Below, in pieces: positions 1-64,000 of a stretch of 64,000 bases of DNA (position 1 is the first letter of the stretch; the number at the start of each line of letters is the position of its first letter). This DNA is from Thalassotalea ponticola. Its GTDB lineage: Bacteria > Pseudomonadota > Gammaproteobacteria > Enterobacterales > Alteromonadaceae. Position numbers and translations under genes: made by a program. The stretch is from assembly GCF_041379045.1 (NCBI RefSeq), contig NZ_CP166871.1:2914001-2978000 (forward strand), given 5' to 3'. The notes under the pieces are model-generated. The model saw nothing but the letters and a program-made list of their open reading frames with translations. It ran no database searches and was not told the DNA's origin.

Positions 1-830
1 TATAGCTCGCGTAAATAATTACTGATATTTGGATATTGTTCAATGGTTTGTCGATTGCATTTAAAATGTCCCACGTAAACGCTATCAAACCGGATCAAGG
101 TGGTGAATAAACGCCAATCGGCTTCGGTTAGCACGTCGCCAACTAAGTAGCGTTTGCTGTCTAAGCGTTGCTCAATGGTATCTAGTGCAGTAAACAACTG
201 GTGGTAAGCTTGCTCATAGGCTTGTTGCGTGGTGGCAAACCCAGCTTTGTACACACCATTGTTGATGTGCTGGTAAACGTAGTCATTAATTTCATCGATT
301 TCTGCGCGCAATGCACTGGGGTAGAAGTCCAACTCATTACCTGTTAACGAGTCAAAGGCACTGTTAAACATGCGTATAATTTCTGACGATTCGTTAGAGA
401 CAATACATTGGCGCTTGGTGTCCCACAGCACGGGAACAGTCACTCGACCACTGTAGTCAGTTTTGTTTTTGGTGTAAATTTGGTGCATGTAATCGAAACC
501 AAATAAATGATCGGAGCTCGAGCCGGATTCGGTGTCAAAGGTCCAGCCGTGCTCTAACATGTCGGGACTGACAACCGATACACTGATGTAATCCTCTAGC
601 CCTTTTAGTTTGCGAAAAATAAGGGTTCGATGCGCCCAAGGACAGGCCAGCGATACGTATAAATGGTAGCGCCCGCGCTCGGCGGCAAAGCCTGCTTCAC
701 CGGTAGGTCCAGCGCTGCCATCGGTTGTTATCCAATTGCGCAATTGCGCGGTTTCACGCTGAAATTCGCCTTTGCTCTCGTCAGTGTTGTACCATTGATC
801 GTGCCATACGCCATTAACTAGCAAACCCAT
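1..830 (-). CDS. yqjG: glutathionyl-hydroquinone reductase (YqjG/EcmB type), 3' end cut by window edge
   Basis: The frame is open from an ATG at 830 down to base 1, so about 276 residues are visible and perhaps 50 C-terminal ones are missing. The start reads MGLLVNGVWHDQWYNTDES. A CPWAHR motif places the catalytic cysteine at residue 63, the same position as in E. coli YqjG. This is the Xi-class glutathione transferase family, which reduces glutathionyl-hydroquinones with GSH in the cytoplasm. A thioredoxin-like N-terminal half is followed by a helical half ending near YLREL. An SD-like GAGAGGAGT lies just upstream of the start. It seems to be monocistronic. Confidence 0.93.
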   Translation of the reverse strand, partial: MGLLVNGVWHDQWYNTDESKGEFQRETAQLRNWITTDGSAGPTGEAGFAAERGRYHLYVSLACPWAHRTLIFRKLKGLEDYISVSVVSPDMLEHGWTFDTESGSSSDHLFGFDYMHQIYTKNKTDYSGRVTVPVLWDTKRQCIVSNESSEIIRMFNSAFDSLTGNELDFYPSALRAEIDEINDYVYQHINNGVYKAGFATTQQAYEQAYHQLFTALDTIEQRLDSKRYLVGDVLTEADWRLFTTLIRFDSVYVGHFKCNRQTIEQYPNISNYLREL

Positions 831-1014
831 AATTACTCCTCTCATTCTATCTTGTGTCTAACTCATAGTATGGCTTGCTCTGGGCCAGTTTAATATTTCA
901 AATAGCGGTTTTATTAATTCGCTTTAAACGAATGAACCGTCAACGCTCGTTCAAAGTGATGAGCAACAACGCGTGTACATCGACATTGTCGGATAGTTAG
1001 TTATTGACGCTATA

Positions 1015-1060
1015 GATAAAAAAATGCATTAACCTAGCCTTGGCTAAGTTAATGCATTTA
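1015..1060 (-). terminator. intrinsic terminator of the hut operon
   Basis: Read on the minus strand, 18-base arms (AAATGCATTAACTTAGCC and its complement, with one mismatch) surround a 2-base loop. A T-run follows immediately. It lies 23 bases past the hutU stop. Confidence 0.85.
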
Positions 1061-1082
1061 TAAGGATATTGATGTGAGCGAG

Positions 1083-3104
1083 TTACAGCGACAAGTTATC
1101 TAAGATGTCGTCGTCAACGCGGTTAGCTAAAGTCACTTTAAGTTTTGGCGTACGCGCCATTTCTCGGCGAATAGCAAAATCCGCCTCTTCATTGCGGGCC
1201 CAGCTGCGTCGCGCAATACCGTTATTAACGTCAAATAACAGCATCGATTGCACACGGCGCTCGGCATCATCGCTACCGTCGAGCAACATACCAAAACCGC
1301 CATTAGTCACTTCGCCCCAGCCTACGCCACCGCCGTTGTGAATAGACACCCAAGTTGCGCCGCGGAAACTGTCGCCAATCACATTGTGAATTGCCATGTC
1401 TGCGGTAAAGCGACTGCCGTCATAAATATTTGAGGTTTCTCTAAACGGTGAATCGGTGCCACTGACGTCGTGGTGATCGCGCCCCAATACCACCGGCCCT
1501 ATTTCACCGCGATTAATCGCGTCGTTAAAGGCTTTGGCTATTTCAATGCGGCCTTGCGCATCGGCATAAAGAATTCGCGCTTGTGAGCCAACCACCAATT
1601 TATTTTGCTTAGCATCCTTGATCCAAGTGATGTTATCTTGCATCTGTTGTTGAATCTCTTCTGGAGACTCTAGCATAATGCGCTCGAGTACCTCAGCGGC
1701 AATGGCGTCGGTTTTATCGAGATCGTCACTGTTGCCCGATGTACACACCCAGCGGAACGGACCAAAGCCATAGTCAAAACACATTGGCCCCAAGATATCT
1801 TGAACATACGATGGATACTTAAAATCAATACCGTTGTCCGCCATCACGTCACCACCTGCGCGTGATGCCTCAAGTAAAAAGGCATTGCCGTAATCAAAGA
1901 AGTAAGTGCCTTTTGCCGTGTGGCGATTAACCGCATCTGCATGGCGTTTTAAGGTTTCTTGTACTTTCACTTTGAAAACATCAGGCTCTTCGCGAATCAA
2001 GCGGTTTGACTCTTCATAACTGATGCCTACTGGGTAGTAACCACCCGACCACGGATTGTGTAATGAGGTTTGATCAGAGCCTAAATGAACAAAAATATCT
2101 TCCTTGTCGAAGCTCTCCCAAACGTCAACAACATTACCGATGTAGGCGATAGATACCACTTCTTGTTGCTGCTGTGCCGTTTTAACGCGGGCGATTAGCT
2201 CGTCCATATTATCAATAAGCTCGTCAACCCAACCCTGCTGGTGACGCTTTATCGCCGCTTTAGAGTTGACTTCAGCACATACGGTAATGCAGTTAGCAAT
2301 ATTACCCGCTTTAGGTTGCGCGCCGCTCATACCGCCAAGACCTGCGGTCAAGAAGATCTTGCCTTTTGCCGTTTCACCTTTGGCTAAGACCTTGCGAAAT
2401 GCGTTCATCACCGTGATCGTGGTGCCGTGTACGATACCTTGCGGACCGATATACATAAACGAACCCGCGGTCATTTGACCGTACTGGGTCACACCTAAGG
2501 CGTTAAATTTTTCCCAATCATCCGGCTTCGAGTAATTCGGGATCATCATGCCGTTGGTCACTACAACGCGCGGTGCGTCTTTAGACGATGGAAATAAACC
2601 CATTGGGTGACCAGAGTAAAGGTGCAATGTTTGATCGCTTTCCATTTCACTCAAGTACTTCATCGCCAGCAAATACTGCGCCCAGTTTTGGAAAACTGCG
2701 CCGTTACCACCATAGGTGATTAACTCTTCAGGGTGCTGGGCTACCGCTGGGTCAAGGTTGTTATCGATCATCAACATGATTGCTGCCGCTTGCTCGCACT
2801 TGGCTGGGTAATCACTGATCGAGCGCGCTCTTAATTCATAGTTTGGTTTGAAGCGATACATGTAGATGCGCCCGAAGTCTTTTAGCTCTTGCAGAAATTC
2901 TTCAGCCAGCTCTTGATGCCACTCTTTGGGAAAGTAACGCAGCGCATTGCGCACCGCCAGTTGCTTTTCTTCTGCGCTGAGAATGTCTTTGCGTTTTGGC
3001 GCGCGGTTAGCGTCTGCTGGATATGGCTTAGCCGCTGGTAGCTCAGCTGGGATGCCTTGCTTAATTTGTTGTTGGAATTGACTAATACTCGTCATGTTCT
3101 TCAC
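1083..3104 (-). CDS. hutU: urocanate hydratase, long (eukaryote-like) form
   Basis: This enzyme converts urocanate to 4-imidazolone-5-propionate, the second step of histidine degradation, using tightly bound NAD+ as electrophile. At 673 residues it is about 115 longer than the common bacterial HutU (about 555). Its blocks, such as YGGNG, SGHPMGLFPSS, GLGGMSGAQ, DLGSDQTS-like LGSDQTSLHNP, FGPFRWVCTSG, RDHHDVSGTDSPFRETSN and HNGGGVGWGEV, run in the order I know from animal and plant urocanases. The N-terminus lines up with the animal enzyme too (KQLAVRNALRYFP). It lies 7 bases behind hutH in the same operon. Function is certain. The link to the eukaryotic subgroup is from memory of those sequences, not an alignment. 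Confidence 0.96.
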   Translation of the reverse strand: MKNMTSISQFQQQIKQGIPAELPAAKPYPADANRAPKRKDILSAEEKQLAVRNALRYFPKEWHQELAEEFLQELKDFGRIYMYRFKPNYELRARSISDYPAKCEQAAAIMLMIDNNLDPAVAQHPEELITYGGNGAVFQNWAQYLLAMKYLSEMESDQTLHLYSGHPMGLFPSSKDAPRVVVTNGMMIPNYSKPDDWEKFNALGVTQYGQMTAGSFMYIGPQGIVHGTTITVMNAFRKVLAKGETAKGKIFLTAGLGGMSGAQPKAGNIANCITVCAEVNSKAAIKRHQQGWVDELIDNMDELIARVKTAQQQQEVVSIAYIGNVVDVWESFDKEDIFVHLGSDQTSLHNPWSGGYYPVGISYEESNRLIREEPDVFKVKVQETLKRHADAVNRHTAKGTYFFDYGNAFLLEASRAGGDVMADNGIDFKYPSYVQDILGPMCFDYGFGPFRWVCTSGNSDDLDKTDAIAAEVLERIMLESPEEIQQQMQDNITWIKDAKQNKLVVGSQARILYADAQGRIEIAKAFNDAINRGEIGPVVLGRDHHDVSGTDSPFRETSNIYDGSRFTADMAIHNVIGDSFRGATWVSIHNGGGVGWGEVTNGGFGMLLDGSDDAERRVQSMLLFDVNNGIARRSWARNEEADFAIRREMARTPKLKVTLANRVDDDILDNLSL

Positions 3105-3111
3105 CTTGTAT

Positions 3112-4614
3112 TTAGTGCGAAAAGCTTACCGTAAATGCTTGAGTTTTTACCAACTCAATCATCGCATCAATGTCTGGTTTTAGCAGTCTGTCTTCTTCTA
3201 ACTTAGCCACTTTACTGCGGATCAATGCAAAGTTTTGCTCAATCAGATCAGAACATGTATTCGGGCGTCTAAACTCTAGAGCTTGCGCTGCATACATCAA
3301 CTCAATGGCAAAAATTTTGTCGAGATTACCTAGAATTTGATTCAATTTACGACCTGAAATACTGCCCATTGACACGTGATCTTCTTGTCCCATTGAGGTT
3401 GGCACGCTGTCAGCTGACGGTGGGAAACACAGCGATTTATTTTCAGTTACCAAAGCCGCTGTTGCGTATTGCGGGATCATCATCCCCGAGTTCAAGCCAC
3501 CCGATGTGGTGAGTAAGCGCGGCAAGCCATGCAAACCTTCTAGTAATAAGTAGCAACGTCGATCGGCGATATTACCTAACTCAGCTGCCGCAATGGAGGC
3601 ATAGTCGAGAACCATTGCCAGCGGTTGACCGTGGAAGCTACCGCCTGAAATAGCTTCTTCGCTACTGATAACAATTGGGTTGTCAGTTACCGAGTTCATT
3701 TCAATTTCAACTAGCTCTTGTAGGTGGTAATAGGCATTGCGAGACGCGCCGTGCACTTGCGGAATACAGCGCAGTGAATACGGATCTTGAACGCGATCAC
3801 AGTCGGTATGAGAGGCCATATTCTGCGAGTCTTTGAACAGACGTCGCATACGCGATGCCACTTCTAAATTACCTTTAAAAGCACGGGTTTGGTGTAGCTC
3901 ATCTCTAAATGGTGACTGGCTACCTTGCATCCCCTCAATACTCATTGCGCCGGCGACATCGGCCAAGTCCAACAAGTAACGCATTTTAGTTAATGCGGTA
4001 ATCGCGTGCGATAGGATAAATTGGGTGCCGTTGATCAATGCTAAGCCTTCTTTCGCCTGCAATTCAAGTGGCTGAAGACCATGCTCGGCAAGTAAGGTTG
4101 CGGCCGAGATGGTTTTATTACCTTGCCAAAACTCACCTTCACCGATTAACGGTAAAAACAAATGTGATAACGGTGCTAGATCGCCCGAAGCACCTACTGA
4201 ACCTTGCTCGGGAACGACTGGAATGAGATCGAGTTCGAGAAAGGTCAACATGCGCTGAACAACGTCTAAGGTAATACCAGAGAAGCCTTGACTCAAAGCG
4301 TGCACTTTGGTGATCAGCATAAGCTTGGATATCGACTTTGCGATTGGCTCGCCTACGCCCACCGCATGGGTAATCAATAAGTTTTTCTGCAATAAATTGG
4401 TTTCTGCTACTGAAATCTGGGTGTCACAAAGCGGACCAAAGCCAGTATTAATCCCGTATACCGCCTCATCAGAATTAGCCATTTTCTCGACATTCTGTCG
4501 ACTTTTATTAATTTTATCTATTGCTTGTTGGCACAATTCGGCTTTAATCGCACCCGATGCAATGCCATTAACCGTATCTAGGTCTAGGCGATCAATACCA
4601 TATTTAAAAGTCAC
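3112..4614 (-). CDS. hutH: histidine ammonia-lyase
   Basis: It deaminates L-histidine to trans-urocanate, the first step of the Hut pathway, in the cytoplasm. The 500-residue length is typical. Ala142-Ser143-Gly144 in GSVGASGDLAPLSH forms the self-processed MIO electrophile, and Tyr53 in AVYGINTGFG is the expected catalytic tyrosine. Further family signatures are QDPYSLRC and FHGQP. The gene starts 9 bases after the hutC stop and is followed within 7 bases by hutU, so the three are co-transcribed. hutI and hutG are not in this window. Confidence 0.98.
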   Translation of the reverse strand: MTFKYGIDRLDLDTVNGIASGAIKAELCQQAIDKINKSRQNVEKMANSDEAVYGINTGFGPLCDTQISVAETNLLQKNLLITHAVGVGEPIAKSISKLMLITKVHALSQGFSGITLDVVQRMLTFLELDLIPVVPEQGSVGASGDLAPLSHLFLPLIGEGEFWQGNKTISAATLLAEHGLQPLELQAKEGLALINGTQFILSHAITALTKMRYLLDLADVAGAMSIEGMQGSQSPFRDELHQTRAFKGNLEVASRMRRLFKDSQNMASHTDCDRVQDPYSLRCIPQVHGASRNAYYHLQELVEIEMNSVTDNPIVISSEEAISGGSFHGQPLAMVLDYASIAAAELGNIADRRCYLLLEGLHGLPRLLTTSGGLNSGMMIPQYATAALVTENKSLCFPPSADSVPTSMGQEDHVSMGSISGRKLNQILGNLDKIFAIELMYAAQALEFRRPNTCSDLIEQNFALIRSKVAKLEEDRLLKPDIDAMIELVKTQAFTVSFSH

Positions 4615-4623
4615 ACGTATCTC

Positions 4624-5325
4624 CTAAAAAGTTAAGTGACCTCCCAAGCGATACTTGTCGCCGGGGGAAGTCAAAACGGCAAAACTGACAACGCCTTGAG
4701 ATGACCAAGTACGTCGTTTTACCTGTAAACAAGGTTGTTGTTGGTCGATCGACAACAACTGATTTATTTTTTCACAAGCGATTATCGCTTCTACTTCGTG
4801 CGTTGCCTCCGTGAGCGGAGCAACCTTTGATAAATATTCGTGTGGCGTTAACTGACTAAAATCTTGATCGAGATAGTCAGGTGCCACTAATGGGTTGACA
4901 TAACGCTGTTCTAGTTGAATCGGTCGCTGATTTTCAAAGTGTAAAATTTCACTGTAAAAGATATCCGTGCCCCGCTCTAAGTCAAACAAGCTGTGCAGTG
5001 GTTCGGGTAAATGCAGTTTCGACAAGGCAATAGTTTGGGCTTGGTAAGCATGACCGCGCTGTTGAATTTCATCGGCAATATTTTTTATTTCTAACAACGA
5101 CGATTGTGATTTAAAACTGGCGACGAATGTTCCGCGTCCTTGAGTTCGGTATAAAACATTTTCATCGGTTAACTCTTGTAACGCACGACGGGCGGTCATT
5201 CGGCTAACCTTAAACTGGCTAACCAACTCGTTTTCTGAGGGCACTTGCTGATGCTCGGGCCAGATCCCGTGTTCAATGTTGTGCAAGATGTGTTGTTTAA
5301 TAACCACAAATTTTGGCTGCGACAC
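4624..5325 (-). CDS. hutC: histidine utilization repressor, GntR family
   Basis: This is a GntR/HutC-family repressor with an N-terminal winged helix (about residues 5-70, VPSENELVSQFKVSRMTARR) and a C-terminal UTRA effector domain, which in characterised HutC proteins binds urocanate. I chose GTG at 5325 because an AAGGGA Shine-Dalgarno lies 6 bases upstream and the protein then begins with SQPKFVVIKQHI. The ATG six codons earlier (5343) lacks a convincing ribosome site but cannot be excluded. It is the first gene of hutC-hutH-hutU and probably autoregulated through the palindrome at 5439-5450. Confidence 0.93.
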   Translation of the reverse strand: MSQPKFVVIKQHILHNIEHGIWPEHQQVPSENELVSQFKVSRMTARRALQELTDENVLYRTQGRGTFVASFKSQSSLLEIKNIADEIQQRGHAYQAQTIALSKLHLPEPLHSLFDLERGTDIFYSEILHFENQRPIQLEQRYVNPLVAPDYLDQDFSQLTPHEYLSKVAPLTEATHEVEAIIACEKINQLLSIDQQQPCLQVKRRTWSSQGVVSFAVLTSPGDKYRLGGHLTF

Positions 5326-5438
5326 TTTATATCCCTTAACCATTAAGCCTGTTACACACTACCCGTTAAGCATGTGCTTGCCTTAATTCAATCAAACCGA
5401 TACGGATAACAGTGGGGCGCTAGTTTGGCATAAAACAC

Positions 5439-5450
5439 TTGTATATACAA
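5439..5450. promoter_or_regulatory. hutC operator: candidate HutC operator
   Basis: TTGTATATACAA is a perfect 12-base palindrome about 115 bases upstream of hutC. HutC regulators of other gammaproteobacteria bind TGTATATACA-like sites, so autoregulation of the hut operon is the likely role. The match is by eye. Confidence 0.75.
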
Positions 5451-5544
5451 CCTCTAAGAACCCGATATAACGGGGCTAGCTACTAACAGTATAGCTAGAC
5501 TACGCAGCGCGGTTAACAAAACCAAGTAACAGATCTGTGCAGAT

Positions 5545-5575
5545 AAAAAAACAGCGCTTAATAAGCGCTGTTATG
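5545..5575 (-). terminator. intrinsic terminator of ttcA
   Basis: Arms AACAGCGCTT and AAGCGCTGTT surround a 3-base loop. A T7 run follows on the minus strand. It lies just past the ttcA stop. Confidence 0.88.
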
Positions 5576-5595
5576 TCATTGATGGGTAAATTCGG

Positions 5596-6522
5596 TTAAC
5601 TCAGGTTAACGATATTAAGCTGATTTTCTCGTTGTTGCTGTTGATCATCTTCGTCAACAACCACTGGCTGACTGGGAATGTCTGGACTGTCAAAACCAAT
5701 GTCGCCGTCGGCAAACGGCGTGCCTGTGGCTTTTAAGCCGGCAAAGTCGTACAACTTGGTATCAGCCAAATGCGACGGCACCACATCGGTAACCGCTTTA
5801 AACATGGTTTCGATACGACCTGGGTATTGTTTATCCCAACCGTTGAGCATTTCTTTGATAATTTTGCGTTGCAAGTTTTCTTGCGAACCACATAAATTAC
5901 ACGGAATAATCGGGTAAGCACGTTGCTCTGCGTAACGAACAATGTCTTTTTCTCTACAGTAGGCAAGTGGACGAATGACTATGTGCTCGCCGTTGTCGGT
6001 AACCAGTTTAGGCGGCATACTTTTTAGCTTACCGCCGTAAAACATGTTCAATAATAAGGTTTCTAAAATATCATCGCGATGATGTCCCAAGGCAATTTTT
6101 GTCGCGCCTAGGCGCTTAGCCGTTTTGTACAAAATGCCGCGACGCAAACGCGAACACAATGAACACGTGGTTTTGCCTTCTGGTATTTTTTCTTTAACGA
6201 TCGAATACGTATCTTCGTTAACGATGAGATGTTCTACATCAATTGACTTCAAGTATTGCGGCAACACATGCTCGGGAAAACCCGGTTGCTTTTGATCGAG
6301 ATTAACCGCAACAATATCAAACGAAATAGGCGCGACTCGTTGCATGTGCATTAACGTATCGAGCATGGTATAGCTGTCTTTGCCTCCAGATAAACAAACC
6401 ATGACTTTGTCACCGTCTTCAATCATATTGAAGTCAGCAATGGCTTTACCCACCTCGCGGCGAATGCGTTTTTCCAATTTGTTAAAACTGTAAGCCTGTT
6501 TTTTGCTGATAGCGTCTTGCAT
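5596..6522 (-). CDS. ttcA: tRNA 2-thiocytidine(32) synthetase TtcA
   Basis: TtcA thiolates C32 of certain tRNAs using ATP and a [4Fe-4S] cluster in the cytoplasm. The ATP PP-loop SGGKDS is at residues 45-50. The cluster cysteines are expected in [10 protein letters not shown] and CNLCGSQ, and GHHRDD is also present. The start is ATG 6522 (MQDAISKKQ), with a GAGG ribosome site six bases upstream, and it matches the E. coli N-terminus. A longer frame up to 6579 adds 19 residues with no family counterpart. The C-terminal tail is rich in glutamine and acidic residues. It appears monocistronic. Confidence 0.97.
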
Positions 6523-6879
6523 TTTGACCTCGAACCATTTCAGATGTGTTAAATCGGCGCGAATTATACTGAATATCAAAATTAAAAGGTATTAAAAAGT
6601 GTACAAGCATTATGCCATTAATGCTCAACCAGTTAGCGGATAATACGCGTGTTGTTGGCGTCGCCCATCGCTTGAGGTCTGCGCCATGCTGTATTTTGCC
6701 AAATGTCGTGTGATCAGTGTCGATCCGTTAAGCTCTTTAATCAGCCAAAAGCCAATGCTAAGTGCGGTTAATACGGGTTTAGTAATTTTGACATATTATG
6801 TCGCAGAAATAATAAAAAGCTGTTATATTGGTTTTTATTCGGTTAATAATTGTTCATTCGAGCAACCAAAGGAGGTGCG
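6523..6879. other. intergenic region between divergent ttcA and nfeD
   Basis: About 357 bases separate two divergent genes and must hold their promoters. Small open frames here have no ribosome site or recognisable domain. I see no repeat or terminator. Confidence 0.5.
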
Positions 6880-7341
6880 ATGACGTTTGCAAACGATGTG
6901 ATTGCCTGGGCAAGTGTTGGTGTGTTTTTAATGGTCGCAGAGTTAGTAGTACCGGGTGGTATTTTGGTATTTCTCGGCAGTGCAGCGGTGATCATTGCCG
7001 CGTTATTGCAATTTGGCGTAATTGAGCACTGGGTCCATGCCTTTACCGCTTGGTTCATTATCTCTATTGTGCTGTTATTGGCGTTTCGCAATCTCGGTCA
7101 ATCATTGGTCGGCGGTGACAGCCGAATAGATAACACCGATGAAGAGCTCGACGTCTATGGCAAACAAGTGCCGGTTATTGCAACAATTGGTCCGGGCAAT
7201 AAAAAGGGACGCATTTTACTGCAAGGCACTGAATGGAGTGCCCTTGGCGATGGCAGTGAAATCAAAGCCGGTGAAGTGGCAACCATCATCTGTCGAGATA
7301 ATATTTCTTATGTCGTCGAACGCTGTACCGATCGCCAATAA
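6880..7341 (+). CDS. NfeD-family membrane protein
   Basis: The 153-residue protein has two or three N-terminal membrane segments (about residues 8-27, 30-48 and 53-72, including PGGILVFLGSAAVIIAALL) and a C-terminal OB-fold NfeD domain (GRILLQGTEWSA). NfeD proteins pair with stomatin/SPFH proteins in membrane microdomains, and two SPFH genes follow directly. ATG 6880 is chosen because AAAGGAGGTG lies just upstream. The frame also extends to a TTG at 6850, which would bury that site. It corresponds to E. coli YbbJ/QmcA-type pairs. Confidence 0.93.
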   Translation: MTFANDVIAWASVGVFLMVAELVVPGGILVFLGSAAVIIAALLQFGVIEHWVHAFTAWFIISIVLLLAFRNLGQSLVGGDSRIDNTDEELDVYGKQVPVIATIGPGNKKGRILLQGTEWSALGDGSEIKAGEVATIICRDNISYVVERCTDRQ

Positions 7342-7397
7342 CAATAATCAAAACAGAACATTGACGCGACAGTGTCACTGATAATAAGGAGAGTTAT

Positions 7398-8309
7398 GTG
7401 TTTGTGTTAACCTTGGTCTTACTGGCCGTTCTATTTATTATTTACAAATTAATATTGATCGTTGAGATGCGCGAAGTTTGCGTGGTCGAGCGATTGGGAA
7501 AGTTTCGCGCGGTTATGCAACCCGGCGTTCATTTTTTAATTCCATTTTTTGACAAAGTCGCTTATCGCCATGAAACGCGAGAGCAAGTACTCGATATTCC
7601 AGCGCAAAGTTGTATTTCTAAAGACAACATCCAAATTGATGTCGACGGTTTGGTTTACATCAAGGTGATGGACGGCGCCAAAGCCAGTTACGGTATCGAA
7701 GATTACCAACGGGCGAGCGTCAATCTTGCGCAAACCACAATGCGCAGTGAAATTGGCAAATTAAATTTAAGTCAAACCTTCTCTGAGCGCGAAGCGCTAA
7801 ACGAAATCATCGTACGTGAAATTGACAAGGCTTCCGACCCTTGGGGTATTAAGGTACTGCGCTATGAAGTACGCAATATCACCCCTTCGGCTAACGTGAT
7901 TCACACCCTAGAGAAGCAAATGGAAGCCGAGCGTAAAAAACGCGCAGAAATCACCCTTGCCAACGCCGAGCGCGATTCAATTATCAATTTATCCGAAGGG
8001 GAGCGTCAAGAAGCCATTAACTTGTCTGAAGGCGATAAACAGCGACAAATTAATGAAGCGGAAGGCAGAGCAAAAGAAATCGAAATTATAGCGGATGCCA
8101 CCGCCAAAGGCATGGCTCTGATTGCCAGAGCAGCTAACCACCCAGGCGGAGATGACGCCATCAAAATGCGCCTGATGCAGGAGTTTATCGATCAAGCCGG
8201 CAGTGTGTTAAAGCATGCTGATGTATCGATATTACCGACTGAAATAGCCAAACTTGACGCCTTTTTTACCGGCGTTGAAAAAGTCAGCTCAACGGTAAAA
8301 GGAGCCTAA
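7398..8309 (+). CDS. SPFH/stomatin-family membrane protein (QmcA-like), first of two
   Basis: A single N-terminal membrane anchor (about residues 1-20) is followed by an SPFH/Band 7 domain (VVERLGKFRAVMQPGVHFLIPF) and a charged helical tail with repeats like INLSEGERQEAINLSEGDK, typical of the QmcA/stomatin coiled coil. These proteins oligomerise at the inner membrane and organise partner proteins such as proteases or NfeD. GTG at 7398 is the start, with AAGGAG six bases upstream. The overlapping ATG at 7396 reaches a stop after four codons. Its last base is the first base of the next gene (TAATG). Confidence 0.94.
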   Translation: MFVLTLVLLAVLFIIYKLILIVEMREVCVVERLGKFRAVMQPGVHFLIPFFDKVAYRHETREQVLDIPAQSCISKDNIQIDVDGLVYIKVMDGAKASYGIEDYQRASVNLAQTTMRSEIGKLNLSQTFSEREALNEIIVREIDKASDPWGIKVLRYEVRNITPSANVIHTLEKQMEAERKKRAEITLANAERDSIINLSEGERQEAINLSEGDKQRQINEAEGRAKEIEIIADATAKGMALIARAANHPGGDDAIKMRLMQEFIDQAGSVLKHADVSILPTEIAKLDAFFTGVEKVSSTVKGA

Positions 8310-9259
8310 TGATGAATGATATGAGTTACAATTTACCCGCTACCGATGTTGCTGTGTTGGTTATTTGGGGAGTGATATTTTTAATCTTTATCGTCAAACT
8401 TCTCCAATCGATACGCCTAGTGCCAACCAAATCCGCCTATATTGTTGAGCGTTTGGGAAAATACCACAAAACCTTAGAAGCCGGCTTTCACGCGCTTATT
8501 CCGTTTATTGATCGAGTGGCCTACATTCAAGATTTAAAGGAAGAGACCATTGACGTACCACCGCAAGAGTGCTTTTCAATGGACGAAGTAAACGTTGAAG
8601 TTGACGGGGTTATTTACATCTCGGTTACCGACCCAGTTAAAGCGAGTTATGGCATCACCGATTACCGCTTTGCGGCGATGCAATTGGCACAAACAACGAC
8701 CCGCTCGGTCATTGGTACCTTGGAATTAGATCGCACCTTTGAAGAACGCGACTTGATCAGTGCCAAGGTGGTTGAAGTACTCGATGCCGCTGGCGAAGTC
8801 TGGGGCATTCGCGTGCACCGGTACGAAATTAAAAATATCACTCCGCCGCAAACCGTGCGCAACGCAATGGAAATGCAAGTCAACGCAGAGCGTGAGCGTC
8901 GCGCCATTTTGGCAGAAAGCCTTGGCGAAAAACAAAGTCGCATTAATCGCTCTGAGGGTAATATGCGTGAGATGATTAATATTTCAGAAGGTGAGAAGCA
9001 GCGACGCATTAACGCCGCTGAAGGTAAAGCAGCTGAAATATTAGCGCTAGCCCAAGCAACTTCCGATTCCATCGTCAAAGTTGCGGATGTGATTAACCAA
9101 CAAGGTGGTCAGCAAGCGTTAAATATGCAATTGAGTGAGCAATACCTCAAACAAATGCAAGGTTTGAGTAAAGAAAACCGCAAAGTGATATTGCCCGCAA
9201 ACATATTAGATTATCAACAGTGGATGACCACGATCGGTTTGCAAACTGAGGCCAAGTAG
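8309..9259 (+). CDS. SPFH/stomatin-family membrane protein (QmcA-like), second of two
   Basis: This 316-residue paralogue of the preceding gene has a membrane segment at about residues 14-33, an SPFH domain beginning YIVERLGKYHKTLEAGFHALIPF, and a tail with ISEGEKQRRINAAEGKAAEI. Translation is coupled: TAATGATG holds the upstream stop and two possible starts (8309 or 8312), with AAAAGGAG before them. The second ATG is the better spaced. The two copies probably form a hetero-oligomer, by analogy with HflK/HflC, though the sequences are QmcA-like rather than Hfl-like. Confidence 0.93.
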   Translation: MMNDMSYNLPATDVAVLVIWGVIFLIFIVKLLQSIRLVPTKSAYIVERLGKYHKTLEAGFHALIPFIDRVAYIQDLKEETIDVPPQECFSMDEVNVEVDGVIYISVTDPVKASYGITDYRFAAMQLAQTTTRSVIGTLELDRTFEERDLISAKVVEVLDAAGEVWGIRVHRYEIKNITPPQTVRNAMEMQVNAERERRAILAESLGEKQSRINRSEGNMREMINISEGEKQRRINAAEGKAAEILALAQATSDSIVKVADVINQQGGQQALNMQLSEQYLKQMQGLSKENRKVILPANILDYQQWMTTIGLQTEAK

Positions 9260-9280
9260 CGGAGTAACAATAATCGCTAG

Positions 9281-9316
9281 AGAGCTAGGGCGTGACATTA
9301 CCCTAGCTCTTTTTTT
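9281..9316 (+). terminator. intrinsic terminator of the nfeD-SPFH operon
   Basis: Arms AGAGCTAGGG and CCCTAGCTCT (10 of 10) flank a 10-base loop. A T-run follows. It almost abuts the stop of the convergent gene at 9318. Confidence 0.9.
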
Positions 9317-9317
9317 C

Positions 9318-9815
9318 TCAATCAACCGAACTTGACGGTTGCAGTTGCTGACAAATATACGCGTAACTTTGCTCCGACAAGACCGCTTTCGACAGATAGT
9401 GTTGCGCGCCATTTTTCTCAATTAAAATTAACCCTTTGGCGGTTTTAATTAAGCGTTCAACATCGCTCCATAAACACTGCCTATCAACGAAATCCGACTT
9501 GCTGTGAACCCCCTGCTGATCGATGGTTAAGGTGACTTCATTACCCGCCGCTTTGGAGAACATCTGACGGGTTACCCACCAACCTCGAGCAAAGCGGACA
9601 CTGAGTACCTCAACCAAGCCTAATACGTAAAAGAAGTAACCTAAGTGACCACTCAGTTTTTCGATATTGGCCGCGGAAATAAAAAAACCCAGCGCAAATA
9701 AAATCAACGCCTTGCTGTAGCGCTTCCACCCTTGTTGACGCAGACTTGCAGATTGTTCAAAACACTCGACAAAGTGCGCCTTGTCTAAGGTAAACGTATG
9801 TTCAAATTTTGTCAT
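9318..9815 (-). CDS. YcxB-like membrane protein of unknown function
   Basis: The 165-residue protein has two adjacent membrane segments (about residues 35-53 and 58-76), then a soluble C-terminal region of beta character (TLTIDQQGVHSKSDF, LIKTAKGLILIEKNGAQHYL). That layout recalls YcxB-like/PH-like proteins, but I assign it by architecture only. It faces the stomatin operon tail-to-tail. No ribosome site stands out before ATG 9815. Confidence 0.7.
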   Translation of the reverse strand: MTKFEHTFTLDKAHFVECFEQSASLRQQGWKRYSKALILFALGFFISAANIEKLSGHLGYFFYVLGLVEVLSVRFARGWWVTRQMFSKAAGNEVTLTIDQQGVHSKSDFVDRQCLWSDVERLIKTAKGLILIEKNGAQHYLSKAVLSEQSYAYICQQLQPSSSVD

Positions 9816-9827
9816 TTTACGATCATT

Positions 9828-9862
9828 AAAAAAGCCCAGTTCACGGTTGTTGACCGGGCTGA
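9828..9862 (-). terminator. terminator of the seven-gene operon
   Basis: On the minus strand AGCCC...GGGCT arms close an imperfect hairpin with an internal GGTCAA/GTGAAC-like pairing. A T6 run follows. It sits between the sugar dehydrogenase stop (9888) and the next start (9815). Confidence 0.7.
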
Positions 9863-9887
9863 GTTAGTAAATAAAGCGGTGAGTAAA

Positions 9888-11039
9888 CTAAGGTTGAGGC
9901 ACCAATTTTTTTATTCCTTGGCCATCAATTCCGACATAAATAAAGCCATCGCGCCCTTGATACACATTGCGCACTCGACCAATACCATCGAGCACTTTTT
10001 GTTGTTCAACGACCTCGTCTCCATTCAGGGTAATCAGCACCAAGTGACTGAATTTCATCGAACCGAGTAAAATCTTATTTTGCCATTTAGGGTACTTGCT
10101 CGAAGTTACAAAGGTCATCCCAGACGGGGCAATTGACGGATCCCAATACAGTTTCGGTTGCTCCATACCATCTTGACGAGTAAGGTCGGTAAACGAGGTG
10201 CCATTGTAATTAACACCGTAACTGATCACCGGCCACCCATAGTTTTTACCTGCTTCGATTAGATTGAGTTCATCTCCTCCCTTAGGACCGTGTTCGTGTG
10301 CCCAAATACGACCTGTATTTGGATCGGTAGCCAAGCCTTGAGGATTGCGATGTCCATAGGAAAAAATGGCCGTTTTCGCCCCAGCGACATCGACAAAAGG
10401 GTTGTCGTTAGGAATACGGCCATCATCGTGCAAACGATAGACTTTTCCGCCGTCAACACTGAGATCTTGTGGCAACACATCGCGCTGTCCCCGATCGCCA
10501 ATTGAAAAGTAGACGAACCCTTGTTTATCAAAGGTAATACGCGAACCGTAGTGATGACCCTTCTCACTGTTTTCTGCACCTTTGTATAGCCATTGCAGAT
10601 CAACCAGTGAAAAATCCTTTAAACGAGCGCGAATCAATGCCGTATTGCTGCCTTTGCCTTCGCCTTTATCACTTGAAAAAGTAAAGTAAATCCAACCGTT
10701 GTCTGAGTATTCAGGATGTAAGGCGACGTCCAACAAGCCCCCCTGGTTATTGACTACCACATTAGGTAAACCTTCGATGTCTCGGTCAATCATCACCCCA
10801 TCTCGAATGAGGCGTAATTTGCCGCTTCGCTCAGTCACTAATAAATCGTTATTAGGTAATTGCACCATCCCCCAAGGGATTGTGACATCACTTTGAGTGG
10901 GCATGACTTTCACGGCTTGTTCAACCTCAGATGCCGCTTGTTTTTGAGCGGCAGAAAGGCTGTTGTCTTGAGCGTAACTGGTGTGACTGAACAGAAGTGT
11001 AGAACTCAGGGCTATTGCACTAGCTAGTTTGTGATTCAT
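9888..11039 (-). CDS. PQQ-dependent soluble aldose sugar dehydrogenase (YliI-like), secreted
   Basis: The mature part is a beta-propeller glucose/sorbosone dehydrogenase domain: IPWGMVQLPNNDLLVTERSG at the start, LLDVALHPEYSDNGWIYFTFS, then HEHGPKGGDELNLIEAGKNY carrying the PQQ-site region. ATG 11039 begins a clear signal peptide (MNHKLASAIALSSTLLFSHTSYAQ), placing it in the periplasm. The frame runs 28 residues further upstream, but that stretch overlaps the preceding gene. No PQQ biosynthesis genes are visible here, so the cofactor would come from elsewhere in the genome or from outside. It is the last gene of the operon and overlaps the previous one by 20 bases. Confidence 0.9.
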   Translation of the reverse strand: MNHKLASAIALSSTLLFSHTSYAQDNSLSAAQKQAASEVEQAVKVMPTQSDVTIPWGMVQLPNNDLLVTERSGKLRLIRDGVMIDRDIEGLPNVVVNNQGGLLDVALHPEYSDNGWIYFTFSSDKGEGKGSNTALIRARLKDFSLVDLQWLYKGAENSEKGHHYGSRITFDKQGFVYFSIGDRGQRDVLPQDLSVDGGKVYRLHDDGRIPNDNPFVDVAGAKTAIFSYGHRNPQGLATDPNTGRIWAHEHGPKGGDELNLIEAGKNYGWPVISYGVNYNGTSFTDLTRQDGMEQPKLYWDPSIAPSGMTFVTSSKYPKWQNKILLGSMKFSHLVLITLNGDEVVEQQKVLDGIGRVRNVYQGRDGFIYVGIDGQGIKKLVPQP

Positions 11040-11268
11040 CGACTTTCTCTTTCCTAACAATAACTTTATAAAAATAATTAATAACCAATAGCATAACACA
11101 GGCACTGAGTACCGTGAAAACATGTACTACGAGGGTACTCACTTTTAGGTTGTGTTGCCACAAAAAAACCACGCCGGAACGGGTCACAAAAAACAAGTTA
11201 AGCAAACTTAGGTGAATAAATAACACACCGGCAAAAGTTGCTAATTTTCGTGATGTTAAGTTACGCAT
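11020..11268 (-). CDS. small two-helix membrane protein, unknown
   Basis: The 82-residue protein has two predicted membrane helices (about residues 10-30 and 42-66) and a charged tail (RKEKVDESQTS). I do not recognise the family. The case for a real gene is its position: it overlaps the upstream stop by 8 bases and the downstream sugar dehydrogenase by 20 bases, as expected for translational coupling. Its composition is also strongly membrane-like. Confidence 0.7.
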   Translation of the reverse strand: MRNLTSRKLATFAGVLFIHLSLLNLFFVTRSGVVFLWQHNLKVSTLVVHVFTVLSACVMLLVINYFYKVIVRKEKVDESQTS

Positions 11269-12166
11269 GGTCGGTTTCTAGTATCTTTTGTTGGCTAAAA
11301 TAATTCAGTAAGTCATTTACGTTAAATTTAAAATTATGCTCGTTAAAGTAGCGACTGGCCACGCACTTGGTCAACGGCCCCTGCCAAGGGGCAAATGCCA
11401 CAGGGTTGCGACCAACTGAAGCAAACGCGGTTTGATAAAACGCTTTTCGCGTTGGGTGATGAGGACACACACCATTGACGACCTCTGGTGCACTGTCCAT
11501 CGCCAGCAATGCAACAATAAGCCCTATGGCATCATCTCTGTGAATCATGTTGACCACTGAGTCGGGGTTATCAACAGTGCTCTTATTGCTAAAAAAACGT
11601 GCAGGTTGCCGCTCATAGCCAAACAGCCCTGCCAGCCTAAGCACGGTTTTTTGCGCCACATGGGCCTTTAGCACCGACTTTTCAGCACTTGCTAACAACG
11701 CCACTTTATCATCGCTCATATCCAGCTCAGCGTGTTCATCGACGACACCAGACAAGCCATTGTAAACCGCGGTTGAGCTAATTAACACAATCTGTTGCAG
11801 TGCACATCGGTCGGTTTGCGCCAACTGCATCAGCGCCTCGATTTGTGCCGGGTAATTGGTGCGCCCATGGCGAATACCCGGTGGGATACAAATAACCCAA
11901 TGGGATGCGGTTAACAGCACATCGTTGAGCAGATGCGGTGCATCAACAACCGATACTTGCACCGCATTGGTTCGAGCGGTTGGCGATGTAATACTCTGTC
12001 TGAGTTGCTCACATTTTTGCTCTGTGCGACTTGTTGCGATGACATTGTATCCAGCTTGTGCTAACGCGCTCGCTAACGGGCGGCCGAGCCACCCGGCGCC
12101 AATCACCGCGACCGTAGCCGCTTTGTCAACCGGCGAAGTCATGCTGTTACTATTTGGAACCGCCAT
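11261..12166 (-). CDS. SDR-type NAD(P)-binding epimerase-like protein (YeeZ-like)
   Basis: A Rossmann fold starts with VIGAGWLGRPLASALAQAG and continues with a basic residue pair suggesting NADP preference (ATSRTEQK). VLISSTAVYNG carries the SDR serine, and RLAGLFGYERQPARF follows. Members of the YeeZ-like group are atypical SDRs of unknown substrate. ATG 12166 has GAGAGGA seven bases upstream. The gene lies 21 bases behind yiiD/fabY in the same operon. Substrate cannot be inferred. Confidence 0.85.
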   Translation of the reverse strand: MAVPNSNSMTSPVDKAATVAVIGAGWLGRPLASALAQAGYNVIATSRTEQKCEQLRQSITSPTARTNAVQVSVVDAPHLLNDVLLTASHWVICIPPGIRHGRTNYPAQIEALMQLAQTDRCALQQIVLISSTAVYNGLSGVVDEHAELDMSDDKVALLASAEKSVLKAHVAQKTVLRLAGLFGYERQPARFFSNKSTVDNPDSVVNMIHRDDAIGLIVALLAMDSAPEVVNGVCPHHPTRKAFYQTAFASVGRNPVAFAPWQGPLTKCVASRYFNEHNFKFNVNDLLNYFSQQKILETDHA

Positions 12167-12187
12167 ATGTATCCTCTCACTCTCAGC

Positions 12188-13075
12188 TTAGCGCGCTAAA
12201 ATAACATACTTACCGCGGAACGTAGCGACCTGATTGTCACCGTCAAACACCCCTACCTGTACGTGGATTCGAGCCTTGTTTTTACTTTCCAATAGACCAA
12301 TATTACCGTCTTGTTCGAGTGTTCTTGCCGTCGGAAAGCCGTGCAGTGGTTTGCGGTATTCAATCGATGCATCGGCGAGGACGATATCACCATCAAGCAT
12401 AGCATCGGCTAATAACAAGTACACTTGTCCCCAACCAGTGAGTGTCGCTAATGTGTATACACTACCGGCAAACATGGTGTTGTGTAAATTCAAGTTAGCT
12501 TGACGATCTGCACAGGTGGTCAATGCCCCGTCGATAACGCTACACGGTTTGATCTGCATAAATTTACTCAACGGAATAGTCTTATGCCAGACCCTCTCTA
12601 AGCGTTGCAACACGCGCTCATAACCACTGTCAGCAAGAGCAATTGTTTTTTGCATTTTATAGTGCTGAATTTGGCCATACAGCAAGTGACTTTTGGCAAG
12701 TATTTGATAGCCGCAGTTGCGATAAAAATCCAATGCATTTTCGCGCGCCTGAAGCTCTATGGTACTCACCCCACGCTCTGCTGCCGCTTGCTCTAACGCC
12801 GTCAGTAACTTTGCCCCTAAACCTTTGCCCTGATGCGCATCATCTACCGCCATAAAACGAATGTTCGCTTTATCTACCCCCACCTTGTGAACACGACCTA
12901 CGCCAACCACGCGATCGCACTGGTCGACAACCATGCGATGCACTGCCTGTTGTTCAAGATCATCGAGTTCAGAGCCAACGGGTTGCTGCCACGCTTGTCT
13001 TAGTTGACAATAACGCAACTGGTAATAGGCCTCAAATTGGGCATCGCTTTGAGGCGAAGTAATTCGGTAACTCAT
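12188..13075 (-). CDS. yiiD: GNAT plus hotdog fusion protein (YiiD/FabY/MadA type)
   Basis: The N-terminal half (about 1-140) is a GNAT acetyltransferase domain with IRFMAVDDAHQGKGLGAKLLTALE as the acetyl-CoA loop. The C-terminal half (about 150-295) is the YiiD hotdog domain (LHNTMFAGSVYTLATLTGWG, ILADASIEYRKP-like). E. coli YiiD shares this two-domain plan and has been linked to starting fatty-acid synthesis through malonyl-ACP decarboxylation; I cite that from memory. Synteny supports orthology, because E. coli has yihY-dtd-yiiD in the same order. It starts 2 bases after dtd. Confidence 0.92.
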   Translation of the reverse strand: MSYRITSPQSDAQFEAYYQLRYCQLRQAWQQPVGSELDDLEQQAVHRMVVDQCDRVVGVGRVHKVGVDKANIRFMAVDDAHQGKGLGAKLLTALEQAAAERGVSTIELQARENALDFYRNCGYQILAKSHLLYGQIQHYKMQKTIALADSGYERVLQRLERVWHKTIPLSKFMQIKPCSVIDGALTTCADRQANLNLHNTMFAGSVYTLATLTGWGQVYLLLADAMLDGDIVLADASIEYRKPLHGFPTARTLEQDGNIGLLESKNKARIHVQVGVFDGDNQVATFRGKYVILAR

Positions 13076-13077
13076 CG

Positions 13078-13515
13078 CTAAACCCTGAGTTGAAAGGTTA
13101 CAGGACCGTCATTGACCAACGATACTTGCATATCTGCTCCAAACTGTCCGGTAGGAACACTAAAGCCCATTGCTCGCAGGTGTTGACAAAACTCGAGGTA
13201 GAGAGTTTCACCGAGTTCGGGTGACGCAGCAGAAGAAAAACTCGGGCGTTTACCACTGTTGGTATCGGCCGCTAGGGTAAACTGCGATACCACTAAGATG
13301 TCACCACCAACCTGGCTGACGTTGTGGTTCATTTTACCGTTTTCATCGTTAAACATGCGATAGGTCGCGACTTTATTGGCAAGGCGCAGTACCTTACTAG
13401 GTTCATCGCCTTTTTCGACACCGAGTAAGACCAGTAAGCCGGTGCCAATTTCACCGTGAGTTTGACCGTCAATAACCACTTTGGCGCTACTGACGCGTTG
13501 AAGTAAAGCAATCAT
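13078..13515 (-). CDS. dtd: D-aminoacyl-tRNA deacylase
   Basis: Dtd hydrolyses D-amino acids, and glycine mischarged on tRNA-Ala, from tRNA. The 145-residue length is normal. The two signature motifs are present: SQFTLAAD (residues about 77-84) and the C-terminal [11 protein letters not shown], equivalent to the cross-subunit Gly-cisPro motif region. It sits in yihY-pip-dtd-yiiD with gaps of 11 and 2 bases. Confidence 0.97.
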
Positions 13516-13526
13516 AATAGTTCTTG

Positions 13527-14486
13527 TTATTTCGATTCTAGTAAGAAGTCTGCCATCATATCAGATGCTTGGATAATGGCATCAATTATTCCATCCTCAA
13601 AGCCACTGTGCCCGGCATTGGGAATAATGTGTAGGCGCGCATTTGGCCAACGGTCGACTAATTGATAAGCCGCTTGCACCTGACACACCATGTCGTACCG
13701 GCCGTGAATCACATACGCCGGTAGGTGGGCTATGCTGCTCAGTTTTTTCAACAGCTCATTGGGCTGTAAAAAACACTGGTTGATAAAATAGTGATTTTCT
13801 ATCGACGCCATGGCAATCGCATTGTGTGTGTCTTCGGGCGTGTCGATACTGCGCTGCTCGACGTGCAAGGCCGATATTCGCGTTTCCCACAATGTCCATG
13901 CCTTAGCAGCAGCAACTTTGGCAATGTCGTTATCAGAGCTCAACAATTTGTGATAGTTGGCAATAACTCGACCTCCTGCCATGAACTCAATTGGCGCTAG
14001 AAAATTTTGATAATCATCGGGAAAAAATCGGCTGGCACCATTTGCTCCATACAACCATTCTAGCTCTGTCTCTGAACCGAGGAAAATACCGCGAAGAATA
14101 AAACCAAGTACCCGATGGGGAAATGCTTGTCCATAAGCGAGCCCCAATGTTGTCCCCCAACTGCCACCGGCGATTAGCCATTTATCAATGCCAAAGTGCT
14201 CGCGGATCTCTTCGATATCTTCGAGCAGCAAGGCGGTGGTATTATTTACGGTGCTCGCATGTGGCGTTGAACGCCCTGCTCCGCGCTGATCAAATACGAT
14301 AATGCGATAACGCTGAGGGTCAAAATAGCGGCGGTGATGCTCGCTGCTTCCACCACCGGGACCACCGTGTAAATAAAGTACTGGGATACCATCCGCGTTG
14401 CCACTTTCTTCTAGATACAGGCGGTGCTCTGCGCGCTGAATAAAGAGCTGCTGGTTTGGCTTAATATGAGGGTATAACAGGCGCAC
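13527..14486 (-). CDS. pip: prolyl aminopeptidase (proline iminopeptidase)
   Basis: This alpha/beta hydrolase of the S33 family removes N-terminal proline from peptides. HGGPGGG forms the oxyanion region and [13 protein letters not shown] holds the nucleophilic serine. The acid and histidine are expected at GRYD and NAGHSG near the C-terminus. GTG at 14486 is preferred as start, with GGGAG six bases upstream. A TTG at 14498 would place that site inside the gene. The inserted pip gene separates yihY and dtd, which are adjacent in E. coli. Confidence 0.94.
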
Positions 14487-14519
14487 TATAGCTCCCAACC
14501 GACTATCTTGATGCTAAGT

Positions 14520-15380
14520 TTAGTCGATCTTTTCATCAGCTAAACTCGGTTGCTGTTTAAATTCGTGCAAGCTCACGGTAAATTCGGCGCCGATAAACAC
14601 CACCAACCAACTCACATATACCCAAACAAACAGTATTGGAATAATCGCCAAAGCGCCATAAATTGCCTCATAAGAAGGCAAATGGGTGACATAAGCGGCA
14701 AAGCCTTTTTTCGCGATTTCAAACAAAACGGTCCCCACTATTGCCCCAACTACTGCATATTTAATCACCACATCGGTGTTGGGAACTATTAAATAGAGCA
14801 CCATAAAACCAGCCCATGAGGCAACAAAAGGCAAACTGTGCAGCAAGATATTATTGACATCTTCACCGGCAAAAGAGACCAAAGATACGATATAACTTGT
14901 TGCCACTATCGAGACACCAATAAGTACAGGGCCGAGGGTTAATATCATCCAATAAATAGCAAAGGAGGTGACAACTTTGCGGCGTTTGTAGATACGCCAT
15001 ATGCGATTTAATGCTGTGTCCACTGACGAAATCAATAACATTGCTAAAATAAACAAACTAAAAATAGCGGTTGCTGACATTTGTGAGGCATTATCAACAA
15101 AGCCATTTAAATGACTCTGAATCGTTTCAGATGCGGTGGGTACAAAGTTACTGAATACAAATGTTTCAATGTCTTGCTGCATTTTAGCGAAAATGGGAAA
15201 CGCGGTAATAATTGAAAACATCACCATGAACAGCGGCACCAATGACATTAACGTCACATAGGACAGGTACCCTGCTGACACTTGTATTTGATCGTGTTTA
15301 CAGCGTTCGATAAGATGCTTGATAAACTGCCAAATTGGCAGAGTGTTGTTGTTGATTGAAAACTTTTGTGACAATTTCAT
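14520..15380 (-). CDS. yihY: YihY/BrkB-family inner membrane protein
   Basis: The roughly 286-residue protein has about six membrane segments, with the family stretches AGYLSYVTLMSLVPLFMVMFS, SVDTALNRIWRI and YVSWLVVFIGAEF. The family was once called ribonuclease BN in error; its function is unknown. It is the first gene of the seven-gene operon that includes dtd and yiiD, as in enteric bacteria. ATG 15380 is chosen by family N-terminus; GTG 15389 is possible, and neither has a strong ribosome site. Confidence 0.9.
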   Translation of the reverse strand: MKLSQKFSINNNTLPIWQFIKHLIERCKHDQIQVSAGYLSYVTLMSLVPLFMVMFSIITAFPIFAKMQQDIETFVFSNFVPTASETIQSHLNGFVDNASQMSATAIFSLFILAMLLISSVDTALNRIWRIYKRRKVVTSFAIYWMILTLGPVLIGVSIVATSYIVSLVSFAGEDVNNILLHSLPFVASWAGFMVLYLIVPNTDVVIKYAVVGAIVGTVLFEIAKKGFAAYVTHLPSYEAIYGALAIIPILFVWVYVSWLVVFIGAEFTVSLHEFKQQPSLADEKID

Positions 15381-15452
15381 TAGTAACACGTTGTAAATAT
15401 TAATATATATTACACTATACTAAATTATCGAGAGAACTCTAGGGAGTATTTA

Positions 15453-15665
15453 ATGGCGGGTCAAGGTTCTGGTGGTAATGTGATTGCAGCAATTTGCAAT
15501 GTTTTTATCCCAGGTTTAGGTCAACTGGTGCAAGGCAGAGTGTTGGCTGCCATCATATTTTTTGTCTTTACCGGTATCCTCTATTTCACCGTTGTACTGT
15601 GGATTGTGGGCGCGATTTTCCATCTGTGGTCAATTATTGATGCGGCGCGTTATAAAGGCCCCTAA
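15453..15665 (+). CDS. small membrane protein, TM2-like
   Basis: The 70-residue protein has two hydrophobic helices around a PGLGQLVQGR turn and ends WSIIDAARYKGP. That resembles TM2-type small membrane proteins. AGGGAG precedes ATG 15453. It is divergent from yihY and isolated. Function is unknown. Confidence 0.8.
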   Translation: MAGQGSGGNVIAAICNVFIPGLGQLVQGRVLAAIIFFVFTGILYFTVVLWIVGAIFHLWSIIDAARYKGP

Positions 15666-15692
15666 GCCGCTCGACATACGACGTTATCTGAC

Positions 15693-15727
15693 AAAACCAT
15701 AAAGTGCCAACGCACCTTATGGTTTTT
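15693..15727. terminator. bidirectional terminator
   Basis: Arms AAACCATAA-GTGC and GCAC-TTATGGTTT with one wobble and a short loop have A and T runs on both sides. It separates the convergent genes at 15665 and 15737. Confidence 0.82.
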
Positions 15728-15736
15728 GCCATTCAC

Positions 15737-16372
15737 CTACAGCAATTTTAACACGGCAACAAAAACAGCTGTCAGTAACACACTTGAACCTATCACGCCA
15801 CGCACACTGGTCATCGGTCCTTGCTTACCAACAATGGCATTAGCTTCGAGTAAACCGATAATCAGTACACAAACCCACATAGCCATTGAGCCCCAGCCGT
15901 AACCGTAGCCGCCTGACAAGTGCGGACCGGCCAACATAAAACAGACCATTGGCGCAGAAAATAGCGTATTGGTGCGCGACGCTAACAACGCTTTACCTGC
16001 CGCGACAGGTGCATCGCCGTCAACGAGGCCAAGGGCAATTTTTTGGTTTGGCCAAATCACTAACCAGACGTTTAAAAACATCAAGGTGCCCAATAATACG
16101 CCCAACACGGTATAGTCGTTGATCAAACCGAGTTTAGTCACGCCCATTAACAACATCAGGCCGGTCAAAAAGGTAAACATCGCCGCCCAACGAAACCACC
16201 ATAGCGCATCTGGTGCTAAGTGTTTTTTAGCGTCTGCCAACGCTTCAGCACTGGCTTTTTTAAAATAGCTTCCCTGAATAAAATTAAAATAATAAAGCAA
16301 ACCTATCCATGCTATGCCAAATAGTACATGTGCCCAGCGAGTGGCAAAGTTAATCGTTTCCATTACGCTCAT
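15737..16372 (-). CDS. PuuD-like (urate hydroxylase N-domain) membrane protein
   Basis: The protein has about five to six membrane helices with the family stretches WAHVLFGIAWIGLLYYFNFIQG, WWFRWAAMFTFLTGLMLL and WLVIWPNQKIALG. That matches the membrane domain of PuuD-type urate oxidase, here without the C-terminal cytochrome c domain. No other purine-degradation gene is near, so urate oxidation is not supported by context. ATG 16372 has GAGG upstream. A GTG at 16384 would overlap that site. Confidence 0.82.
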   Translation of the reverse strand: MSVMETINFATRWAHVLFGIAWIGLLYYFNFIQGSYFKKASAEALADAKKHLAPDALWWFRWAAMFTFLTGLMLLMGVTKLGLINDYTVLGVLLGTLMFLNVWLVIWPNQKIALGLVDGDAPVAAGKALLASRTNTLFSAPMVCFMLAGPHLSGGYGYGWGSMAMWVCVLIIGLLEANAIVGKQGPMTSVRGVIGSSVLLTAVFVAVLKLL

Positions 16373-16692
16373 CGTAAACCTCACGTGAATTGTTGTTATT
16401 GGCGGTTACCGTTGGATCAATACCGCTAGTTAATTAACCAATTGTTAATCTAAACAACATACGCCTCACATTGTTTTTTTGCAATTATTTTAGGTGCTTA
16501 CAATATAAAATGGGTTAGCGCTCAAGCGTGACCTAACACTCATCTCGATGGGTGTTAAACGCGTAAATGACTATAGAAAACAATGAAAAGATCTAAAAAG
16601 CTACTGGAAAAAGCTAATTTAGTAGTTAAAATGAACGCCCTAGTCAGAACAATTAGCTGACTGACATTAATAACATATATCCGGAGAACACT
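16373..16692. other. intergenic region upstream of sodB, with a hairpin
   Basis: This 320-base AT-rich stretch holds the divergent promoters. At 16534-16557 an inverted repeat (TAACACTCAT/ATGGGTGTTA) with a 4-base loop and one wobble is not followed by a T-run. It may be a regulatory element, or chance. Nothing else is recognised. Confidence 0.45.
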
Positions 16693-17277
16693 ATGGCAAT
16701 TTCATTACCAGCATTACCTTATGCAATGGACGCACTTGCGCCGCACATTTCTCAAGAAACTCTAGAGTTTCACTACGGCAAGCATCACAACACTTACGTT
16801 GTAAAACTAAACGGTTTAATTGAAGGCACTGAACTTGCTGACAAATCTTTAGAAGAGATCGTAAAAAGCTCTGAAGGCGGTGTATTTAACAACGCTGCTC
16901 AAATTTGGAACCACACATTTTACTGGAACTCATTAACGCCAAACGGCAACGGCGCACCAGTTGGTGAATTAGCTGAAGCTATCAACGCTCAATACGGTTC
17001 TTTTGACGAGTTCAAAGCTAAGTTCAACGACATGGCTGTAAACAACTTTGGTTCAAGCTGGACTTGGTTAGTGAAAAAAGCAGACGGTTCTTTAGACATC
17101 GTTAACACGTCTAACGCCGCGACACCGCTAACTGAAGACGGCGTTACCCCGCTAATCACTGTAGATTTATGGGAACACGCTTACTACATTGATTACCGCA
17201 ACCTTCGTCCAAGCTACATGGAAGCGTTCTGGACACTAGCGAACTGGGAATTTGCCAACGCAAACTTCACCGCTTAA
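16693..17277 (+). CDS. sodB: iron superoxide dismutase
   Basis: SodB dismutates superoxide to hydrogen peroxide and oxygen in the cytoplasm. Metal ligands are visible at His27 (EFHYGKHH), His74 (WNHTFYW), Asp158 and His162 ([12 protein letters not shown]). Gln70 in AAQIWNH is characteristic of the Fe rather than the Mn form. The 194-residue length is typical. CGGAGA precedes ATG 16693 and a strong terminator follows. Codon use is noticeably biased compared with neighbours, as expected for a highly expressed gene. Confidence 0.98.
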
Positions 17278-17300
17278 TCGCCAGCGATTAAAATCATTAC

Positions 17301-17332
17301 AAAAAAGCGACCTCTTTAGGTCGCTTTTTTTT
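17301..17332 (+). terminator. intrinsic terminator of sodB
   Basis: AGCGACCT and AGGTCGCT arms close a short loop. A T8 run follows. It lies 24 bases past the sodB stop. Confidence 0.93.
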
Positions 17333-17410
17333 ATTGCCGCGACAAACACCATAACACGGCCTAACCGCAATGCGACGCCAGTTATAACGTCATTGTCAAA
17401 TGGCTAAAAA

Positions 17411-17442
17411 CAAAAATGCCAGCTTAATACTGGCATTTTTAT
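17411..17442 (-). terminator. terminator of typA, usable on both strands
   Basis: AAAAATGCCAG and CTGGCATTTTT flank a short AT-rich loop. A and T runs lie on both sides. It sits 20 bases beyond the typA stop. Confidence 0.88.
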
Positions 17443-17462
17443 CTGGTTAAATAATCAACCGA

Positions 17463-19280
17463 TTATTTTTTATTGCGAGATTCACGCTTGCGATCCGACT
17501 CTTTTAAGAACTTCTTACGAATACGGATATTCTCTGGCGTAACTTCGACTAACTCGTCATCATCGATGAACTCAAGCGCTTGCTCAAGTGTCATTTTAAT
17601 TGGTGGCGTTAGTACCTGTGCATCATCAGTACCGGCAGCACGTACGTTAGTTAATTGCTTACCTTTTAACACGTTTACGGTTAGGTCGTTATCACGGCTG
17701 TGGATACCAACAACCATACCTTCGTACACTTCAACACCGTGACCAATCATGAGACGACCGCGATCTTGTAAGTTAAATAGTGCGTTAGTTAATGCTTTAC
17801 CTTGCGCGTTAGAAATCAATACACCGTTTAGACGCTGACCAATTTCACCACCTTTATGTGGACCGTACTGTAAGAACGTGTGGTAAATCAAACCAGAACC
17901 AGACGTTAACGTCATGAATTCAGTTTGGAAACCAATTAAACCACGACTTGGCATGATAAAGTCCATGCGAATGCGACCTTTGCCGTCTGGCGCCATATCG
18001 GTTAGTTCGGCTTTACGCAGACCCATTTTCTCCATGATCGAACCTTGATGCTCTTCTTCAACATCAATCGTTACGGTTTCATACGGTTCTTCGATTTGGC
18101 CGTCAACTTCGCGCATGATTACTTCTGGACGTGAAACCGCTAGTTCGTAGCCTTCACGACGCATGTTCTCGATAAGGATACCTAAGTGCAATTCACCACG
18201 ACCTGATACGCGGAATTTATCTGGATCATCGGTTTCTTCAACACGCAACGCAACGTTGTGAACCAATTCTTTTTCCAAACGCTCTAGGATATTACGTGAC
18301 GTAACATATTTACCTTCTTGACCCGCAAATGGAGAAGTATTTACTTGGAACGTCATGGTAACAGTTGGCTCATCTACTGATAGTGGTGGTAGTGGCTCAA
18401 CTTCGCTTGGACAACAGATGGTGTCAGAGATTTTTAAATCGCCTAAACCAGTAATCGCGATAATGTCACCCGCTTGTGCTGAGTCTACTTCGTAACGATC
18501 TAGACCTAAGTAACCGTAGACTAAGCCAACCTTGCCGTTGTGTATTTTACCGCTGGCTGTTTGCACAGTAACTTGCTGACCTGGCTTAACTGTACCACGA
18601 GTAACACGGCCTAAACCGATAACACCAACGTACGAGTTGTAGTCAAGCTGAGAGATTTGCATCTGGAAAGGACCATCTACGTCAGCATCTGGACACGGTA
18701 CTTCGTCGATGATGGTTTGGAATAATGGCGTCATGTCGGTGCCAGTTTCGCCTTCTTCAAGAGAAGCCCAGCCATTGATCGCTGACGCGTAAACCACTTT
18801 AAAGTCTAACTGTTCATCAGTAGCACCAAGGTTATCGAATAAGTCGAATACTTGATCCATAACCCAATCAGGACGTGCACCTGGTTTGTCGATTTTGTTA
18901 ATTACAACAATCGGCTTCAAGCCTTGTGCGAATGCTTTTTGGGTAACGAAACGCGTTTGCGGCATAGGCCCTTCTTGAGCGTCAACAATCAACAATACGG
19001 AGTCTACCATTGACATAACGCGCTCTACTTCACCACCGAAGTCGGCGTGACCAGGAGTGTCGACGATATTCACGCGGTAATCATTCCAATTAATGGCCGT
19101 ATTTTTAGCCAAAATGGTAATACCACGCTCTTTCTCGATATCGTTAGAATCCATTACGCGTTCATCAACGTCTGCGCGAGAGTCTAAAGTACCAGATTGT
19201 TGGAGTAGCTTATCAACCAAAGTCGTTTTACCATGGTCAACGTGCGCTATGATCGCAATGTTACGTAATTTATCTAACAC
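17463..19280 (-). CDS. typA: ribosome-binding GTPase TypA/BipA
   Basis: TypA is a translational GTPase of the EF-G/LepA class that binds 70S ribosomes under stress and aids 50S assembly, especially in the cold. G motifs: [10 protein letters not shown] (G1), [11 protein letters not shown] (G3) and [13 protein letters not shown] (G4). The C-terminal part carries the TypA-specific domain, with [10 protein letters not shown] and [12 protein letters not shown]. The 605-residue length is normal. It is divergent from glnA, as in many gammaproteobacteria. Confidence 0.98.
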
Positions 19281-19493
19281 TGTATTTGCCCTTTCTAATG
19301 CTCACAATTGAGCGGTCTAAATGTCTTACAACTAAAAGTGGCGCGTATTATAAACTAAAACCTTGCAATAAGCCGAAGTTTTTTGTTTCATAGCAAGTAA
19401 ATAATAAAAATGCTTGTGCGGCAAAAACCGTTTGAGTAGGAAACCGGCATTTCAGGCTGTCAAAGACAGTGCAGGTAGATGAGATATTCAAGC

Positions 19494-19513
19494 GCACCGC
19501 AACAATGCGGTGC
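19494..19513. promoter_or_regulatory. possible secondary NtrC-type inverted repeat
   Basis: GCACCGC-N6-GCGGTGC is a perfect 7-base inverted repeat that abuts the main NtrC site. Its inner spacing is wider than the usual NtrC site, so it is weaker evidence. It could be a low-affinity site or a site for another regulator. Confidence 0.4.
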
Positions 19514-19527
19514 ACCAAACTAGTGCA
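19511..19527. promoter_or_regulatory. NtrC-binding site upstream of glnA
   Basis: TGCACCAAACTAGTGCA has perfect TGCAC/GTGCA arms with the 7-base spacer of known NtrC enhancer sites. Its centre lies about 118 bases before the inferred glnA start point, close to the arrangement in enteric glnA. Confidence 0.8.
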
Positions 19528-19610
19528 CCGCAGCACCAGAATGATCCAACTGGGACGCGAAAATAAAACGAATAAATATAATAGCCTTATATATTAATCA
19601 CTTGAAAAGT

Positions 19611-19626
19611 TGGCATGGTTTTAGCT
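19611..19626 (+). promoter_or_regulatory. sigma-54 promoter of glnA
   Basis: TGGCATGGTTTTAGCT has GG and GC exactly 10 bases apart, as in the -24/-12 consensus. The start point would be near 19637, leaving a leader of about 68 bases before ATG 19705. Confidence 0.75.
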
Positions 19627-19704
19627 TACTAAATGTCAATCAGGTCGGTATACGGCTAATAAAAAATTTTAATAATCAACCTGCACACACATACGGAGAC
19701 TTTC

Positions 19705-21111
19705 ATGTCACAAGCAGTTTTAGATCTAATTAAAGAAAACGACGTAAAATTTGTTGATTTACGCTTCACTGACTCAAAGGGTAAAGAGCAACACGTTTCT
19801 CTTCCTCACCATCAGATTGATGAAGATTTCTTCGAAGATGGCAAAATGTTCGATGGTTCTTCTATCGCTGGTTGGAAAGGTATCAACGAATCAGACATGG
19901 TATTGATGCCAGATGCGTCAACTGCTGTGCTTGACCCATTTACTGAAGAAGTTACATTAAACATCCGTTGTGACATCCTTGAGCCAGCAACGATGCAAGG
20001 TTACAGCCGTGACCCTCGTTCAGTTGCCAAGCGCGCTGAAGAGTACATGCGTTCAACAGGCATCGCAGACACCGTATTAGTTGGTCCAGAGCCAGAGTTC
20101 TTCGTATTTGATGATGTAAAATTCAAAGCAGACATGTCAGGCGCTATGTACAGCATTGACGACAAAGAAGCACACTGGAACAGCTCAACTTCATACGAAG
20201 ATGGTAACCACGGTCACCGTCCACGTGTTAAAGGTGGTTACTTCCCAGTAGCACCAGTTGACTCATCACAAGATCTTCGTTCAGCAATGTGTCTAGTAAT
20301 GGAAGAAATGGGCCTTGTTGTTGAAGCGCATCACCACGAAGTTGCAACCGCTGGTCAAAACGAAATCGCTTGTCGTTTCAACACCATGGTTAACAAAGCT
20401 GACGAAGTACAAATCTACAAGTATGTTGTACACAACGTAGCGCACGCTTACGGTAAAACGGCTACGTTCATGCCTAAGCCATTAGTTGGTGACAACGGTA
20501 CTGGTATGCACGTTCACCAATCTCTAGCAAAAGACGGTGTTAACCTATTTGCTGGCGACCAATACGGTGGTCTTTCTGAAACTGCTCTTTACTACATCGG
20601 CGGTATTATCAAGCACGCTAAAGCACTAAACGCTTTCACTAACGCGTCAACTAACTCGTACAAGCGTCTAGTTCCAGGTTTCGAAGCACCAGTAATGCTT
20701 GCATACTCTGCGCGTAACCGTTCAGCGTCAATCCGCATTCCAGTGGTACCTTCACCGAAAGCTCGTCGTATCGAAGTTCGCTTCCCTGATCCGACAGCTA
20801 ACCCATACTTAGCATTCTCAGCAATGCTTATGGCTGGCCTTGACGGTATCAAGAACAAGATCCACCCTGGCGATGCAATGGACAAAGACTTGTACGACCT
20901 ACCAGCAGAAGAAGCTGCGGCGATCCCACAAGTAGCGTCATCTCTAGAAGAAGCATTAAACGCTCTTGAAAACGACCGTGAGTTCTTAACAGCTGGTGGC
21001 GTTATGGATGACGACATGATCGACGCATACATTGCACTTAAACGCGACGAAGTTGAAACGTTAAACATGACAACTCACCCTGTAGAGTTCGAAATGTACT
21101 ACAGCGTTTAA
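19705..21111 (+). CDS. glnA: glutamine synthetase, type I
   Basis: GlnA makes glutamine from glutamate, ammonia and ATP as a dodecamer in the cytoplasm. Family signatures: [12 protein letters not shown] near residue 55, [16 protein letters not shown] and the adenylylation-site loop [10 protein letters not shown] near residue 397, so control by GlnE is expected. The 468-residue length matches the GSI-beta form. GGAGA precedes ATG 19705. Nitrogen control through NtrC and sigma-54 is indicated by the sites upstream, and ntrB-ntrC lie downstream. Codon use is highly biased. Confidence 0.99.
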
Positions 21112-21128
21112 TTCTATTCGCTGAACAG

Positions 21129-21159
21129 AAAAGCCCGCACTTAATGCGGGCTTTTTTTA
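21129..21159 (+). terminator. intrinsic terminator of glnA
   Basis: AAGCCCGCA and TGCGGGCTT with a short loop are followed by a T7 run, 17 bases past the glnA stop. Confidence 0.93.
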
Positions 21160-21454
21160 TGCTGATTACATAGTTAGGCGTGTTACCCCGGGTTGGTATT
21201 CTCTGCAATGAGCTATTTCGTGTAATAGCAAAGTAAAATAAACGTCGTTTGGTTATTGCAAATGAGAGAGTTCTACTGCTGCTAGTGTGATAAATCGCCA
21301 TTGCCCCTTGGCTCAAGCGAAAATATACTGGCAAACAGCGCGATATTTAGTTAAATTAACAATAGCTTGTTGTGACCTTTTAGTAAGCTTTTCGCTCACT
21401 TATCTGGGTCACTAAACTGCAATACACTTCGGTACCGTTTATCTAGGAAAGCAC
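21160..21454. other. intergenic region before the DUF4124 gene
   Basis: No gene, sigma-54 motif or NtrC site seen here. It must hold the DUF4124 promoter. Confidence 0.4.
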
Positions 21455-21985
21455 ATGTTAAGGTATGCCTTATTAACAACCCTTTTACTGAGTTTGGTAA
21501 CACCTGTTGCCGACGCCGCCAGTAAGGTGTACGTTTGGCGAGATGAAAACGGTAACATGGTCTTTTCCGATAGTCCTAAACCAGGAGCAGCAGAAGTCGG
21601 TGAAGAGATTGAAGTCAAAGACAAACAAACCATTATTTCCTCTGTGGATACATCCATTCTCGACGTCAAACCAGAACCTGTTAAAGAGCAATATGAAGTT
21701 GAGATCACCCAACCTGAAGATCACGCCACCATTCGCGACAATTCAGGCTCCATATACATTGCCGGTCGCGTTGCCCCCTTGTTTAAACGAGGTTATCAGG
21801 TTCGTCTGATGTTCAATGGCCAACAGCACGGTGAGCCACAAACGCGCTCGGTGTTTATTTTGAGAGATGTTGACCGCGGTGAACACAAAATAAAATTAGA
21901 GCTACTCGACGATACAGGCAAGGTTATTGCATCCTCCAATGAAAGAACCGTTTATTTGCACCGTGCGAGAATAAAACGCCCCTAA
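21455..21985 (+). CDS. DUF4124-domain secreted protein
   Basis: The 176-residue protein begins with a signal peptide (about residues 1-21, ending TPVADAAS) followed by a DUF4124 domain (KVYVWRDENGNMVFSDSPKPG) and a beta-rich C-terminal half (IYIAGRVAPLFKRGYQVRLMF). DUF4124 is a periplasmic module of unknown role found in many proteobacteria. It commonly sits between glnA and ntrB in this group, as here. AGGAAAG precedes ATG 21455. Any link with nitrogen control is by position only. Confidence 0.9.
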   Translation: MLRYALLTTLLLSLVTPVADAASKVYVWRDENGNMVFSDSPKPGAAEVGEEIEVKDKQTIISSVDTSILDVKPEPVKEQYEVEITQPEDHATIRDNSGSIYIAGRVAPLFKRGYQVRLMFNGQQHGEPQTRSVFILRDVDRGEHKIKLELLDDTGKVIASSNERTVYLHRARIKRP

Positions 21986-22039
21986 TTATCGCTTTTAAGG
22001 TGCAAATCTGCCGGCATTTGATTAAACTCAGATAAATGG

Positions 22040-22056
22040 CGCACCATTTTGGTGCA
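22040..22056. promoter_or_regulatory. NtrC-binding site at the ntrB start
   Basis: CGCACCATTTTGGTGCA contains perfect GCACC/GGTGC arms, the N7-spaced NtrC architecture. It ends 13 bases before the chosen ntrB start. In enterics NtrC bound at the ntrB promoter represses it, so autoregulation is inferred. Confidence 0.75.
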
Positions 22057-22068
22057 TTGGAGAGCACC

Positions 22069-23148
22069 GTGCTGAGCAACAAACACTTAAAAGAGACACG
22101 CCTATTCTACGCATCACAAATGGTGCCGCAGATGGTTACTGCGGTCATCGTGATCAATGACGAACTGTGTGTACAGTATCTCAACCCGGCAGCAGAAGCC
22201 TTGTTAAGTAAAAGCCTGAACCGACTGTTTGGGCAAAAGTTATTGGATGTGTTTACCTATTCGAGCTTGTCAGAGCAGCGCTTGACGCAAGTGTTAAACA
22301 GCGGCCAAGATTTTACCGACTCCGACGTTGTCTTTGAATTCATTGAAGGGCATCACGTGACCGTTGAGGTAACAGGTTCGGTTTCATTGTTTAACAACAC
22401 CGAGCACCTATTGCTCGAGTGTCGTCGCATCGATAAACAAAAAGAAATATCGCTTGAAGTGTTTCAAGAGCAACAATGGGAAGCGGCACAAGATTTAATC
22501 CGCGGCTTGGCTCACGAGATCAAAAATCCCTTAGGTGGTTTGCGCGGCGCAGCACAGTTACTCGATAGAGAAATACTTCCTGAACAACGCGAGTTTACCG
22601 CGATGATTATGGAACAAGCTGATCGGCTTAAAAACTTAGTCGACCGTTTGTTAGGCCCTAATCAGTTACCCAAGCTGGGTTGGTATAATATTCATGAAGT
22701 CGTTGAAAAAGTGTATCAACTAATGAGCCTAGACAACGACAAAGGCATTGCCTTTGTACGCGACTACGACCCGTCGATTCCCGATCTGCATATTGATACC
22801 GAAAAACTACAACAGACATTAATCAATATTATTGGTAACGCCAAGCAGGCTTTACCAGAAAACGGTCAAATTACCTTGAAAACTCGCATCGCAACCAATC
22901 AAACCATTCACGGTGTTAAGGTCAAGTTAGCGGTAAAGTTATCCATTATTGATAATGGCCCTGGTATTCCCCCTGACATTCAGGATACGCTTTTTTACCC
23001 CATGGTATCTGGACACCAAAATGGCACGGGTCTCGGCCTGTCAATTGCCCAAACCCTAGTCCACCAACACAACGGTAAGCTAGTCTGCCACAGCTATCCT
23101 GGGCGCACTGAATTTTCGATTATTTTACCTTTACCAAAGAGACAATAG
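22069..23148 (+). CDS. glnL: nitrogen regulation sensor kinase NtrB (GlnL)
   Basis: This soluble sensor kinase phosphorylates or dephosphorylates NtrC under PII control. An N-terminal PAS domain (VIVINDELCVQYLNPAAEAL) is followed by the H-box LIRGLAHEIKNPLGG with His149, the N-box NIIGNAKQAL and G-boxes DNGPGIP and GTGLGLS. I use GTG 22069, with GGAG upstream. An ATG at 22036 would make the NtrC site coding, adding 11 residues with no family match. It is followed after one base by ntrC. Confidence 0.95.
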   Translation: MLSNKHLKETRLFYASQMVPQMVTAVIVINDELCVQYLNPAAEALLSKSLNRLFGQKLLDVFTYSSLSEQRLTQVLNSGQDFTDSDVVFEFIEGHHVTVEVTGSVSLFNNTEHLLLECRRIDKQKEISLEVFQEQQWEAAQDLIRGLAHEIKNPLGGLRGAAQLLDREILPEQREFTAMIMEQADRLKNLVDRLLGPNQLPKLGWYNIHEVVEKVYQLMSLDNDKGIAFVRDYDPSIPDLHIDTEKLQQTLINIIGNAKQALPENGQITLKTRIATNQTIHGVKVKLAVKLSIIDNGPGIPPDIQDTLFYPMVSGHQNGTGLGLSIAQTLVHQHNGKLVCHSYPGRTEFSIILPLPKRQ

Positions 23149-23149
23149 T

Positions 23150-24553
23150 ATGCAAGCAGAACAAGTTTGGATAGTCGACGACGATAGCTCAATTCGTTGG
23201 GTACTTGAAAAAGCATTACAAAACGCAGACATCAACTGCGCCTCGTTTAGTAACGCCGACGACATTCTCCGAGCGCTTGACTACGATCAACCGCAAGTGA
23301 TTATCTCAGATATCCGCATGCCCAATATGGACGGCATGACACTGTTGGCTCGTATCAACGAACAATTTCCCAATCTGCCGGTGATCATCATGACCGCACA
23401 TTCTGATTTAGACAGTGCCGTCAATGCCTATCAAGGTGGTGCTTTTGAATATTTGCCTAAGCCATTTGACATTGACGATGCGATTGCCTTGACTCAACGA
23501 GCACTTGACCACGCCAAAGAGCAACGCGCTCGTCGAAGCAAATCAGCGCAGAGTGCACCGAGTGTCGGTATTATTGGTGAAGCTCCGGCGATGCAAGAAG
23601 TGTTTCGCGCCATCGGCCGCTTATCTCGATCGAGTATCAGCGTGCTAATCAATGGCGAATCAGGTACCGGTAAAGAACTAGTAGCCAATGCACTGCACTC
23701 TCACAGCCCGCGCAAAAATGCGCCATTTATCCCTCTCAATATGGCAGCAATTCCCAAAGAGTTAATTGAGTCAGAGCTATTTGGTCATGAAAAAGGCGCG
23801 TTTACCGGTGCCAATTCAGTTCGCGAAGGCCGTTTTGAGCAAGCTCATCAGGGCACGTTGTTTCTCGACGAGATTGGCGATATGCCAATTGACGTGCAAA
23901 CTCGTTTATTGCGTGTTTTGGCGGAAGGCGAATTTTACCGAGTCGGCGGGCACAGTCCAATAAAGGTCGATGTCAGGATCATTGCTGCTACTCATCAAAA
24001 CCTCGAAGAGCTGGTTGCAAAAGGCGAATTTCGCGAAGACTTATTTCACCGTCTTAACGTCATCCGCATTCACTTGCCCAACCTCAAAGAGCGCAAAGAA
24101 GACATTGAACAACTGGCCAAACACTTCTTGGCCATCGCGGCAAAAGAATTGGGTGTAGAGGCGAAAACCATTTCCAAGGAGGCGATCAGTTTTCTCAGTC
24201 GATGCGACTGGCCCGGCAATGTAAGGCAGTTAGAGAACACCTGTCGCTATTTAACCGTTATGGCCAGTGGTAAAGAGATATTAGTCAGCGACATGCCAGC
24301 CGAAATTGCCGCCACCAATTCTGCTAGTCCAAGCAACCACCAGACAATAGACTGGCAAAGTTTATTGGCTCAGGCCATTGATCAAAAACTGCTTAGTGGC
24401 GTCGATGATATTTTGACTCAAGTGGTACCTGAATTTGAGCGAATTTGTCTTGATAGGGCGTTGGAATTTACCCATGGCCACAAACAAGATGCGGCTAAGA
24501 AACTTGGTTGGGGAAGAAACACCTTAACTCGCAAGCTAAAAGAGTTGTATTAA
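23150..24553 (+). CDS. glnG: nitrogen regulation response regulator NtrC (GlnG)
   Basis: NtrC is the sigma-54 activator of nitrogen-scavenging genes. Domain order: receiver with Asp54 (IISDIRMPNMDG), AAA+ core with GESGTGKE Walker A, GAFTGA sigma-54 contact loop and DEIGD Walker B, and a C-terminal Fis-type helix-turn-helix (AAKKLGWGRNTLTRKLKEL). The 467-residue length is typical. Targets visible in this window are glnA, ntrB itself and perhaps astC. Confidence 0.97.
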   Translation: MQAEQVWIVDDDSSIRWVLEKALQNADINCASFSNADDILRALDYDQPQVIISDIRMPNMDGMTLLARINEQFPNLPVIIMTAHSDLDSAVNAYQGGAFEYLPKPFDIDDAIALTQRALDHAKEQRARRSKSAQSAPSVGIIGEAPAMQEVFRAIGRLSRSSISVLINGESGTGKELVANALHSHSPRKNAPFIPLNMAAIPKELIESELFGHEKGAFTGANSVREGRFEQAHQGTLFLDEIGDMPIDVQTRLLRVLAEGEFYRVGGHSPIKVDVRIIAATHQNLEELVAKGEFREDLFHRLNVIRIHLPNLKERKEDIEQLAKHFLAIAAKELGVEAKTISKEAISFLSRCDWPGNVRQLENTCRYLTVMASGKEILVSDMPAEIAATNSASPSNHQTIDWQSLLAQAIDQKLLSGVDDILTQVVPEFERICLDRALEFTHGHKQDAAKKLGWGRNTLTRKLKELY

Positions 24554-24607
24554 CCCGCCGGTACAACAGTCCATTAACAGCCAATATATCGCAGGTAACA
24601 GCAATGC

Positions 24608-24634
24608 AAAAGGGAAGCTAAACGCTTCCCTTTA
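24608..24634. terminator. terminator between ntrC and merC
   Basis: AAAGGGAAGC and GCTTCCCTTT with a 5-base loop serve both convergent genes; A/T runs lie on each side. Confidence 0.8.
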
Positions 24635-24670
24635 TTGTCTATGTCAGTAACGGCTCACGAGCGGCGCTGC

Positions 24671-25057
24671 TTATGGCGTTGCACAACCGTCGTCATCGTG
24701 GCAAGAACGACAACCGTTACACAGCTTTAGGTTTACCACATGAGCGGCAACTAATAAGCCCGCACCAAGCAATATCATCAGCGGCTGTACGCTTTCATCA
24801 ACACTGTGCTTGTGCCAGTAGATAAAGCCACCTAAAAACAATAAATAAAATGGGTAGATCTTTTTGTGGTAATTTTTAAACCCTGAGAACAATGCAAATG
24901 ACCCCAAGGCCAGAGTAGCGAATAAAAACGCGTGCTCTACGTCGTGAGACGCCCATGCTTCAAGACCAAACAGAGACAACAAAGGCAACAACACTGGTAA
25001 TAAAATACAGTGTAACGCGCACAGCGACGTCGCGGTAATGCCGAGCCTGTCTAACAT
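24671..25057 (-). CDS. MerC-family membrane metal transport protein
   Basis: The roughly 128-residue protein has four membrane helices, with a CALHC metal-binding pair in the first helix (SLCALHCILLPVLLPLLSLFG) and a cysteine/histidine-rich tail (KLCNGCRSCHDDDGC). MerC proteins carry Hg(II) across the inner membrane in mer operons, but no other mer gene is here. A Zur-like palindrome lies 68 bases upstream, so a zinc role seems as likely. ATG 25057 is chosen; GTG 25066 is possible. Confidence 0.87.
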   Translation of the reverse strand: MLDRLGITATSLCALHCILLPVLLPLLSLFGLEAWASHDVEHAFLFATLALGSFALFSGFKNYHKKIYPFYLLFLGGFIYWHKHSVDESVQPLMILLGAGLLVAAHVVNLKLCNGCRSCHDDDGCATP

Positions 25058-25124
25058 GTAAAACACCTATCTGAAGATATACTGAATCTGTGATCGAAAC
25101 GAGAAACAGAGGAAAAAATAAAGA

Positions 25125-25137
25125 GTGATATTATCAC
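25125..25137. promoter_or_regulatory. Zur-box-like palindrome upstream of merC
   Basis: GTGATATTATCAC is a perfect palindrome around one central base. It agrees with the core of the gammaproteobacterial Zur box (GTTATA-N-TATAAC) at 10 of 12 fixed positions. It sits between the epmA stop and merC, where the merC promoter must be. The assignment is by eye. Confidence 0.55.
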
Positions 25138-25166
25138 ACTTCCATCAGTATAACAGGTATTTTTTG

Positions 25167-26147
25167 TTACGCATTGTTAATGCTAAAGCTGATGACCTGA
25201 TCTATGCTCGGTTTATCTAACGCCAGCATTAACAAACGATCAACCCCTAAAGCAACACCTGCACAGTCCGGTAACCCATGGGTTAGCGCGGCGATCAACA
25301 GCTTATCGATCGGTTTGATTGGCAAGTGATTTGCGAGACGCCATTGGTTATCCTGCTCAAAGCGTCGCGCTTGCTCTTGCGCATCAGTTAACTCGTGAAA
25401 GCCATTGGCTAACTCAAAGCCCTTAAAATACAGCTCAAACCGACGAGCAACGCGTTGGTCGTGGTCATCAATACGGGCTAAGGCGCTTTGTGACGCAGGA
25501 AAATGATAGACAAAGCAAGGCCGTTGCTGACCGATTTTGGTTTCGACTAACTCGGCAAATAAAAACTGTAATATTATATCTTTATCAGTTTCTTTTAACA
25601 CCCAGTCTGCATGCAAACCGTGTGCTGTCACCTGCGCTTTTAATTGGTCAATAGAACTGGTCAGTGGATCAACGCCAACACACTGTATAAACACTTGTTG
25701 ATAGGTGATTTTTTCACTGCTTTCACAGCCTAAAATGGTTTGCATTAACTGCTCAACTTCCGCCATTAATTGCACGTGATCAAAGCCAACTCTATACCAC
25801 TCTAACATGGTAAATTCGGGGTTGTGATAACGCCCGGCAAGTTCGTGGCGAAAGGCTTTACACAATTGATAAATGCAACCACTTCCGGCAGCCAATAGGC
25901 GCTTCATCGCAAATTCAGGCGATGTTTGCAAAAACAATTGCTGCGCCTGATTACTGTTGTGTGCACTGCCATCTAACTGAGTGGCAAACGCATCGAGGTG
26001 CACATCGGTTACCGTTGCGTGAGATAAACACGGTGTTTCAACTTCCAATACGTTACGCTCGGCAAAAAATTGGCGGATGTTAGCAATTAACTTGGCGCGC
26101 TGTTTTAAAGTGGTGATATTCGCAGTGGGTTGCCAACGGTGCTCCAT
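25167..26147 (-). CDS. epmA: EF-P beta-lysine ligase EpmA (PoxA/GenX)
   Basis: EpmA is a truncated class II lysyl-tRNA synthetase paralogue that attaches (R)-beta-lysine to Lys34 of EF-P. It has the catalytic core only, with no anticodon-binding domain. The 326 residues include class II motif 2 ([21 protein letters not shown]) and motif 3 ([14 protein letters not shown]). It is on the same strand as efp, about 190 bases downstream of its stop. With epmB on the other side of efp, this forms a complete EF-P modification locus. Confidence 0.97.
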
Positions 26148-26284
26148 CGTTACTGTCCTTCAACATAGGTTAACTTAGAAATAAAGGTTGTGTATTGGCG
26201 CAACAGTCAAACCTGTGGCTTGAGCAACAACGCAATTAACGCCGGCGGTATTCGCGGCTTGTGTAAGCACCGGTTTGACCGCTA

Positions 26285-26314
26285 CAAAAAAGGCTAGCTC
26301 AGTGCTAACCTTTT
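26285..26314 (-). terminator. intrinsic terminator of efp
   Basis: AAAAGGTTAGC and GCTAGCCTTTT (one mismatch) close a short loop on the minus strand. A T6 run follows. Confidence 0.82.
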
Positions 26315-26340
26315 CAGTTTAAGACAACGAGGTGTCTTTG

Positions 26341-26910
26341 TTATTTGTTCGCACGAGATACGTATTCGCCACTGCGGGTATCTACTTTAACCACTTCACC
26401 TATTTGGATGAACAGAGGTACGCGAACCACGGCTCCGGTGCTCAATGTCGCTGGCTTACCACCTGTTCCGGCGGTATCGCCTTTTAAGCCAGGGTCGGTG
26501 TCAACAATTTCAAGTTCTACAAAATTTGGCGGAGTTACGGTAATTGGGCTTCCGTTCCACAAAGTGATGGTACACATGTCACCTTCTTTTAACCACTTCA
26601 CATTATCGCCCACTGCTGCTTCGTCTGCTGCAATTTGTTCGAACGTGTCGTTGTTCATAAAGTGCCAAAACTCACCATCGGCATATAGGTACGCCAAATC
26701 GGTATCCATAACGTCAGCACCTTCAACTGACTCACCTGATTTAAAGGTTTTTTCAAGAACTTTACCTGAAATTAGCTTGCGGATTTTTACGCGGTTAAAT
26801 GCCTGACCTTTACCGGGTTTAACAATTTCGTTTTCTAGAATGTTACACGGCTCTCCGTCAATCATTAACTTCAGGCCAGCCTTAAATTCATTGGTACTAT
26901 AATTACCCAT
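26341..26910 (-). CDS. efp: elongation factor P
   Basis: EF-P stimulates peptide-bond formation at polyproline stalls. The 189-residue protein has the modified-loop sequence [13 protein letters not shown] with Lys34 as the acceptor for beta-lysine. epmA and epmB, needed to make and attach it, flank the gene. Three OB-like domains follow in the family order. The divergent epmB starts 88 bases away, so both promoters lie in that gap. Confidence 0.98.
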
Positions 26911-26998
26911 AGTGTTCTCTTATGTATTTGTGTTCTCGAATAGATTAAAATCTGTCGCCAAGATAAATACGCTTGGTATTTACCCGTAGAGATTATTA

Positions 26999-28021
26999 AT
27001 GACGCAAATAATAACCCGAATTGAGGACAATGTGCATAGCTTTTGGGAAAAAGAGTTAGCAAATGTTGTCACCGACCCCAAACAACTCTTGTCTATGCTA
27101 AATATAGACGAGAAACAGTACCGTTCACATTTTAATGCGCGCAAGCTGTTTCCAGTTCGAGTACCGCGCCCGTTTATTGCCAAAATGCAATGTGGGAAAA
27201 TTGACGATCCGCTATTGCGTCAAGTCATGCCGAGCAGTGAAGAGTTTGTCGACGTCGAGGGCTTTATCAGCGATCCGCTTGAGGAACACAACACCGTAGC
27301 CGAAGGTTTACTGCACAAATATCACAATCGCGTATTGATGATTGTTAAGGCCGGTTGTGCGGTTAACTGCCGCTATTGTTTTCGCCGTCATTTTCCCTAC
27401 CAAGACAACAGCCCGAACAAGCAAAGGTGGCAGCCAGCACTTGACTACATCAGTGCCCACGACGAGCTCAACGAAGTGATCTTTTCAGGGGGCGACCCAC
27501 TCATGGCAAAAGACAGCCACCTGCAATGGCTCGTTGACAAAGTCAGTGACGTTAGCCACATTAAACGCCTGCGCATTCACACTCGACTACCTGTTGTCAT
27601 CCCCAAGCGCATTAACCAAGCGCTACTCGACACCTTGTCGCAAACTCGCTTGCAAGTTGTTATGGTATTACACATTAATCACAGCAACGAGTTGTGTGAC
27701 GATCTTGCTCAAGCGGTGGCGCAACTAAGACAGCACAATGTACTGGTACTTAACCAAAGCGTGCTGTTAAAAGGCGTCAATGACGATAGTGCGGTACTGT
27801 GTGAGTTATCTGAGCGCTTATTCGATATTGGTGTGATACCCTATTACCTGCATCTGCTCGATCCGGTAAAAGGGGCTGCTCACTTTAACGTTGAGCTAAG
27901 CGCCGCCACCACGATTGCCAAACAAATGATGGCTAACTTGCCTGGCTTTTTAATGCCCAAAGTTGTGCAGGAGCTCGCTGGAGAAGCCAACAAAACCCCG
28001 ATTAATTTATCATTGTGTTAA
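26999..28021 (+). CDS. epmB: EF-P-lysine 2,3-aminomutase EpmB
   Basis: EpmB is a radical SAM, PLP enzyme that turns (S)-alpha-lysine to (R)-beta-lysine for EF-P modification. The cluster motif is CAVNCRYC in VKAGCAVNCRYCFRRHFPY. The HYLHLLDPVKGAAHF-like region near residue 280 is family-typical. The 340-residue length fits YjeK. It is divergent from efp and 9 bases ahead of the next small gene. Confidence 0.97.
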   Translation: MTQIITRIEDNVHSFWEKELANVVTDPKQLLSMLNIDEKQYRSHFNARKLFPVRVPRPFIAKMQCGKIDDPLLRQVMPSSEEFVDVEGFISDPLEEHNTVAEGLLHKYHNRVLMIVKAGCAVNCRYCFRRHFPYQDNSPNKQRWQPALDYISAHDELNEVIFSGGDPLMAKDSHLQWLVDKVSDVSHIKRLRIHTRLPVVIPKRINQALLDTLSQTRLQVVMVLHINHSNELCDDLAQAVAQLRQHNVLVLNQSVLLKGVNDDSAVLCELSERLFDIGVIPYYLHLLDPVKGAAHFNVELSAATTIAKQMMANLPGFLMPKVVQELAGEANKTPINLSLC

Positions 28022-28030
28022 GAAATACTT

Positions 28031-28336
28031 ATGACGTCAAATATTGAAAAACACCTAGTAGACAACATTTCTCAATTGTTAAAACGCTCGCTAACGATCG
28101 ATGCGACGCTAAACGAGTTACGCCAACAAAAGCAAGCTAACTTTAACGCTATTTTCCCGAAGAACAGTGAGTTTAAGGTACACGCTGATACGTTTCAGCC
28201 GTATATTGAAGAGCTCGCTGATGAATTGCTTATTTTTCAGCAGACCCAAAATAATGAGTTGCTTATGGCGATGGTGAAAAAGATCGAGTTGTTGTACTCA
28301 CTGATCAACAAGTTTGAAACCTTATACGAACAGTAA
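28031..28336 (+). CDS. small helical protein of unknown function
   Basis: The 101-residue sequence looks almost wholly alpha-helical (LVDNISQLLKRSLTIDATL, LLMAMVKKIELLYSLINKFETL) with coiled-coil character. It has no signal or membrane segment. It starts 9 bases after epmB, so probably shares its transcript. I do not recognise the family. It need not be functionally linked to EF-P. Confidence 0.75.
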   Translation: MTSNIEKHLVDNISQLLKRSLTIDATLNELRQQKQANFNAIFPKNSEFKVHADTFQPYIEELADELLIFQQTQNNELLMAMVKKIELLYSLINKFETLYEQ

Positions 28337-28370
28337 CAATGAGCGGGCAATGGTTATGCCATTGCCTGCG

Positions 28371-28877
28371 TTATTTACCATCGCTAAACGTTTGTTCAAA
28401 CCACTCGCCAATCATCGCTTTTTCATAGCTAAAGTTTTCGTGGCGCATGCTGCGTTTTGGACTGTTAAAAAAGCCCATGTCCTTGAGCTTCTCTTCGCCT
28501 TGCTTCAATACTTCGCCACTTGCGTCGGTCAACTGATAGCGAAAACGCATTTTTGGAAAGTACAAGTCTTCAATGACTCTGACTGTTGCATTATTAGGGC
28601 CTACCATGTAGCGAACATCACCTGCCAAATCGAGGTTAGTAACATCCATTTGTAGTGTTTGTCCGTCGGGTAACGTTGCCGCCAGTTCACCTATATAGGT
28701 TTCTAGCTCACTAAATACGCGCTTTTCAAAGCGTTTACGAGGTTCATCGCCAGGACGAATATCGGTGTAGGTATTTGGTTCGATCCAATTGACTTTCGCC
28801 TCACCGGCATAGGCGTGCGTTATTGAAAACAGAGCCCCACAGATAAGACTGTTCAGAATAAACGTATTTATCTTCAT
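28371..28877 (-). CDS. DUF3016-domain secreted protein
   Basis: A signal peptide (about residues 1-24, ending HAYAGEAK) precedes VNWIEPNTYTDIRPGDEP, the typical DUF3016 opening, and a beta-rich C-terminal domain. Family function is unknown. ATG 28877 has AAGGTGA seven bases upstream. A GTG at 28886 overlaps that site. It is convergent with the small gene at 28031. Confidence 0.88.
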   Translation of the reverse strand: MKINTFILNSLICGALFSITHAYAGEAKVNWIEPNTYTDIRPGDEPRKRFEKRVFSELETYIGELAATLPDGQTLQMDVTNLDLAGDVRYMVGPNNATVRVIEDLYFPKMRFRYQLTDASGEVLKQGEEKLKDMGFFNSPKRSMRHENFSYEKAMIGEWFEQTFSDGK

Positions 28878-29393
28878 TGATATCACCTTGTCATTATATT
28901 TACCCTACATAGACAACGCAGTTGGTAATAAAGTTTAATAAAATTTCAACATTTATTATCGTAACAGGGACACCGCCTTACCCGCCCCTATGGTTTATCG
29001 GTGGCGTACCGGTGGTGTGCGAGTCGATTCGACATTGTCGCTTCTGCTTTTGCTGAACGTATCATCAGCCGCTAGGAACTGTTAAAGGTTGTGATAGCAC
29101 CACACCTAGCGCTGACAGCGGGTGTTTTAACAACGCGACCATAGCTGATATTTTCTAGGCTGTACAAGCCATGACAACGCATTAACTCTCGATTAAGACT
29201 AACCTAGCTTTGACTGCTTTAACAGCGCACAGCGCAAGCGTTTTCTACACGATTAACTTGAAAAACGTACAGTTTGTGTGTTTTGATTATTTGAAAAACA
29301 GTATACAGTTAGCTTCATAGGGATGATTTATTAGGGTTTATTGACATAAATGTAGCTCGACCTAATTGTTATCGAACCATTGATATTAATAAT
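28878..29393. other. 516-base gene-free region
   Basis: No supported gene. A TTGACA at 29341 could be a -35 element for the LytTR gene, but no good -10 is at the expected spacing. No repeats seen. Confidence 0.4.
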
Positions 29394-30194
29394 ATGAAAT
29401 TCGTTACCTCCTTCAGACATTATTTTTTTCTATCGGCCTTTATAGGGATTATGACGGCTTTAATGATGGTATTTTTAGAGCCTTTTGATACCAAACAGCA
29501 ATTTAGCGTTATTGATACTCTGCGCCTAGCTGGATACGGGGTAGTGGTGACTATCTCGTTATTAATCAGTTACTCACTGGAGAGGCAGTGGTACATAAAA
29601 AGTGGCAAGGTCTGGCATATTGCCAACGAAGTGTTTGCCATGACGTTTTTGTTTATTCTGATCGCAACGTGTACTAACGTGTATCACGCATTCATGTTTG
29701 GTGCTGAAGATAAGTCTATGATCGAATTTGGCTTGTTTGTGATCAAGTTTGTCTTGCCATTTGCCGTGTTCTTTTTCCCCGTCATCATGTTACTCAGACA
29801 ATATTTTGGCTCTGACGCTCAACCATCCGCTAATGAGCCAAAGAACATTGCACCTACCGATGCTTTGGTGACGTTAAAAGGTGAAAATACTGACGAGCAG
29901 TTGACGTTTGCGTCTTCGCTTTTTTGCTGTGCGATAGCCCAACAAAATTATGTATCGCTAAGTATACTCAACTCACAGGGCGAAATAACAGACGTGTTGT
30001 TACGAGCGACACTGTCTGACATTCACAGGCAATTGCCTGAGGCGATGCGAGTACACCGCTCCTATTTAATCAATCCCAATAAGATAACAAAAGTGTTTGG
30101 CTCTAAGCGCAACGCCAAAGTCGTTATCGAACATATCAGTACGCCAATCCCCATTGGAGTTACCTATTTCGACAAGGTCAAAAACAAGCTGTAG
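29394..30194 (+). CDS. membrane-anchored LytTR DNA-binding regulator
   Basis: The 266-residue protein has four predicted membrane helices (about 12-30, 45-62, 80-100 and 116-134), a Ser/Pro/Asn linker, and a C-terminal LytTR domain (about 160-264) with the family stretch QLPEAMRVHRSYLINPNKITKV. This lacks a receiver domain, so the membrane part may sense a signal directly. It could regulate the next gene, 140 bases downstream on the same strand. No clear ribosome site precedes ATG 29394. Confidence 0.85.
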   Translation: MKFVTSFRHYFFLSAFIGIMTALMMVFLEPFDTKQQFSVIDTLRLAGYGVVVTISLLISYSLERQWYIKSGKVWHIANEVFAMTFLFILIATCTNVYHAFMFGAEDKSMIEFGLFVIKFVLPFAVFFFPVIMLLRQYFGSDAQPSANEPKNIAPTDALVTLKGENTDEQLTFASSLFCCAIAQQNYVSLSILNSQGEITDVLLRATLSDIHRQLPEAMRVHRSYLINPNKITKVFGSKRNAKVVIEHISTPIPIGVTYFDKVKNKL

Positions 30195-30334
30195 TTTCGT
30201 CCCTGAAATCGGTAATTCATCCCAAAAACAGCGACTTAATCAAGCGTTCGGTCCCCTCGTCACTGATTTCCCACATTAGCGTTTTATTTCGATATTGTTG
30301 ATACAACACATCAAAGCCAAATGGGAAATGAACA

Positions 30335-31567
30335 ATGAAATTGACAAAGTTACTAGTCGCTATCTTATCCATCATCACCATATCTGCCTCAGCAACCTGG
30401 GGGCTTTTCTATGCGAGTGAATATGTGTCAGGAACAGACTATGTTGAGTATTTAAACAGGAACAAAGAATCAAAACCCTTATCCGAGCCGTTTGAGTTTG
30501 ATTTGATCAAAGGAGATATCAGCCGCCACTCGTTAATCTTAGTAGGCGAAATTCACGGATTTCATACTCCCACTGAATTCGATGTAGAATTTTTTACCTA
30601 CCTAAGAAAGCATTTCAATGTTAAAACTTACCTACTTGAAATGGACTTTAGCCAAGCCTACTTCATGAATAAGTACAACCAAACTGGTGATGAGGAAATT
30701 CTTGAAAAGGTGTTAAAAAACTGGGTGGTGAACATTGGTCAGGATAATTCATCGTATAAAAAGCGCTGGCAGAAGTTACAGAAACTCTATCAAACCGGTG
30801 CCACCTTCGAATACGTTGGCAACGATAAACTGCGCGACATAGGCATGCTCTATGCCCATCTTAATGAGTTAGACCAGCAACTGTTATACGGTGTTGATAC
30901 CAATCAATCTGAACAGGAACTACTGCGATTAGCACTTGAGGCGATAAATAGCCGCTTGGCGATGGATATAGCAGCCGAACTCACTAGTCAATTAACCCAC
31001 ATAAAACGCAATATCGAGTATAAGATTGAAAACACCCATAGAGAACAAGTGCTAACAACGAATCTGCTTGACTTATATGAGCTTTATGGCCTTTATGAAC
31101 AACAAGTTTACGGGTTTTATGGGCTAGGTCACACCTTGCTAGATCCCATTGCTGAAGGTCATAACCCGATGGCGTCCAGACTGACTGAACACGACAGCTG
31201 GTTTTTGGAGAATACACTGGCGATCAACATGGTGTTTGTTGACAGCAACATGACCGTAAGAAGCAATACATTACCGGCATTTATGCAAGATGAAGGGACG
31301 TATTCAAAACTGCCGGTGTCTTACGACAGCCTGCTTACGTATTATGCATATGGCATTATGGATCTGAAGCAAGCAACCAGTCGAGGTTCTAAAACGCTGT
31401 TCAAATTAAACAATGTCGATAGTCCATATCAACAAAGCCAGCGCCTGTTTAATGCCTTTAAACTTCTGCCGATGGGCCAGACGATAACCGCCACCGATAA
31501 GTCGGTAACGACAGATTACAGTCAGTACTTACTGTTTATTCGGGATTCAGATTGGGCTATGCCATAG
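30335..31567 (+). CDS. anchored protein of the EreA/ChaN-like (Tiki) superfamily, tentative
   Basis: One N-terminal hydrophobic segment (residues about 5-27) suggests a periplasmic protein with a membrane anchor. The core opens LILVGEIHGFHTPTEF, with YLLEMDFSQAYFMNKYN following, which resembles erythromycin esterase and ChaN-like proteins (GE-x-H-G, then E-x-D). A later GLGHTLLDP might supply a catalytic or metal-binding histidine. The fold call rests on these motifs only. Substrate unknown. The gene ends just before the groEL terminator and follows the LytTR gene. Confidence 0.6.
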   Translation: MKLTKLLVAILSIITISASATWGLFYASEYVSGTDYVEYLNRNKESKPLSEPFEFDLIKGDISRHSLILVGEIHGFHTPTEFDVEFFTYLRKHFNVKTYLLEMDFSQAYFMNKYNQTGDEEILEKVLKNWVVNIGQDNSSYKKRWQKLQKLYQTGATFEYVGNDKLRDIGMLYAHLNELDQQLLYGVDTNQSEQELLRLALEAINSRLAMDIAAELTSQLTHIKRNIEYKIENTHREQVLTTNLLDLYELYGLYEQQVYGFYGLGHTLLDPIAEGHNPMASRLTEHDSWFLENTLAINMVFVDSNMTVRSNTLPAFMQDEGTYSKLPVSYDSLLTYYAYGIMDLKQATSRGSKTLFKLNNVDSPYQQSQRLFNAFKLLPMGQTITATDKSVTTDYSQYLLFIRDSDWAMP

Positions 31568-31587
31568 ACAAGATGTATGCCTAAAAA

Positions 31588-31622
31588 GAAAAAACCCCGC
31601 AACCGAATGGGTTGCGGGGTTA
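31588..31622 (-). terminator. intrinsic terminator of groESL
   Basis: AACCCCGCAAC arms close a 7-base loop on the minus strand, followed by TTTTTTC. Arms are perfect. The site is also well placed to end the convergent 410-residue gene. Confidence 0.92.
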
Positions 31623-31663
31623 ATGAAACAGTAAGTGTTTCGATGAACGGTGGACGTTCGGGC

Positions 31664-33325
<1,662 letters not shown>

Positions 33326-33369
33326 CTAAGCTGTTCTATTCGCGTTGGATTACACCAATGCGCTGTAAA

Positions 33370-33660
33370 TTATTCTACGATTGCCAGAATGTCGGCTTCA
33401 CTTAAAATCAGTACTTCTTCGCCGTCTAATTTCTCAGTTTTGGTACCGTAACCTTCTGAAAATATGACTTGATCGCCAATTTTCACATCTAATGGACGTA
33501 CCTCACCGTTTTCAAGAATACGACCATTACCAACGGCAATAACCTCACCGCGAGTTGATTTTTCTGCTGCACTACCGGTCAACACAATGCCACCAGCAGA
33601 CTTAGTTTCAACTTCTTTGCGCTTAACAATCACACGATCGTGTAAAGGACGAATGCTCAT
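33370..33660 (-). CDS. groS: co-chaperonin GroES
   Basis: The 96-residue heptameric lid of GroEL begins [20 protein letters not shown] and has the mobile loop region [15 protein letters not shown]. It is first in the groES-groEL operon. Confidence 0.99.
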
Positions 33661-33713
33661 TTTTTTCTCCTGATATAATTATGAGAACTTCTACATGTTT
33701 ATGTTTTAAGCAA

Positions 33714-33740
33714 ATAAGGGTTCGCTTAATGTTTTTCAAG
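33714..33740 (-). promoter_or_regulatory. sigma-32 heat-shock promoter of groESL
   Basis: On the minus strand CTTGAAA, 13 bases, then CCCTTAT match the sigma-32 consensus (CTTGAAA, 11-14, CCCCAT). The element is about 54 bases before groES. Confidence 0.8.
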
Positions 33741-33790
33741 GTTCTTTTACTAAAAAATAGCGAACTAATTTTTTTTAGAGTAAAGACGCC

Positions 33791-34324
33791 TTATTTATCT
33801 AATCTTTTGGTATTTTCGTCGGTCTCGACAACCGTACTCTCAACTTCAATATCAATCACATCATCACCGGCATCGTCGCGGCGTTGCGAGGATGAATTTC
33901 TCTGCTGATAAAAATCGTGGTATGTTTGCTGAGTACTGCTGTAAAAAAAGGCTGAACCGTTTTTGTTGGCCTTGAGCAGTTGCTGTTGTACGAGCTTGAC
34001 AATCGCCGATCGAGATACCGGCCAAAGCAGGGCTAAGCCAAAGGCATCGGTAATAAAACCAGGGGTTAACAGTAAAACGCCGGCCACCAGCAATAACAAG
34101 GCAGCGATAATTTCATCCGACGGCATTTGCCCTTGTGCCAGCTTGTGCTGTACCGACTGATACGTGGTTAAGCCTTGTTGACGCACCATTGTCGCGCCAA
34201 GCCATGCGGTGATGATTACCAATAAAATCGTCGGTAACGCGCCAATAAAAGCCCCAACATTGATCAACACCATTATTTCGATAATGGGCATAATAATAAA
34301 AAGTAAAAACAGTACTTTGAACAT
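33791..34324 (-). CDS. fxsA: FxsA-family membrane protein
   Basis: The 177-residue protein has three to four hydrophobic segments (LFIIMPIIEIMVLINVGAF, LLVIITAWLGATMVRQQG, LLLLVAGVLLLTPGFITDA), the FxsA signature, and a polar Gln/Asp-rich tail. Overproduced E. coli FxsA relieves phage T7 exclusion by F; the normal role is unclear. It is upstream of groES on the same strand, as in many gammaproteobacteria. Confidence 0.92.
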   Translation of the reverse strand: MFKVLFLLFIIMPIIEIMVLINVGAFIGALPTILLVIITAWLGATMVRQQGLTTYQSVQHKLAQGQMPSDEIIAALLLLVAGVLLLTPGFITDAFGLALLWPVSRSAIVKLVQQQLLKANKNGSAFFYSSTQQTYHDFYQQRNSSSQRRDDAGDDVIDIEVESTVVETDENTKRLDK

Positions 34325-34477
34325 GGCTTAAATCTGAAATCTGTATTTGATGCAACTTATATTGGGTTTATTCGCTATTTTTCAAGCGCCAAGCCCGCTT
34401 TCGTGTTAAAAAGTGAAGCCATTGTTATCTAAATTCGGGTTAACAACGTACATCATCGATGATAAGGATCAATAACC

Positions 34478-34789
34478 GTGTATCAAACCGTATTGTGTAA
34501 TTGCCCTAGTAAAGACATCGCCGTCGATATTGCCAAGCGCTTGGTGCGTGATAAACTTGCAGCCTGTGTTAACGTGATTGACAATGTCAGCTCGATTTAT
34601 CAATGGCAAGGCGACGTCGTTGAAGACATTGAAGTGACTTTAATTATCAAAACTAAGGCAAGCGTTTTTGATCAGCTAGCAACAACCATAGAGTCTATGC
34701 ACCCCTATGACGTGGCTGAAATTATCGCTTTCGACATCAACCAAGGTAGCCAACAGTATTTGGCGTGGATCAACGAAACAGTGAAGTAA
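34478..34789 (+). CDS. cutA: CutA1 divalent-ion tolerance protein
   Basis: The 103-residue trimeric signalling-like protein has the family stretch LAACVNVIDNVSSIYQWQG and the C-terminal HPYDVAEIIAFDI. The start is GTG 34478, with AAGGAT upstream. It is 3 bases ahead of dsbD, as in E. coli cutA-dsbD. Confidence 0.95.
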   Translation: MYQTVLCNCPSKDIAVDIAKRLVRDKLAACVNVIDNVSSIYQWQGDVVEDIEVTLIIKTKASVFDQLATTIESMHPYDVAEIIAFDINQGSQQYLAWINETVK

Positions 34790-34792
34790 CCT

Positions 34793-36625
34793 ATGCGCTT
34801 AATCCCTTTAATATTTGCCGTATTATGGCTAGTAACAAGTGGTACTGGTAAAGCTCAAGAGTCCCTTTTTGATACCTCATCACTCGATAATCTTTTTTCT
34901 AATCAGCAAGAATTTTTGCCCGTTGAAGAAGCCTTTCGCTTTGACTTCAATCAACAACAGTCCGAATTAGAAGTCTACTTTGCCATAGCCGATGGCTACT
35001 ACATGTACCGCGATAAATTTAAATTTACCGCCAATAAAGCCACCTTTGAGCAACCCGAACTACCGTTAGGTACTGAGCATCACGATGAATACTTTGGCGT
35101 GCAGCAGGTGTTCTACAACCAAGTCAAATTTACCATTGACCTGTTAACCGTAGACGCCGATGCGGATATTACCATTACCTATCAAGGCTGTGCCGATAAA
35201 GGGCTTTGTTACCCGCCGACCAAAAAAGTGGTTAATTTAGCGCAATTGAGTAACACATCATCATCTGCTAGCGATGTGTTAGCCAGTATCGCTGGCCCGT
35301 CACCGCAGCAAGCCAGCTCAGATACCAAGGCACTTAATAAGCCACCAATAAGTCAACAAGATAATTTGGCTGCTCGTCTGAGTTCCGATAATCTGCTTTG
35401 GGTATTGCTGAGCTTTTTTGGTTTGGGTGTACTGCTGTCGTTCACCCCATGTGTCTTTCCTATGTACCCGATTTTAACCGGTATCATCGTTGGTCAAGGT
35501 AACTCTTTAACGACCAAAAAAGCGTTTGCTTTGTCGTTTTCCTACGTTCAAGGTATGGCCATTACCTATACCATTTTAGGGGTCGTTGTCGCTCTTGCGG
35601 GGGCACAATTTCAAGCTGCTTTCCAGCACCCTATTGTACTTGTTGCACTGAGTATTTTGTTTATTGTCTTAGCGTTGTCGATGTTTGGCGTATTTAACTT
35701 AGCGCTGCCGTCTAGCTGGCAAAACAAACTCACCGAAATAAGTAACGGTCAAAAAGGTGGAGCCTATTCTTCGGTGTTTACCATGGGGGCGATATCCGGT
35801 TTGGTGGCGTCCCCGTGTACTACAGCGCCACTTACCGGGGCGTTGATCTACATCGCTCAATCAGGCGACGTTGTGGTTGGCGCCTCGGCGCTTTACGCAT
35901 TGAGTTTAGGTATGGGCTTACCGCTACTGGTATTGGGCAGCTCCGGTGGTAAATTACTGCCCAAAGCCGGTAATTGGATGACGGTTATAAAGAATATTTT
36001 TGGCTTTTTACTGCTCGCCGTACCGATCTTTTTACTCGAGCGCTTCATTGATCAAGATATAAGCCAACTGCTGTGGGCATTGCTTATTTTTGCCACTGCC
36101 AGCTACTTTTACGTGGTTAATTCAACGACTAAGATTGAAGCAAGAGGCTTTTGGTTTGGAGTGCGAGCCTGCTTTATTTTTGCCCTGCTGTTCACCGGTG
36201 CTATAGTCGCGTATCAAACCTTAGTTAAACCGGAACACGTCGTTGCTGAGCACAAAACGGGGTTTGTTCACGTCAACAATTTAGCCGAATTACAGCAACA
36301 GATAGCCATAGCCAATCAACAAGGCTTAACGGTGATGGTCGACTTATACGCCGACTGGTGTATCGCCTGTAAAGAATTCGAACAATACACGTTTCCCAAG
36401 GCCAATGTTCAGCAAGCGTTAGCCAATTCAGTAATGATTCAGATAGACTTAACGGATACTGGTAACGACGAGAGCATTGAGCTGATGCAACATTTTAATG
36501 TGTTTGGTTTACCGTCGATTTTATTTTTTGATACCCAAGGCAATGAACTCACCCAACAACGCGTAACGGGCTTCATGGCAGCCGATCCATTTGCCGCTCA
36601 TATCAATCGCATCTTTAATCAATAA
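34793..36625 (+). CDS. dsbD: thiol:disulfide interchange protein DsbD
   Basis: DsbD carries electrons from cytoplasmic thioredoxin to periplasmic isomerases. Layout: signal peptide (about 1-21), periplasmic N-domain with its two cysteines in QGCADKGLCYPP, eight membrane helices with cysteines in FTPCVFPMYPIL and ASPCTTAPLTG, and a C-terminal thioredoxin-like domain with WCIACKEFE. The 610 residues are near the usual size. It is translationally close to cutA (3-base gap). Confidence 0.97.
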   Translation: MRLIPLIFAVLWLVTSGTGKAQESLFDTSSLDNLFSNQQEFLPVEEAFRFDFNQQQSELEVYFAIADGYYMYRDKFKFTANKATFEQPELPLGTEHHDEYFGVQQVFYNQVKFTIDLLTVDADADITITYQGCADKGLCYPPTKKVVNLAQLSNTSSSASDVLASIAGPSPQQASSDTKALNKPPISQQDNLAARLSSDNLLWVLLSFFGLGVLLSFTPCVFPMYPILTGIIVGQGNSLTTKKAFALSFSYVQGMAITYTILGVVVALAGAQFQAAFQHPIVLVALSILFIVLALSMFGVFNLALPSSWQNKLTEISNGQKGGAYSSVFTMGAISGLVASPCTTAPLTGALIYIAQSGDVVVGASALYALSLGMGLPLLVLGSSGGKLLPKAGNWMTVIKNIFGFLLLAVPIFLLERFIDQDISQLLWALLIFATASYFYVVNSTTKIEARGFWFGVRACFIFALLFTGAIVAYQTLVKPEHVVAEHKTGFVHVNNLAELQQQIAIANQQGLTVMVDLYADWCIACKEFEQYTFPKANVQQALANSVMIQIDLTDTGNDESIELMQHFNVFGLPSILFFDTQGNELTQQRVTGFMAADPFAAHINRIFNQ

Positions 36626-36644
36626 TCGATTACTCTCTACTCAA

Positions 36645-36669
36645 ACGCGATCACCACTGAGGTGATCGC
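36645..36669 (+). terminator. hairpin after dsbD
   Basis: CGCGATCACC and GGTGATCGCG are perfect 10-base arms with a 5-base loop. The following T-run is weak (CATTTCC), so terminator strength is uncertain. Confidence 0.6.
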
Positions 36670-36857
36670 GCATTTCCGCCGCCTACAAACCACCTGTAGT
36701 GATTAGACCAGTATTTTGGTGCTAATTGCTGCGAAAATAACTATAATGTGCGCTAATTTGGAAAAACTTGCATTTGTGTGAAAGTTTCAGCAAGCTTTTT
36801 GATAACGACTCATGCTATTGTCTAACAATAATAAATAATAAACGGAATTCTCAACAA

Positions 36858-37307
36858 ATGACGACAAAGTTTAAAGTTTTACTGCTTAATGGCCCCAATT
36901 TAAACATGTTGGGTAGACGAGAGCCGAGCGTATACGGCGATCAGACCCTTGATGATATTGTTGGCCAATTACACGTTGCAGCCAAAGCACTAAACATTGA
37001 ACTGTCGCACCAGCAGAGCAATGCCGAGCATGAATTAATTGATGTTATTCATCAAGCGCACAACGACGTTGATTTTATCATTATCAACCCCGCGGCATTC
37101 ACCCACTCGAGCATTGCCTTGAGAGACGCTTTATTGGCTGTAAGTATCCCATTTATTGAAGTGCATTTATCAAATATTCATGCACGTGAACAATTTCGCC
37201 ATCACTCATACCTTTCAGACATTGCTGAAGGGGTTATTTGTGGTTTGGGCGCGCTAGGTTATCAATACGCCTTGCAACACGCCCACCATGTATTGAATAA
37301 AAATTAA
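36858..37307 (+). CDS. aroQ: 3-dehydroquinate dehydratase, type II
   Basis: AroQ removes water from 3-dehydroquinate in the shikimate pathway and forms dodecamers. [20 protein letters not shown] has the catalytic tyrosine, [16 protein letters not shown] the substrate loop, and [17 protein letters not shown] the catalytic histidine. ATG 36858 begins [12 protein letters not shown] as in the family; the frame runs back to 36768 but without family match. aroQ-accB-accC is the usual gammaproteobacterial order. Confidence 0.97.
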
Positions 37308-37337
37308 GTAAAAACATTATTAATTAAAGGTGTACCA

Positions 37338-37793
37338 ATGGACATTCGCAAAATTAAAAAGTTAATCGAACTGGTTGAAGACTCAGGTATCAACGAATTA
37401 GAAATCTCAGAAGGGGAAGAGAGTGTGCGCATCAGCCGCGGTGGTCAAGTTGTGGCTGCGGCACCAATGGCAGCACCAGTTGCAGCGCCTGCACCAGTAG
37501 CTGCGTCTGCACCAGCAGCGGCACCTGCGGAAGCGGCAACAGCGGCCAGTGAAATTACCGGTCACATCGTTCGTTCACCGATGGTTGGTACCTTCTATTC
37601 TTCGCCTTCTCCTGAGGCTCCTGCGTTTGTTGAAGTAGGTCAACACGTCAACGCTGGCGATACTCTGTGTATTGTTGAAGCGATGAAGATGATGAACCAA
37701 ATCGAAGCGGACAAATCAGGTGTTATCAAACAAATCCTTGCTCAAAACGAAGACACCATCGAGTTTGATCAACCTCTATTTGTTATCGAATAA
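37338..37793 (+). CDS. accB: biotin carboxyl carrier protein of acetyl-CoA carboxylase
   Basis: AccB carries biotin on Lys117 in EAMKMMN. The N-terminal part ([20 protein letters not shown]) is the usual dimer region and an Ala/Pro-rich linker (residues about 45-72) precedes the biotinyl domain. The 151-residue length is typical. It is co-transcribed with accC, 21 bases downstream. Confidence 0.98.
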
Positions 37794-37814
37794 ACGACAA
37801 GGGAAAGTAATTCC

Positions 37815-39161
<1,347 letters not shown>

Positions 39162-39214
39162 TGTTGATCACGCGTTGTCGACACAACGTACATTAACCAA
39201 TATCTGATAACGCC

Positions 39215-39242
39215 AAAAACCCTGCTTATGCGGGGTTTTTTG
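39215..39242 (+). terminator. intrinsic terminator of accBC
   Basis: AAAACCCTGC and GCGGGGTTTT with a 4-base loop and one wobble are followed by a T6 run. Confidence 0.9.
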
Positions 39243-39296
39243 TTGTTGAGACACGCGTTATTATATGTCGGAACTTGATCAACAATAGGTAGTGAT

Positions 39297-39482
39297 ATGT
39301 CAAACAGCACTTCAACAATGGAAAAACCGCTTCCCCCAGGCGACGGCGAATGTTGTGAAAGCGGTTCGTGTAACCCATGTGTATGGGACTTTTACTACAG
39401 CGAATTACAGCAATGGCGTATTCAACAAGCCGAACTGAAAGCTGAGCAAGCAACATCGCCCTCAAGCGACACTGATTCCTGA
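39297..39482 (+). CDS. oxidoreductase-like-domain small protein
   Basis: The 61-residue protein carries CCESGSCNPCVWDFYYSELQ (residues about 19-38). That is the cysteine-rich oxidoreductase-like N-terminal motif also found in some mitochondrial proteins. The four cysteines suggest metal binding. It has no signal peptide. The gene stands alone after the accC terminator. Function unknown. Confidence 0.8.
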   Translation: MSNSTSTMEKPLPPGDGECCESGSCNPCVWDFYYSELQQWRIQQAELKAEQATSPSSDTDS

Positions 39483-40198
39483 TTGTTCTAGGGGCTAACT
39501 AAGCATTGTTGTCAGCCTCTTAGAACAAAGCTAATGCGCTCGCATGTCAAACCTAGCATTGCCAAATATTGTCTGGCGACGGTAAACAACGCTTGCGGCG
39601 CTACCCGCATTTACCGACTCGATTTATAGCTCTCGACGTACCCATGCCCCGTTTTGGCGTATGGCAAATGCCATTGCTCTCCCTGCAATACCCGTCAGCG
39701 TGTATTTAGGCTTGCGACGTATTGAACTCGCTTTTTTCAGCTATAGTAATATATAGCATTTTGTTTGCTTAACACTCCCCCTGTTTAGGGGTATTGCCTG
39801 AATTTTTTGTGTGGTGAATCCGCTTCAGTTAGTGTCAGAATTATTTACACATTGTGAAGGCTCAAACGCCATCGGCACGTGTAACGTCGTACAAGGCGCT
39901 GATAATCAAGCAGACTAAATACATGGCGTAATAATTGCATTTATTTACTCAAGAGGAACTGTGTCGACGTAATGATGTAAAGTTGCCATGCGCTGTTGAC
40001 AACGCGCATGATCAAGCAGTAGCAACTTGTTGTAATAAGGAACACAAGCAGTACTTATGGCAATGGACGTGCACTGGATATGGAATAGCCAGCGTATACG
40101 GAATCCGGTACGTGTTTGTCAGCGTTTTACACATGTCCCTTTCATTTAATCACTCCGTTAGAGCGGTTAATGGTAAGTTTTAGTTTGGAGAGGTAATT
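39483..40198. other. 716-base region upstream of the PEP-CTERM gene
   Basis: No supported gene. An open frame of 82 codons at 39935-40183 has no ribosome site or family features. A sigma-54-like element lies at 40058-40073. The rest has no recognisable repeat. Confidence 0.45.
40058..40073 (+). promoter_or_regulatory. possible sigma-54 promoter of the PEP-CTERM gene
   Basis: TGGCAATGGACGTGCA has GG and GC 10 bases apart and matches most of the -24/-12 consensus. The leader would be about 115 bases. PEP-CTERM genes in exosortase bacteria are often under PrsK/PrsR and sigma-54. Confidence 0.45.
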
Positions 40199-40798
40199 AT
40201 GAAAACAATTAGGCTGATAGCGCTGTTTTTTGTCACCGCTTTTTCTAGCCAAGCCTATGCAAATCTGGTGTTGAGTCCAGAAGTTTGTGATGGTGGTGAA
40301 ATATGGTGTGCGACGTCAAATGACAATAGTGCCAATAAAACGCTACAAGAGTTGTTTGGTGTTGACGCTTCTGATCTTCTCTACAAAGGTCAGGTTGGTG
40401 GAAGTGATGAGGGTAGCGCTGCATCGGTATATGATACAGTTTTTGCGAATACGTCTAATGATCCAGAAGACGCCACCATTTCTTACACTTCGGGCGATGC
40501 GTTAGATTGTGTCAACAACGAATGTTATCTTGAAGTAAAAGACGGTAAGCAAGAACCTGCGCGTTACTTATTCAACATTACTGGTTGGGACGGCACGACA
40601 GATATTGTTGCTCAGAACTTCTGGCCTGACAACGGCGCCATTTCGTATATTGCGATTTGGGGTGGTTCGCCAATTTGTACCGATGGACAATCGTGTCCTC
40701 CGGGCGACCCGCGCACCGACGTACCAGAGCCGAGTACACTGATGATTTTATCGCTGGCTTTACTCGGTTTAGTATCGCGTCGTAAATTAAAGGCATAA
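40199..40798 (+). CDS. PEP-CTERM-anchored surface/secreted protein
   Basis: The 199-residue protein has a signal peptide (about 1-21), an acidic beta-rich body with CDGGEIWC, CVNNEC and CTDGQSCPPG cysteine pairs, and a textbook PEP-CTERM tail: VPEPSTLMILSLALLGL followed by the basic VSRRKLKA. It should be processed by an exosortase (EpsH), usually encoded in an exopolysaccharide cluster elsewhere. GGAGAGG precedes ATG 40199. The body matches no family I recognise. Confidence 0.9.
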   Translation: MKTIRLIALFFVTAFSSQAYANLVLSPEVCDGGEIWCATSNDNSANKTLQELFGVDASDLLYKGQVGGSDEGSAASVYDTVFANTSNDPEDATISYTSGDALDCVNNECYLEVKDGKQEPARYLFNITGWDGTTDIVAQNFWPDNGAISYIAIWGGSPICTDGQSCPPGDPRTDVPEPSTLMILSLALLGLVSRRKLKA

Positions 40799-40882
40799 CG
40801 CGAGCTAAGTTGTCAATCCGGTATCTGTGGTTTACGACACATAACAAGGATTGAGCTAAGTACTCGTAGTTATTAAGAAATC

Positions 40883-40911
40883 AAGGGAAACGGGGCATAC
40901 CGTTTCCCTTT
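40883..40911 (+). terminator. intrinsic terminator of the PEP-CTERM gene
   Basis: AAGGGAAACGG and CCGTTTCCCTT flank a 6-base loop. A short T-run follows. Confidence 0.87.
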
Positions 40912-41108
40912 TGTGCTGGTATGTTATTTGATTGCGCTTATGATTGCGCTTACAAAACGCCTCACAGAGCGTTTTCCTTCCTTCTTGATAATACCCCACT
41001 ATTCTTTACCTAGCGCTATGTGTTGTTATCTGTAGTGCAATATTTCACCTACATTAGCGGCTGCGTTGATAGCCAAAGGGACGACCACAATGACATGGCA
41101 TTATTAAA

Positions 41109-42317
41109 CTATGCTTTGGCGTTGGACGAAATACTGAGGTTTGATCGCAAAAAGTAAATAATGAGCACTAATGAACTAAACATCAGTAGCGCAAAAGGCA
41201 GCGGTGTATCATTGTGAAAAAAGGTTAATATAGGCCCTGCTGCGGCGCCGATGCCAAAGCGAAGTGTACCGATAACAGCGGTCGCGGTACCACTGTGCTC
41301 GGCAAATTCCATTAAAATTAACGCATCCGAGTTAACCGCGATCAAGGCTATGCTGCCCATTAACGGCATAATACAGACAACGGTCCATACAAGGGACAGT
41401 TGTAGGACATGGATCAATACCAACAATGAGGCAAACAGTAGCCCGAGATAAAGCGCGCGAATTAAAATGTATGTCGAACCCAACCGAGATACAAAGCGGG
41501 AATTGAAAAACTGAGCCAACATAAACGAGACAATATTTAACGCAAATAAGGCACTGAAAACGAATTCGCCCGTTTGATAAAACTGTAAGTAAATAAATGG
41601 AATCGAGGTTAAATACGCAAAAAACGACAAGGAAACGAGCATTGAGGTGATAATGTACTTACGCGCCGGTTGATGAGAGAACACGGTTTTGTACCGCCCA
41701 ATAATATCAATTGGTGGACGACTTGGCTCTGTCGAGAAAGCGCTGTGCGGTAATTTGGAAACGCTAAGAGTAAAAATACTTATACCGTATGCCCCGAGAA
41801 AGTAAAACATCGCCTGCCAACCTAAAGAGTACATGATCACGCTTCCCATTGTTGGCGCAACAAGAGGGGCCAGCATCATAATCATCGATACGTAAGACAT
41901 GCCTTTGGCTGTGTCTTTACCATAAAACTGACGTATCACCCCTGGCACAACAACGGTTGCTGCACTTCCACAGAATGCTTGAATAAAGCGCAATACGGTA
42001 AACATCTCCACCGATGAACACAGCGGTAATAACAAACTTGCAATAGAAAACGCCAACAGACCGGGCAACGCCAATGCTCGCCGACCAATGCTGTCGACCA
42101 TAGGACCAAAAAGAAGTAAGCCGGCGGCATAACCCGCTAAGTAAACACTCAACGAATTTTGTACAATAGCAACTGAAGTGTGAAAATAGTCAGCTATGGT
42201 TAACATAGCAGGTAAATACATGTCTAATGCCAACGGAGTGATGGCGACAATCGATGCTAGCAACGGTAGCAATGTTGTCATCCGTGAAGCGGCTGGCTTG
42301 GAACGAAAAAAAGACAT
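41109..42317 (-). CDS. Bcr/CflA-type multidrug MFS exporter
   Basis: The 402-residue protein has 12 predicted membrane segments. ITPLALDMYLPAMLTIADYF, with the Bcr/CflA DMYLP motif in helix 1, and DSIGRRALALPGL in the loop after helix 2 identify the drug:proton antiporter family. Possible substrates include bicyclomycin or sulfonamides, but the sequence cannot tell. It is divergent from the MOSC gene. Confidence 0.92.
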   Translation of the reverse strand: MSFFRSKPAASRMTTLLPLLASIVAITPLALDMYLPAMLTIADYFHTSVAIVQNSLSVYLAGYAAGLLLFGPMVDSIGRRALALPGLLAFSIASLLLPLCSSVEMFTVLRFIQAFCGSAATVVVPGVIRQFYGKDTAKGMSYVSMIMMLAPLVAPTMGSVIMYSLGWQAMFYFLGAYGISIFTLSVSKLPHSAFSTEPSRPPIDIIGRYKTVFSHQPARKYIITSMLVSLSFFAYLTSIPFIYLQFYQTGEFVFSALFALNIVSFMLAQFFNSRFVSRLGSTYILIRALYLGLLFASLLVLIHVLQLSLVWTVVCIMPLMGSIALIAVNSDALILMEFAEHSGTATAVIGTLRFGIGAAAGPILTFFHNDTPLPFALLMFSSLVLIIYFLRSNLSISSNAKA

Positions 42318-42434
42318 GTTGATATTGCCTAACGATTTGCACTAATTTAGTTTATGATGAGGGCTACAGTATAACGGATTTTTATTTTTGCCGTAGCAAA
42401 AGCTGATATCCTCGTATTAACCACGTTTGGCATT

Positions 42435-43259
42435 ATGACAATAAAGACCATCACTAACCTATATGCGTACCCGATTAAATCCACCTCGGCTATCGAACTA
42501 CAACAGGCTAAGGTAAGTGATACTGGTATCGATTTTGACCGTTATTTTGTCGTCACCGATCGCAATGGAAAGTTTATTACCGGTCGTACCAAAGCAAAAC
42601 TAGTCTTAGTACAAAGTCATATACGCGGTAAGCAACTGACCATCAGCGCCCCAAACACGGAAGCACTAACACTAGATATCAACCAATTTCCCCAACAGTA
42701 TCGCCCGGTTAGCGTTTGGAACGATACGATATCGGCACAGCTCACCCATGAAAAAGCCAACCAATGGTTTAGCCGTTTGCTCAACTGCGAGTGTTACTTG
42801 TACTTTTTAGGAGCTGAATCGATTAGGCCGCTTGCTAATTTTAACAATAACTTGAGTTACGCCGACGGCTATCCCTTACTGATTATATCCAAAGCATCAT
42901 TGCGTGATCTCAATCAACGTTTGCAGCACCCGGTAAGCATGGCCCATTTCCGCCCGAATATCGTCGTTGATGGCTGTGAACCTTATGAAGAAGACAGCTG
43001 GCATACAATCCGTATTGGCGACATGTCATTGCAGATCGTTAAACCTTGTAGCCGCTGTATTTTTACCACCGTCGATCCGTTAACCGGTGTTCGCCGTAGC
43101 AATCGCGAACCATTAACAACCCTAGCGGATTATCGCCAGGCCCACGATGGACAGGTTTACTTTGGTCAAAATGCGCTGGCACTGCAACGCGGAACATTGC
43201 GCGTTGGTGACTCACTTGAAGTCGTGCGCAAACAAACTGCAATACAGTTTAGTCAATAA
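42435..43259 (+). CDS. MOSC-domain protein (YcbX-like, without ferredoxin domain)
   Basis: An N-terminal MOSC beta-barrel domain (LYAYPIKSTSAIELQQAKV) precedes the MOSC core (FRPNIVVDGCEPYEEDSWHTIRIGD, KPCSRCIFTTVDPLTG with the molybdenum-binding cysteine). E. coli YcbX, which detoxifies N-hydroxylated bases, has an added C-terminal 2Fe-2S domain. At 274 residues this one does not. Electron supply would have to come from another protein. Confidence 0.88.
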   Translation: MTIKTITNLYAYPIKSTSAIELQQAKVSDTGIDFDRYFVVTDRNGKFITGRTKAKLVLVQSHIRGKQLTISAPNTEALTLDINQFPQQYRPVSVWNDTISAQLTHEKANQWFSRLLNCECYLYFLGAESIRPLANFNNNLSYADGYPLLIISKASLRDLNQRLQHPVSMAHFRPNIVVDGCEPYEEDSWHTIRIGDMSLQIVKPCSRCIFTTVDPLTGVRRSNREPLTTLADYRQAHDGQVYFGQNALALQRGTLRVGDSLEVVRKQTAIQFSQ

Positions 43260-43364
43260 AATATTTGCTCGTTTTACCGCGTAACGGCAAACATAACTAG
43301 GTTTTACCCGCTAAGGCGATATAATACACACGAGTAAAACCCGACAATTTATTTGGAACCATGC

Positions 43365-43943
43365 ATGTTATTGATGATTGATAACTACGACTCGTTTACG
43401 TATAACTTAGTCCACTATTTTGAGCATTTAAACGAACGCGTTGTCGTGGTCCGCAATGATGAAGTTAGCATTGCTGATATTATCAGCATGAATGCGGATA
43501 GAATTGTTATCTCGCCCGGCCCCTGCAACCCAGATAAAGCAGGTCTGTCACTCGACATCATTGATCACTTTAAAGACAAATTGCCGATATTAGGCGTGTG
43601 CTTAGGACACCAGTGCATAGCCCAACACTTTGGCGCAGTGGTTGAACGAGCCCGCCAGGTAATGCACGGTAAAACATCGTTGGTGAGCCATAATAGTCAC
43701 GGTTTATTTGCGAACTTGAACCAGCCACTGCAGGTCACTCGCTATCACTCGCTTGTCGTCAACAAACAGTCGTTACCGACTTGTTTACACGTTACCGCTT
43801 GGACCGAGGACGCCAACGGTGAAATGGATGAAATTATGGCCCTTGAACACAAAACCCTGCCTATCATGGGAGTGCAATTTCATCCCGAGTCGGTGTTAAC
43901 AGAACAGGGTCATCAATTATTAGATAACTTCTTGTCAATTTAA
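43365..43943 (+). CDS. pabA: glutamine amidotransferase of aminodeoxychorismate/anthranilate synthase
   Basis: This class I amidotransferase has the catalytic cysteine in GVCLGHQCIA (about residue 79) and the His-Glu pair in HPESVLTEQG. It feeds ammonia to PabB (folate) or TrpE (tryptophan). The lone context near argD/astC, as in enteric pabA, favours pabA. ATG 43365 gives MLLMIDNYDSFTYN, the family start. An in-frame TTG at 43353 is not needed. Confidence 0.94.
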   Translation: MLLMIDNYDSFTYNLVHYFEHLNERVVVVRNDEVSIADIISMNADRIVISPGPCNPDKAGLSLDIIDHFKDKLPILGVCLGHQCIAQHFGAVVERARQVMHGKTSLVSHNSHGLFANLNQPLQVTRYHSLVVNKQSLPTCLHVTAWTEDANGEMDEIMALEHKTLPIMGVQFHPESVLTEQGHQLLDNFLSI

Positions 43944-44014
43944 CTCACTGAAATTTTGCGTTATTTTGATAATTTCACAACTTAAGTTATGATTGAAAAA
44001 TAACAACTAGAAAA

Positions 44015-44362
44015 ATGATTTCCATGGAAGCCAGACTACACCCGCGCAAAAATATACACGCGAGCATCCGTTTGTTAGCCGACCCCGAACAACAGCGCTT
44101 TGATACAACCAGCACCAATCTATCGATGTCTGGCATCCAAATTGCGGCCAACAAAGAACTCGTTGACCACTTACTGAAACAGCAAACACGACCAATCCAC
44201 TTTGACATCTTGTTTGACACATATGACTCATTGCCATTTCGATGTCGCCTCATCGTTAACCGGCGACAATCGCATGACGAGTTTTTGCTTGGCTGTAAAT
44301 TTATTCAATTGAGCGATGAGCACCTTGAATTGTTAACCCGCATACTAGACCAGCAAGCGTAG
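44015..44362 (+). CDS. PilZ-domain protein (c-di-GMP binding)
   Basis: The 115-residue single-domain protein has RLHPRKN, fitting the PilZ RxxxR element, then NLSMSG, fitting (D/N)xSxxG. These bind cyclic di-GMP. A C-terminal strand with LLGCKFIQL follows. Start may be ATG 44015 or 44024. It stands between pabA and the ast genes. Its target is unknown. Confidence 0.87.
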   Translation: MISMEARLHPRKNIHASIRLLADPEQQRFDTTSTNLSMSGIQIAANKELVDHLLKQQTRPIHFDILFDTYDSLPFRCRLIVNRRQSHDEFLLGCKFIQLSDEHLELLTRILDQQA

Positions 44363-45960
<1,598 letters not shown>

Positions 45961-45985
45961 TGCTACTCAACACTAGGACGATACT

Positions 45986-46999
45986 ATGATTATTATCAGG
46001 CCAATTCGCAGCAGTGATTACGAAGCGCTACATCAAATTGCTGTTGAATCGGGACATGGATTTACTAGCTTGCCGGTCAACGAAGAACTGCTGGTTAACC
46101 GTATCAGTCGTGCTAATCAAGCCTTCCATCGCGATCAAATTGAAGGTGATGAAGGCTATTTATTTGTCATGGAAGATACCGCCACAGGCGAAGTTGTTGG
46201 TACCAGTGGTATCGAGGCTGCGGTTGGCTTAAACGATGCGTTTTATCACTATCACTTAGGCAAAGTCGTGCACTCATCACGCGAGTTAAATATCTACAAC
46301 AATGTCGATATTTTAACCCTCAACAATGATTACACTGGTGCTACTGAAATATGTACCTTGTATTTACGCGAGTCATATCGCGCCAATAACAACGGTCGTT
46401 TCTTGTCGAAATTTCGATTTTTATTCCTAGCCGAGCACCAGCAACGCTTTAACCACCGAGTTATAGCAGAAATGCGCGGCGTCTCTGATGAAAATGGTAA
46501 GTCGCCGTTTTGGCAGTGGCTAGAAGAGCATTTCTTTTCAATGGACTTTCCAACTGCAGACTACTTAAGCGGCATTGGTAAGAAAGAGTTTATTGCCGAG
46601 TTAATGCCCAAGTACCCCATTTATGTCAGCTTACTGAGCAAAGACGCACAAGCGGTTATTGGTAAAGTACACGATAATACACTACCTGCCCTGCGTTTAT
46701 TAGAAGGTGAAGGTTTTGTAAATCGGGGTTATGTCGACATTTTTGACGCCGGACCAACTGTTGAATGCGAGCTTGACGCGATTAAAACCGTTCGCCGTTC
46801 ACGCAAGATGACGGTCTCCATTGGCGAGCCTCATGCCGGTCAGCGAACGATGATAATCAATACCAAAATTCAAGACTTTAGAGCGGTTTTCCAAGATGTT
46901 GCCATCGATGAAGACAGTAACACAGTCACCATTAACGCCGCGACAGCGGATGCTCTGCAAGTCGGTGAAGGCGATACTGTTCGCCTAGCAAACAGCTAA
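45986..46999 (+). CDS. astA: arginine N-succinyltransferase
   Basis: AstA transfers succinyl from succinyl-CoA to arginine, the first step of arginine degradation by the AST pathway. The 337-residue protein opens [19 protein letters not shown] and has [27 protein letters not shown] family blocks. It lies 25 bases after astC and 13 bases before astD. Confidence 0.97.
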
Positions 47000-47012
47000 A
47001 TTAGAGGAACTT

Positions 47013-48482
47013 ATGACTCAATTAGTACAATTTATAAATGGCCAGTGGCTTGCAGGACAAGGCACTTCGATGCAATCACTAAACCCTGCGACCAATGAGA
47101 CCTTATGGCAGGGAAAAAGCGCATCGCCAGAGCAAGTCGATAACGCTATTCACAGCGCGCGGAAGGCGTTTGAAAGCTGGGGGTTCTTAACCGTTGACGA
47201 ACGCCTTGCCATCATCAATCGCTTCTTAGACGTGCTAACTGAAAATAAAGAGCAGATGGCAATCGCGATTGCTCGAGAAACCGGTAAGCCACTTTGGGAG
47301 ACCCGTACCGAAGCAGGTGCCATGATCGGTAAAGTGAACATCTCGATTAAAGCCTATAATGAGCGCACCGGTACCGTTGAAAACCCAATGCCGGGTGCAA
47401 AAGCGTTTATTCGCCACAAGCCTCACGGTGTTGTCGCCGTATTTGGTCCATACAACTTTCCAGGTCACTTACCTAATGGTCACATTGTACCTGCACTTAT
47501 TGCTGGTAACACCGTGGTATTTAAACCTTCAGAACTAACACCTATGGTTGCCGAGCTTACCATGAAGCTTTGGCAACAAGCAGGCTTACCTGACGGCGTT
47601 ATTAACTTAGTTCAAGGTGAAGTTGAAACCGGCAAAGCCCTTGCATCACACCCTGAAATCGACGGCTTATTCTTTACCGGTAGCTCAACCACTGGTAAGT
47701 TGTTACACCAACAGTTTGCTGGTCAGCCTGGTAAAATCTTAGCCCTAGAGATGGGTGGTAATAACCCGCTCATCGTGAGTGATGTGGCTGACGTTGACGC
47801 GGCTGTACACGATATTATCCAGTCTGCGTTTATTTCAACGGGTCAACGTTGTACTTGTGCGCGTCGCTTATTCTTAAAAGACGACGCCAACGGCGATGCC
47901 ATTTTGACTAAACTAATTGCCGCAACTAAAGCGATTAAAGTAGGTTACTACGATGATGAGCAGCAACCGTTTATTGGTTCGATGATCAGTGCAAAAGCGG
48001 CAGCAGGTATGGTTGCAGCGCAACAAAAAATCATTGAATTAGGCGGCAAAGTGTTGGTTGAATTAACCCAACCAAATGCTGAAACCGGTTTTGTTACACC
48101 GGGCATCATCGATGTAAGCGAGGTAACTAACCTTCCCGATGAAGAGCACTTTGGTCCGCTGCTTAAAGTTTACCGCTACAGCGATTTAGACCAAGCGATT
48201 GATCAAGCCAACAACACTAGTTTTGGTTTATCAGCGGGCTTATTAAGTGATAGTGAAGCAACTTACCAACACTTCTTTAAGCGCATCCGTGCAGGTATTG
48301 TTAACTTTAACAAGCCGATTACTGGTGCAAGCAGCGCAGCACCATTTGGTGGCATTGGTGACAGCGGCAACCACAGAGCGAGTGCTTACTACGCTGCTGA
48401 CTATTGTGCATTCCCAGTTGCCTCTGTTGAAGCCGAAAAAGTTAGCTTGCCTGAAAGCTTAAGCCCTGGACTGAGCATTTAA
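47013..48482 (+). CDS. astD: succinylglutamate-semialdehyde dehydrogenase
   Basis: AstD oxidises succinylglutamate semialdehyde with NAD+. The 489 residues carry [36 protein letters not shown] with the catalytic glutamate, and [13 protein letters not shown] with the nucleophilic cysteine. astB and astE are not in the window, so arginine breakdown must be completed from elsewhere. Confidence 0.97.
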
Positions 48483-48556
48483 TGAAGTTAAGTTACCAAC
48501 TGCAAGTCGCTAGTATCAAACCCGGCTTTTTCAAAGCGGTTGATAACCTATAAAAC

Positions 48557-48586
48557 AACAGGCGAAGGCGCTCTCCTTCGTCTGTT
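48557..48586 (+). terminator. hairpin after astD
   Basis: AACAGGCGAAGG and CCTTCGTCTGTT close a 6-base loop with one mismatch. The T-run is weak (AATT), so it may be a partial terminator or a processing hairpin. Confidence 0.55.
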
Positions 48587-48662
48587 AATTCGCATTAACT
48601 CACCAGAGCCTCTTCGCCTACTTAACAATAACACCACATTGCGGTGATATATGGGGATAACT

Positions 48663-49457
48663 ATGAGTAACGAAGTAAAACAATTATTCGCCAACATTTG
48701 GCAACAATATCTTGAAGTAACGCCATCTGCAAAGCAAGTACATCAATTACTGGGTAATGGTCACGATATCATTAATGACCACGTTGCCTACCGCACCTTC
48801 AATTTAGATAAAGTAAACTTAGACAAGCTAGCACAACATTTGCTTAAGTTAGGCTACCGCGAGTGTGGCGAATACCATTTTGAAGCGAAAAAGCTTTACG
48901 CCAAACACTTTGAACACGCTGACGATACATTACCAAAAGTATTTATCAGCGAATTATTGGTTGAGCAATTATCAGCTCAAGCACAGCAGATCATTAAGCG
49001 CATTGTTGATGATATTGACGCTGATGCAATGAATGATGCAAGCATCCTCTACGCTGGCCGTAGCTGGGATATCAGCTTTAAAGAATACCAACAATTAGCG
49101 AGCGAGAGTGAATATGCTGCGTGGCTTGCTGCATGGGGCTTTAGAGCGAACCATTTCACAGTAAGCATCAATCACTTAGCCAACTACGAAAACATTGAAC
49201 AAGTTAACCAAGCAATTAAAGACGGTGGTTTTGAGCTAAATAGTTCAGGTGGTGAAATAAAAGGTGATGCGAGTGTGATGCTCGAGCAATCATCGACGAT
49301 GGCTGATAAAGCCGATGTTGCATTTACCGACGTAACCACAAGTATCCCAAGCTGTTTTTACGAATTCGCCAAACGTTATCCGATGAATGACGGAAAACTT
49401 TACACCGGTTTTGTCGCAGCGTCAGCGGATAAGATTTTCGAAAGTACTAACAACTAA
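48663..49457 (+). CDS. DUF1338 family protein
   Basis: This 264-residue DUF1338 protein has the family blocks HDIINDHVAYRTFNL and RANHFTVSIN, with conserved histidines. Larger DUF1338 relatives (YdcJ/HglS) are Fe(II) 2-oxoadipate dioxygenases. A similar oxygenase role here is inference. It commonly follows astD in Alteromonadales, but the link to arginine breakdown is by position only. GGGGATAA precedes ATG 48663. Confidence 0.9.
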   Translation: MSNEVKQLFANIWQQYLEVTPSAKQVHQLLGNGHDIINDHVAYRTFNLDKVNLDKLAQHLLKLGYRECGEYHFEAKKLYAKHFEHADDTLPKVFISELLVEQLSAQAQQIIKRIVDDIDADAMNDASILYAGRSWDISFKEYQQLASESEYAAWLAAWGFRANHFTVSINHLANYENIEQVNQAIKDGGFELNSSGGEIKGDASVMLEQSSTMADKADVAFTDVTTSIPSCFYEFAKRYPMNDGKLYTGFVAASADKIFESTNN

Positions 49458-49474
49458 ACCTCTGGTAGCCGAAT

Positions 49475-49503
49475 AAAGTGAACCTTGGGTTCACTTTTTT
49501 TTA
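49475..49503 (+). terminator. intrinsic terminator of the DUF1338 gene
   Basis: AAAGTGAACC and GGTTCACTTT with a 3-base loop are followed by a T8 run. Confidence 0.92.
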
Positions 49504-49621
49504 ACTGTCACTTTCTCGAGTATTTAACACTTGGCCACATGTAAAAACTAATCGCTATGCAAGCGCCTTGTTAAATTCTTAGTGTCAGTTAGAATAAGCC
49601 GACAAATTAAAAGGAGTGTAT

Positions 49622-50026
49622 ATGAAAGCACAAGTTAAATGGGTAGGCGATAACACCTTTATGGGCACATCTGATAGTGGTCATAGCATGTTAATGGACG
49701 CCAATGGTGGTGCCACAGCAGTAAGCCCAATGGAAAACGTACTACTGTCATTAGGTGGCTGCTCGTCAGTTGATGTGGTTAGTATTCTAGAAAAAGCTCG
49801 CCAACAAGTGACTCAATGTGTCGTTCACCTTGAGGGAACCAGAGCTGAAAGCACACCAAAAGTGTTTACTGATATCCACCTGCATTTTGTAATTACAGGG
49901 CACGATGTATCAGCTAAGCACGTTGAACGAGCTGTAGCACTATCTGCCGATAAGTATTGCTCTGTTGCTCTAATGCTTAACAACACGGTGAATATTACTC
50001 ACGACTTTGAGATTGTTGGTGCCTAA
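49622..50026 (+). CDS. OsmC-family protein (YhfA-like)
   Basis: The 134-residue protein has both family cysteines, in LGGCSSVDVVSIL and SADKYCSVALML, as in OsmC/Ohr peroxidases and YhfA. AAAAGGAG precedes ATG 49622; an in-frame GTG at 49616 sits inside that site. In E. coli yhfA is next to prkB, and prkB lies 349 bases downstream here on the other strand. Confidence 0.9.
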   Translation: MKAQVKWVGDNTFMGTSDSGHSMLMDANGGATAVSPMENVLLSLGGCSSVDVVSILEKARQQVTQCVVHLEGTRAESTPKVFTDIHLHFVITGHDVSAKHVERAVALSADKYCSVALMLNNTVNITHDFEIVGA

Positions 50027-50041
50027 TCAACTTCTATCTAC

Positions 50042-50071
50042 AACTTGTCGCTAATCTATTAGCGACAAGTT
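50042..50071 (+). terminator. hairpin after the OsmC gene
   Basis: AACTTGTCGCTAA and TTAGCGACAAGTT form a perfect 13-base stem with a 4-base loop. The following T-run is weak. Confidence 0.6.
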
Positions 50072-50374
50072 ATCTGCGCTTGCCAACGACGTCGCGCCAA
50101 TTACTACGGTATCCCCTCGTAACAGAACATCCCCACTTAATGGCGGATTATACGCTTATATAAAAATAAACCCTGTTCTGCGCATACTCGCATTCTAATA
50201 AAACCGCAATAAGGGTAACACTAGTACTCCAGCGCTCGCCTTAGAGTGCAATAGAGCGTCGCTAGCACTCTTATCGCGCTTATCGTTGATAACGAGTAAC
50301 ATGGACCTTACAAGGGCGCTTAAACCCAATGTCACGCCTTAGAGATGCAACGTGGTGGCATCGCAACACCCCAA
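50072..50374. other. gene-free stretch between the OsmC gene and prkB
   Basis: About 300 bases between two convergent genes. I see no gene, and no strong terminator for prkB. Confidence 0.4.
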
Positions 50375-51277
50375 TCAACGGTAGGTTTGCATCCAGTCCA
50401 TTTGCTGGTTAGCAAGTTGCTTTTTTTCCATGAGTTGCTCTATCAACGGGGTTAATATTAGCTCCATAGCTAAACCCATTTTACCCCCCGGTACCACAAG
50501 CGTGTTTATACGCGACATAAATGCGCCATCAATCATCCGCAAATAATATGGGAAATCGACGTTTTTCTTTTCGCGAAAACGAATAACGACAAAACTCTCA
50601 TCGGCGGTTGGGATGGCTTTCGCGGAAAATGGATTAGAGGTATCAACGGTTGGCACCCGTTGAAAATTGATATGAGTCCGTGAAAACTGAGGTGTGATAA
50701 AGTTGAAATAGTCATCCATTGAATTGACAATGCTATCACTGACTGCTTCTCTAGAATGGCCACGTCGGCTCGTATCGCGAATGATTTTTTGAATCCACTC
50801 CAAATTGACAATCGGTACCAAGCCAATTAATAGATCAACGTGCTTTGCCACATCGTTTTGTTCAGTTACCACGCCCCCGTGTAAACCTTCGTAAAACAAT
50901 AAGTCACTATCGGCCCCAATTGACTCCCAAGGAGTGAACGTGCCAGGCATTTGATTATATGGCACCGCTTCGTCAAAGGTGTGTAAATAACGACGCATGG
51001 TACCCTCACCCTTCTCGCCAAAATCGCGAAACAGTTGCTCTAAGGCACCAAAATCATTGGCTACGTCACCAAAATAACTCACCGAACGGCCTTCGCTTTT
51101 TGCTTTGCGACGCTCGAGTTCCATCTCCGGTCGTGAGAATCGGTGAAAACTATCACCCTCGACCATCGCTGCACGGATATCAAGCGACCGAAACATATGG
51201 GCAAATGCTTCAGAAGTCGTTGATGTGCCGGCACCGGATGATCCAGTAACCGCAATAATAGGGTTGCGTTCAGACAT
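50375..51277 (-). CDS. prkB: phosphoribulokinase-like kinase PrkB
   Basis: The 300-residue P-loop kinase begins with ITGSSGAGTSTTSEAF-like AVTGSSGAGTSTTSEAF and matches E. coli PrkB closely (EGDSFHRFSRPEME, YFGDVANDFG, YEGLHGGV, PIVNLEWIQK, RRGHSREAV). It resembles Calvin-cycle phosphoribulokinase. No RuBisCO or other Calvin gene is in the window, and the role of non-photosynthetic PrkB is unknown. It is divergent from the 56-bp repeats. Confidence 0.93.
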   Translation of the reverse strand: MSERNPIIAVTGSSGAGTSTTSEAFAHMFRSLDIRAAMVEGDSFHRFSRPEMELERRKAKSEGRSVSYFGDVANDFGALEQLFRDFGEKGEGTMRRYLHTFDEAVPYNQMPGTFTPWESIGADSDLLFYEGLHGGVVTEQNDVAKHVDLLIGLVPIVNLEWIQKIIRDTSRRGHSREAVSDSIVNSMDDYFNFITPQFSRTHINFQRVPTVDTSNPFSAKAIPTADESFVVIRFREKKNVDFPYYLRMIDGAFMSRINTLVVPGGKMGLAMELILTPLIEQLMEKKQLANQQMDWMQTYR

Positions 51278-51463
51278 GATGTTTAAAAAAAGTTAACAGA
51301 CCTACTGTTATACGGCGAATTGGCTGACGGGTCAAGGTTTGAGCGATTTGCAGGAGTTTAAACATCTAAACCACAACGGGATTTAAAGAGATCACATCCT
51401 CGGCATCTGCTCAATGCGTTGCTCTACCTCCTGAATCCTTGAAATCGAAAAACGTGATGGGAT

Positions 51464-51631
51464 GATGTATAGGGACATACAAATGCCAGCAGATTCAGGG
51501 ATGAATGCGTTATGGTGGTGACGTATAGGGACATACCAATGCCAGCAGATTCATGGGTGAGTAGTTTATGGTGATGACGTGCAGGGAAATACCAATGCCA
51601 GCAGGTTCATGGATGAAAGCTTTATGGTGGA
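51464..51631. repeat. three tandem 56-bp direct repeats
   Basis: Units start at 51464, 51520 and 51576. All share AGGGAcATACcAATGCCAGC, then GATTCA or GGTTCA, and end TTTATGGTGG or similar, with scattered substitutions between copies. Each contains an ATG mini-ORF starting MPAD or MPAG. They lie between prkB and rplQ. They could be a mobile or dispersed repeat family, a regulatory array, or a leftover of duplication. Confidence 0.85.
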
Positions 51632-51777
51632 GAGGACGCTACTTTTCTAACGCTAAGCAACATAGAGCGAGGAAACATTGATATGTTCACGGCAAGTAAA
51701 TACGAGGTGTGGTGTTATACGTGAGTATTGACTTCACAAAGAACGTAGCGGTTTTAACCACTCTAAAATTAAGAAAT

Positions 51778-51806
51778 AAAAAAAGGAGCCCTTAGGCTCC
51801 TTTTTC
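51778..51806 (-). terminator. intrinsic terminator of the alpha operon
   Basis: AAAAGGAGCC and GGCTCCTTTT with a 4-base loop, then T8 on the minus strand, 17 bases past the rplQ stop. Confidence 0.93.
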
Positions 51807-51822
51807 ACATCTTATATTGCAA

Positions 51823-52227
51823 TTATGCTTCAGCTGAAGTTTCTTCTACTTCAACAGTCTCTTCAACTGCTGGTAGGTCAACAAGCTGGATATAAGCCAT
51901 AGGTGCTTTATCACCAGTACGGTAACCGCATTTAAGGATGCGAGTGTAACCACCTGGACGCTCTTGGTAACGAGGACCAAGTTCGTTGAATAATAAACCT
52001 ACTACTTCTTGGTCGCGGGTACGAGCAAACGCTAAACGGCGATTTGCAACGCTATCAGTTTTAGCCAATGTGATTAGTGGCTCAACAACGCGACGTAATT
52101 CTTTAGCTTTAGCAACAGTAGTTTTGATTGTACCGTGCTTAACTAGAGAACTTGCCATATTGCGGAACATCGCTTGACGATGACTGCTATTACGGTTTAA
52201 CTGGCGACCGCTTTTACGATGGCGCAT
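51823..52227 (-). CDS. rplQ: ribosomal protein bL17
   Basis: bL17 is a large-subunit protein near the exit tunnel. [32 protein letters not shown] is the family opening (here shown only in part by [17 protein letters not shown]). The C-terminal tail is acidic. It is last in rpsM-rpsK-rpsD-rpoA-rplQ. Confidence 0.99.
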
Positions 52228-52268
52228 AAGTTAATCCTTCTTCTCTATAAACTATTAATGTGATCGAC

Positions 52269-53258
52269 TTAGTCGTTATCAGCAATGCTAGCTGGTGGCC
52301 AGTTTTCTAGGCGCATACCTAGAGATAGACCACGAGACGCCAATACGTCTTTGATTTCAGTTAGAGACTTCTTACCAAGGTTTGGTGTTTTAAGAAGTTC
52401 TACTTCAGCACGCTGTACTAAGTCACCAATATACTGAATCGCTTCTGCTTTCAAACAGTTAGCTGAACGAACTGTTAATTCTAGATCGTCAACTGGACGC
52501 AGAAGAATAGGATCAAAAGCAGGTTTTTCTTCCTTAACTTCTTCTTCTTTAACGTCACGTAAGTCAACAAATGCATCTAATTGCTCAGCAAGGATGGTTG
52601 ACGCACGACGGATAGCTTCTTCTGGATCTAACGTACCGTTAGTTTCCATATCGATAACAAGCTTATCCAAATCAGTACGCTGTTCAACACGAGCTGAATC
52701 AACGTCATAAGCAATTCTATGAACAGGACTAAAAGAAGCGTCAACTAGTAAGCGACCAATTGCGCGCTCCTCTTCTTCGGCATTACGACGCACAGAAGCA
52801 GGTACATAACCACGACCCATTTCTACTTTGATGCGCATGCTGATCGAACCGTCACCTGTAAGTGTACAGATAACGTGCTCAGGATTAGCAATACTAACAT
52901 CGCCATCGTGCTGAATATCAGCTGCCGTTACAGGGCCTTCACCCGACTTAGTTAAAGTTAAAACTGCTTCAGTTTTGCCTTCTAAACCAACAGCCAAACC
53001 TTTTAGGTTCAACAAGATCTCGATGATGTCCTCTTGAACACCTTCTTTAGAGCTGTATTCGTGCAATACACCATCAATTTCCACTTCAGTCACTGCGCAA
53101 CCAGGCATAGATGAAAGAAGGATACGACGTAGTGCGTTACCTAAAGTATGACCAAAACCACGTTCAAGTGGTTCTAAAGTTACCTTGGCACGAGTTGGCG
53201 ATACATTTTCAATACCAACCAATTTCGGCTTAAGGAATTCGGTTACAGAACCCTGCAT
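52269..53258 (-). CDS. rpoA: RNA polymerase alpha subunit
   Basis: The 329-residue alpha subunit begins [20 protein letters not shown]. The N-domain dimerises ([20 protein letters not shown]); the C-domain binds UP elements and activators ([30 protein letters not shown]). Its position in the alpha operon, before rplQ, is standard. Confidence 0.99.
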
Positions 53259-53283
53259 TATTGTCCTCTCTTAAAGTTCAGCT

Positions 53284-53904
53284 TTATTTCGAGTAAAGCT
53301 CGACAATCAACTGTTCGTTAATTTCTGCTGATAGGTCAGAACGGTCAGGAATACGCTTGAACGTACCTTCCATTTTCTTACCATCAACTTCAACCCAGAC
53401 TGGCTTCTCACGTTGCTCAGCAAGTTCTAAAGCAGCAACAATACGCGCTTGAGATTTTGCTTTTTCACGAATAGAGACCACATCGTCTGCCTTAACAGCG
53501 AAAGATGGAATGTTAACAACTTTACCGTTAACCATGATAGCCTTGTGGCTAACTAGCTGACGAGCTTCTGCGCGAGTTGACGCGTAACCCATACGGTAAA
53601 CTACGTTGTCTAAACGCTTTTCTAAAAGCTGTAGCAAGTTTTCACCTGTGTTACCTTTTAGACGAGCAGCTTCTTTATAGTAATTACGGAACTGTTTCTC
53701 AAGAACGCCGTACATACGACGAACTTTTTGCTTCTCACGAAGCTGAACACCGTAGTCAGATAAACGACCACGACGTGCGCCGTGCTGACCCGGAATAGTT
53801 TCGATTTTACATTTAGTATCGATCGCGCGAACACCAGACTTAAGGAATAAGTCGGTACCTTCACGACGGCTAAGTTTTAGCTTAGGACCTAAATATCTTG
53901 CCAT
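53284..53904 (-). CDS. rpsD: ribosomal protein uS4
   Basis: uS4 starts 16S rRNA assembly and, in E. coli, represses the alpha operon by binding its leader. The 206-residue protein opens [20 protein letters not shown] and has the S4 RNA-binding domain ([19 protein letters not shown]). A leader RNA with matching structure lies upstream of rpsM. Confidence 0.99.
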
Positions 53905-53925
53905 TTTCTTTCTCCAACTTACCTA

Positions 53926-54315
53926 TTAAACGCGACGTTTCTTAGGTGGACGACAACCATTATGAGGAATAGGTGTTACGTCAGTGATGTTGGTGATTTT
54001 AAAACCAGCAGCATTTAAGGCACGGATTGCAGATTCACGACCTGGACCTGGACCTTTAACGAACACTTCAATATTCTTCAAACCAAACTCTTGTGCGGCT
54101 TTACCAGCACGATCTGCAGCAACCTGTGCAGCAAATGGAGTAGACTTACGTGAACCACGGAAACCTGAACCACCAGCTGTTGCCCAAGATAACGCGTTAC
54201 CTTGACGATCAGTTAGAGTTACGATTGTGTTGTTGAAAGAAGCATGGATATGAGCCATGCCATCAGCAACTTGCTTTTTAACGCGCTTACGTGCGCGAGT
54301 TGGTGTTTTAGCCAT
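53926..54315 (-). CDS. rpsK: ribosomal protein uS11
   Basis: The 129-residue protein carries the uS11 blocks [20 protein letters not shown] and [13 protein letters not shown] and ends [12 protein letters not shown]. It is second in the alpha operon, 16 bases after rpsM. Confidence 0.99.
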
Positions 54316-54331
54316 GTCTAATTACCTCGAT

Positions 54332-54688
54332 CTACTTTTTAATCGGCTTACGAGGACCTTTACGGGTACGCGCATTAGTCTTAGTGCGTTGACCACGTAG
54401 AGGAAGACTGCGACGATGGCGTAAACCACGGAAACAGCCAAGGTCCATCAGACGCTTGATGTTCATTGATACTTCACGACGTAAGTCACCTTCAACGGTA
54501 AAATTCGCCACTTCGTTACGAAGCAAATCGATTTGAGCTTCGTCTAATTCACTGATCTTAGTATCTTCAGCGATACCAGTTGCCGCACAGATAGCTTTTG
54601 CGCGGGTTGCACCGATACCGTAGATAGCAGTAAGGGCAATTACTGCATGCTTACGATCAGGGATGTTAATGCCAGCGATACGGGCCAC
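54332..54688 (-). CDS. rpsM: ribosomal protein uS13
   Basis: The 118-residue protein begins (M)[18 protein letters not shown] and contains [23 protein letters not shown] 54688 is the start, after GGAG and an 8-base spacer. The frame can be read from an upstream GTG at 54694, which lacks family match. It is the first gene of the alpha operon and lies just behind the S4-binding leader. Confidence 0.98.
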
Positions 54689-54765
54689 TAACACATCTCC
54701 TATAATTTAGGTTAAAAGAAACCGGTTGAAAAGCCCGTAAGGATACTCAACCAGCAGTTTATTTG
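54689..54765 (-). ncRNA. alpha-operon ribosomal leader (S4-binding, RF00140-like)
   Basis: On the minus strand TTGAGTATCCTTACGGG and CTTTTCAACCGG reproduce conserved segments of the E. coli alpha leader (TTGAGTATCC, ACGGGCTTTTCA). GGTTGA pairs with TCAACC. In E. coli this pseudoknot binds uS4 and blocks rpsM translation. A covariance search would confirm it. Confidence 0.8.
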
Positions 54766-54772
54766 CAATATA

Positions 54773-54812
54773 AAGTGTCACAAATTGCACTATTTTACAA
54801 CTTGTGACACTT
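54773..54812 (-). terminator. hairpin between rpmJ and rpsM
   Basis: AAGTGTCACAA and TTGTGACACTT are perfect 11-base arms with a loop of about 18 bases. No good T-run follows, so attenuation or processing between spc and alpha operons is as likely as termination. Confidence 0.5.
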
Positions 54813-54830
54813 GAATAAAAGATTAAGCGA

Positions 54831-54947
54831 TTAACCTTGACGTTGCTTGTGCTTAGGGTCGGTCTTGCAAATTACGCGAACAACACCTGCACGTTTAACA
54901 ACTTTACAGTTACGGCAAATCTTTTTAACGGATGCACGAACTTTCAT
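54831..54947 (-). CDS. rpmJ: ribosomal protein bL36
   Basis: A 38-residue protein, [15 protein letters not shown] followed by [20 protein letters not shown] and RQG. The C-x2-C, Cys27 and His33 residues are the zinc ligands of the C+ form. It is too short for many gene finders. It lies 17 bases after secY. Confidence 0.98.
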
Positions 54948-54964
54948 TTTATACTCCGCTGGTC

Positions 54965-56290
54965 TTATCGACCATAGCCTTTAAGATTGGCTTTCTTCAG
55001 TACGCTGTCATATTGATGTGACATCAAATGAGTTTGTACCTGCGCCATAAAGTCCATAATTACTACCACAATAATGAGTAGAGACGTTCCACCGAAGTAG
55101 AATTGTACGTCCATAAATATCATCATGAACTCAGGAACCAAACAAATCAAAGTAATGTATAGAGCCCCAGCTAATGTTAAGCGGGTCATTACTTTATCAA
55201 TATACCTAGAGGTTTGCTCACCAGGACGAATGCCTGGGATAAACGCACCAGATTTCTTCAAATTATCTGCTGTTTCACGCGGGTTGAAAACAAGCGCCGT
55301 GTAGAAAAAGCAGAAAAAGATTATTGCTGCAGCATATAGCATTACATACAGTGGTTGACCTGGTGACATTGCCAGAGAAATCTCTTGCAAGAAATCAGCA
55401 ACCGGGCCACTACCTTGACCGAACCAACTCGCGATGGTTCCAGGGAACAAGATAATACTTGAAGCAAAGATAGGTGGGATTACACCCGCCATGTTTACTT
55501 TCAACGGTAAATGCGTGCTTTGAGCGGCAAATACTTTACGACCTTGTTGGCGTTTAGCATAGTTTACCACAATGCGGCGTTGGCCGCGCTCAACAAATAC
55601 CACAAACCAGGTTACAACAGCAACGATACCACCAATCAACAATAATGCTAGTGGATGCAGTTCACCTTGACGCGCCATTTCTGCAGTTTGACCAACTGCT
55701 GATGGCATGCCTGCAACAATACCAGCGAAAATAAGGATTGAGATACCATTACCGATACCGCGCTCTGTAATTTGCTCACCTAACCACATTAAGAACATGG
55801 TGCCGGTTACTAACGAAACTACTGCGGTAAAGTAGAAGCCAAAGCCTGCGTTAACCACAAGACCAGGCATCATACCAGGTAAACTTTTCGCAATCGCTAT
55901 CGACTGAACTGTTGCCAGAAGCAGTGTGCCGTAGCGTGTGTATTGGCTGATCTTACGACGTCCAGCTTCACCCTCTTTCTTCAATTCCATCATGCTCGGT
56001 ACGACGTGAGTCGAGATTTGCATGATAATCGAGGCTGAAATGTACGGCATAATACCAAGTGCCAATACAGAGGCTCGCTCAAGTGCACCACCGGAGAACA
56101 TGTTAAACATTTCTACGATGGTGCCCTTTTGTTGTTCAAACAACTGAGCTAGTACAGCGGCGTCAATACCAGGGATTGGTACAAATGATCCTAAACGAAA
56201 CACGATAAGCGCTCCGAGTACGAACAACAATCTTTGTTTAAGCTCAGACAAACCGCCTTGAGCCTTGTTTTCCATTCCTGGTTTAGCCAT
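54965..56290 (-). CDS. secY: protein translocase subunit SecY
   Basis: SecY is the channel subunit of the Sec translocase in the inner membrane. The 441 residues have ten membrane segments. [13 protein letters not shown] and [23 protein letters not shown] family blocks are present. It is in the spc operon, between rplO and rpmJ. Confidence 0.99.
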
Positions 56291-56297
56291 TTTTGTA

Positions 56298-56732
56298 CTA
56301 TTCCTCTACTGTACCACCGGCAGCTTCAATTGCTGCACGTGCACCTTTTGTTACTGCAAGGCCACGAACCGTAATCTTACGGGTGATCTCACCAGACAAC
56401 ATGATCTTAGCTGTTTCCATGTTGCGTGAGATGATGCCTGCTTCCTTAAGCGCGTGAATGTCAACAACATCTGCAGTCATTGTGTTTAACTCGTGTAAGC
56501 GAACTTCAGCGCGAACTAAAGACTTACGTGAAGTAAAACCAAACTTAGGCAAACGTTGCTTAAGTGGCATTTGACCACCTTCGAAACCAGGGCGTACACC
56601 ACCGCCAGAACGAGACTTCTGACCTTTGTGACCACGGCCACCAGTTTTACCTAGGCCAGAACCAATACCACGACCAACACGCTTCTTAGCTGATTTAGAA
56701 CCAGGTGCAGGGGATAATGTGTTTAAATGCAT
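56298..56732 (-). CDS. rplO: ribosomal protein uL15
   Basis: The 144-residue protein begins [20 protein letters not shown] and has the Gly/Arg-rich [18 protein letters not shown]. It is 3 bases from the rpmD stop. Confidence 0.98.
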
Positions 56733-56735
56733 TGT

Positions 56736-56915
56736 TTAGTCCTCCACCTTAACCATGTAACGCACTAGGTTGATCATACCGCGTACTGATGGAGTATCTT
56801 CTAACTCTACAGTATGATTGATACGACGTAAACCTAAACCTTTTAAAGTTGCACGGTGAGTCGGAAGACGACCGATTGAACTTTTAACTTGAGTTACTTT
56901 AACAGTCTTAGCCAT
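56736..56915 (-). CDS. rpmD: ribosomal protein uL30
   Basis: The 59-residue protein begins [20 protein letters not shown] and contains [20 protein letters not shown]. It falls in the gap between rpsE and rplO, as in E. coli. It stops 3 bases before rplO. Confidence 0.98.
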
Positions 56916-56921
56916 TGTTCA

Positions 56922-57425
56922 TTACCCCAGAATGTCAGTAACGCTCTTACCACGCTTAGCAGCAACTGCTTCAGGTGACTTCATGCCAGCTAAAGCGCCG
57001 ATGGTAGCGCGAACAACGTTAATTGGGTTAGTAGAACCGTATGCTTTTGACAATACGTTCTGTACGCCAGCAACTTCTAGTACGGCACGCATCGCACCAC
57101 CGGCGATGATACCTGTACCTTCAGATGCAGGTTGCATGTAAACTTTAGAACCTGAGTGCTTACCTTTAACAGCGTGCTGTAAAGTAGTACCTTTAAGGTC
57201 AACGTTTACGATATTACGGCGAGCCTTTTCCATTGCTTTTTGGATTGCAGCAGGTACTTCACGTGCCTTACCGTAACCAAAACCAACACGGCCATTACCG
57301 TCACCAACTACTGTTAGTGCAGTGAAACTGAAGATGCGACCACCTTTAACCACTTTTGATACGCGGTTAACAGCGATTAGCTTTTCAGCAAATTCACTTT
57401 GTTGTGTGTTTTCTACATTAGCCAT
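56922..57425 (-). CDS. rpsE: ribosomal protein uS5
   Basis: The 167-residue protein has the S5 RNA-binding domain opening ([17 protein letters not shown]) and [19 protein letters not shown]. It affects translational accuracy. It is 6 bases before rpmD. Confidence 0.99.
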
Positions 57426-57434
57426 TATCTACTC

Positions 57435-57785
57435 CTAGAATTTAAGGCCAGCTTCACGAGCTGCTTCAGCTAGAGTTTGAATGCGACCGTGGTATAAGAA
57501 ACCTGAACGATCGAAAGCTACTGATTCAATACCTTTAGCAGCAGCGCGTTCTGCAATAGCTTTACCTACAGCAGCAGCAGCTTCTTTATTGCTAGTTGCT
57601 TTAACTTGCTCACGGATTTCTTTGTCAAGAGTTGATGCAGATGCAACAACTTGAGCGTCAGCCGTGATAAGTTGAGCGTAAATGTGACGAGGAGTACGGT
57701 GTACAACTAAGCGATTCGCACCCAACTCGCTGATTTTAGCACGCGTGCGCTTAGCACGACGTAAACGAGATGTTTTCTTATCCAT
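57435..57785 (-). CDS. rplR: ribosomal protein uL18
   Basis: The 116-residue 5S rRNA-binding protein opens [20 protein letters not shown] and contains [16 protein letters not shown]. It lies 9 bases after rplF. Confidence 0.98.
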
Positions 57786-57794
57786 TGTATTACC

Positions 57795-58328
57795 CTACTT
57801 CTTCTTAGCTTCTTTACGACGAACGATTTCGTCTGAGTAACGAATACCTTTACCTTTATAAGGCTCAGGCTTACGGTACGCACGAATGTTCGCAGCAACT
57901 TGACCAATCACCTGCTTATCAGCACCAGTAAGTACGATTTCAGTTTGACTAGGAGTTTCAACTTTAACGCCAGCTGGAATTGCGTGTTCTACTGGGTGAG
58001 AGAAACCTAAAGCTAGGTTTAACGTTTGACCAGCAGCGTTTGCACGATAACCAACACCGTTAAGAATTAAGCGCTTTTCAAAGCCTTGGCTCACACCAAC
58101 AATCATGTTGTTGATAAGTGCGCGAGCAGTACCGGCTTGCATCCAAGCAGCTTTTGACTCTTCAGCTACAACAGTTTTGATTTCGTTCTCTTCATGAGCA
58201 ACGTTAACAAGGCTGTTGATAGTGCGAGATAATTCGCCCTTTGGACCTTTAACTGTGATGTCTTGACCAGATAACGTAACAGTAACGTCAGCAGGTACAG
58301 CCACAGGTGCTTTTGCAACACGAGACAT
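57795..58328 (-). CDS. rplF: ribosomal protein uL6
   Basis: The 177-residue protein begins [20 protein letters not shown] and has the C-terminal [19 protein letters not shown] signature. It follows rpsH by 11 bases. Confidence 0.99.
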
Positions 58329-58339
58329 ATTCTTGCTCC

Positions 58340-58729
58340 TTACGCTACGATACCGATGATCTCACCGCCTAAACCTGCATTACGTGCAGCGCGGTCAGTC
58401 ATTAGACCTTTAGAAGTTGAAACGATAGCGATACCTAGACCTGCTAATACTTGTGGTAGATCGTTGCTACCTTTGTATACGCGAAGACCTGGGCGTGAAA
58501 CACGCTTGATAGTTTCGATTACTTCTTTACCTTCAAAATATTTCAAAGTAACAGATAACTCAGGCTTTTTGCCTTCGATTACGTTGAAATCGTTAATGTA
58601 ACCTTCTTCTTTAAGCAAGTTTGCAATAGCAACTTTCAGCTTTGAAGATGGCATAGTTACTGCAACTTTAGCTGCAGATTGACCGTTACGGATGCGTGTG
58701 AACATATCCGCGATAGGATCAGTCATCAT
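58340..58729 (-). CDS. rpsH: ribosomal protein uS8
   Basis: The 129-residue protein reads [16 protein letters not shown] after the initial M, and ends [15 protein letters not shown]. In E. coli uS8 represses the spc operon. Two ATGs (58729 and 58726) are possible; a GGAG lies ahead. Confidence 0.98.
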
Positions 58730-58742
58730 AATCGCTTACTCC

Positions 58743-59048
58743 TTACCAACTTGCTTTCTTAAGACCAGGTACTTCACCACGCATGGTTGCTTCACGTAAC
58801 TTGATACGGCTTAAGCCGAACTTACGCAAGTAACCGTGTGGACGACCAGTAACAGTACAACGGTTACGTTGACGGCTGCTGCTTGAATCACGTGGTAAAG
58901 TTTGTAGTTTTAACACTGCATCCCAACGCTCTTCGTCAGAAGAGTTTACGTTTGAGATGATATCTTTTAGTGCACGACGCTTTTCAGCGTACTTGGCTAC
59001 TAATTTTGCACGCTTTGCTTCACGTGCTTTCATTGATGATTTAGCCAT
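58743..59048 (-). CDS. rpsN: ribosomal protein uS14, zinc-free form
   Basis: The 101-residue protein begins [20 protein letters not shown] and has the C-terminal [17 protein letters not shown]. It has a single cysteine, so it cannot form the C-x2-C zinc site of the C+ paralogue. A C+ copy, if present, would be elsewhere. Confidence 0.98.
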
Positions 59049-59059
59049 TACTCTACACC

Positions 59060-59599
59060 TTATTTCTTAAACGGGAAGTTAAAGGCAGTCAGCAAAGCAC
59101 GACCTTCCGCATCGTTACCCGCAGTAGTAGTGATAGTGATATCCATACCGCGAATTTTATCTACTTTATCGTAGTCGATTTCAGGAAATATGATTTGCTC
59201 ACGCACACCCATGCTGTAGTTACCACGGCCGTCGAACGATTTAGGGTTCAAGCCACGGAAGTCACGGATACGAGGAACTGAAATTGAGATTAAGCGCTCA
59301 AAGAATTCCCACATGCGCTCGCCGCGTAGAGTTACTTTTGCACCAATAGGGTAGCCTTCACGGATCTTAAAGCCAGCAACAGATTTGCGTGCTTTAGTCA
59401 CTAGAGGCTTTTGACCCGAGATTGCAGCAAGATCAGCTACAGCGTTGTCTAGCACTTTCTTGTCAGAAATAGCTTCACCAACACCCATGTTTAGCGTGAT
59501 CTTCTCAATTCGAGGGACTTGCATGACACTTTTGTATCCGAACTCTTTGGTCAGTTCAGCAACAACTGTATCTTTGTAAAAATCATGCAGTTTCGCCAT
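59060..59599 (-). CDS. rplE: ribosomal protein uL5
   Basis: The 179-residue protein has [16 protein letters not shown] and the family block [20 protein letters not shown]. It binds 5S rRNA. Confidence 0.99.
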
Positions 59600-59612
59600 C
59601 GTTTACTCCAAA

Positions 59613-59927
59613 TTAAACTAATTCGTTGTTAGACTTGAAGAAACGAACTTTTTTGCCGTCTTCAATTCTAAAACCTACGCGATCAGCCTTGCCAGTAGCA
59701 GGGTTTTTAATCGCAACGTTAGATACGTCGATAGCAGCTTCCTTTTCAACGATACCACCAGCGATGTTCATTTGAGGAACAGGACGTTGGTGTTTCTTTA
59801 CTAGGTTGATGCCTTCAACGAAAACTTTACCTTCAGCTGTAAGAACTTTAGTGACTTTGCCACTTTTGCCCTTATCTTTACCAGCTAGGATTACTACCTC
59901 GTCATTTTGACGAATTTTAGAGGCCAT
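59613..59927 (-). CDS. rplX: ribosomal protein uL24
   Basis: The 104-residue protein opens [20 protein letters not shown] (KOW motif). It is 13 bases before rplE and 12 after rplN. Confidence 0.98.
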
Positions 59928-59939
59928 TTCATAGACTCC

Positions 59940-60308
59940 TTATAGTACTTCTGGAGCTAGTGATACGATCTTCATGAACTTTTCAGTTCGAAGTTCACGT
60001 GTCACAGGCCCGAAAATACGAGTACCAATTGGTTGTAAGTTGGTGTTCAACATTACAGCCGCGTTACCATCGAAACGGATGGCTGAGCCATCTGGACGAC
60101 GAACGCCTTTTCTAGTGCGCACCACTACCGCGTTTAGTACATCACCCTTCTTCACTTTACCGCGAGGAATAGCTTCTTTAACAGAAACCTTAATGATGTC
60201 ACCAATGCCAGCATAGCGACGGTGCGAGCCACCTAGAACCTTTATACATTGCACGCGTCGAGCGCCGCTGTTATCAGCAACGTCTAGCTGTGATTGCATT
60301 TGGATCAT
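59940..60308 (-). CDS. rplN: ribosomal protein uL14
   Basis: The 122-residue protein begins [23 protein letters not shown] 60308 has GGAG eight bases upstream; the frame runs to 60338 but those residues lack family match. It is first in the spc operon. Unlike the usual tight arrangement, the preceding gene rpsQ is 1.58 kb away. Confidence 0.98.
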
Positions 60309-60399
60309 TTTATGTGCTCCGCTTATGTTAAAATTCAAGACTAATTAACTAGTCTTTCACTGCCTTAAAATCCATCCACTTAGAGTGAATGGGCGCGAG

Positions 60400-60408
60400 A
60401 TTATAACA
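60400..60408 (-). promoter_or_regulatory. extended -10 promoter of the spc operon
   Basis: On the minus strand TGTTATAAT matches TGnTATAAT exactly. The start point would be near 60393, about 85 bases before rplN. No good -35 is at standard spacing, as usual for extended -10 promoters. The leader contains an AAGACTA/TAGTCTT inverted repeat at 60337-60356. Confidence 0.65.
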
Positions 60409-60953
60409 CTACAAATGTAAAAGTGGTACTTTATTTAAACAAAATTTCAGACAAAGCCTAAAAAGTTAAAAACTTGTTACCAGATTCAAATATTAACTGT
60501 CTGATTTACCTTAATAAAAAACACAAACAGCAATTACAAATTGTTACTAAGTCAATGCGTACCACTGAACTTATGAAGCTCGACAGTTCGATTAAAATAA
60601 TCTCATTCCCCAAGCGCGGCACGATTATAATTTAACCAACGATATCGTACAAATTTTATACACCCCTTTTGTGTTTAAAAAATGTAACCGAGATTGGTGT
60701 CTAGTCAGTAAATAGCACTTACGTGGTTACTGCGTTCAGTTGCGCAAAGATGGGCAATACGTGCGATTCAATATGGGTACCACGGCGCGCGTGCTATTAG
60801 CCGCCAACACTTTCCTATCTCACTAATGTTTTGCTATACATAATAATGAGTAACAAACAACCAAACGATTAGTTCAAAAGCGGTTACACGTCGCGAGAGT
60901 TAGACGGATAGAACTGAGCTAGTTAACGCTGAATGTGAGATAGGAGAGACAGT
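60409..60953. other. intergenic region between spc promoter and DUF2892 gene
   Basis: About 545 AT-rich bases. They must hold the plus-strand promoter of the DUF2892 gene. I see no further gene or repeat. Confidence 0.45.
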
Positions 60954-61139
60954 ATGGGAAGCAATGTAGGGATCGTCGACAGAGTGATGCGCATCGTTGT
61001 TGGCTTGGTTATGATTTGTTGGGCGGCTACTTACGGCCCATCCTGGGGATACATAGGCATAGTACCTTTACTTACCGGTATCTTTAAATTTTGTCCAGTC
61101 TATCGTGTGCTAGGAATGAATACTTGTGGAAGACACTGA
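60954..61139 (+). CDS. DUF2892 small membrane protein (YgaP-like)
   Basis: The 61-residue protein has two hydrophobic helices (VGLVMICWAATY and GYIGIVPLLTGIFKF) and cysteine-containing CPVYRVLGMNTC. That is the DUF2892 pattern also found fused to rhodanese domains in YgaP. TAGGAGAG precedes ATG 60954. It is transcribed against the ribosomal operons and inserted between them. Confidence 0.9.
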   Translation: MGSNVGIVDRVMRIVVGLVMICWAATYGPSWGYIGIVPLLTGIFKFCPVYRVLGMNTCGRH

Positions 61140-61202
61140 TGCCATCAGTCGAAAGTATTATTTCTAGCACCGTGAGTACAGGTCATTAGTACTTGATAGC
61201 AC

Positions 61203-61233
61203 AAAAAGGGCTCCAGTGAGGAGCCTTTTTACA
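61203..61233. terminator. outermost copy of the rpsQ-type terminator (T4)
   Basis: AAAAAGGGCTCC and GGAGCCTTTTT flank a 5-base loop. It is a diverged copy of the 188-bp-array terminators and continues into the same ACAGCTTTAAGAACAATCT flank. It can stop the DUF2892 transcript or minus-strand read-through. Confidence 0.85.
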
Positions 61234-61460
61234 GCTTTAAGAACAATCTTAAATTAACAAGTTGTCTGGAACAACTTATAAGCGCATAGCGACCTGCAGG
61301 GCAGCTTATATGGAGATAAGCTGTTCTTCTTTTTCTACAACGTCAACTAAAGTCCAAGACTTAGTTTTTGAAACCTGAGGTGTTGCCACATTCAATGAAT
61401 GTGCATTTCAACATGCTTGTTGTAAGCACTTAGATATTTTCCAAGCCTATTTATAAAAAC

Positions 61461-61489
61461 AAAAAGGGCTCCCGAAGGAACCCTTTTTA
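61461..61489. terminator. array terminator T3
   Basis: AAAGGGCTCCCG and GGAACCCTTT pair, with A/T runs on both sides. Part of the 188-bp unit. Confidence 0.8.
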
Positions 61490-61648
61490 CAGCTTTAAGA
61501 ACAATCTGAAATTATGCTTTTTCTACAACGTCAACTAAAGTCCAAGACTTAGTTTTTGAAACCTGAGGTGTTGCCACATTCAATGAATGTGCATTTCAAC
61601 AAGCTTGTTGTAAGCACTTAGATATTTTCCAAGCCTATTTATAAAAAC

Positions 61649-61677
61649 AAAAAGGGCTCCCGAAGGAACCCTTTTTA
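61649..61677. terminator. array terminator T2
   Basis: Same hairpin as T3 at a 188-base interval. Confidence 0.8.
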
Positions 61678-61836
61678 CAGCTTTAAGAACAATCTGAAAT
61701 TATGCTTTTTCTACAACGTCAACTAAAGTCCAAGACTTAGTTTTTGAAACCTGAGGTGTTGCCACATTCAATGAATGTGCATTTCAACAAGCTTGTTGTA
61801 AGAACTTAGATATTTTCCTAGCCTATTCATAAAAAC

Positions 61837-61866
61837 AAAAAGGGCTCCCGAGGGAACCCTTTTTAC
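61837..61866 (-). terminator. S10-operon terminator T1, next to rpsQ
   Basis: On the minus strand AAGGGTTCCC and GGGAGCCCTT pair with one wobble, followed by TTTTTGTTTTT. It lies about 22 bases past the rpsQ stop. Confidence 0.88.
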
Positions 61867-61887
61867 AGCTTTAACAACAATCTGAAA

Positions 61888-62136
61888 TTATGCTTTTTCT
61901 ACAACGTCAACTAAAGTCCAAGACTTAGTTTTTGAAATAGGAGCACATTCACGAATTGTTACTACATCACCTTCGTTACATACGTTAGCTTCATCGTGTG
62001 CTTTCAACTTAGTTGAACGAACCATGAACTTACCGTAGATAGGGTGCTTAACACGACGCTCAATCAGTACAGTGATAGACTTGTCCATTTTGTTACTGAT
62101 AACGGTGCCTTGTAGAGTACGAATAGTTTCGCTCAT
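61888..62136 (-). CDS. rpsQ: ribosomal protein uS17
   Basis: The 82-residue protein begins [20 protein letters not shown] and ends [12 protein letters not shown]. It is the last gene of the S10 operon and overlaps the rpmC stop by one base (TAATG). Its last 50 bases are the sequence copied three more times downstream. Confidence 0.99.
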
Positions 62137-62327
62137 TATGAAGCCGCCTTCTGATTTAGGATTGTCTTAACACGTGCGATATCGCGACGTACGTTACGTA
62201 GCAAATGCGTTTGAGCTAGCTGACCAGTGCTTGCTTGCATGCGATAGTTAAACTGTTCGCGCAATAAACTTAGCAATTCAGCATTAAGCTCTTCAATGCT
62301 TTTATCTTTTAGTTCACTAGCTTTCAT
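62136..62327 (-). CDS. rpmC: ribosomal protein uL29
   Basis: The 63-residue helical protein begins [19 protein letters not shown]. It overlaps both rplP and rpsQ by one base (TAATG), implying translational coupling. Confidence 0.98.
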
Positions 62328-62740
62328 TACATTACCTTACGAGTTACGAAAGTTGTTTTGAAAGGAAGTTTAGCAGCTGCTAAAGCAAATGCTTCGCGTG
62401 CAAGTTCTTCGCTTACACCTTCCATTTCATAAAGAACGCGACCTGGTTGGATTTGACAAACCCAATACTCAACGCCACCTTTACCTTTACCCATACGAAC
62501 CTCAAGAGGCTTCTTGGTAATTGGCTTGTCAGGGAAAACACGAATCCAGATTTTACCTTGACGTTTAATGTGACGAGTCATCGCTCGACGTGCTGCTTCG
62601 ATTTGACGAGCAGTCATACGACCACGCTCAACAGATTTCAAACCGAACGAACCGAAGTTTACAGTGCTACCAGTGTGAGCTAGACCACGGTTACGCAGTT
62701 TCATCTGCTTGCGGAATTTAGTACGTTTTGGTTGTAACAT
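62327..62740 (-). CDS. rplP: ribosomal protein uL16
   Basis: The 137-residue protein begins [20 protein letters not shown] and has [19 protein letters not shown]. It is near the peptidyl transferase centre. Confidence 0.99.
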
Positions 62741-62752
62741 GACTTACTTTCC

Positions 62753-63448
62753 TTACTTACTGCTCTTGCCTTTGCCTTTTCTCTTCGGCTTAGCTGGTGC
62801 TTCAGCCTGTAGAGGCATACCACCGATAACTTCGCCTTTGAAGATCCAGACTTTAACACCAATAACACCATAGGTAGTGTCTGCACGAGCTGTTGCGTAA
62901 TCGATATCAGCACGTAAAGTGTGTAATGGTACACGACCTTCACGATACCACTCAGCACGTGCGATATCCGCACCGCCAAGACGACCGCTAACTTGTACTT
63001 TGATACCTTTGGCACCTAAACGCATAGCGTTTTGTACAGCACGCTTCATTGCGCGACGGAACATAACACGACGCTCTAATTGGCTCGCAATGCTGTCTGC
63101 AACTAGTTGCGCATCCATTTCTGGCTTGCGAACTTCAGCGATGTTGATTTGTGCAGGTACACCAGCGATTTGAGAAACTTTCTTACGTAACTTCTCAACG
63201 TCTTCACCTTTCTTACCAATCACAACACCTGGACGTGCAGTGTGGATAGTTACGCGAATAGACTTAGCTGGACGCTCAATAACAATTTTCGACAAAGATG
63301 CACGCTTTAACTCTTCAGTTAGGTAAGCACGAACTTCGTGGTCACCTTTGATGTTAGCTGCATATTCTTTAGTATTTGCATACCAAGTAGACGCGAAAGG
63401 TTTAGTGATACCTAGGCGAATACCGGTAGGATGTACTTTCTGACCCAT
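62753..63448 (-). CDS. rpsC: ribosomal protein uS3
   Basis: The 231-residue protein opens [20 protein letters not shown], has the KH-type RNA-binding region ([18 protein letters not shown]), and ends in a lysine-rich tail ([12 protein letters not shown]). Confidence 0.99.
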
Positions 63449-63459
63449 TCGAATATCTC

Positions 63460-63792
63460 CTAGCTATCAGATACAACCACAGTGATGTGGCTAGTACGCT
63501 TAAGGATACGATCCGCGCGACCTTTCGCACGAGGTTTAATACGTTTCATTGTTGGACCATCGTCAACCATAATGGTTTTTACGAATAGTTCATCAATGTC
63601 TGCACCTTCGTTGTGCTCAGCATTAGCGATTGCAGAGTTAAGAACTTTCTTAACTAGAACAGCAGCAGACTTGTTGCTGTATTCTAGAATTTCAAGAGCT
63701 TTCTCAACATGTAAACCGCGGATTTGGTCAACAACCAAACGAGCTTTTTGAGCTGAACCACGGGCAAATTTATGTTTAGCGATAGCTTCCAT
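63460..63792 (-). CDS. rplV: ribosomal protein uL22
   Basis: The 110-residue protein has [20 protein letters not shown] and ends with [20 protein letters not shown]. Its loop lines the exit tunnel. Confidence 0.99.
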
Positions 63793-63803
63793 TTAATTTC
63801 CCC

Positions 63804-64000
63804 TTATCTTTTCTTCGCTTTCTTATCAGCAGCGTGGCCGCGATAAGTACGAGTAGGTGCAAATTCACCCAGCTTGTGACCGATCATTTCATCGGTAACG
63901 AATACTGGAACGTGTTGACGGCCATTATGGACAGCAATGGTCAATCCGATCATCGAAGGGATGATCATTGAACGACGAGACCAAGTTTTGATAGGTTTCT
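63804..64000 (-). CDS. rpsS: ribosomal protein uS19, 5' end beyond the window
   Basis: About 65 C-terminal residues are visible: [19 protein letters not shown], then [20 protein letters not shown], ending [11 protein letters not shown]. This is the normal uS19 C-terminus. The rest of the S10 operon continues past 64000. Confidence 0.97.

Follow-up and report, generated by a model that had tools for sequence, protein, structure and literature searches.

The distal repeats of the Escherichia coli tyrTV locus are the long-known case of tandem repetition of a gene's 3′ end. In E. coli K-12 these repeats (rttR, tpr; RF00391) comprise 3.1 copies of a 178-bp unit directly behind tRNA-Tyr, and every unit carries a copy of the tRNA-Tyr end (19 of 24 nt, although a strict repeat-boundary script saw 6 nt only) that is split in the T-loop by a hairpin. 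REP and BIME elements, a second kind of known repeat, are short palindromic sequences, dispersed and partly tandem, with Y1 (RAYT) transposases and a conserved tetranucleotide beside the stem. The locus described here lies in a 64,000-nt stretch of the Thalassotalea ponticola genome, the whole of which is called the window, and has a layout similar to that of tyrTV, in which a gene is followed directly by tandem units that each repeat its own 3′ end. The host gene, however, is rpsQ and not a tRNA gene, and only the last copy in the window is split, by a 72-nt hairpin insert termed R1, in the way that the E. coli copies are. A full-text literature search, judged from its result lists alone, returned no account of such arrays.

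The array occupies the gap between rpsQ (61888–62136, minus strand) and rplN (59940–60308), with the following features.

61888–62136, minus strand: rpsQ, ribosomal protein S17 (82 aa), intact, its last 50 nt forming the first tail; an open reading frame present in 15/15 genus genomes.
61750–61937, minus strand: unit 1, with rpsQ tail (61888–61937), UTR, terminator-like hairpin (61835–61866) and spacer, from TRF, copy alignment and hairpin scan.
61562–61749, minus strand: unit 2, with tail copy (61700–61749), hairpin (61647–61678) and spacer; 5 differences from unit 1.
61374–61561, minus strand: unit 3, with tail copy (61512–61561), hairpin (61459–61490) and spacer; 1 difference from unit 2.
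61329–61373, minus strand: fourth tail, the first 45 of 50 nt, without the stop codon.
61257–61328, minus strand: R1 element, a 72-nt hairpin insert breaking the fourth tail, from the 2 bases found there in G014, the fold and the model match.
61201–61256, minus strand: diverged fourth UTR and terminator-like hairpin (stem 61209–61225), from copy alignment and hairpin scan.
61387–61403, also 61575–61591 and 61763–61779, no strand assigned: spacer palindrome CACATTC-AAT-GAATGTG, from a pattern search.
60954–61139, plus strand: gene for a small YgaP-like membrane protein (61 aa), convergent with rpsQ (Pfam PF11127, E 2.1e-20).
59940–60308, minus strand: rplN, the next ribosomal-protein gene, start codon from translation.

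TRF reported a tandem array at 61329–61937 with a period of 188, 3.2 copies, 98% matches and a score of 1176, confirming that the 188-bp array behind rpsQ is real. A sequence-only reading of the locus had placed four rpsQ ends, stop codon included, at 188-bp steps; the array stood, but only three tails reach the stop (the gene itself and the copies at 61700–61749 and 61512–61561). The fourth is 45 nt long, lacks the stop, is interrupted by 72 nt at a point 5 nt before the tail end, and is followed by a block (61201–61256) whose 88% identity to the other blocks bears out the diverged terminator that had been placed near 61203. Ungapped 238-nt copies start at 61324, 61512 and 61700, the second and third being 99% and 97% identical to the first. 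A single base separates 61374–61561 from 61562–61749, and 61750–61937 differs from these two at 6 and 5 bases, respectively, in keeping with the stepwise duplication proposed earlier. Read along the rpsQ strand, each unit opens with 50 nt of rpsQ end that include the stop; a short UTR then leads to a hairpin of 14 pairs with a U run, and a palindrome-bearing spacer closes the unit. The unit was not found anywhere else in its own genome (one contig, 3.35 Mb). Since the last 33 nt of the gene are matched at 33, 33 and 31 positions by the window copies, against a best of 20 in 10 shuffles of this locus and at most 22 at any locus, chance is excluded. Elsewhere in the window, the next ribosomal operon ends with an rplQ-like gene, and about 200 bp beyond it lie three 56-bp tandem copies (51463–51630); by eye these do not appear to be copies of the tail of that gene.

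The comparison of the rpsQ-rplN gap in relatives, which had been put forward as a check, showed that tail arrays recur in other species. A search with the stretch matched 52/59 genomes (own included), many across rpsQ only, and gaps were compared in 32 other genomes of the family, 28 genomes of a second genus of Colwellia type (g63) and some other genera. By rpsQ, the closest named record, at 89%, was Thalassotalea sp. PP2-459, a candidate member of the window's genus. The family sample was not random, and the g63 genomes were picked because their rpsQ tail fitted a pattern. A copy was defined as an ungapped match of at least 24/33 within 1500 nt to a gene's own last 33 nt, counted from the last rpsQ Trp codon; no locus gave a match above 22/33 in 10 shuffles, and sub-threshold copies (22–23/33) in G189, G356 and G388 were left uncounted. 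Copies of the own tail were present in 10/15 genus genomes (1–6 copies) and in 11 of the 26 judgeable g63 genomes (1–5 copies; 2/28 had less than 100 nt downstream and were left out, and G028 was unscored), and in none of 27 other family members in this non-random sample. The array was absent from 5/15 genus genomes, 15/26 g63 genomes and several wide-gap genomes of other genera. Copy spacing was 188 bp in G000 and G014, 183 in G004, 172 in G013, 220–233 in G001, 178 in G076, 152 in G207 and 67 in G411. None of the 15 genomes with rplN at most 500 bp from rpsQ had tail copies, so arrays accompany a widened rpsQ gap. In most g63 genomes (L243–L270) rplN was not found in the downstream sequence retrieved, at most about 12 kb, and the S10-spc junction therefore seems broken there. 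Small palindromic inserts are found between AAGTCT and TGGA in g63 tail copies (e.g. L260), and their start, AAGTCTGC, is shared with copies in the other genus (G004, G008, G010 and G011). As a dispersed repeat these inserts were set aside: a pattern search of 10 genomes gave 5 matches, 3 in rpsQ arrays and 2 elsewhere with 3 mismatches.

A tree of upstream S10-operon DNA (67 sequences, 3 loci being too short) separated the two array genera with support of 1.0 (15 sequences) and 0.895 (28 sequences), and array-free genera, mostly with a compact gap, fall between them. The arrays of the two genera thus probably have two independent origins, although inner nodes of the tree have weak support. 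The palindrome CACATTC(n)GAATGTG has 19 sites in 9/15 genomes of the genus, every one behind rpsQ, and the insert occupies the identical tail site in G000, G008 and two units of G012. The palindrome and insert site are shared within the genus, and the array is therefore partly inherited. As a regulator site the palindrome was rejected, all 19 genus sites being behind rpsQ, with matches also in 13/280 other family genomes. The earlier suggestion that the spacer resembles rpsQ upstream of the tail was upheld: ATTC(n)GAATGTG in the spacers corresponds to rpsQ ATTCGTGAATGTG, an exact correspondence in G013 (by eye), and the first duplication probably had its start inside rpsQ at a point upstream of today's 50-nt stretch of identity. 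For the 95 nt after the tail, 12/21 arrays show closer likeness within the genome than to the rpsQ of any other species, which points to concerted evolution including the gene's own end. Several of the 9/21 arrays that lack this higher likeness belong to near relatives that are almost identical anyway; among the exceptions, the insert in G008 shifts the comparison, the short units of G411 do not hold the compared part, and G006 and G010 are plain exceptions. The plainest case is G013 (L048): the S17 C-terminus is lengthened by TLIK and the array units have the same DNA insert, evidence of sequence exchange between array and gene.

On the minus strand the same terminator-like hairpin follows each stop-bearing tail, as the sequence-only reading had stated (stems 61866–61835, 61678–61647 and 61490–61459; fold of 61450–61523 in unit 3, −20.7 kcal/mol, z −3.2). 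Each unit carries the stem-loop and U run of a predicted intrinsic terminator, and the four stacked terminators proposed from the letters hold as sequence only, with 5 terminator-like sites in 60300–62300 against 1.6 expected. A transcription roadblock in both directions, also proposed, was not borne out by the scan: the array hairpins are terminator-like on the minus strand only, and the sole plus-strand site (61298–61327) lies inside the insert and tail. Across the arrays, a further scan placed a hairpin with a U run behind 36/46 downstream copies. The stems of the G076 copies differ on both sides (AGCCC..GGGCT versus AGACC..GGTCT), suggesting conservation of the pairing. G411, with units of 67 bp, has a terminator behind the last unit only, so terminators are unnecessary for expansion and tails can multiply alone.

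The 72-nt hairpin insert, the recurrence of the arrays in other species and the parallel at tRNA genes all go beyond the earlier reading. At the position of the insert G014 has 2 bases in place of 72 nt (query 1–56 ends at 3013839 and query 129 begins at 3013842). The window insert folds with a z of −2.5 and is matched at 61247–61341, with 92.5 bits, by a covariance model built from four rpsQ inserts, the window copy among them. A BLAST-type search of the own genome with the insert returned only itself; the structure model found relatives, with 55 matches at E ≤0.1 in 12/14 genus genomes (1 match in the own genome), as expected of a dispersed multi-copy palindrome, and at E ≤0.001 it had matches in 31/89 family genomes. 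In an alignment of 26 distinct rows from 23 chosen sources, fitted to the structure of the model, 94.6% of cells pair and two-sided change occurs in 20/23 pairs; the covariation score was 0.547, against 0.125 in shuffled and at most 0.088 in slid alignments. G-U accounts for 3/537 paired cells without the loop-closing pair and 22/558 with it, compared with 29/307 in 22 hand-picked terminator stems from the arrays. RNA helices tolerate G-U pairs, and since these are nearly absent from R1, its stems look maintained as DNA. R1 looks like a DNA element of the REP type: it is short, palindromic, dispersed and partly tandem, and Y1 transposases co-occur with it, being present in 11/14 genus genomes, the own genome among them (above the cut-off in 10). 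R1 matches were found in 11/11 Y1-bearing genus genomes and in 1/3 of those without Y1 (by hand, one-sided Fisher p ∼0.03). The E. coli hairpins are RtT (4 matches at L304) and R1 is not: RtT (RF00391) had no match in 60300–62300 (E up to 1) or at 9 tRNA-associated loci (E up to 5). Tandem R1-like hairpins with a period of about 70–75 bp follow directly after other terminators at L333 (2001–2381) and, behind rpsQ, at L037, with no evident gene tail.

Among 55 R1 matches in a set of 44 sources, 23 lie downstream of tRNA genes (Pro, Phe, Ser, Tyr); the others comprise the 4 rpsQ tail inserts, 3 weaker matches at or behind rpsQ, 1 beside 5S rRNA (by eye) and 24 unclassified. Requiring 8-mers on both flanks of R1 (12/55 versus 33/825 controls) proved too stringent for T-loops, and a gene-centred test of the tRNA end was used instead, in which at least 14/18 nt of the 3′ end of that tRNA follow R1 directly in 16/23 cases and in 24/3949 controls. 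Split tRNA copies read as the left half of the T-arm, R1, and the right half of the T-arm through CCA. The direct repeat starts 18–19 nt from the gene end (CCA), in the T-loop, in 9/14 scored loci and 7, 9, 15, 17 or 40 nt from the gene end in the other five; in six single-copy cases 109–161 nt separate the direct repeats. Because these loci were found via R1, they allow no inference on R1-free tRNA arrays. At L327 (1845–2400) and L313 (1847–2150), R1 split-tail units lie behind a tRNA-Tyr gene located after 23S and 5S rRNA; tRNA-Tyr is also the host of the E. coli tyrT repeats. In other genera of the family (L334 and L341), the T-arm part of the tmRNA end is repeated behind the tmRNA gene and split by an R1-type hairpin (by eye); the last 9 nt of the gene end are not copied at these loci.

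With somewhat better than even confidence, we read the locus as a minisatellite of the 3′ end of an essential gene, tandem-duplicated and R1-colonised, which places a series of terminators after the S10 operon. Tandem duplication would have set copies of a segment running from within rpsQ through its terminator behind the gene; S17 is encoded by the first copy, which therefore has to remain intact, whereas the downstream copies would be able to diverge. Copy number would then change by unequal crossing-over or gene conversion, which would also keep the units of a species, the true end of rpsQ included, similar to one another, a step supported by the pattern of likeness rather than by events as such. 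The REP-like R1 would then have colonised a downstream copy; the intact gene would hardly tolerate it. Transcripts passing the first terminator would meet two near-identical ones and the diverged fourth, and the extra terminators are expected to provide modest backup termination and to have no dedicated regulatory role. The arrays without closer within-genome likeness, the terminator-poor units of G411 and the array-free relatives weigh against this reading, and the tRNA duplications start at a fixed T-loop point in most scored loci, which random slippage does not predict. That regularity would suit site-specific mini-elements, an unlikely account that we nevertheless take seriously, in which a hairpin-ended DNA element enters a dyad in the gene's 3′ end and leaves a new gene end and terminator on its left and the displaced tail right of the hairpin, with repeated entry or tandem expansion producing the array. 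The spacing of the single-copy tRNA repeats, the position of R1 directly before tRNA ends, its nearly G-U-free stems and the co-occurring Y1 transposases are all consistent with such entry. It fits poorly, however, with the 6/10 genus arrays that have no R1 match inside (G001, G004, G006, G010, G013 and G014, the last being outside the draw of 14 genus genomes used for the model search), two of which (G001 and G013) belong to genomes with neither R1 nor a Y1 transposase at the thresholds used; nor does it explain the five tRNA loci with other starting points or the tmRNA copies lacking the gene's last 9 nt, and none of the 8 gap proteins scanned (Pfam) is an integrase.

Selection for a stack of terminators required to separate the S10 operon from its neighbours would account for the hairpins behind most downstream copies, the two-sided stem differences of G076 and the convergent gene on the opposite strand of the window, but we consider it improbable: arrays are missing in many relatives, the G411 units lack terminators of their own, and young units would hold the hairpin even without selection. 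That each unit encodes a small regulatory RNA is more improbable still. The units fold well (−48.2 kcal/mol for a whole unit, a value without shuffle control) and end in terminators, and the E. coli tyrTV repeats carry an annotated ncRNA; in 60300–62300, however, promoter-like sites are not in excess (6 versus 5.3 expected) and an Rfam scan gave no match above the gathering score, and the unit sequence varies between species. An assembly artefact can be given hardly any credence, since other single-contig genomes (G001 and G004) hold arrays of other unit length; the own genome is likewise one contig, and its units differ from each other.

As a minisatellite, the rpsQ array resembles bacterial VNTR loci in its tandem, near-identical units and in a copy number and period that vary, but an essential gene's end lies inside its first unit, and the variation known here is between species. 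The tRNA loci resemble the attachment-site duplications of integrative elements, in which the gene end is restored and a 3′ part duplicated from the T-loop, although the units are about 150–190 bp long and hold no genes. A general class may be proposed, tentatively and with more doubt than belief, in which DNA-hairpin elements (R1-like and, by layout, RtT) enter 3′-end dyads of essential genes, restore the gene end, leave split tails and then expand; if true, it would cover the rpsQ array, the tRNA-Pro, -Phe, -Ser and -Tyr and tmRNA arrays of marine Gammaproteobacteria and the E. coli tyrT repeats. Because the covarying hairpins contain almost no G-U, the idea that such repeats originate at the DNA level can be put to a direct test. 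An essential gene end appears to co-evolve with its own non-coding copies and, as in G013, can thereby alter the C-terminus of the protein. Taken together, the 3′-end arrays, which follow rpsQ in two genera and also several tRNA genes, suggest that the E. coli tyrT repeats are more than an isolated oddity.
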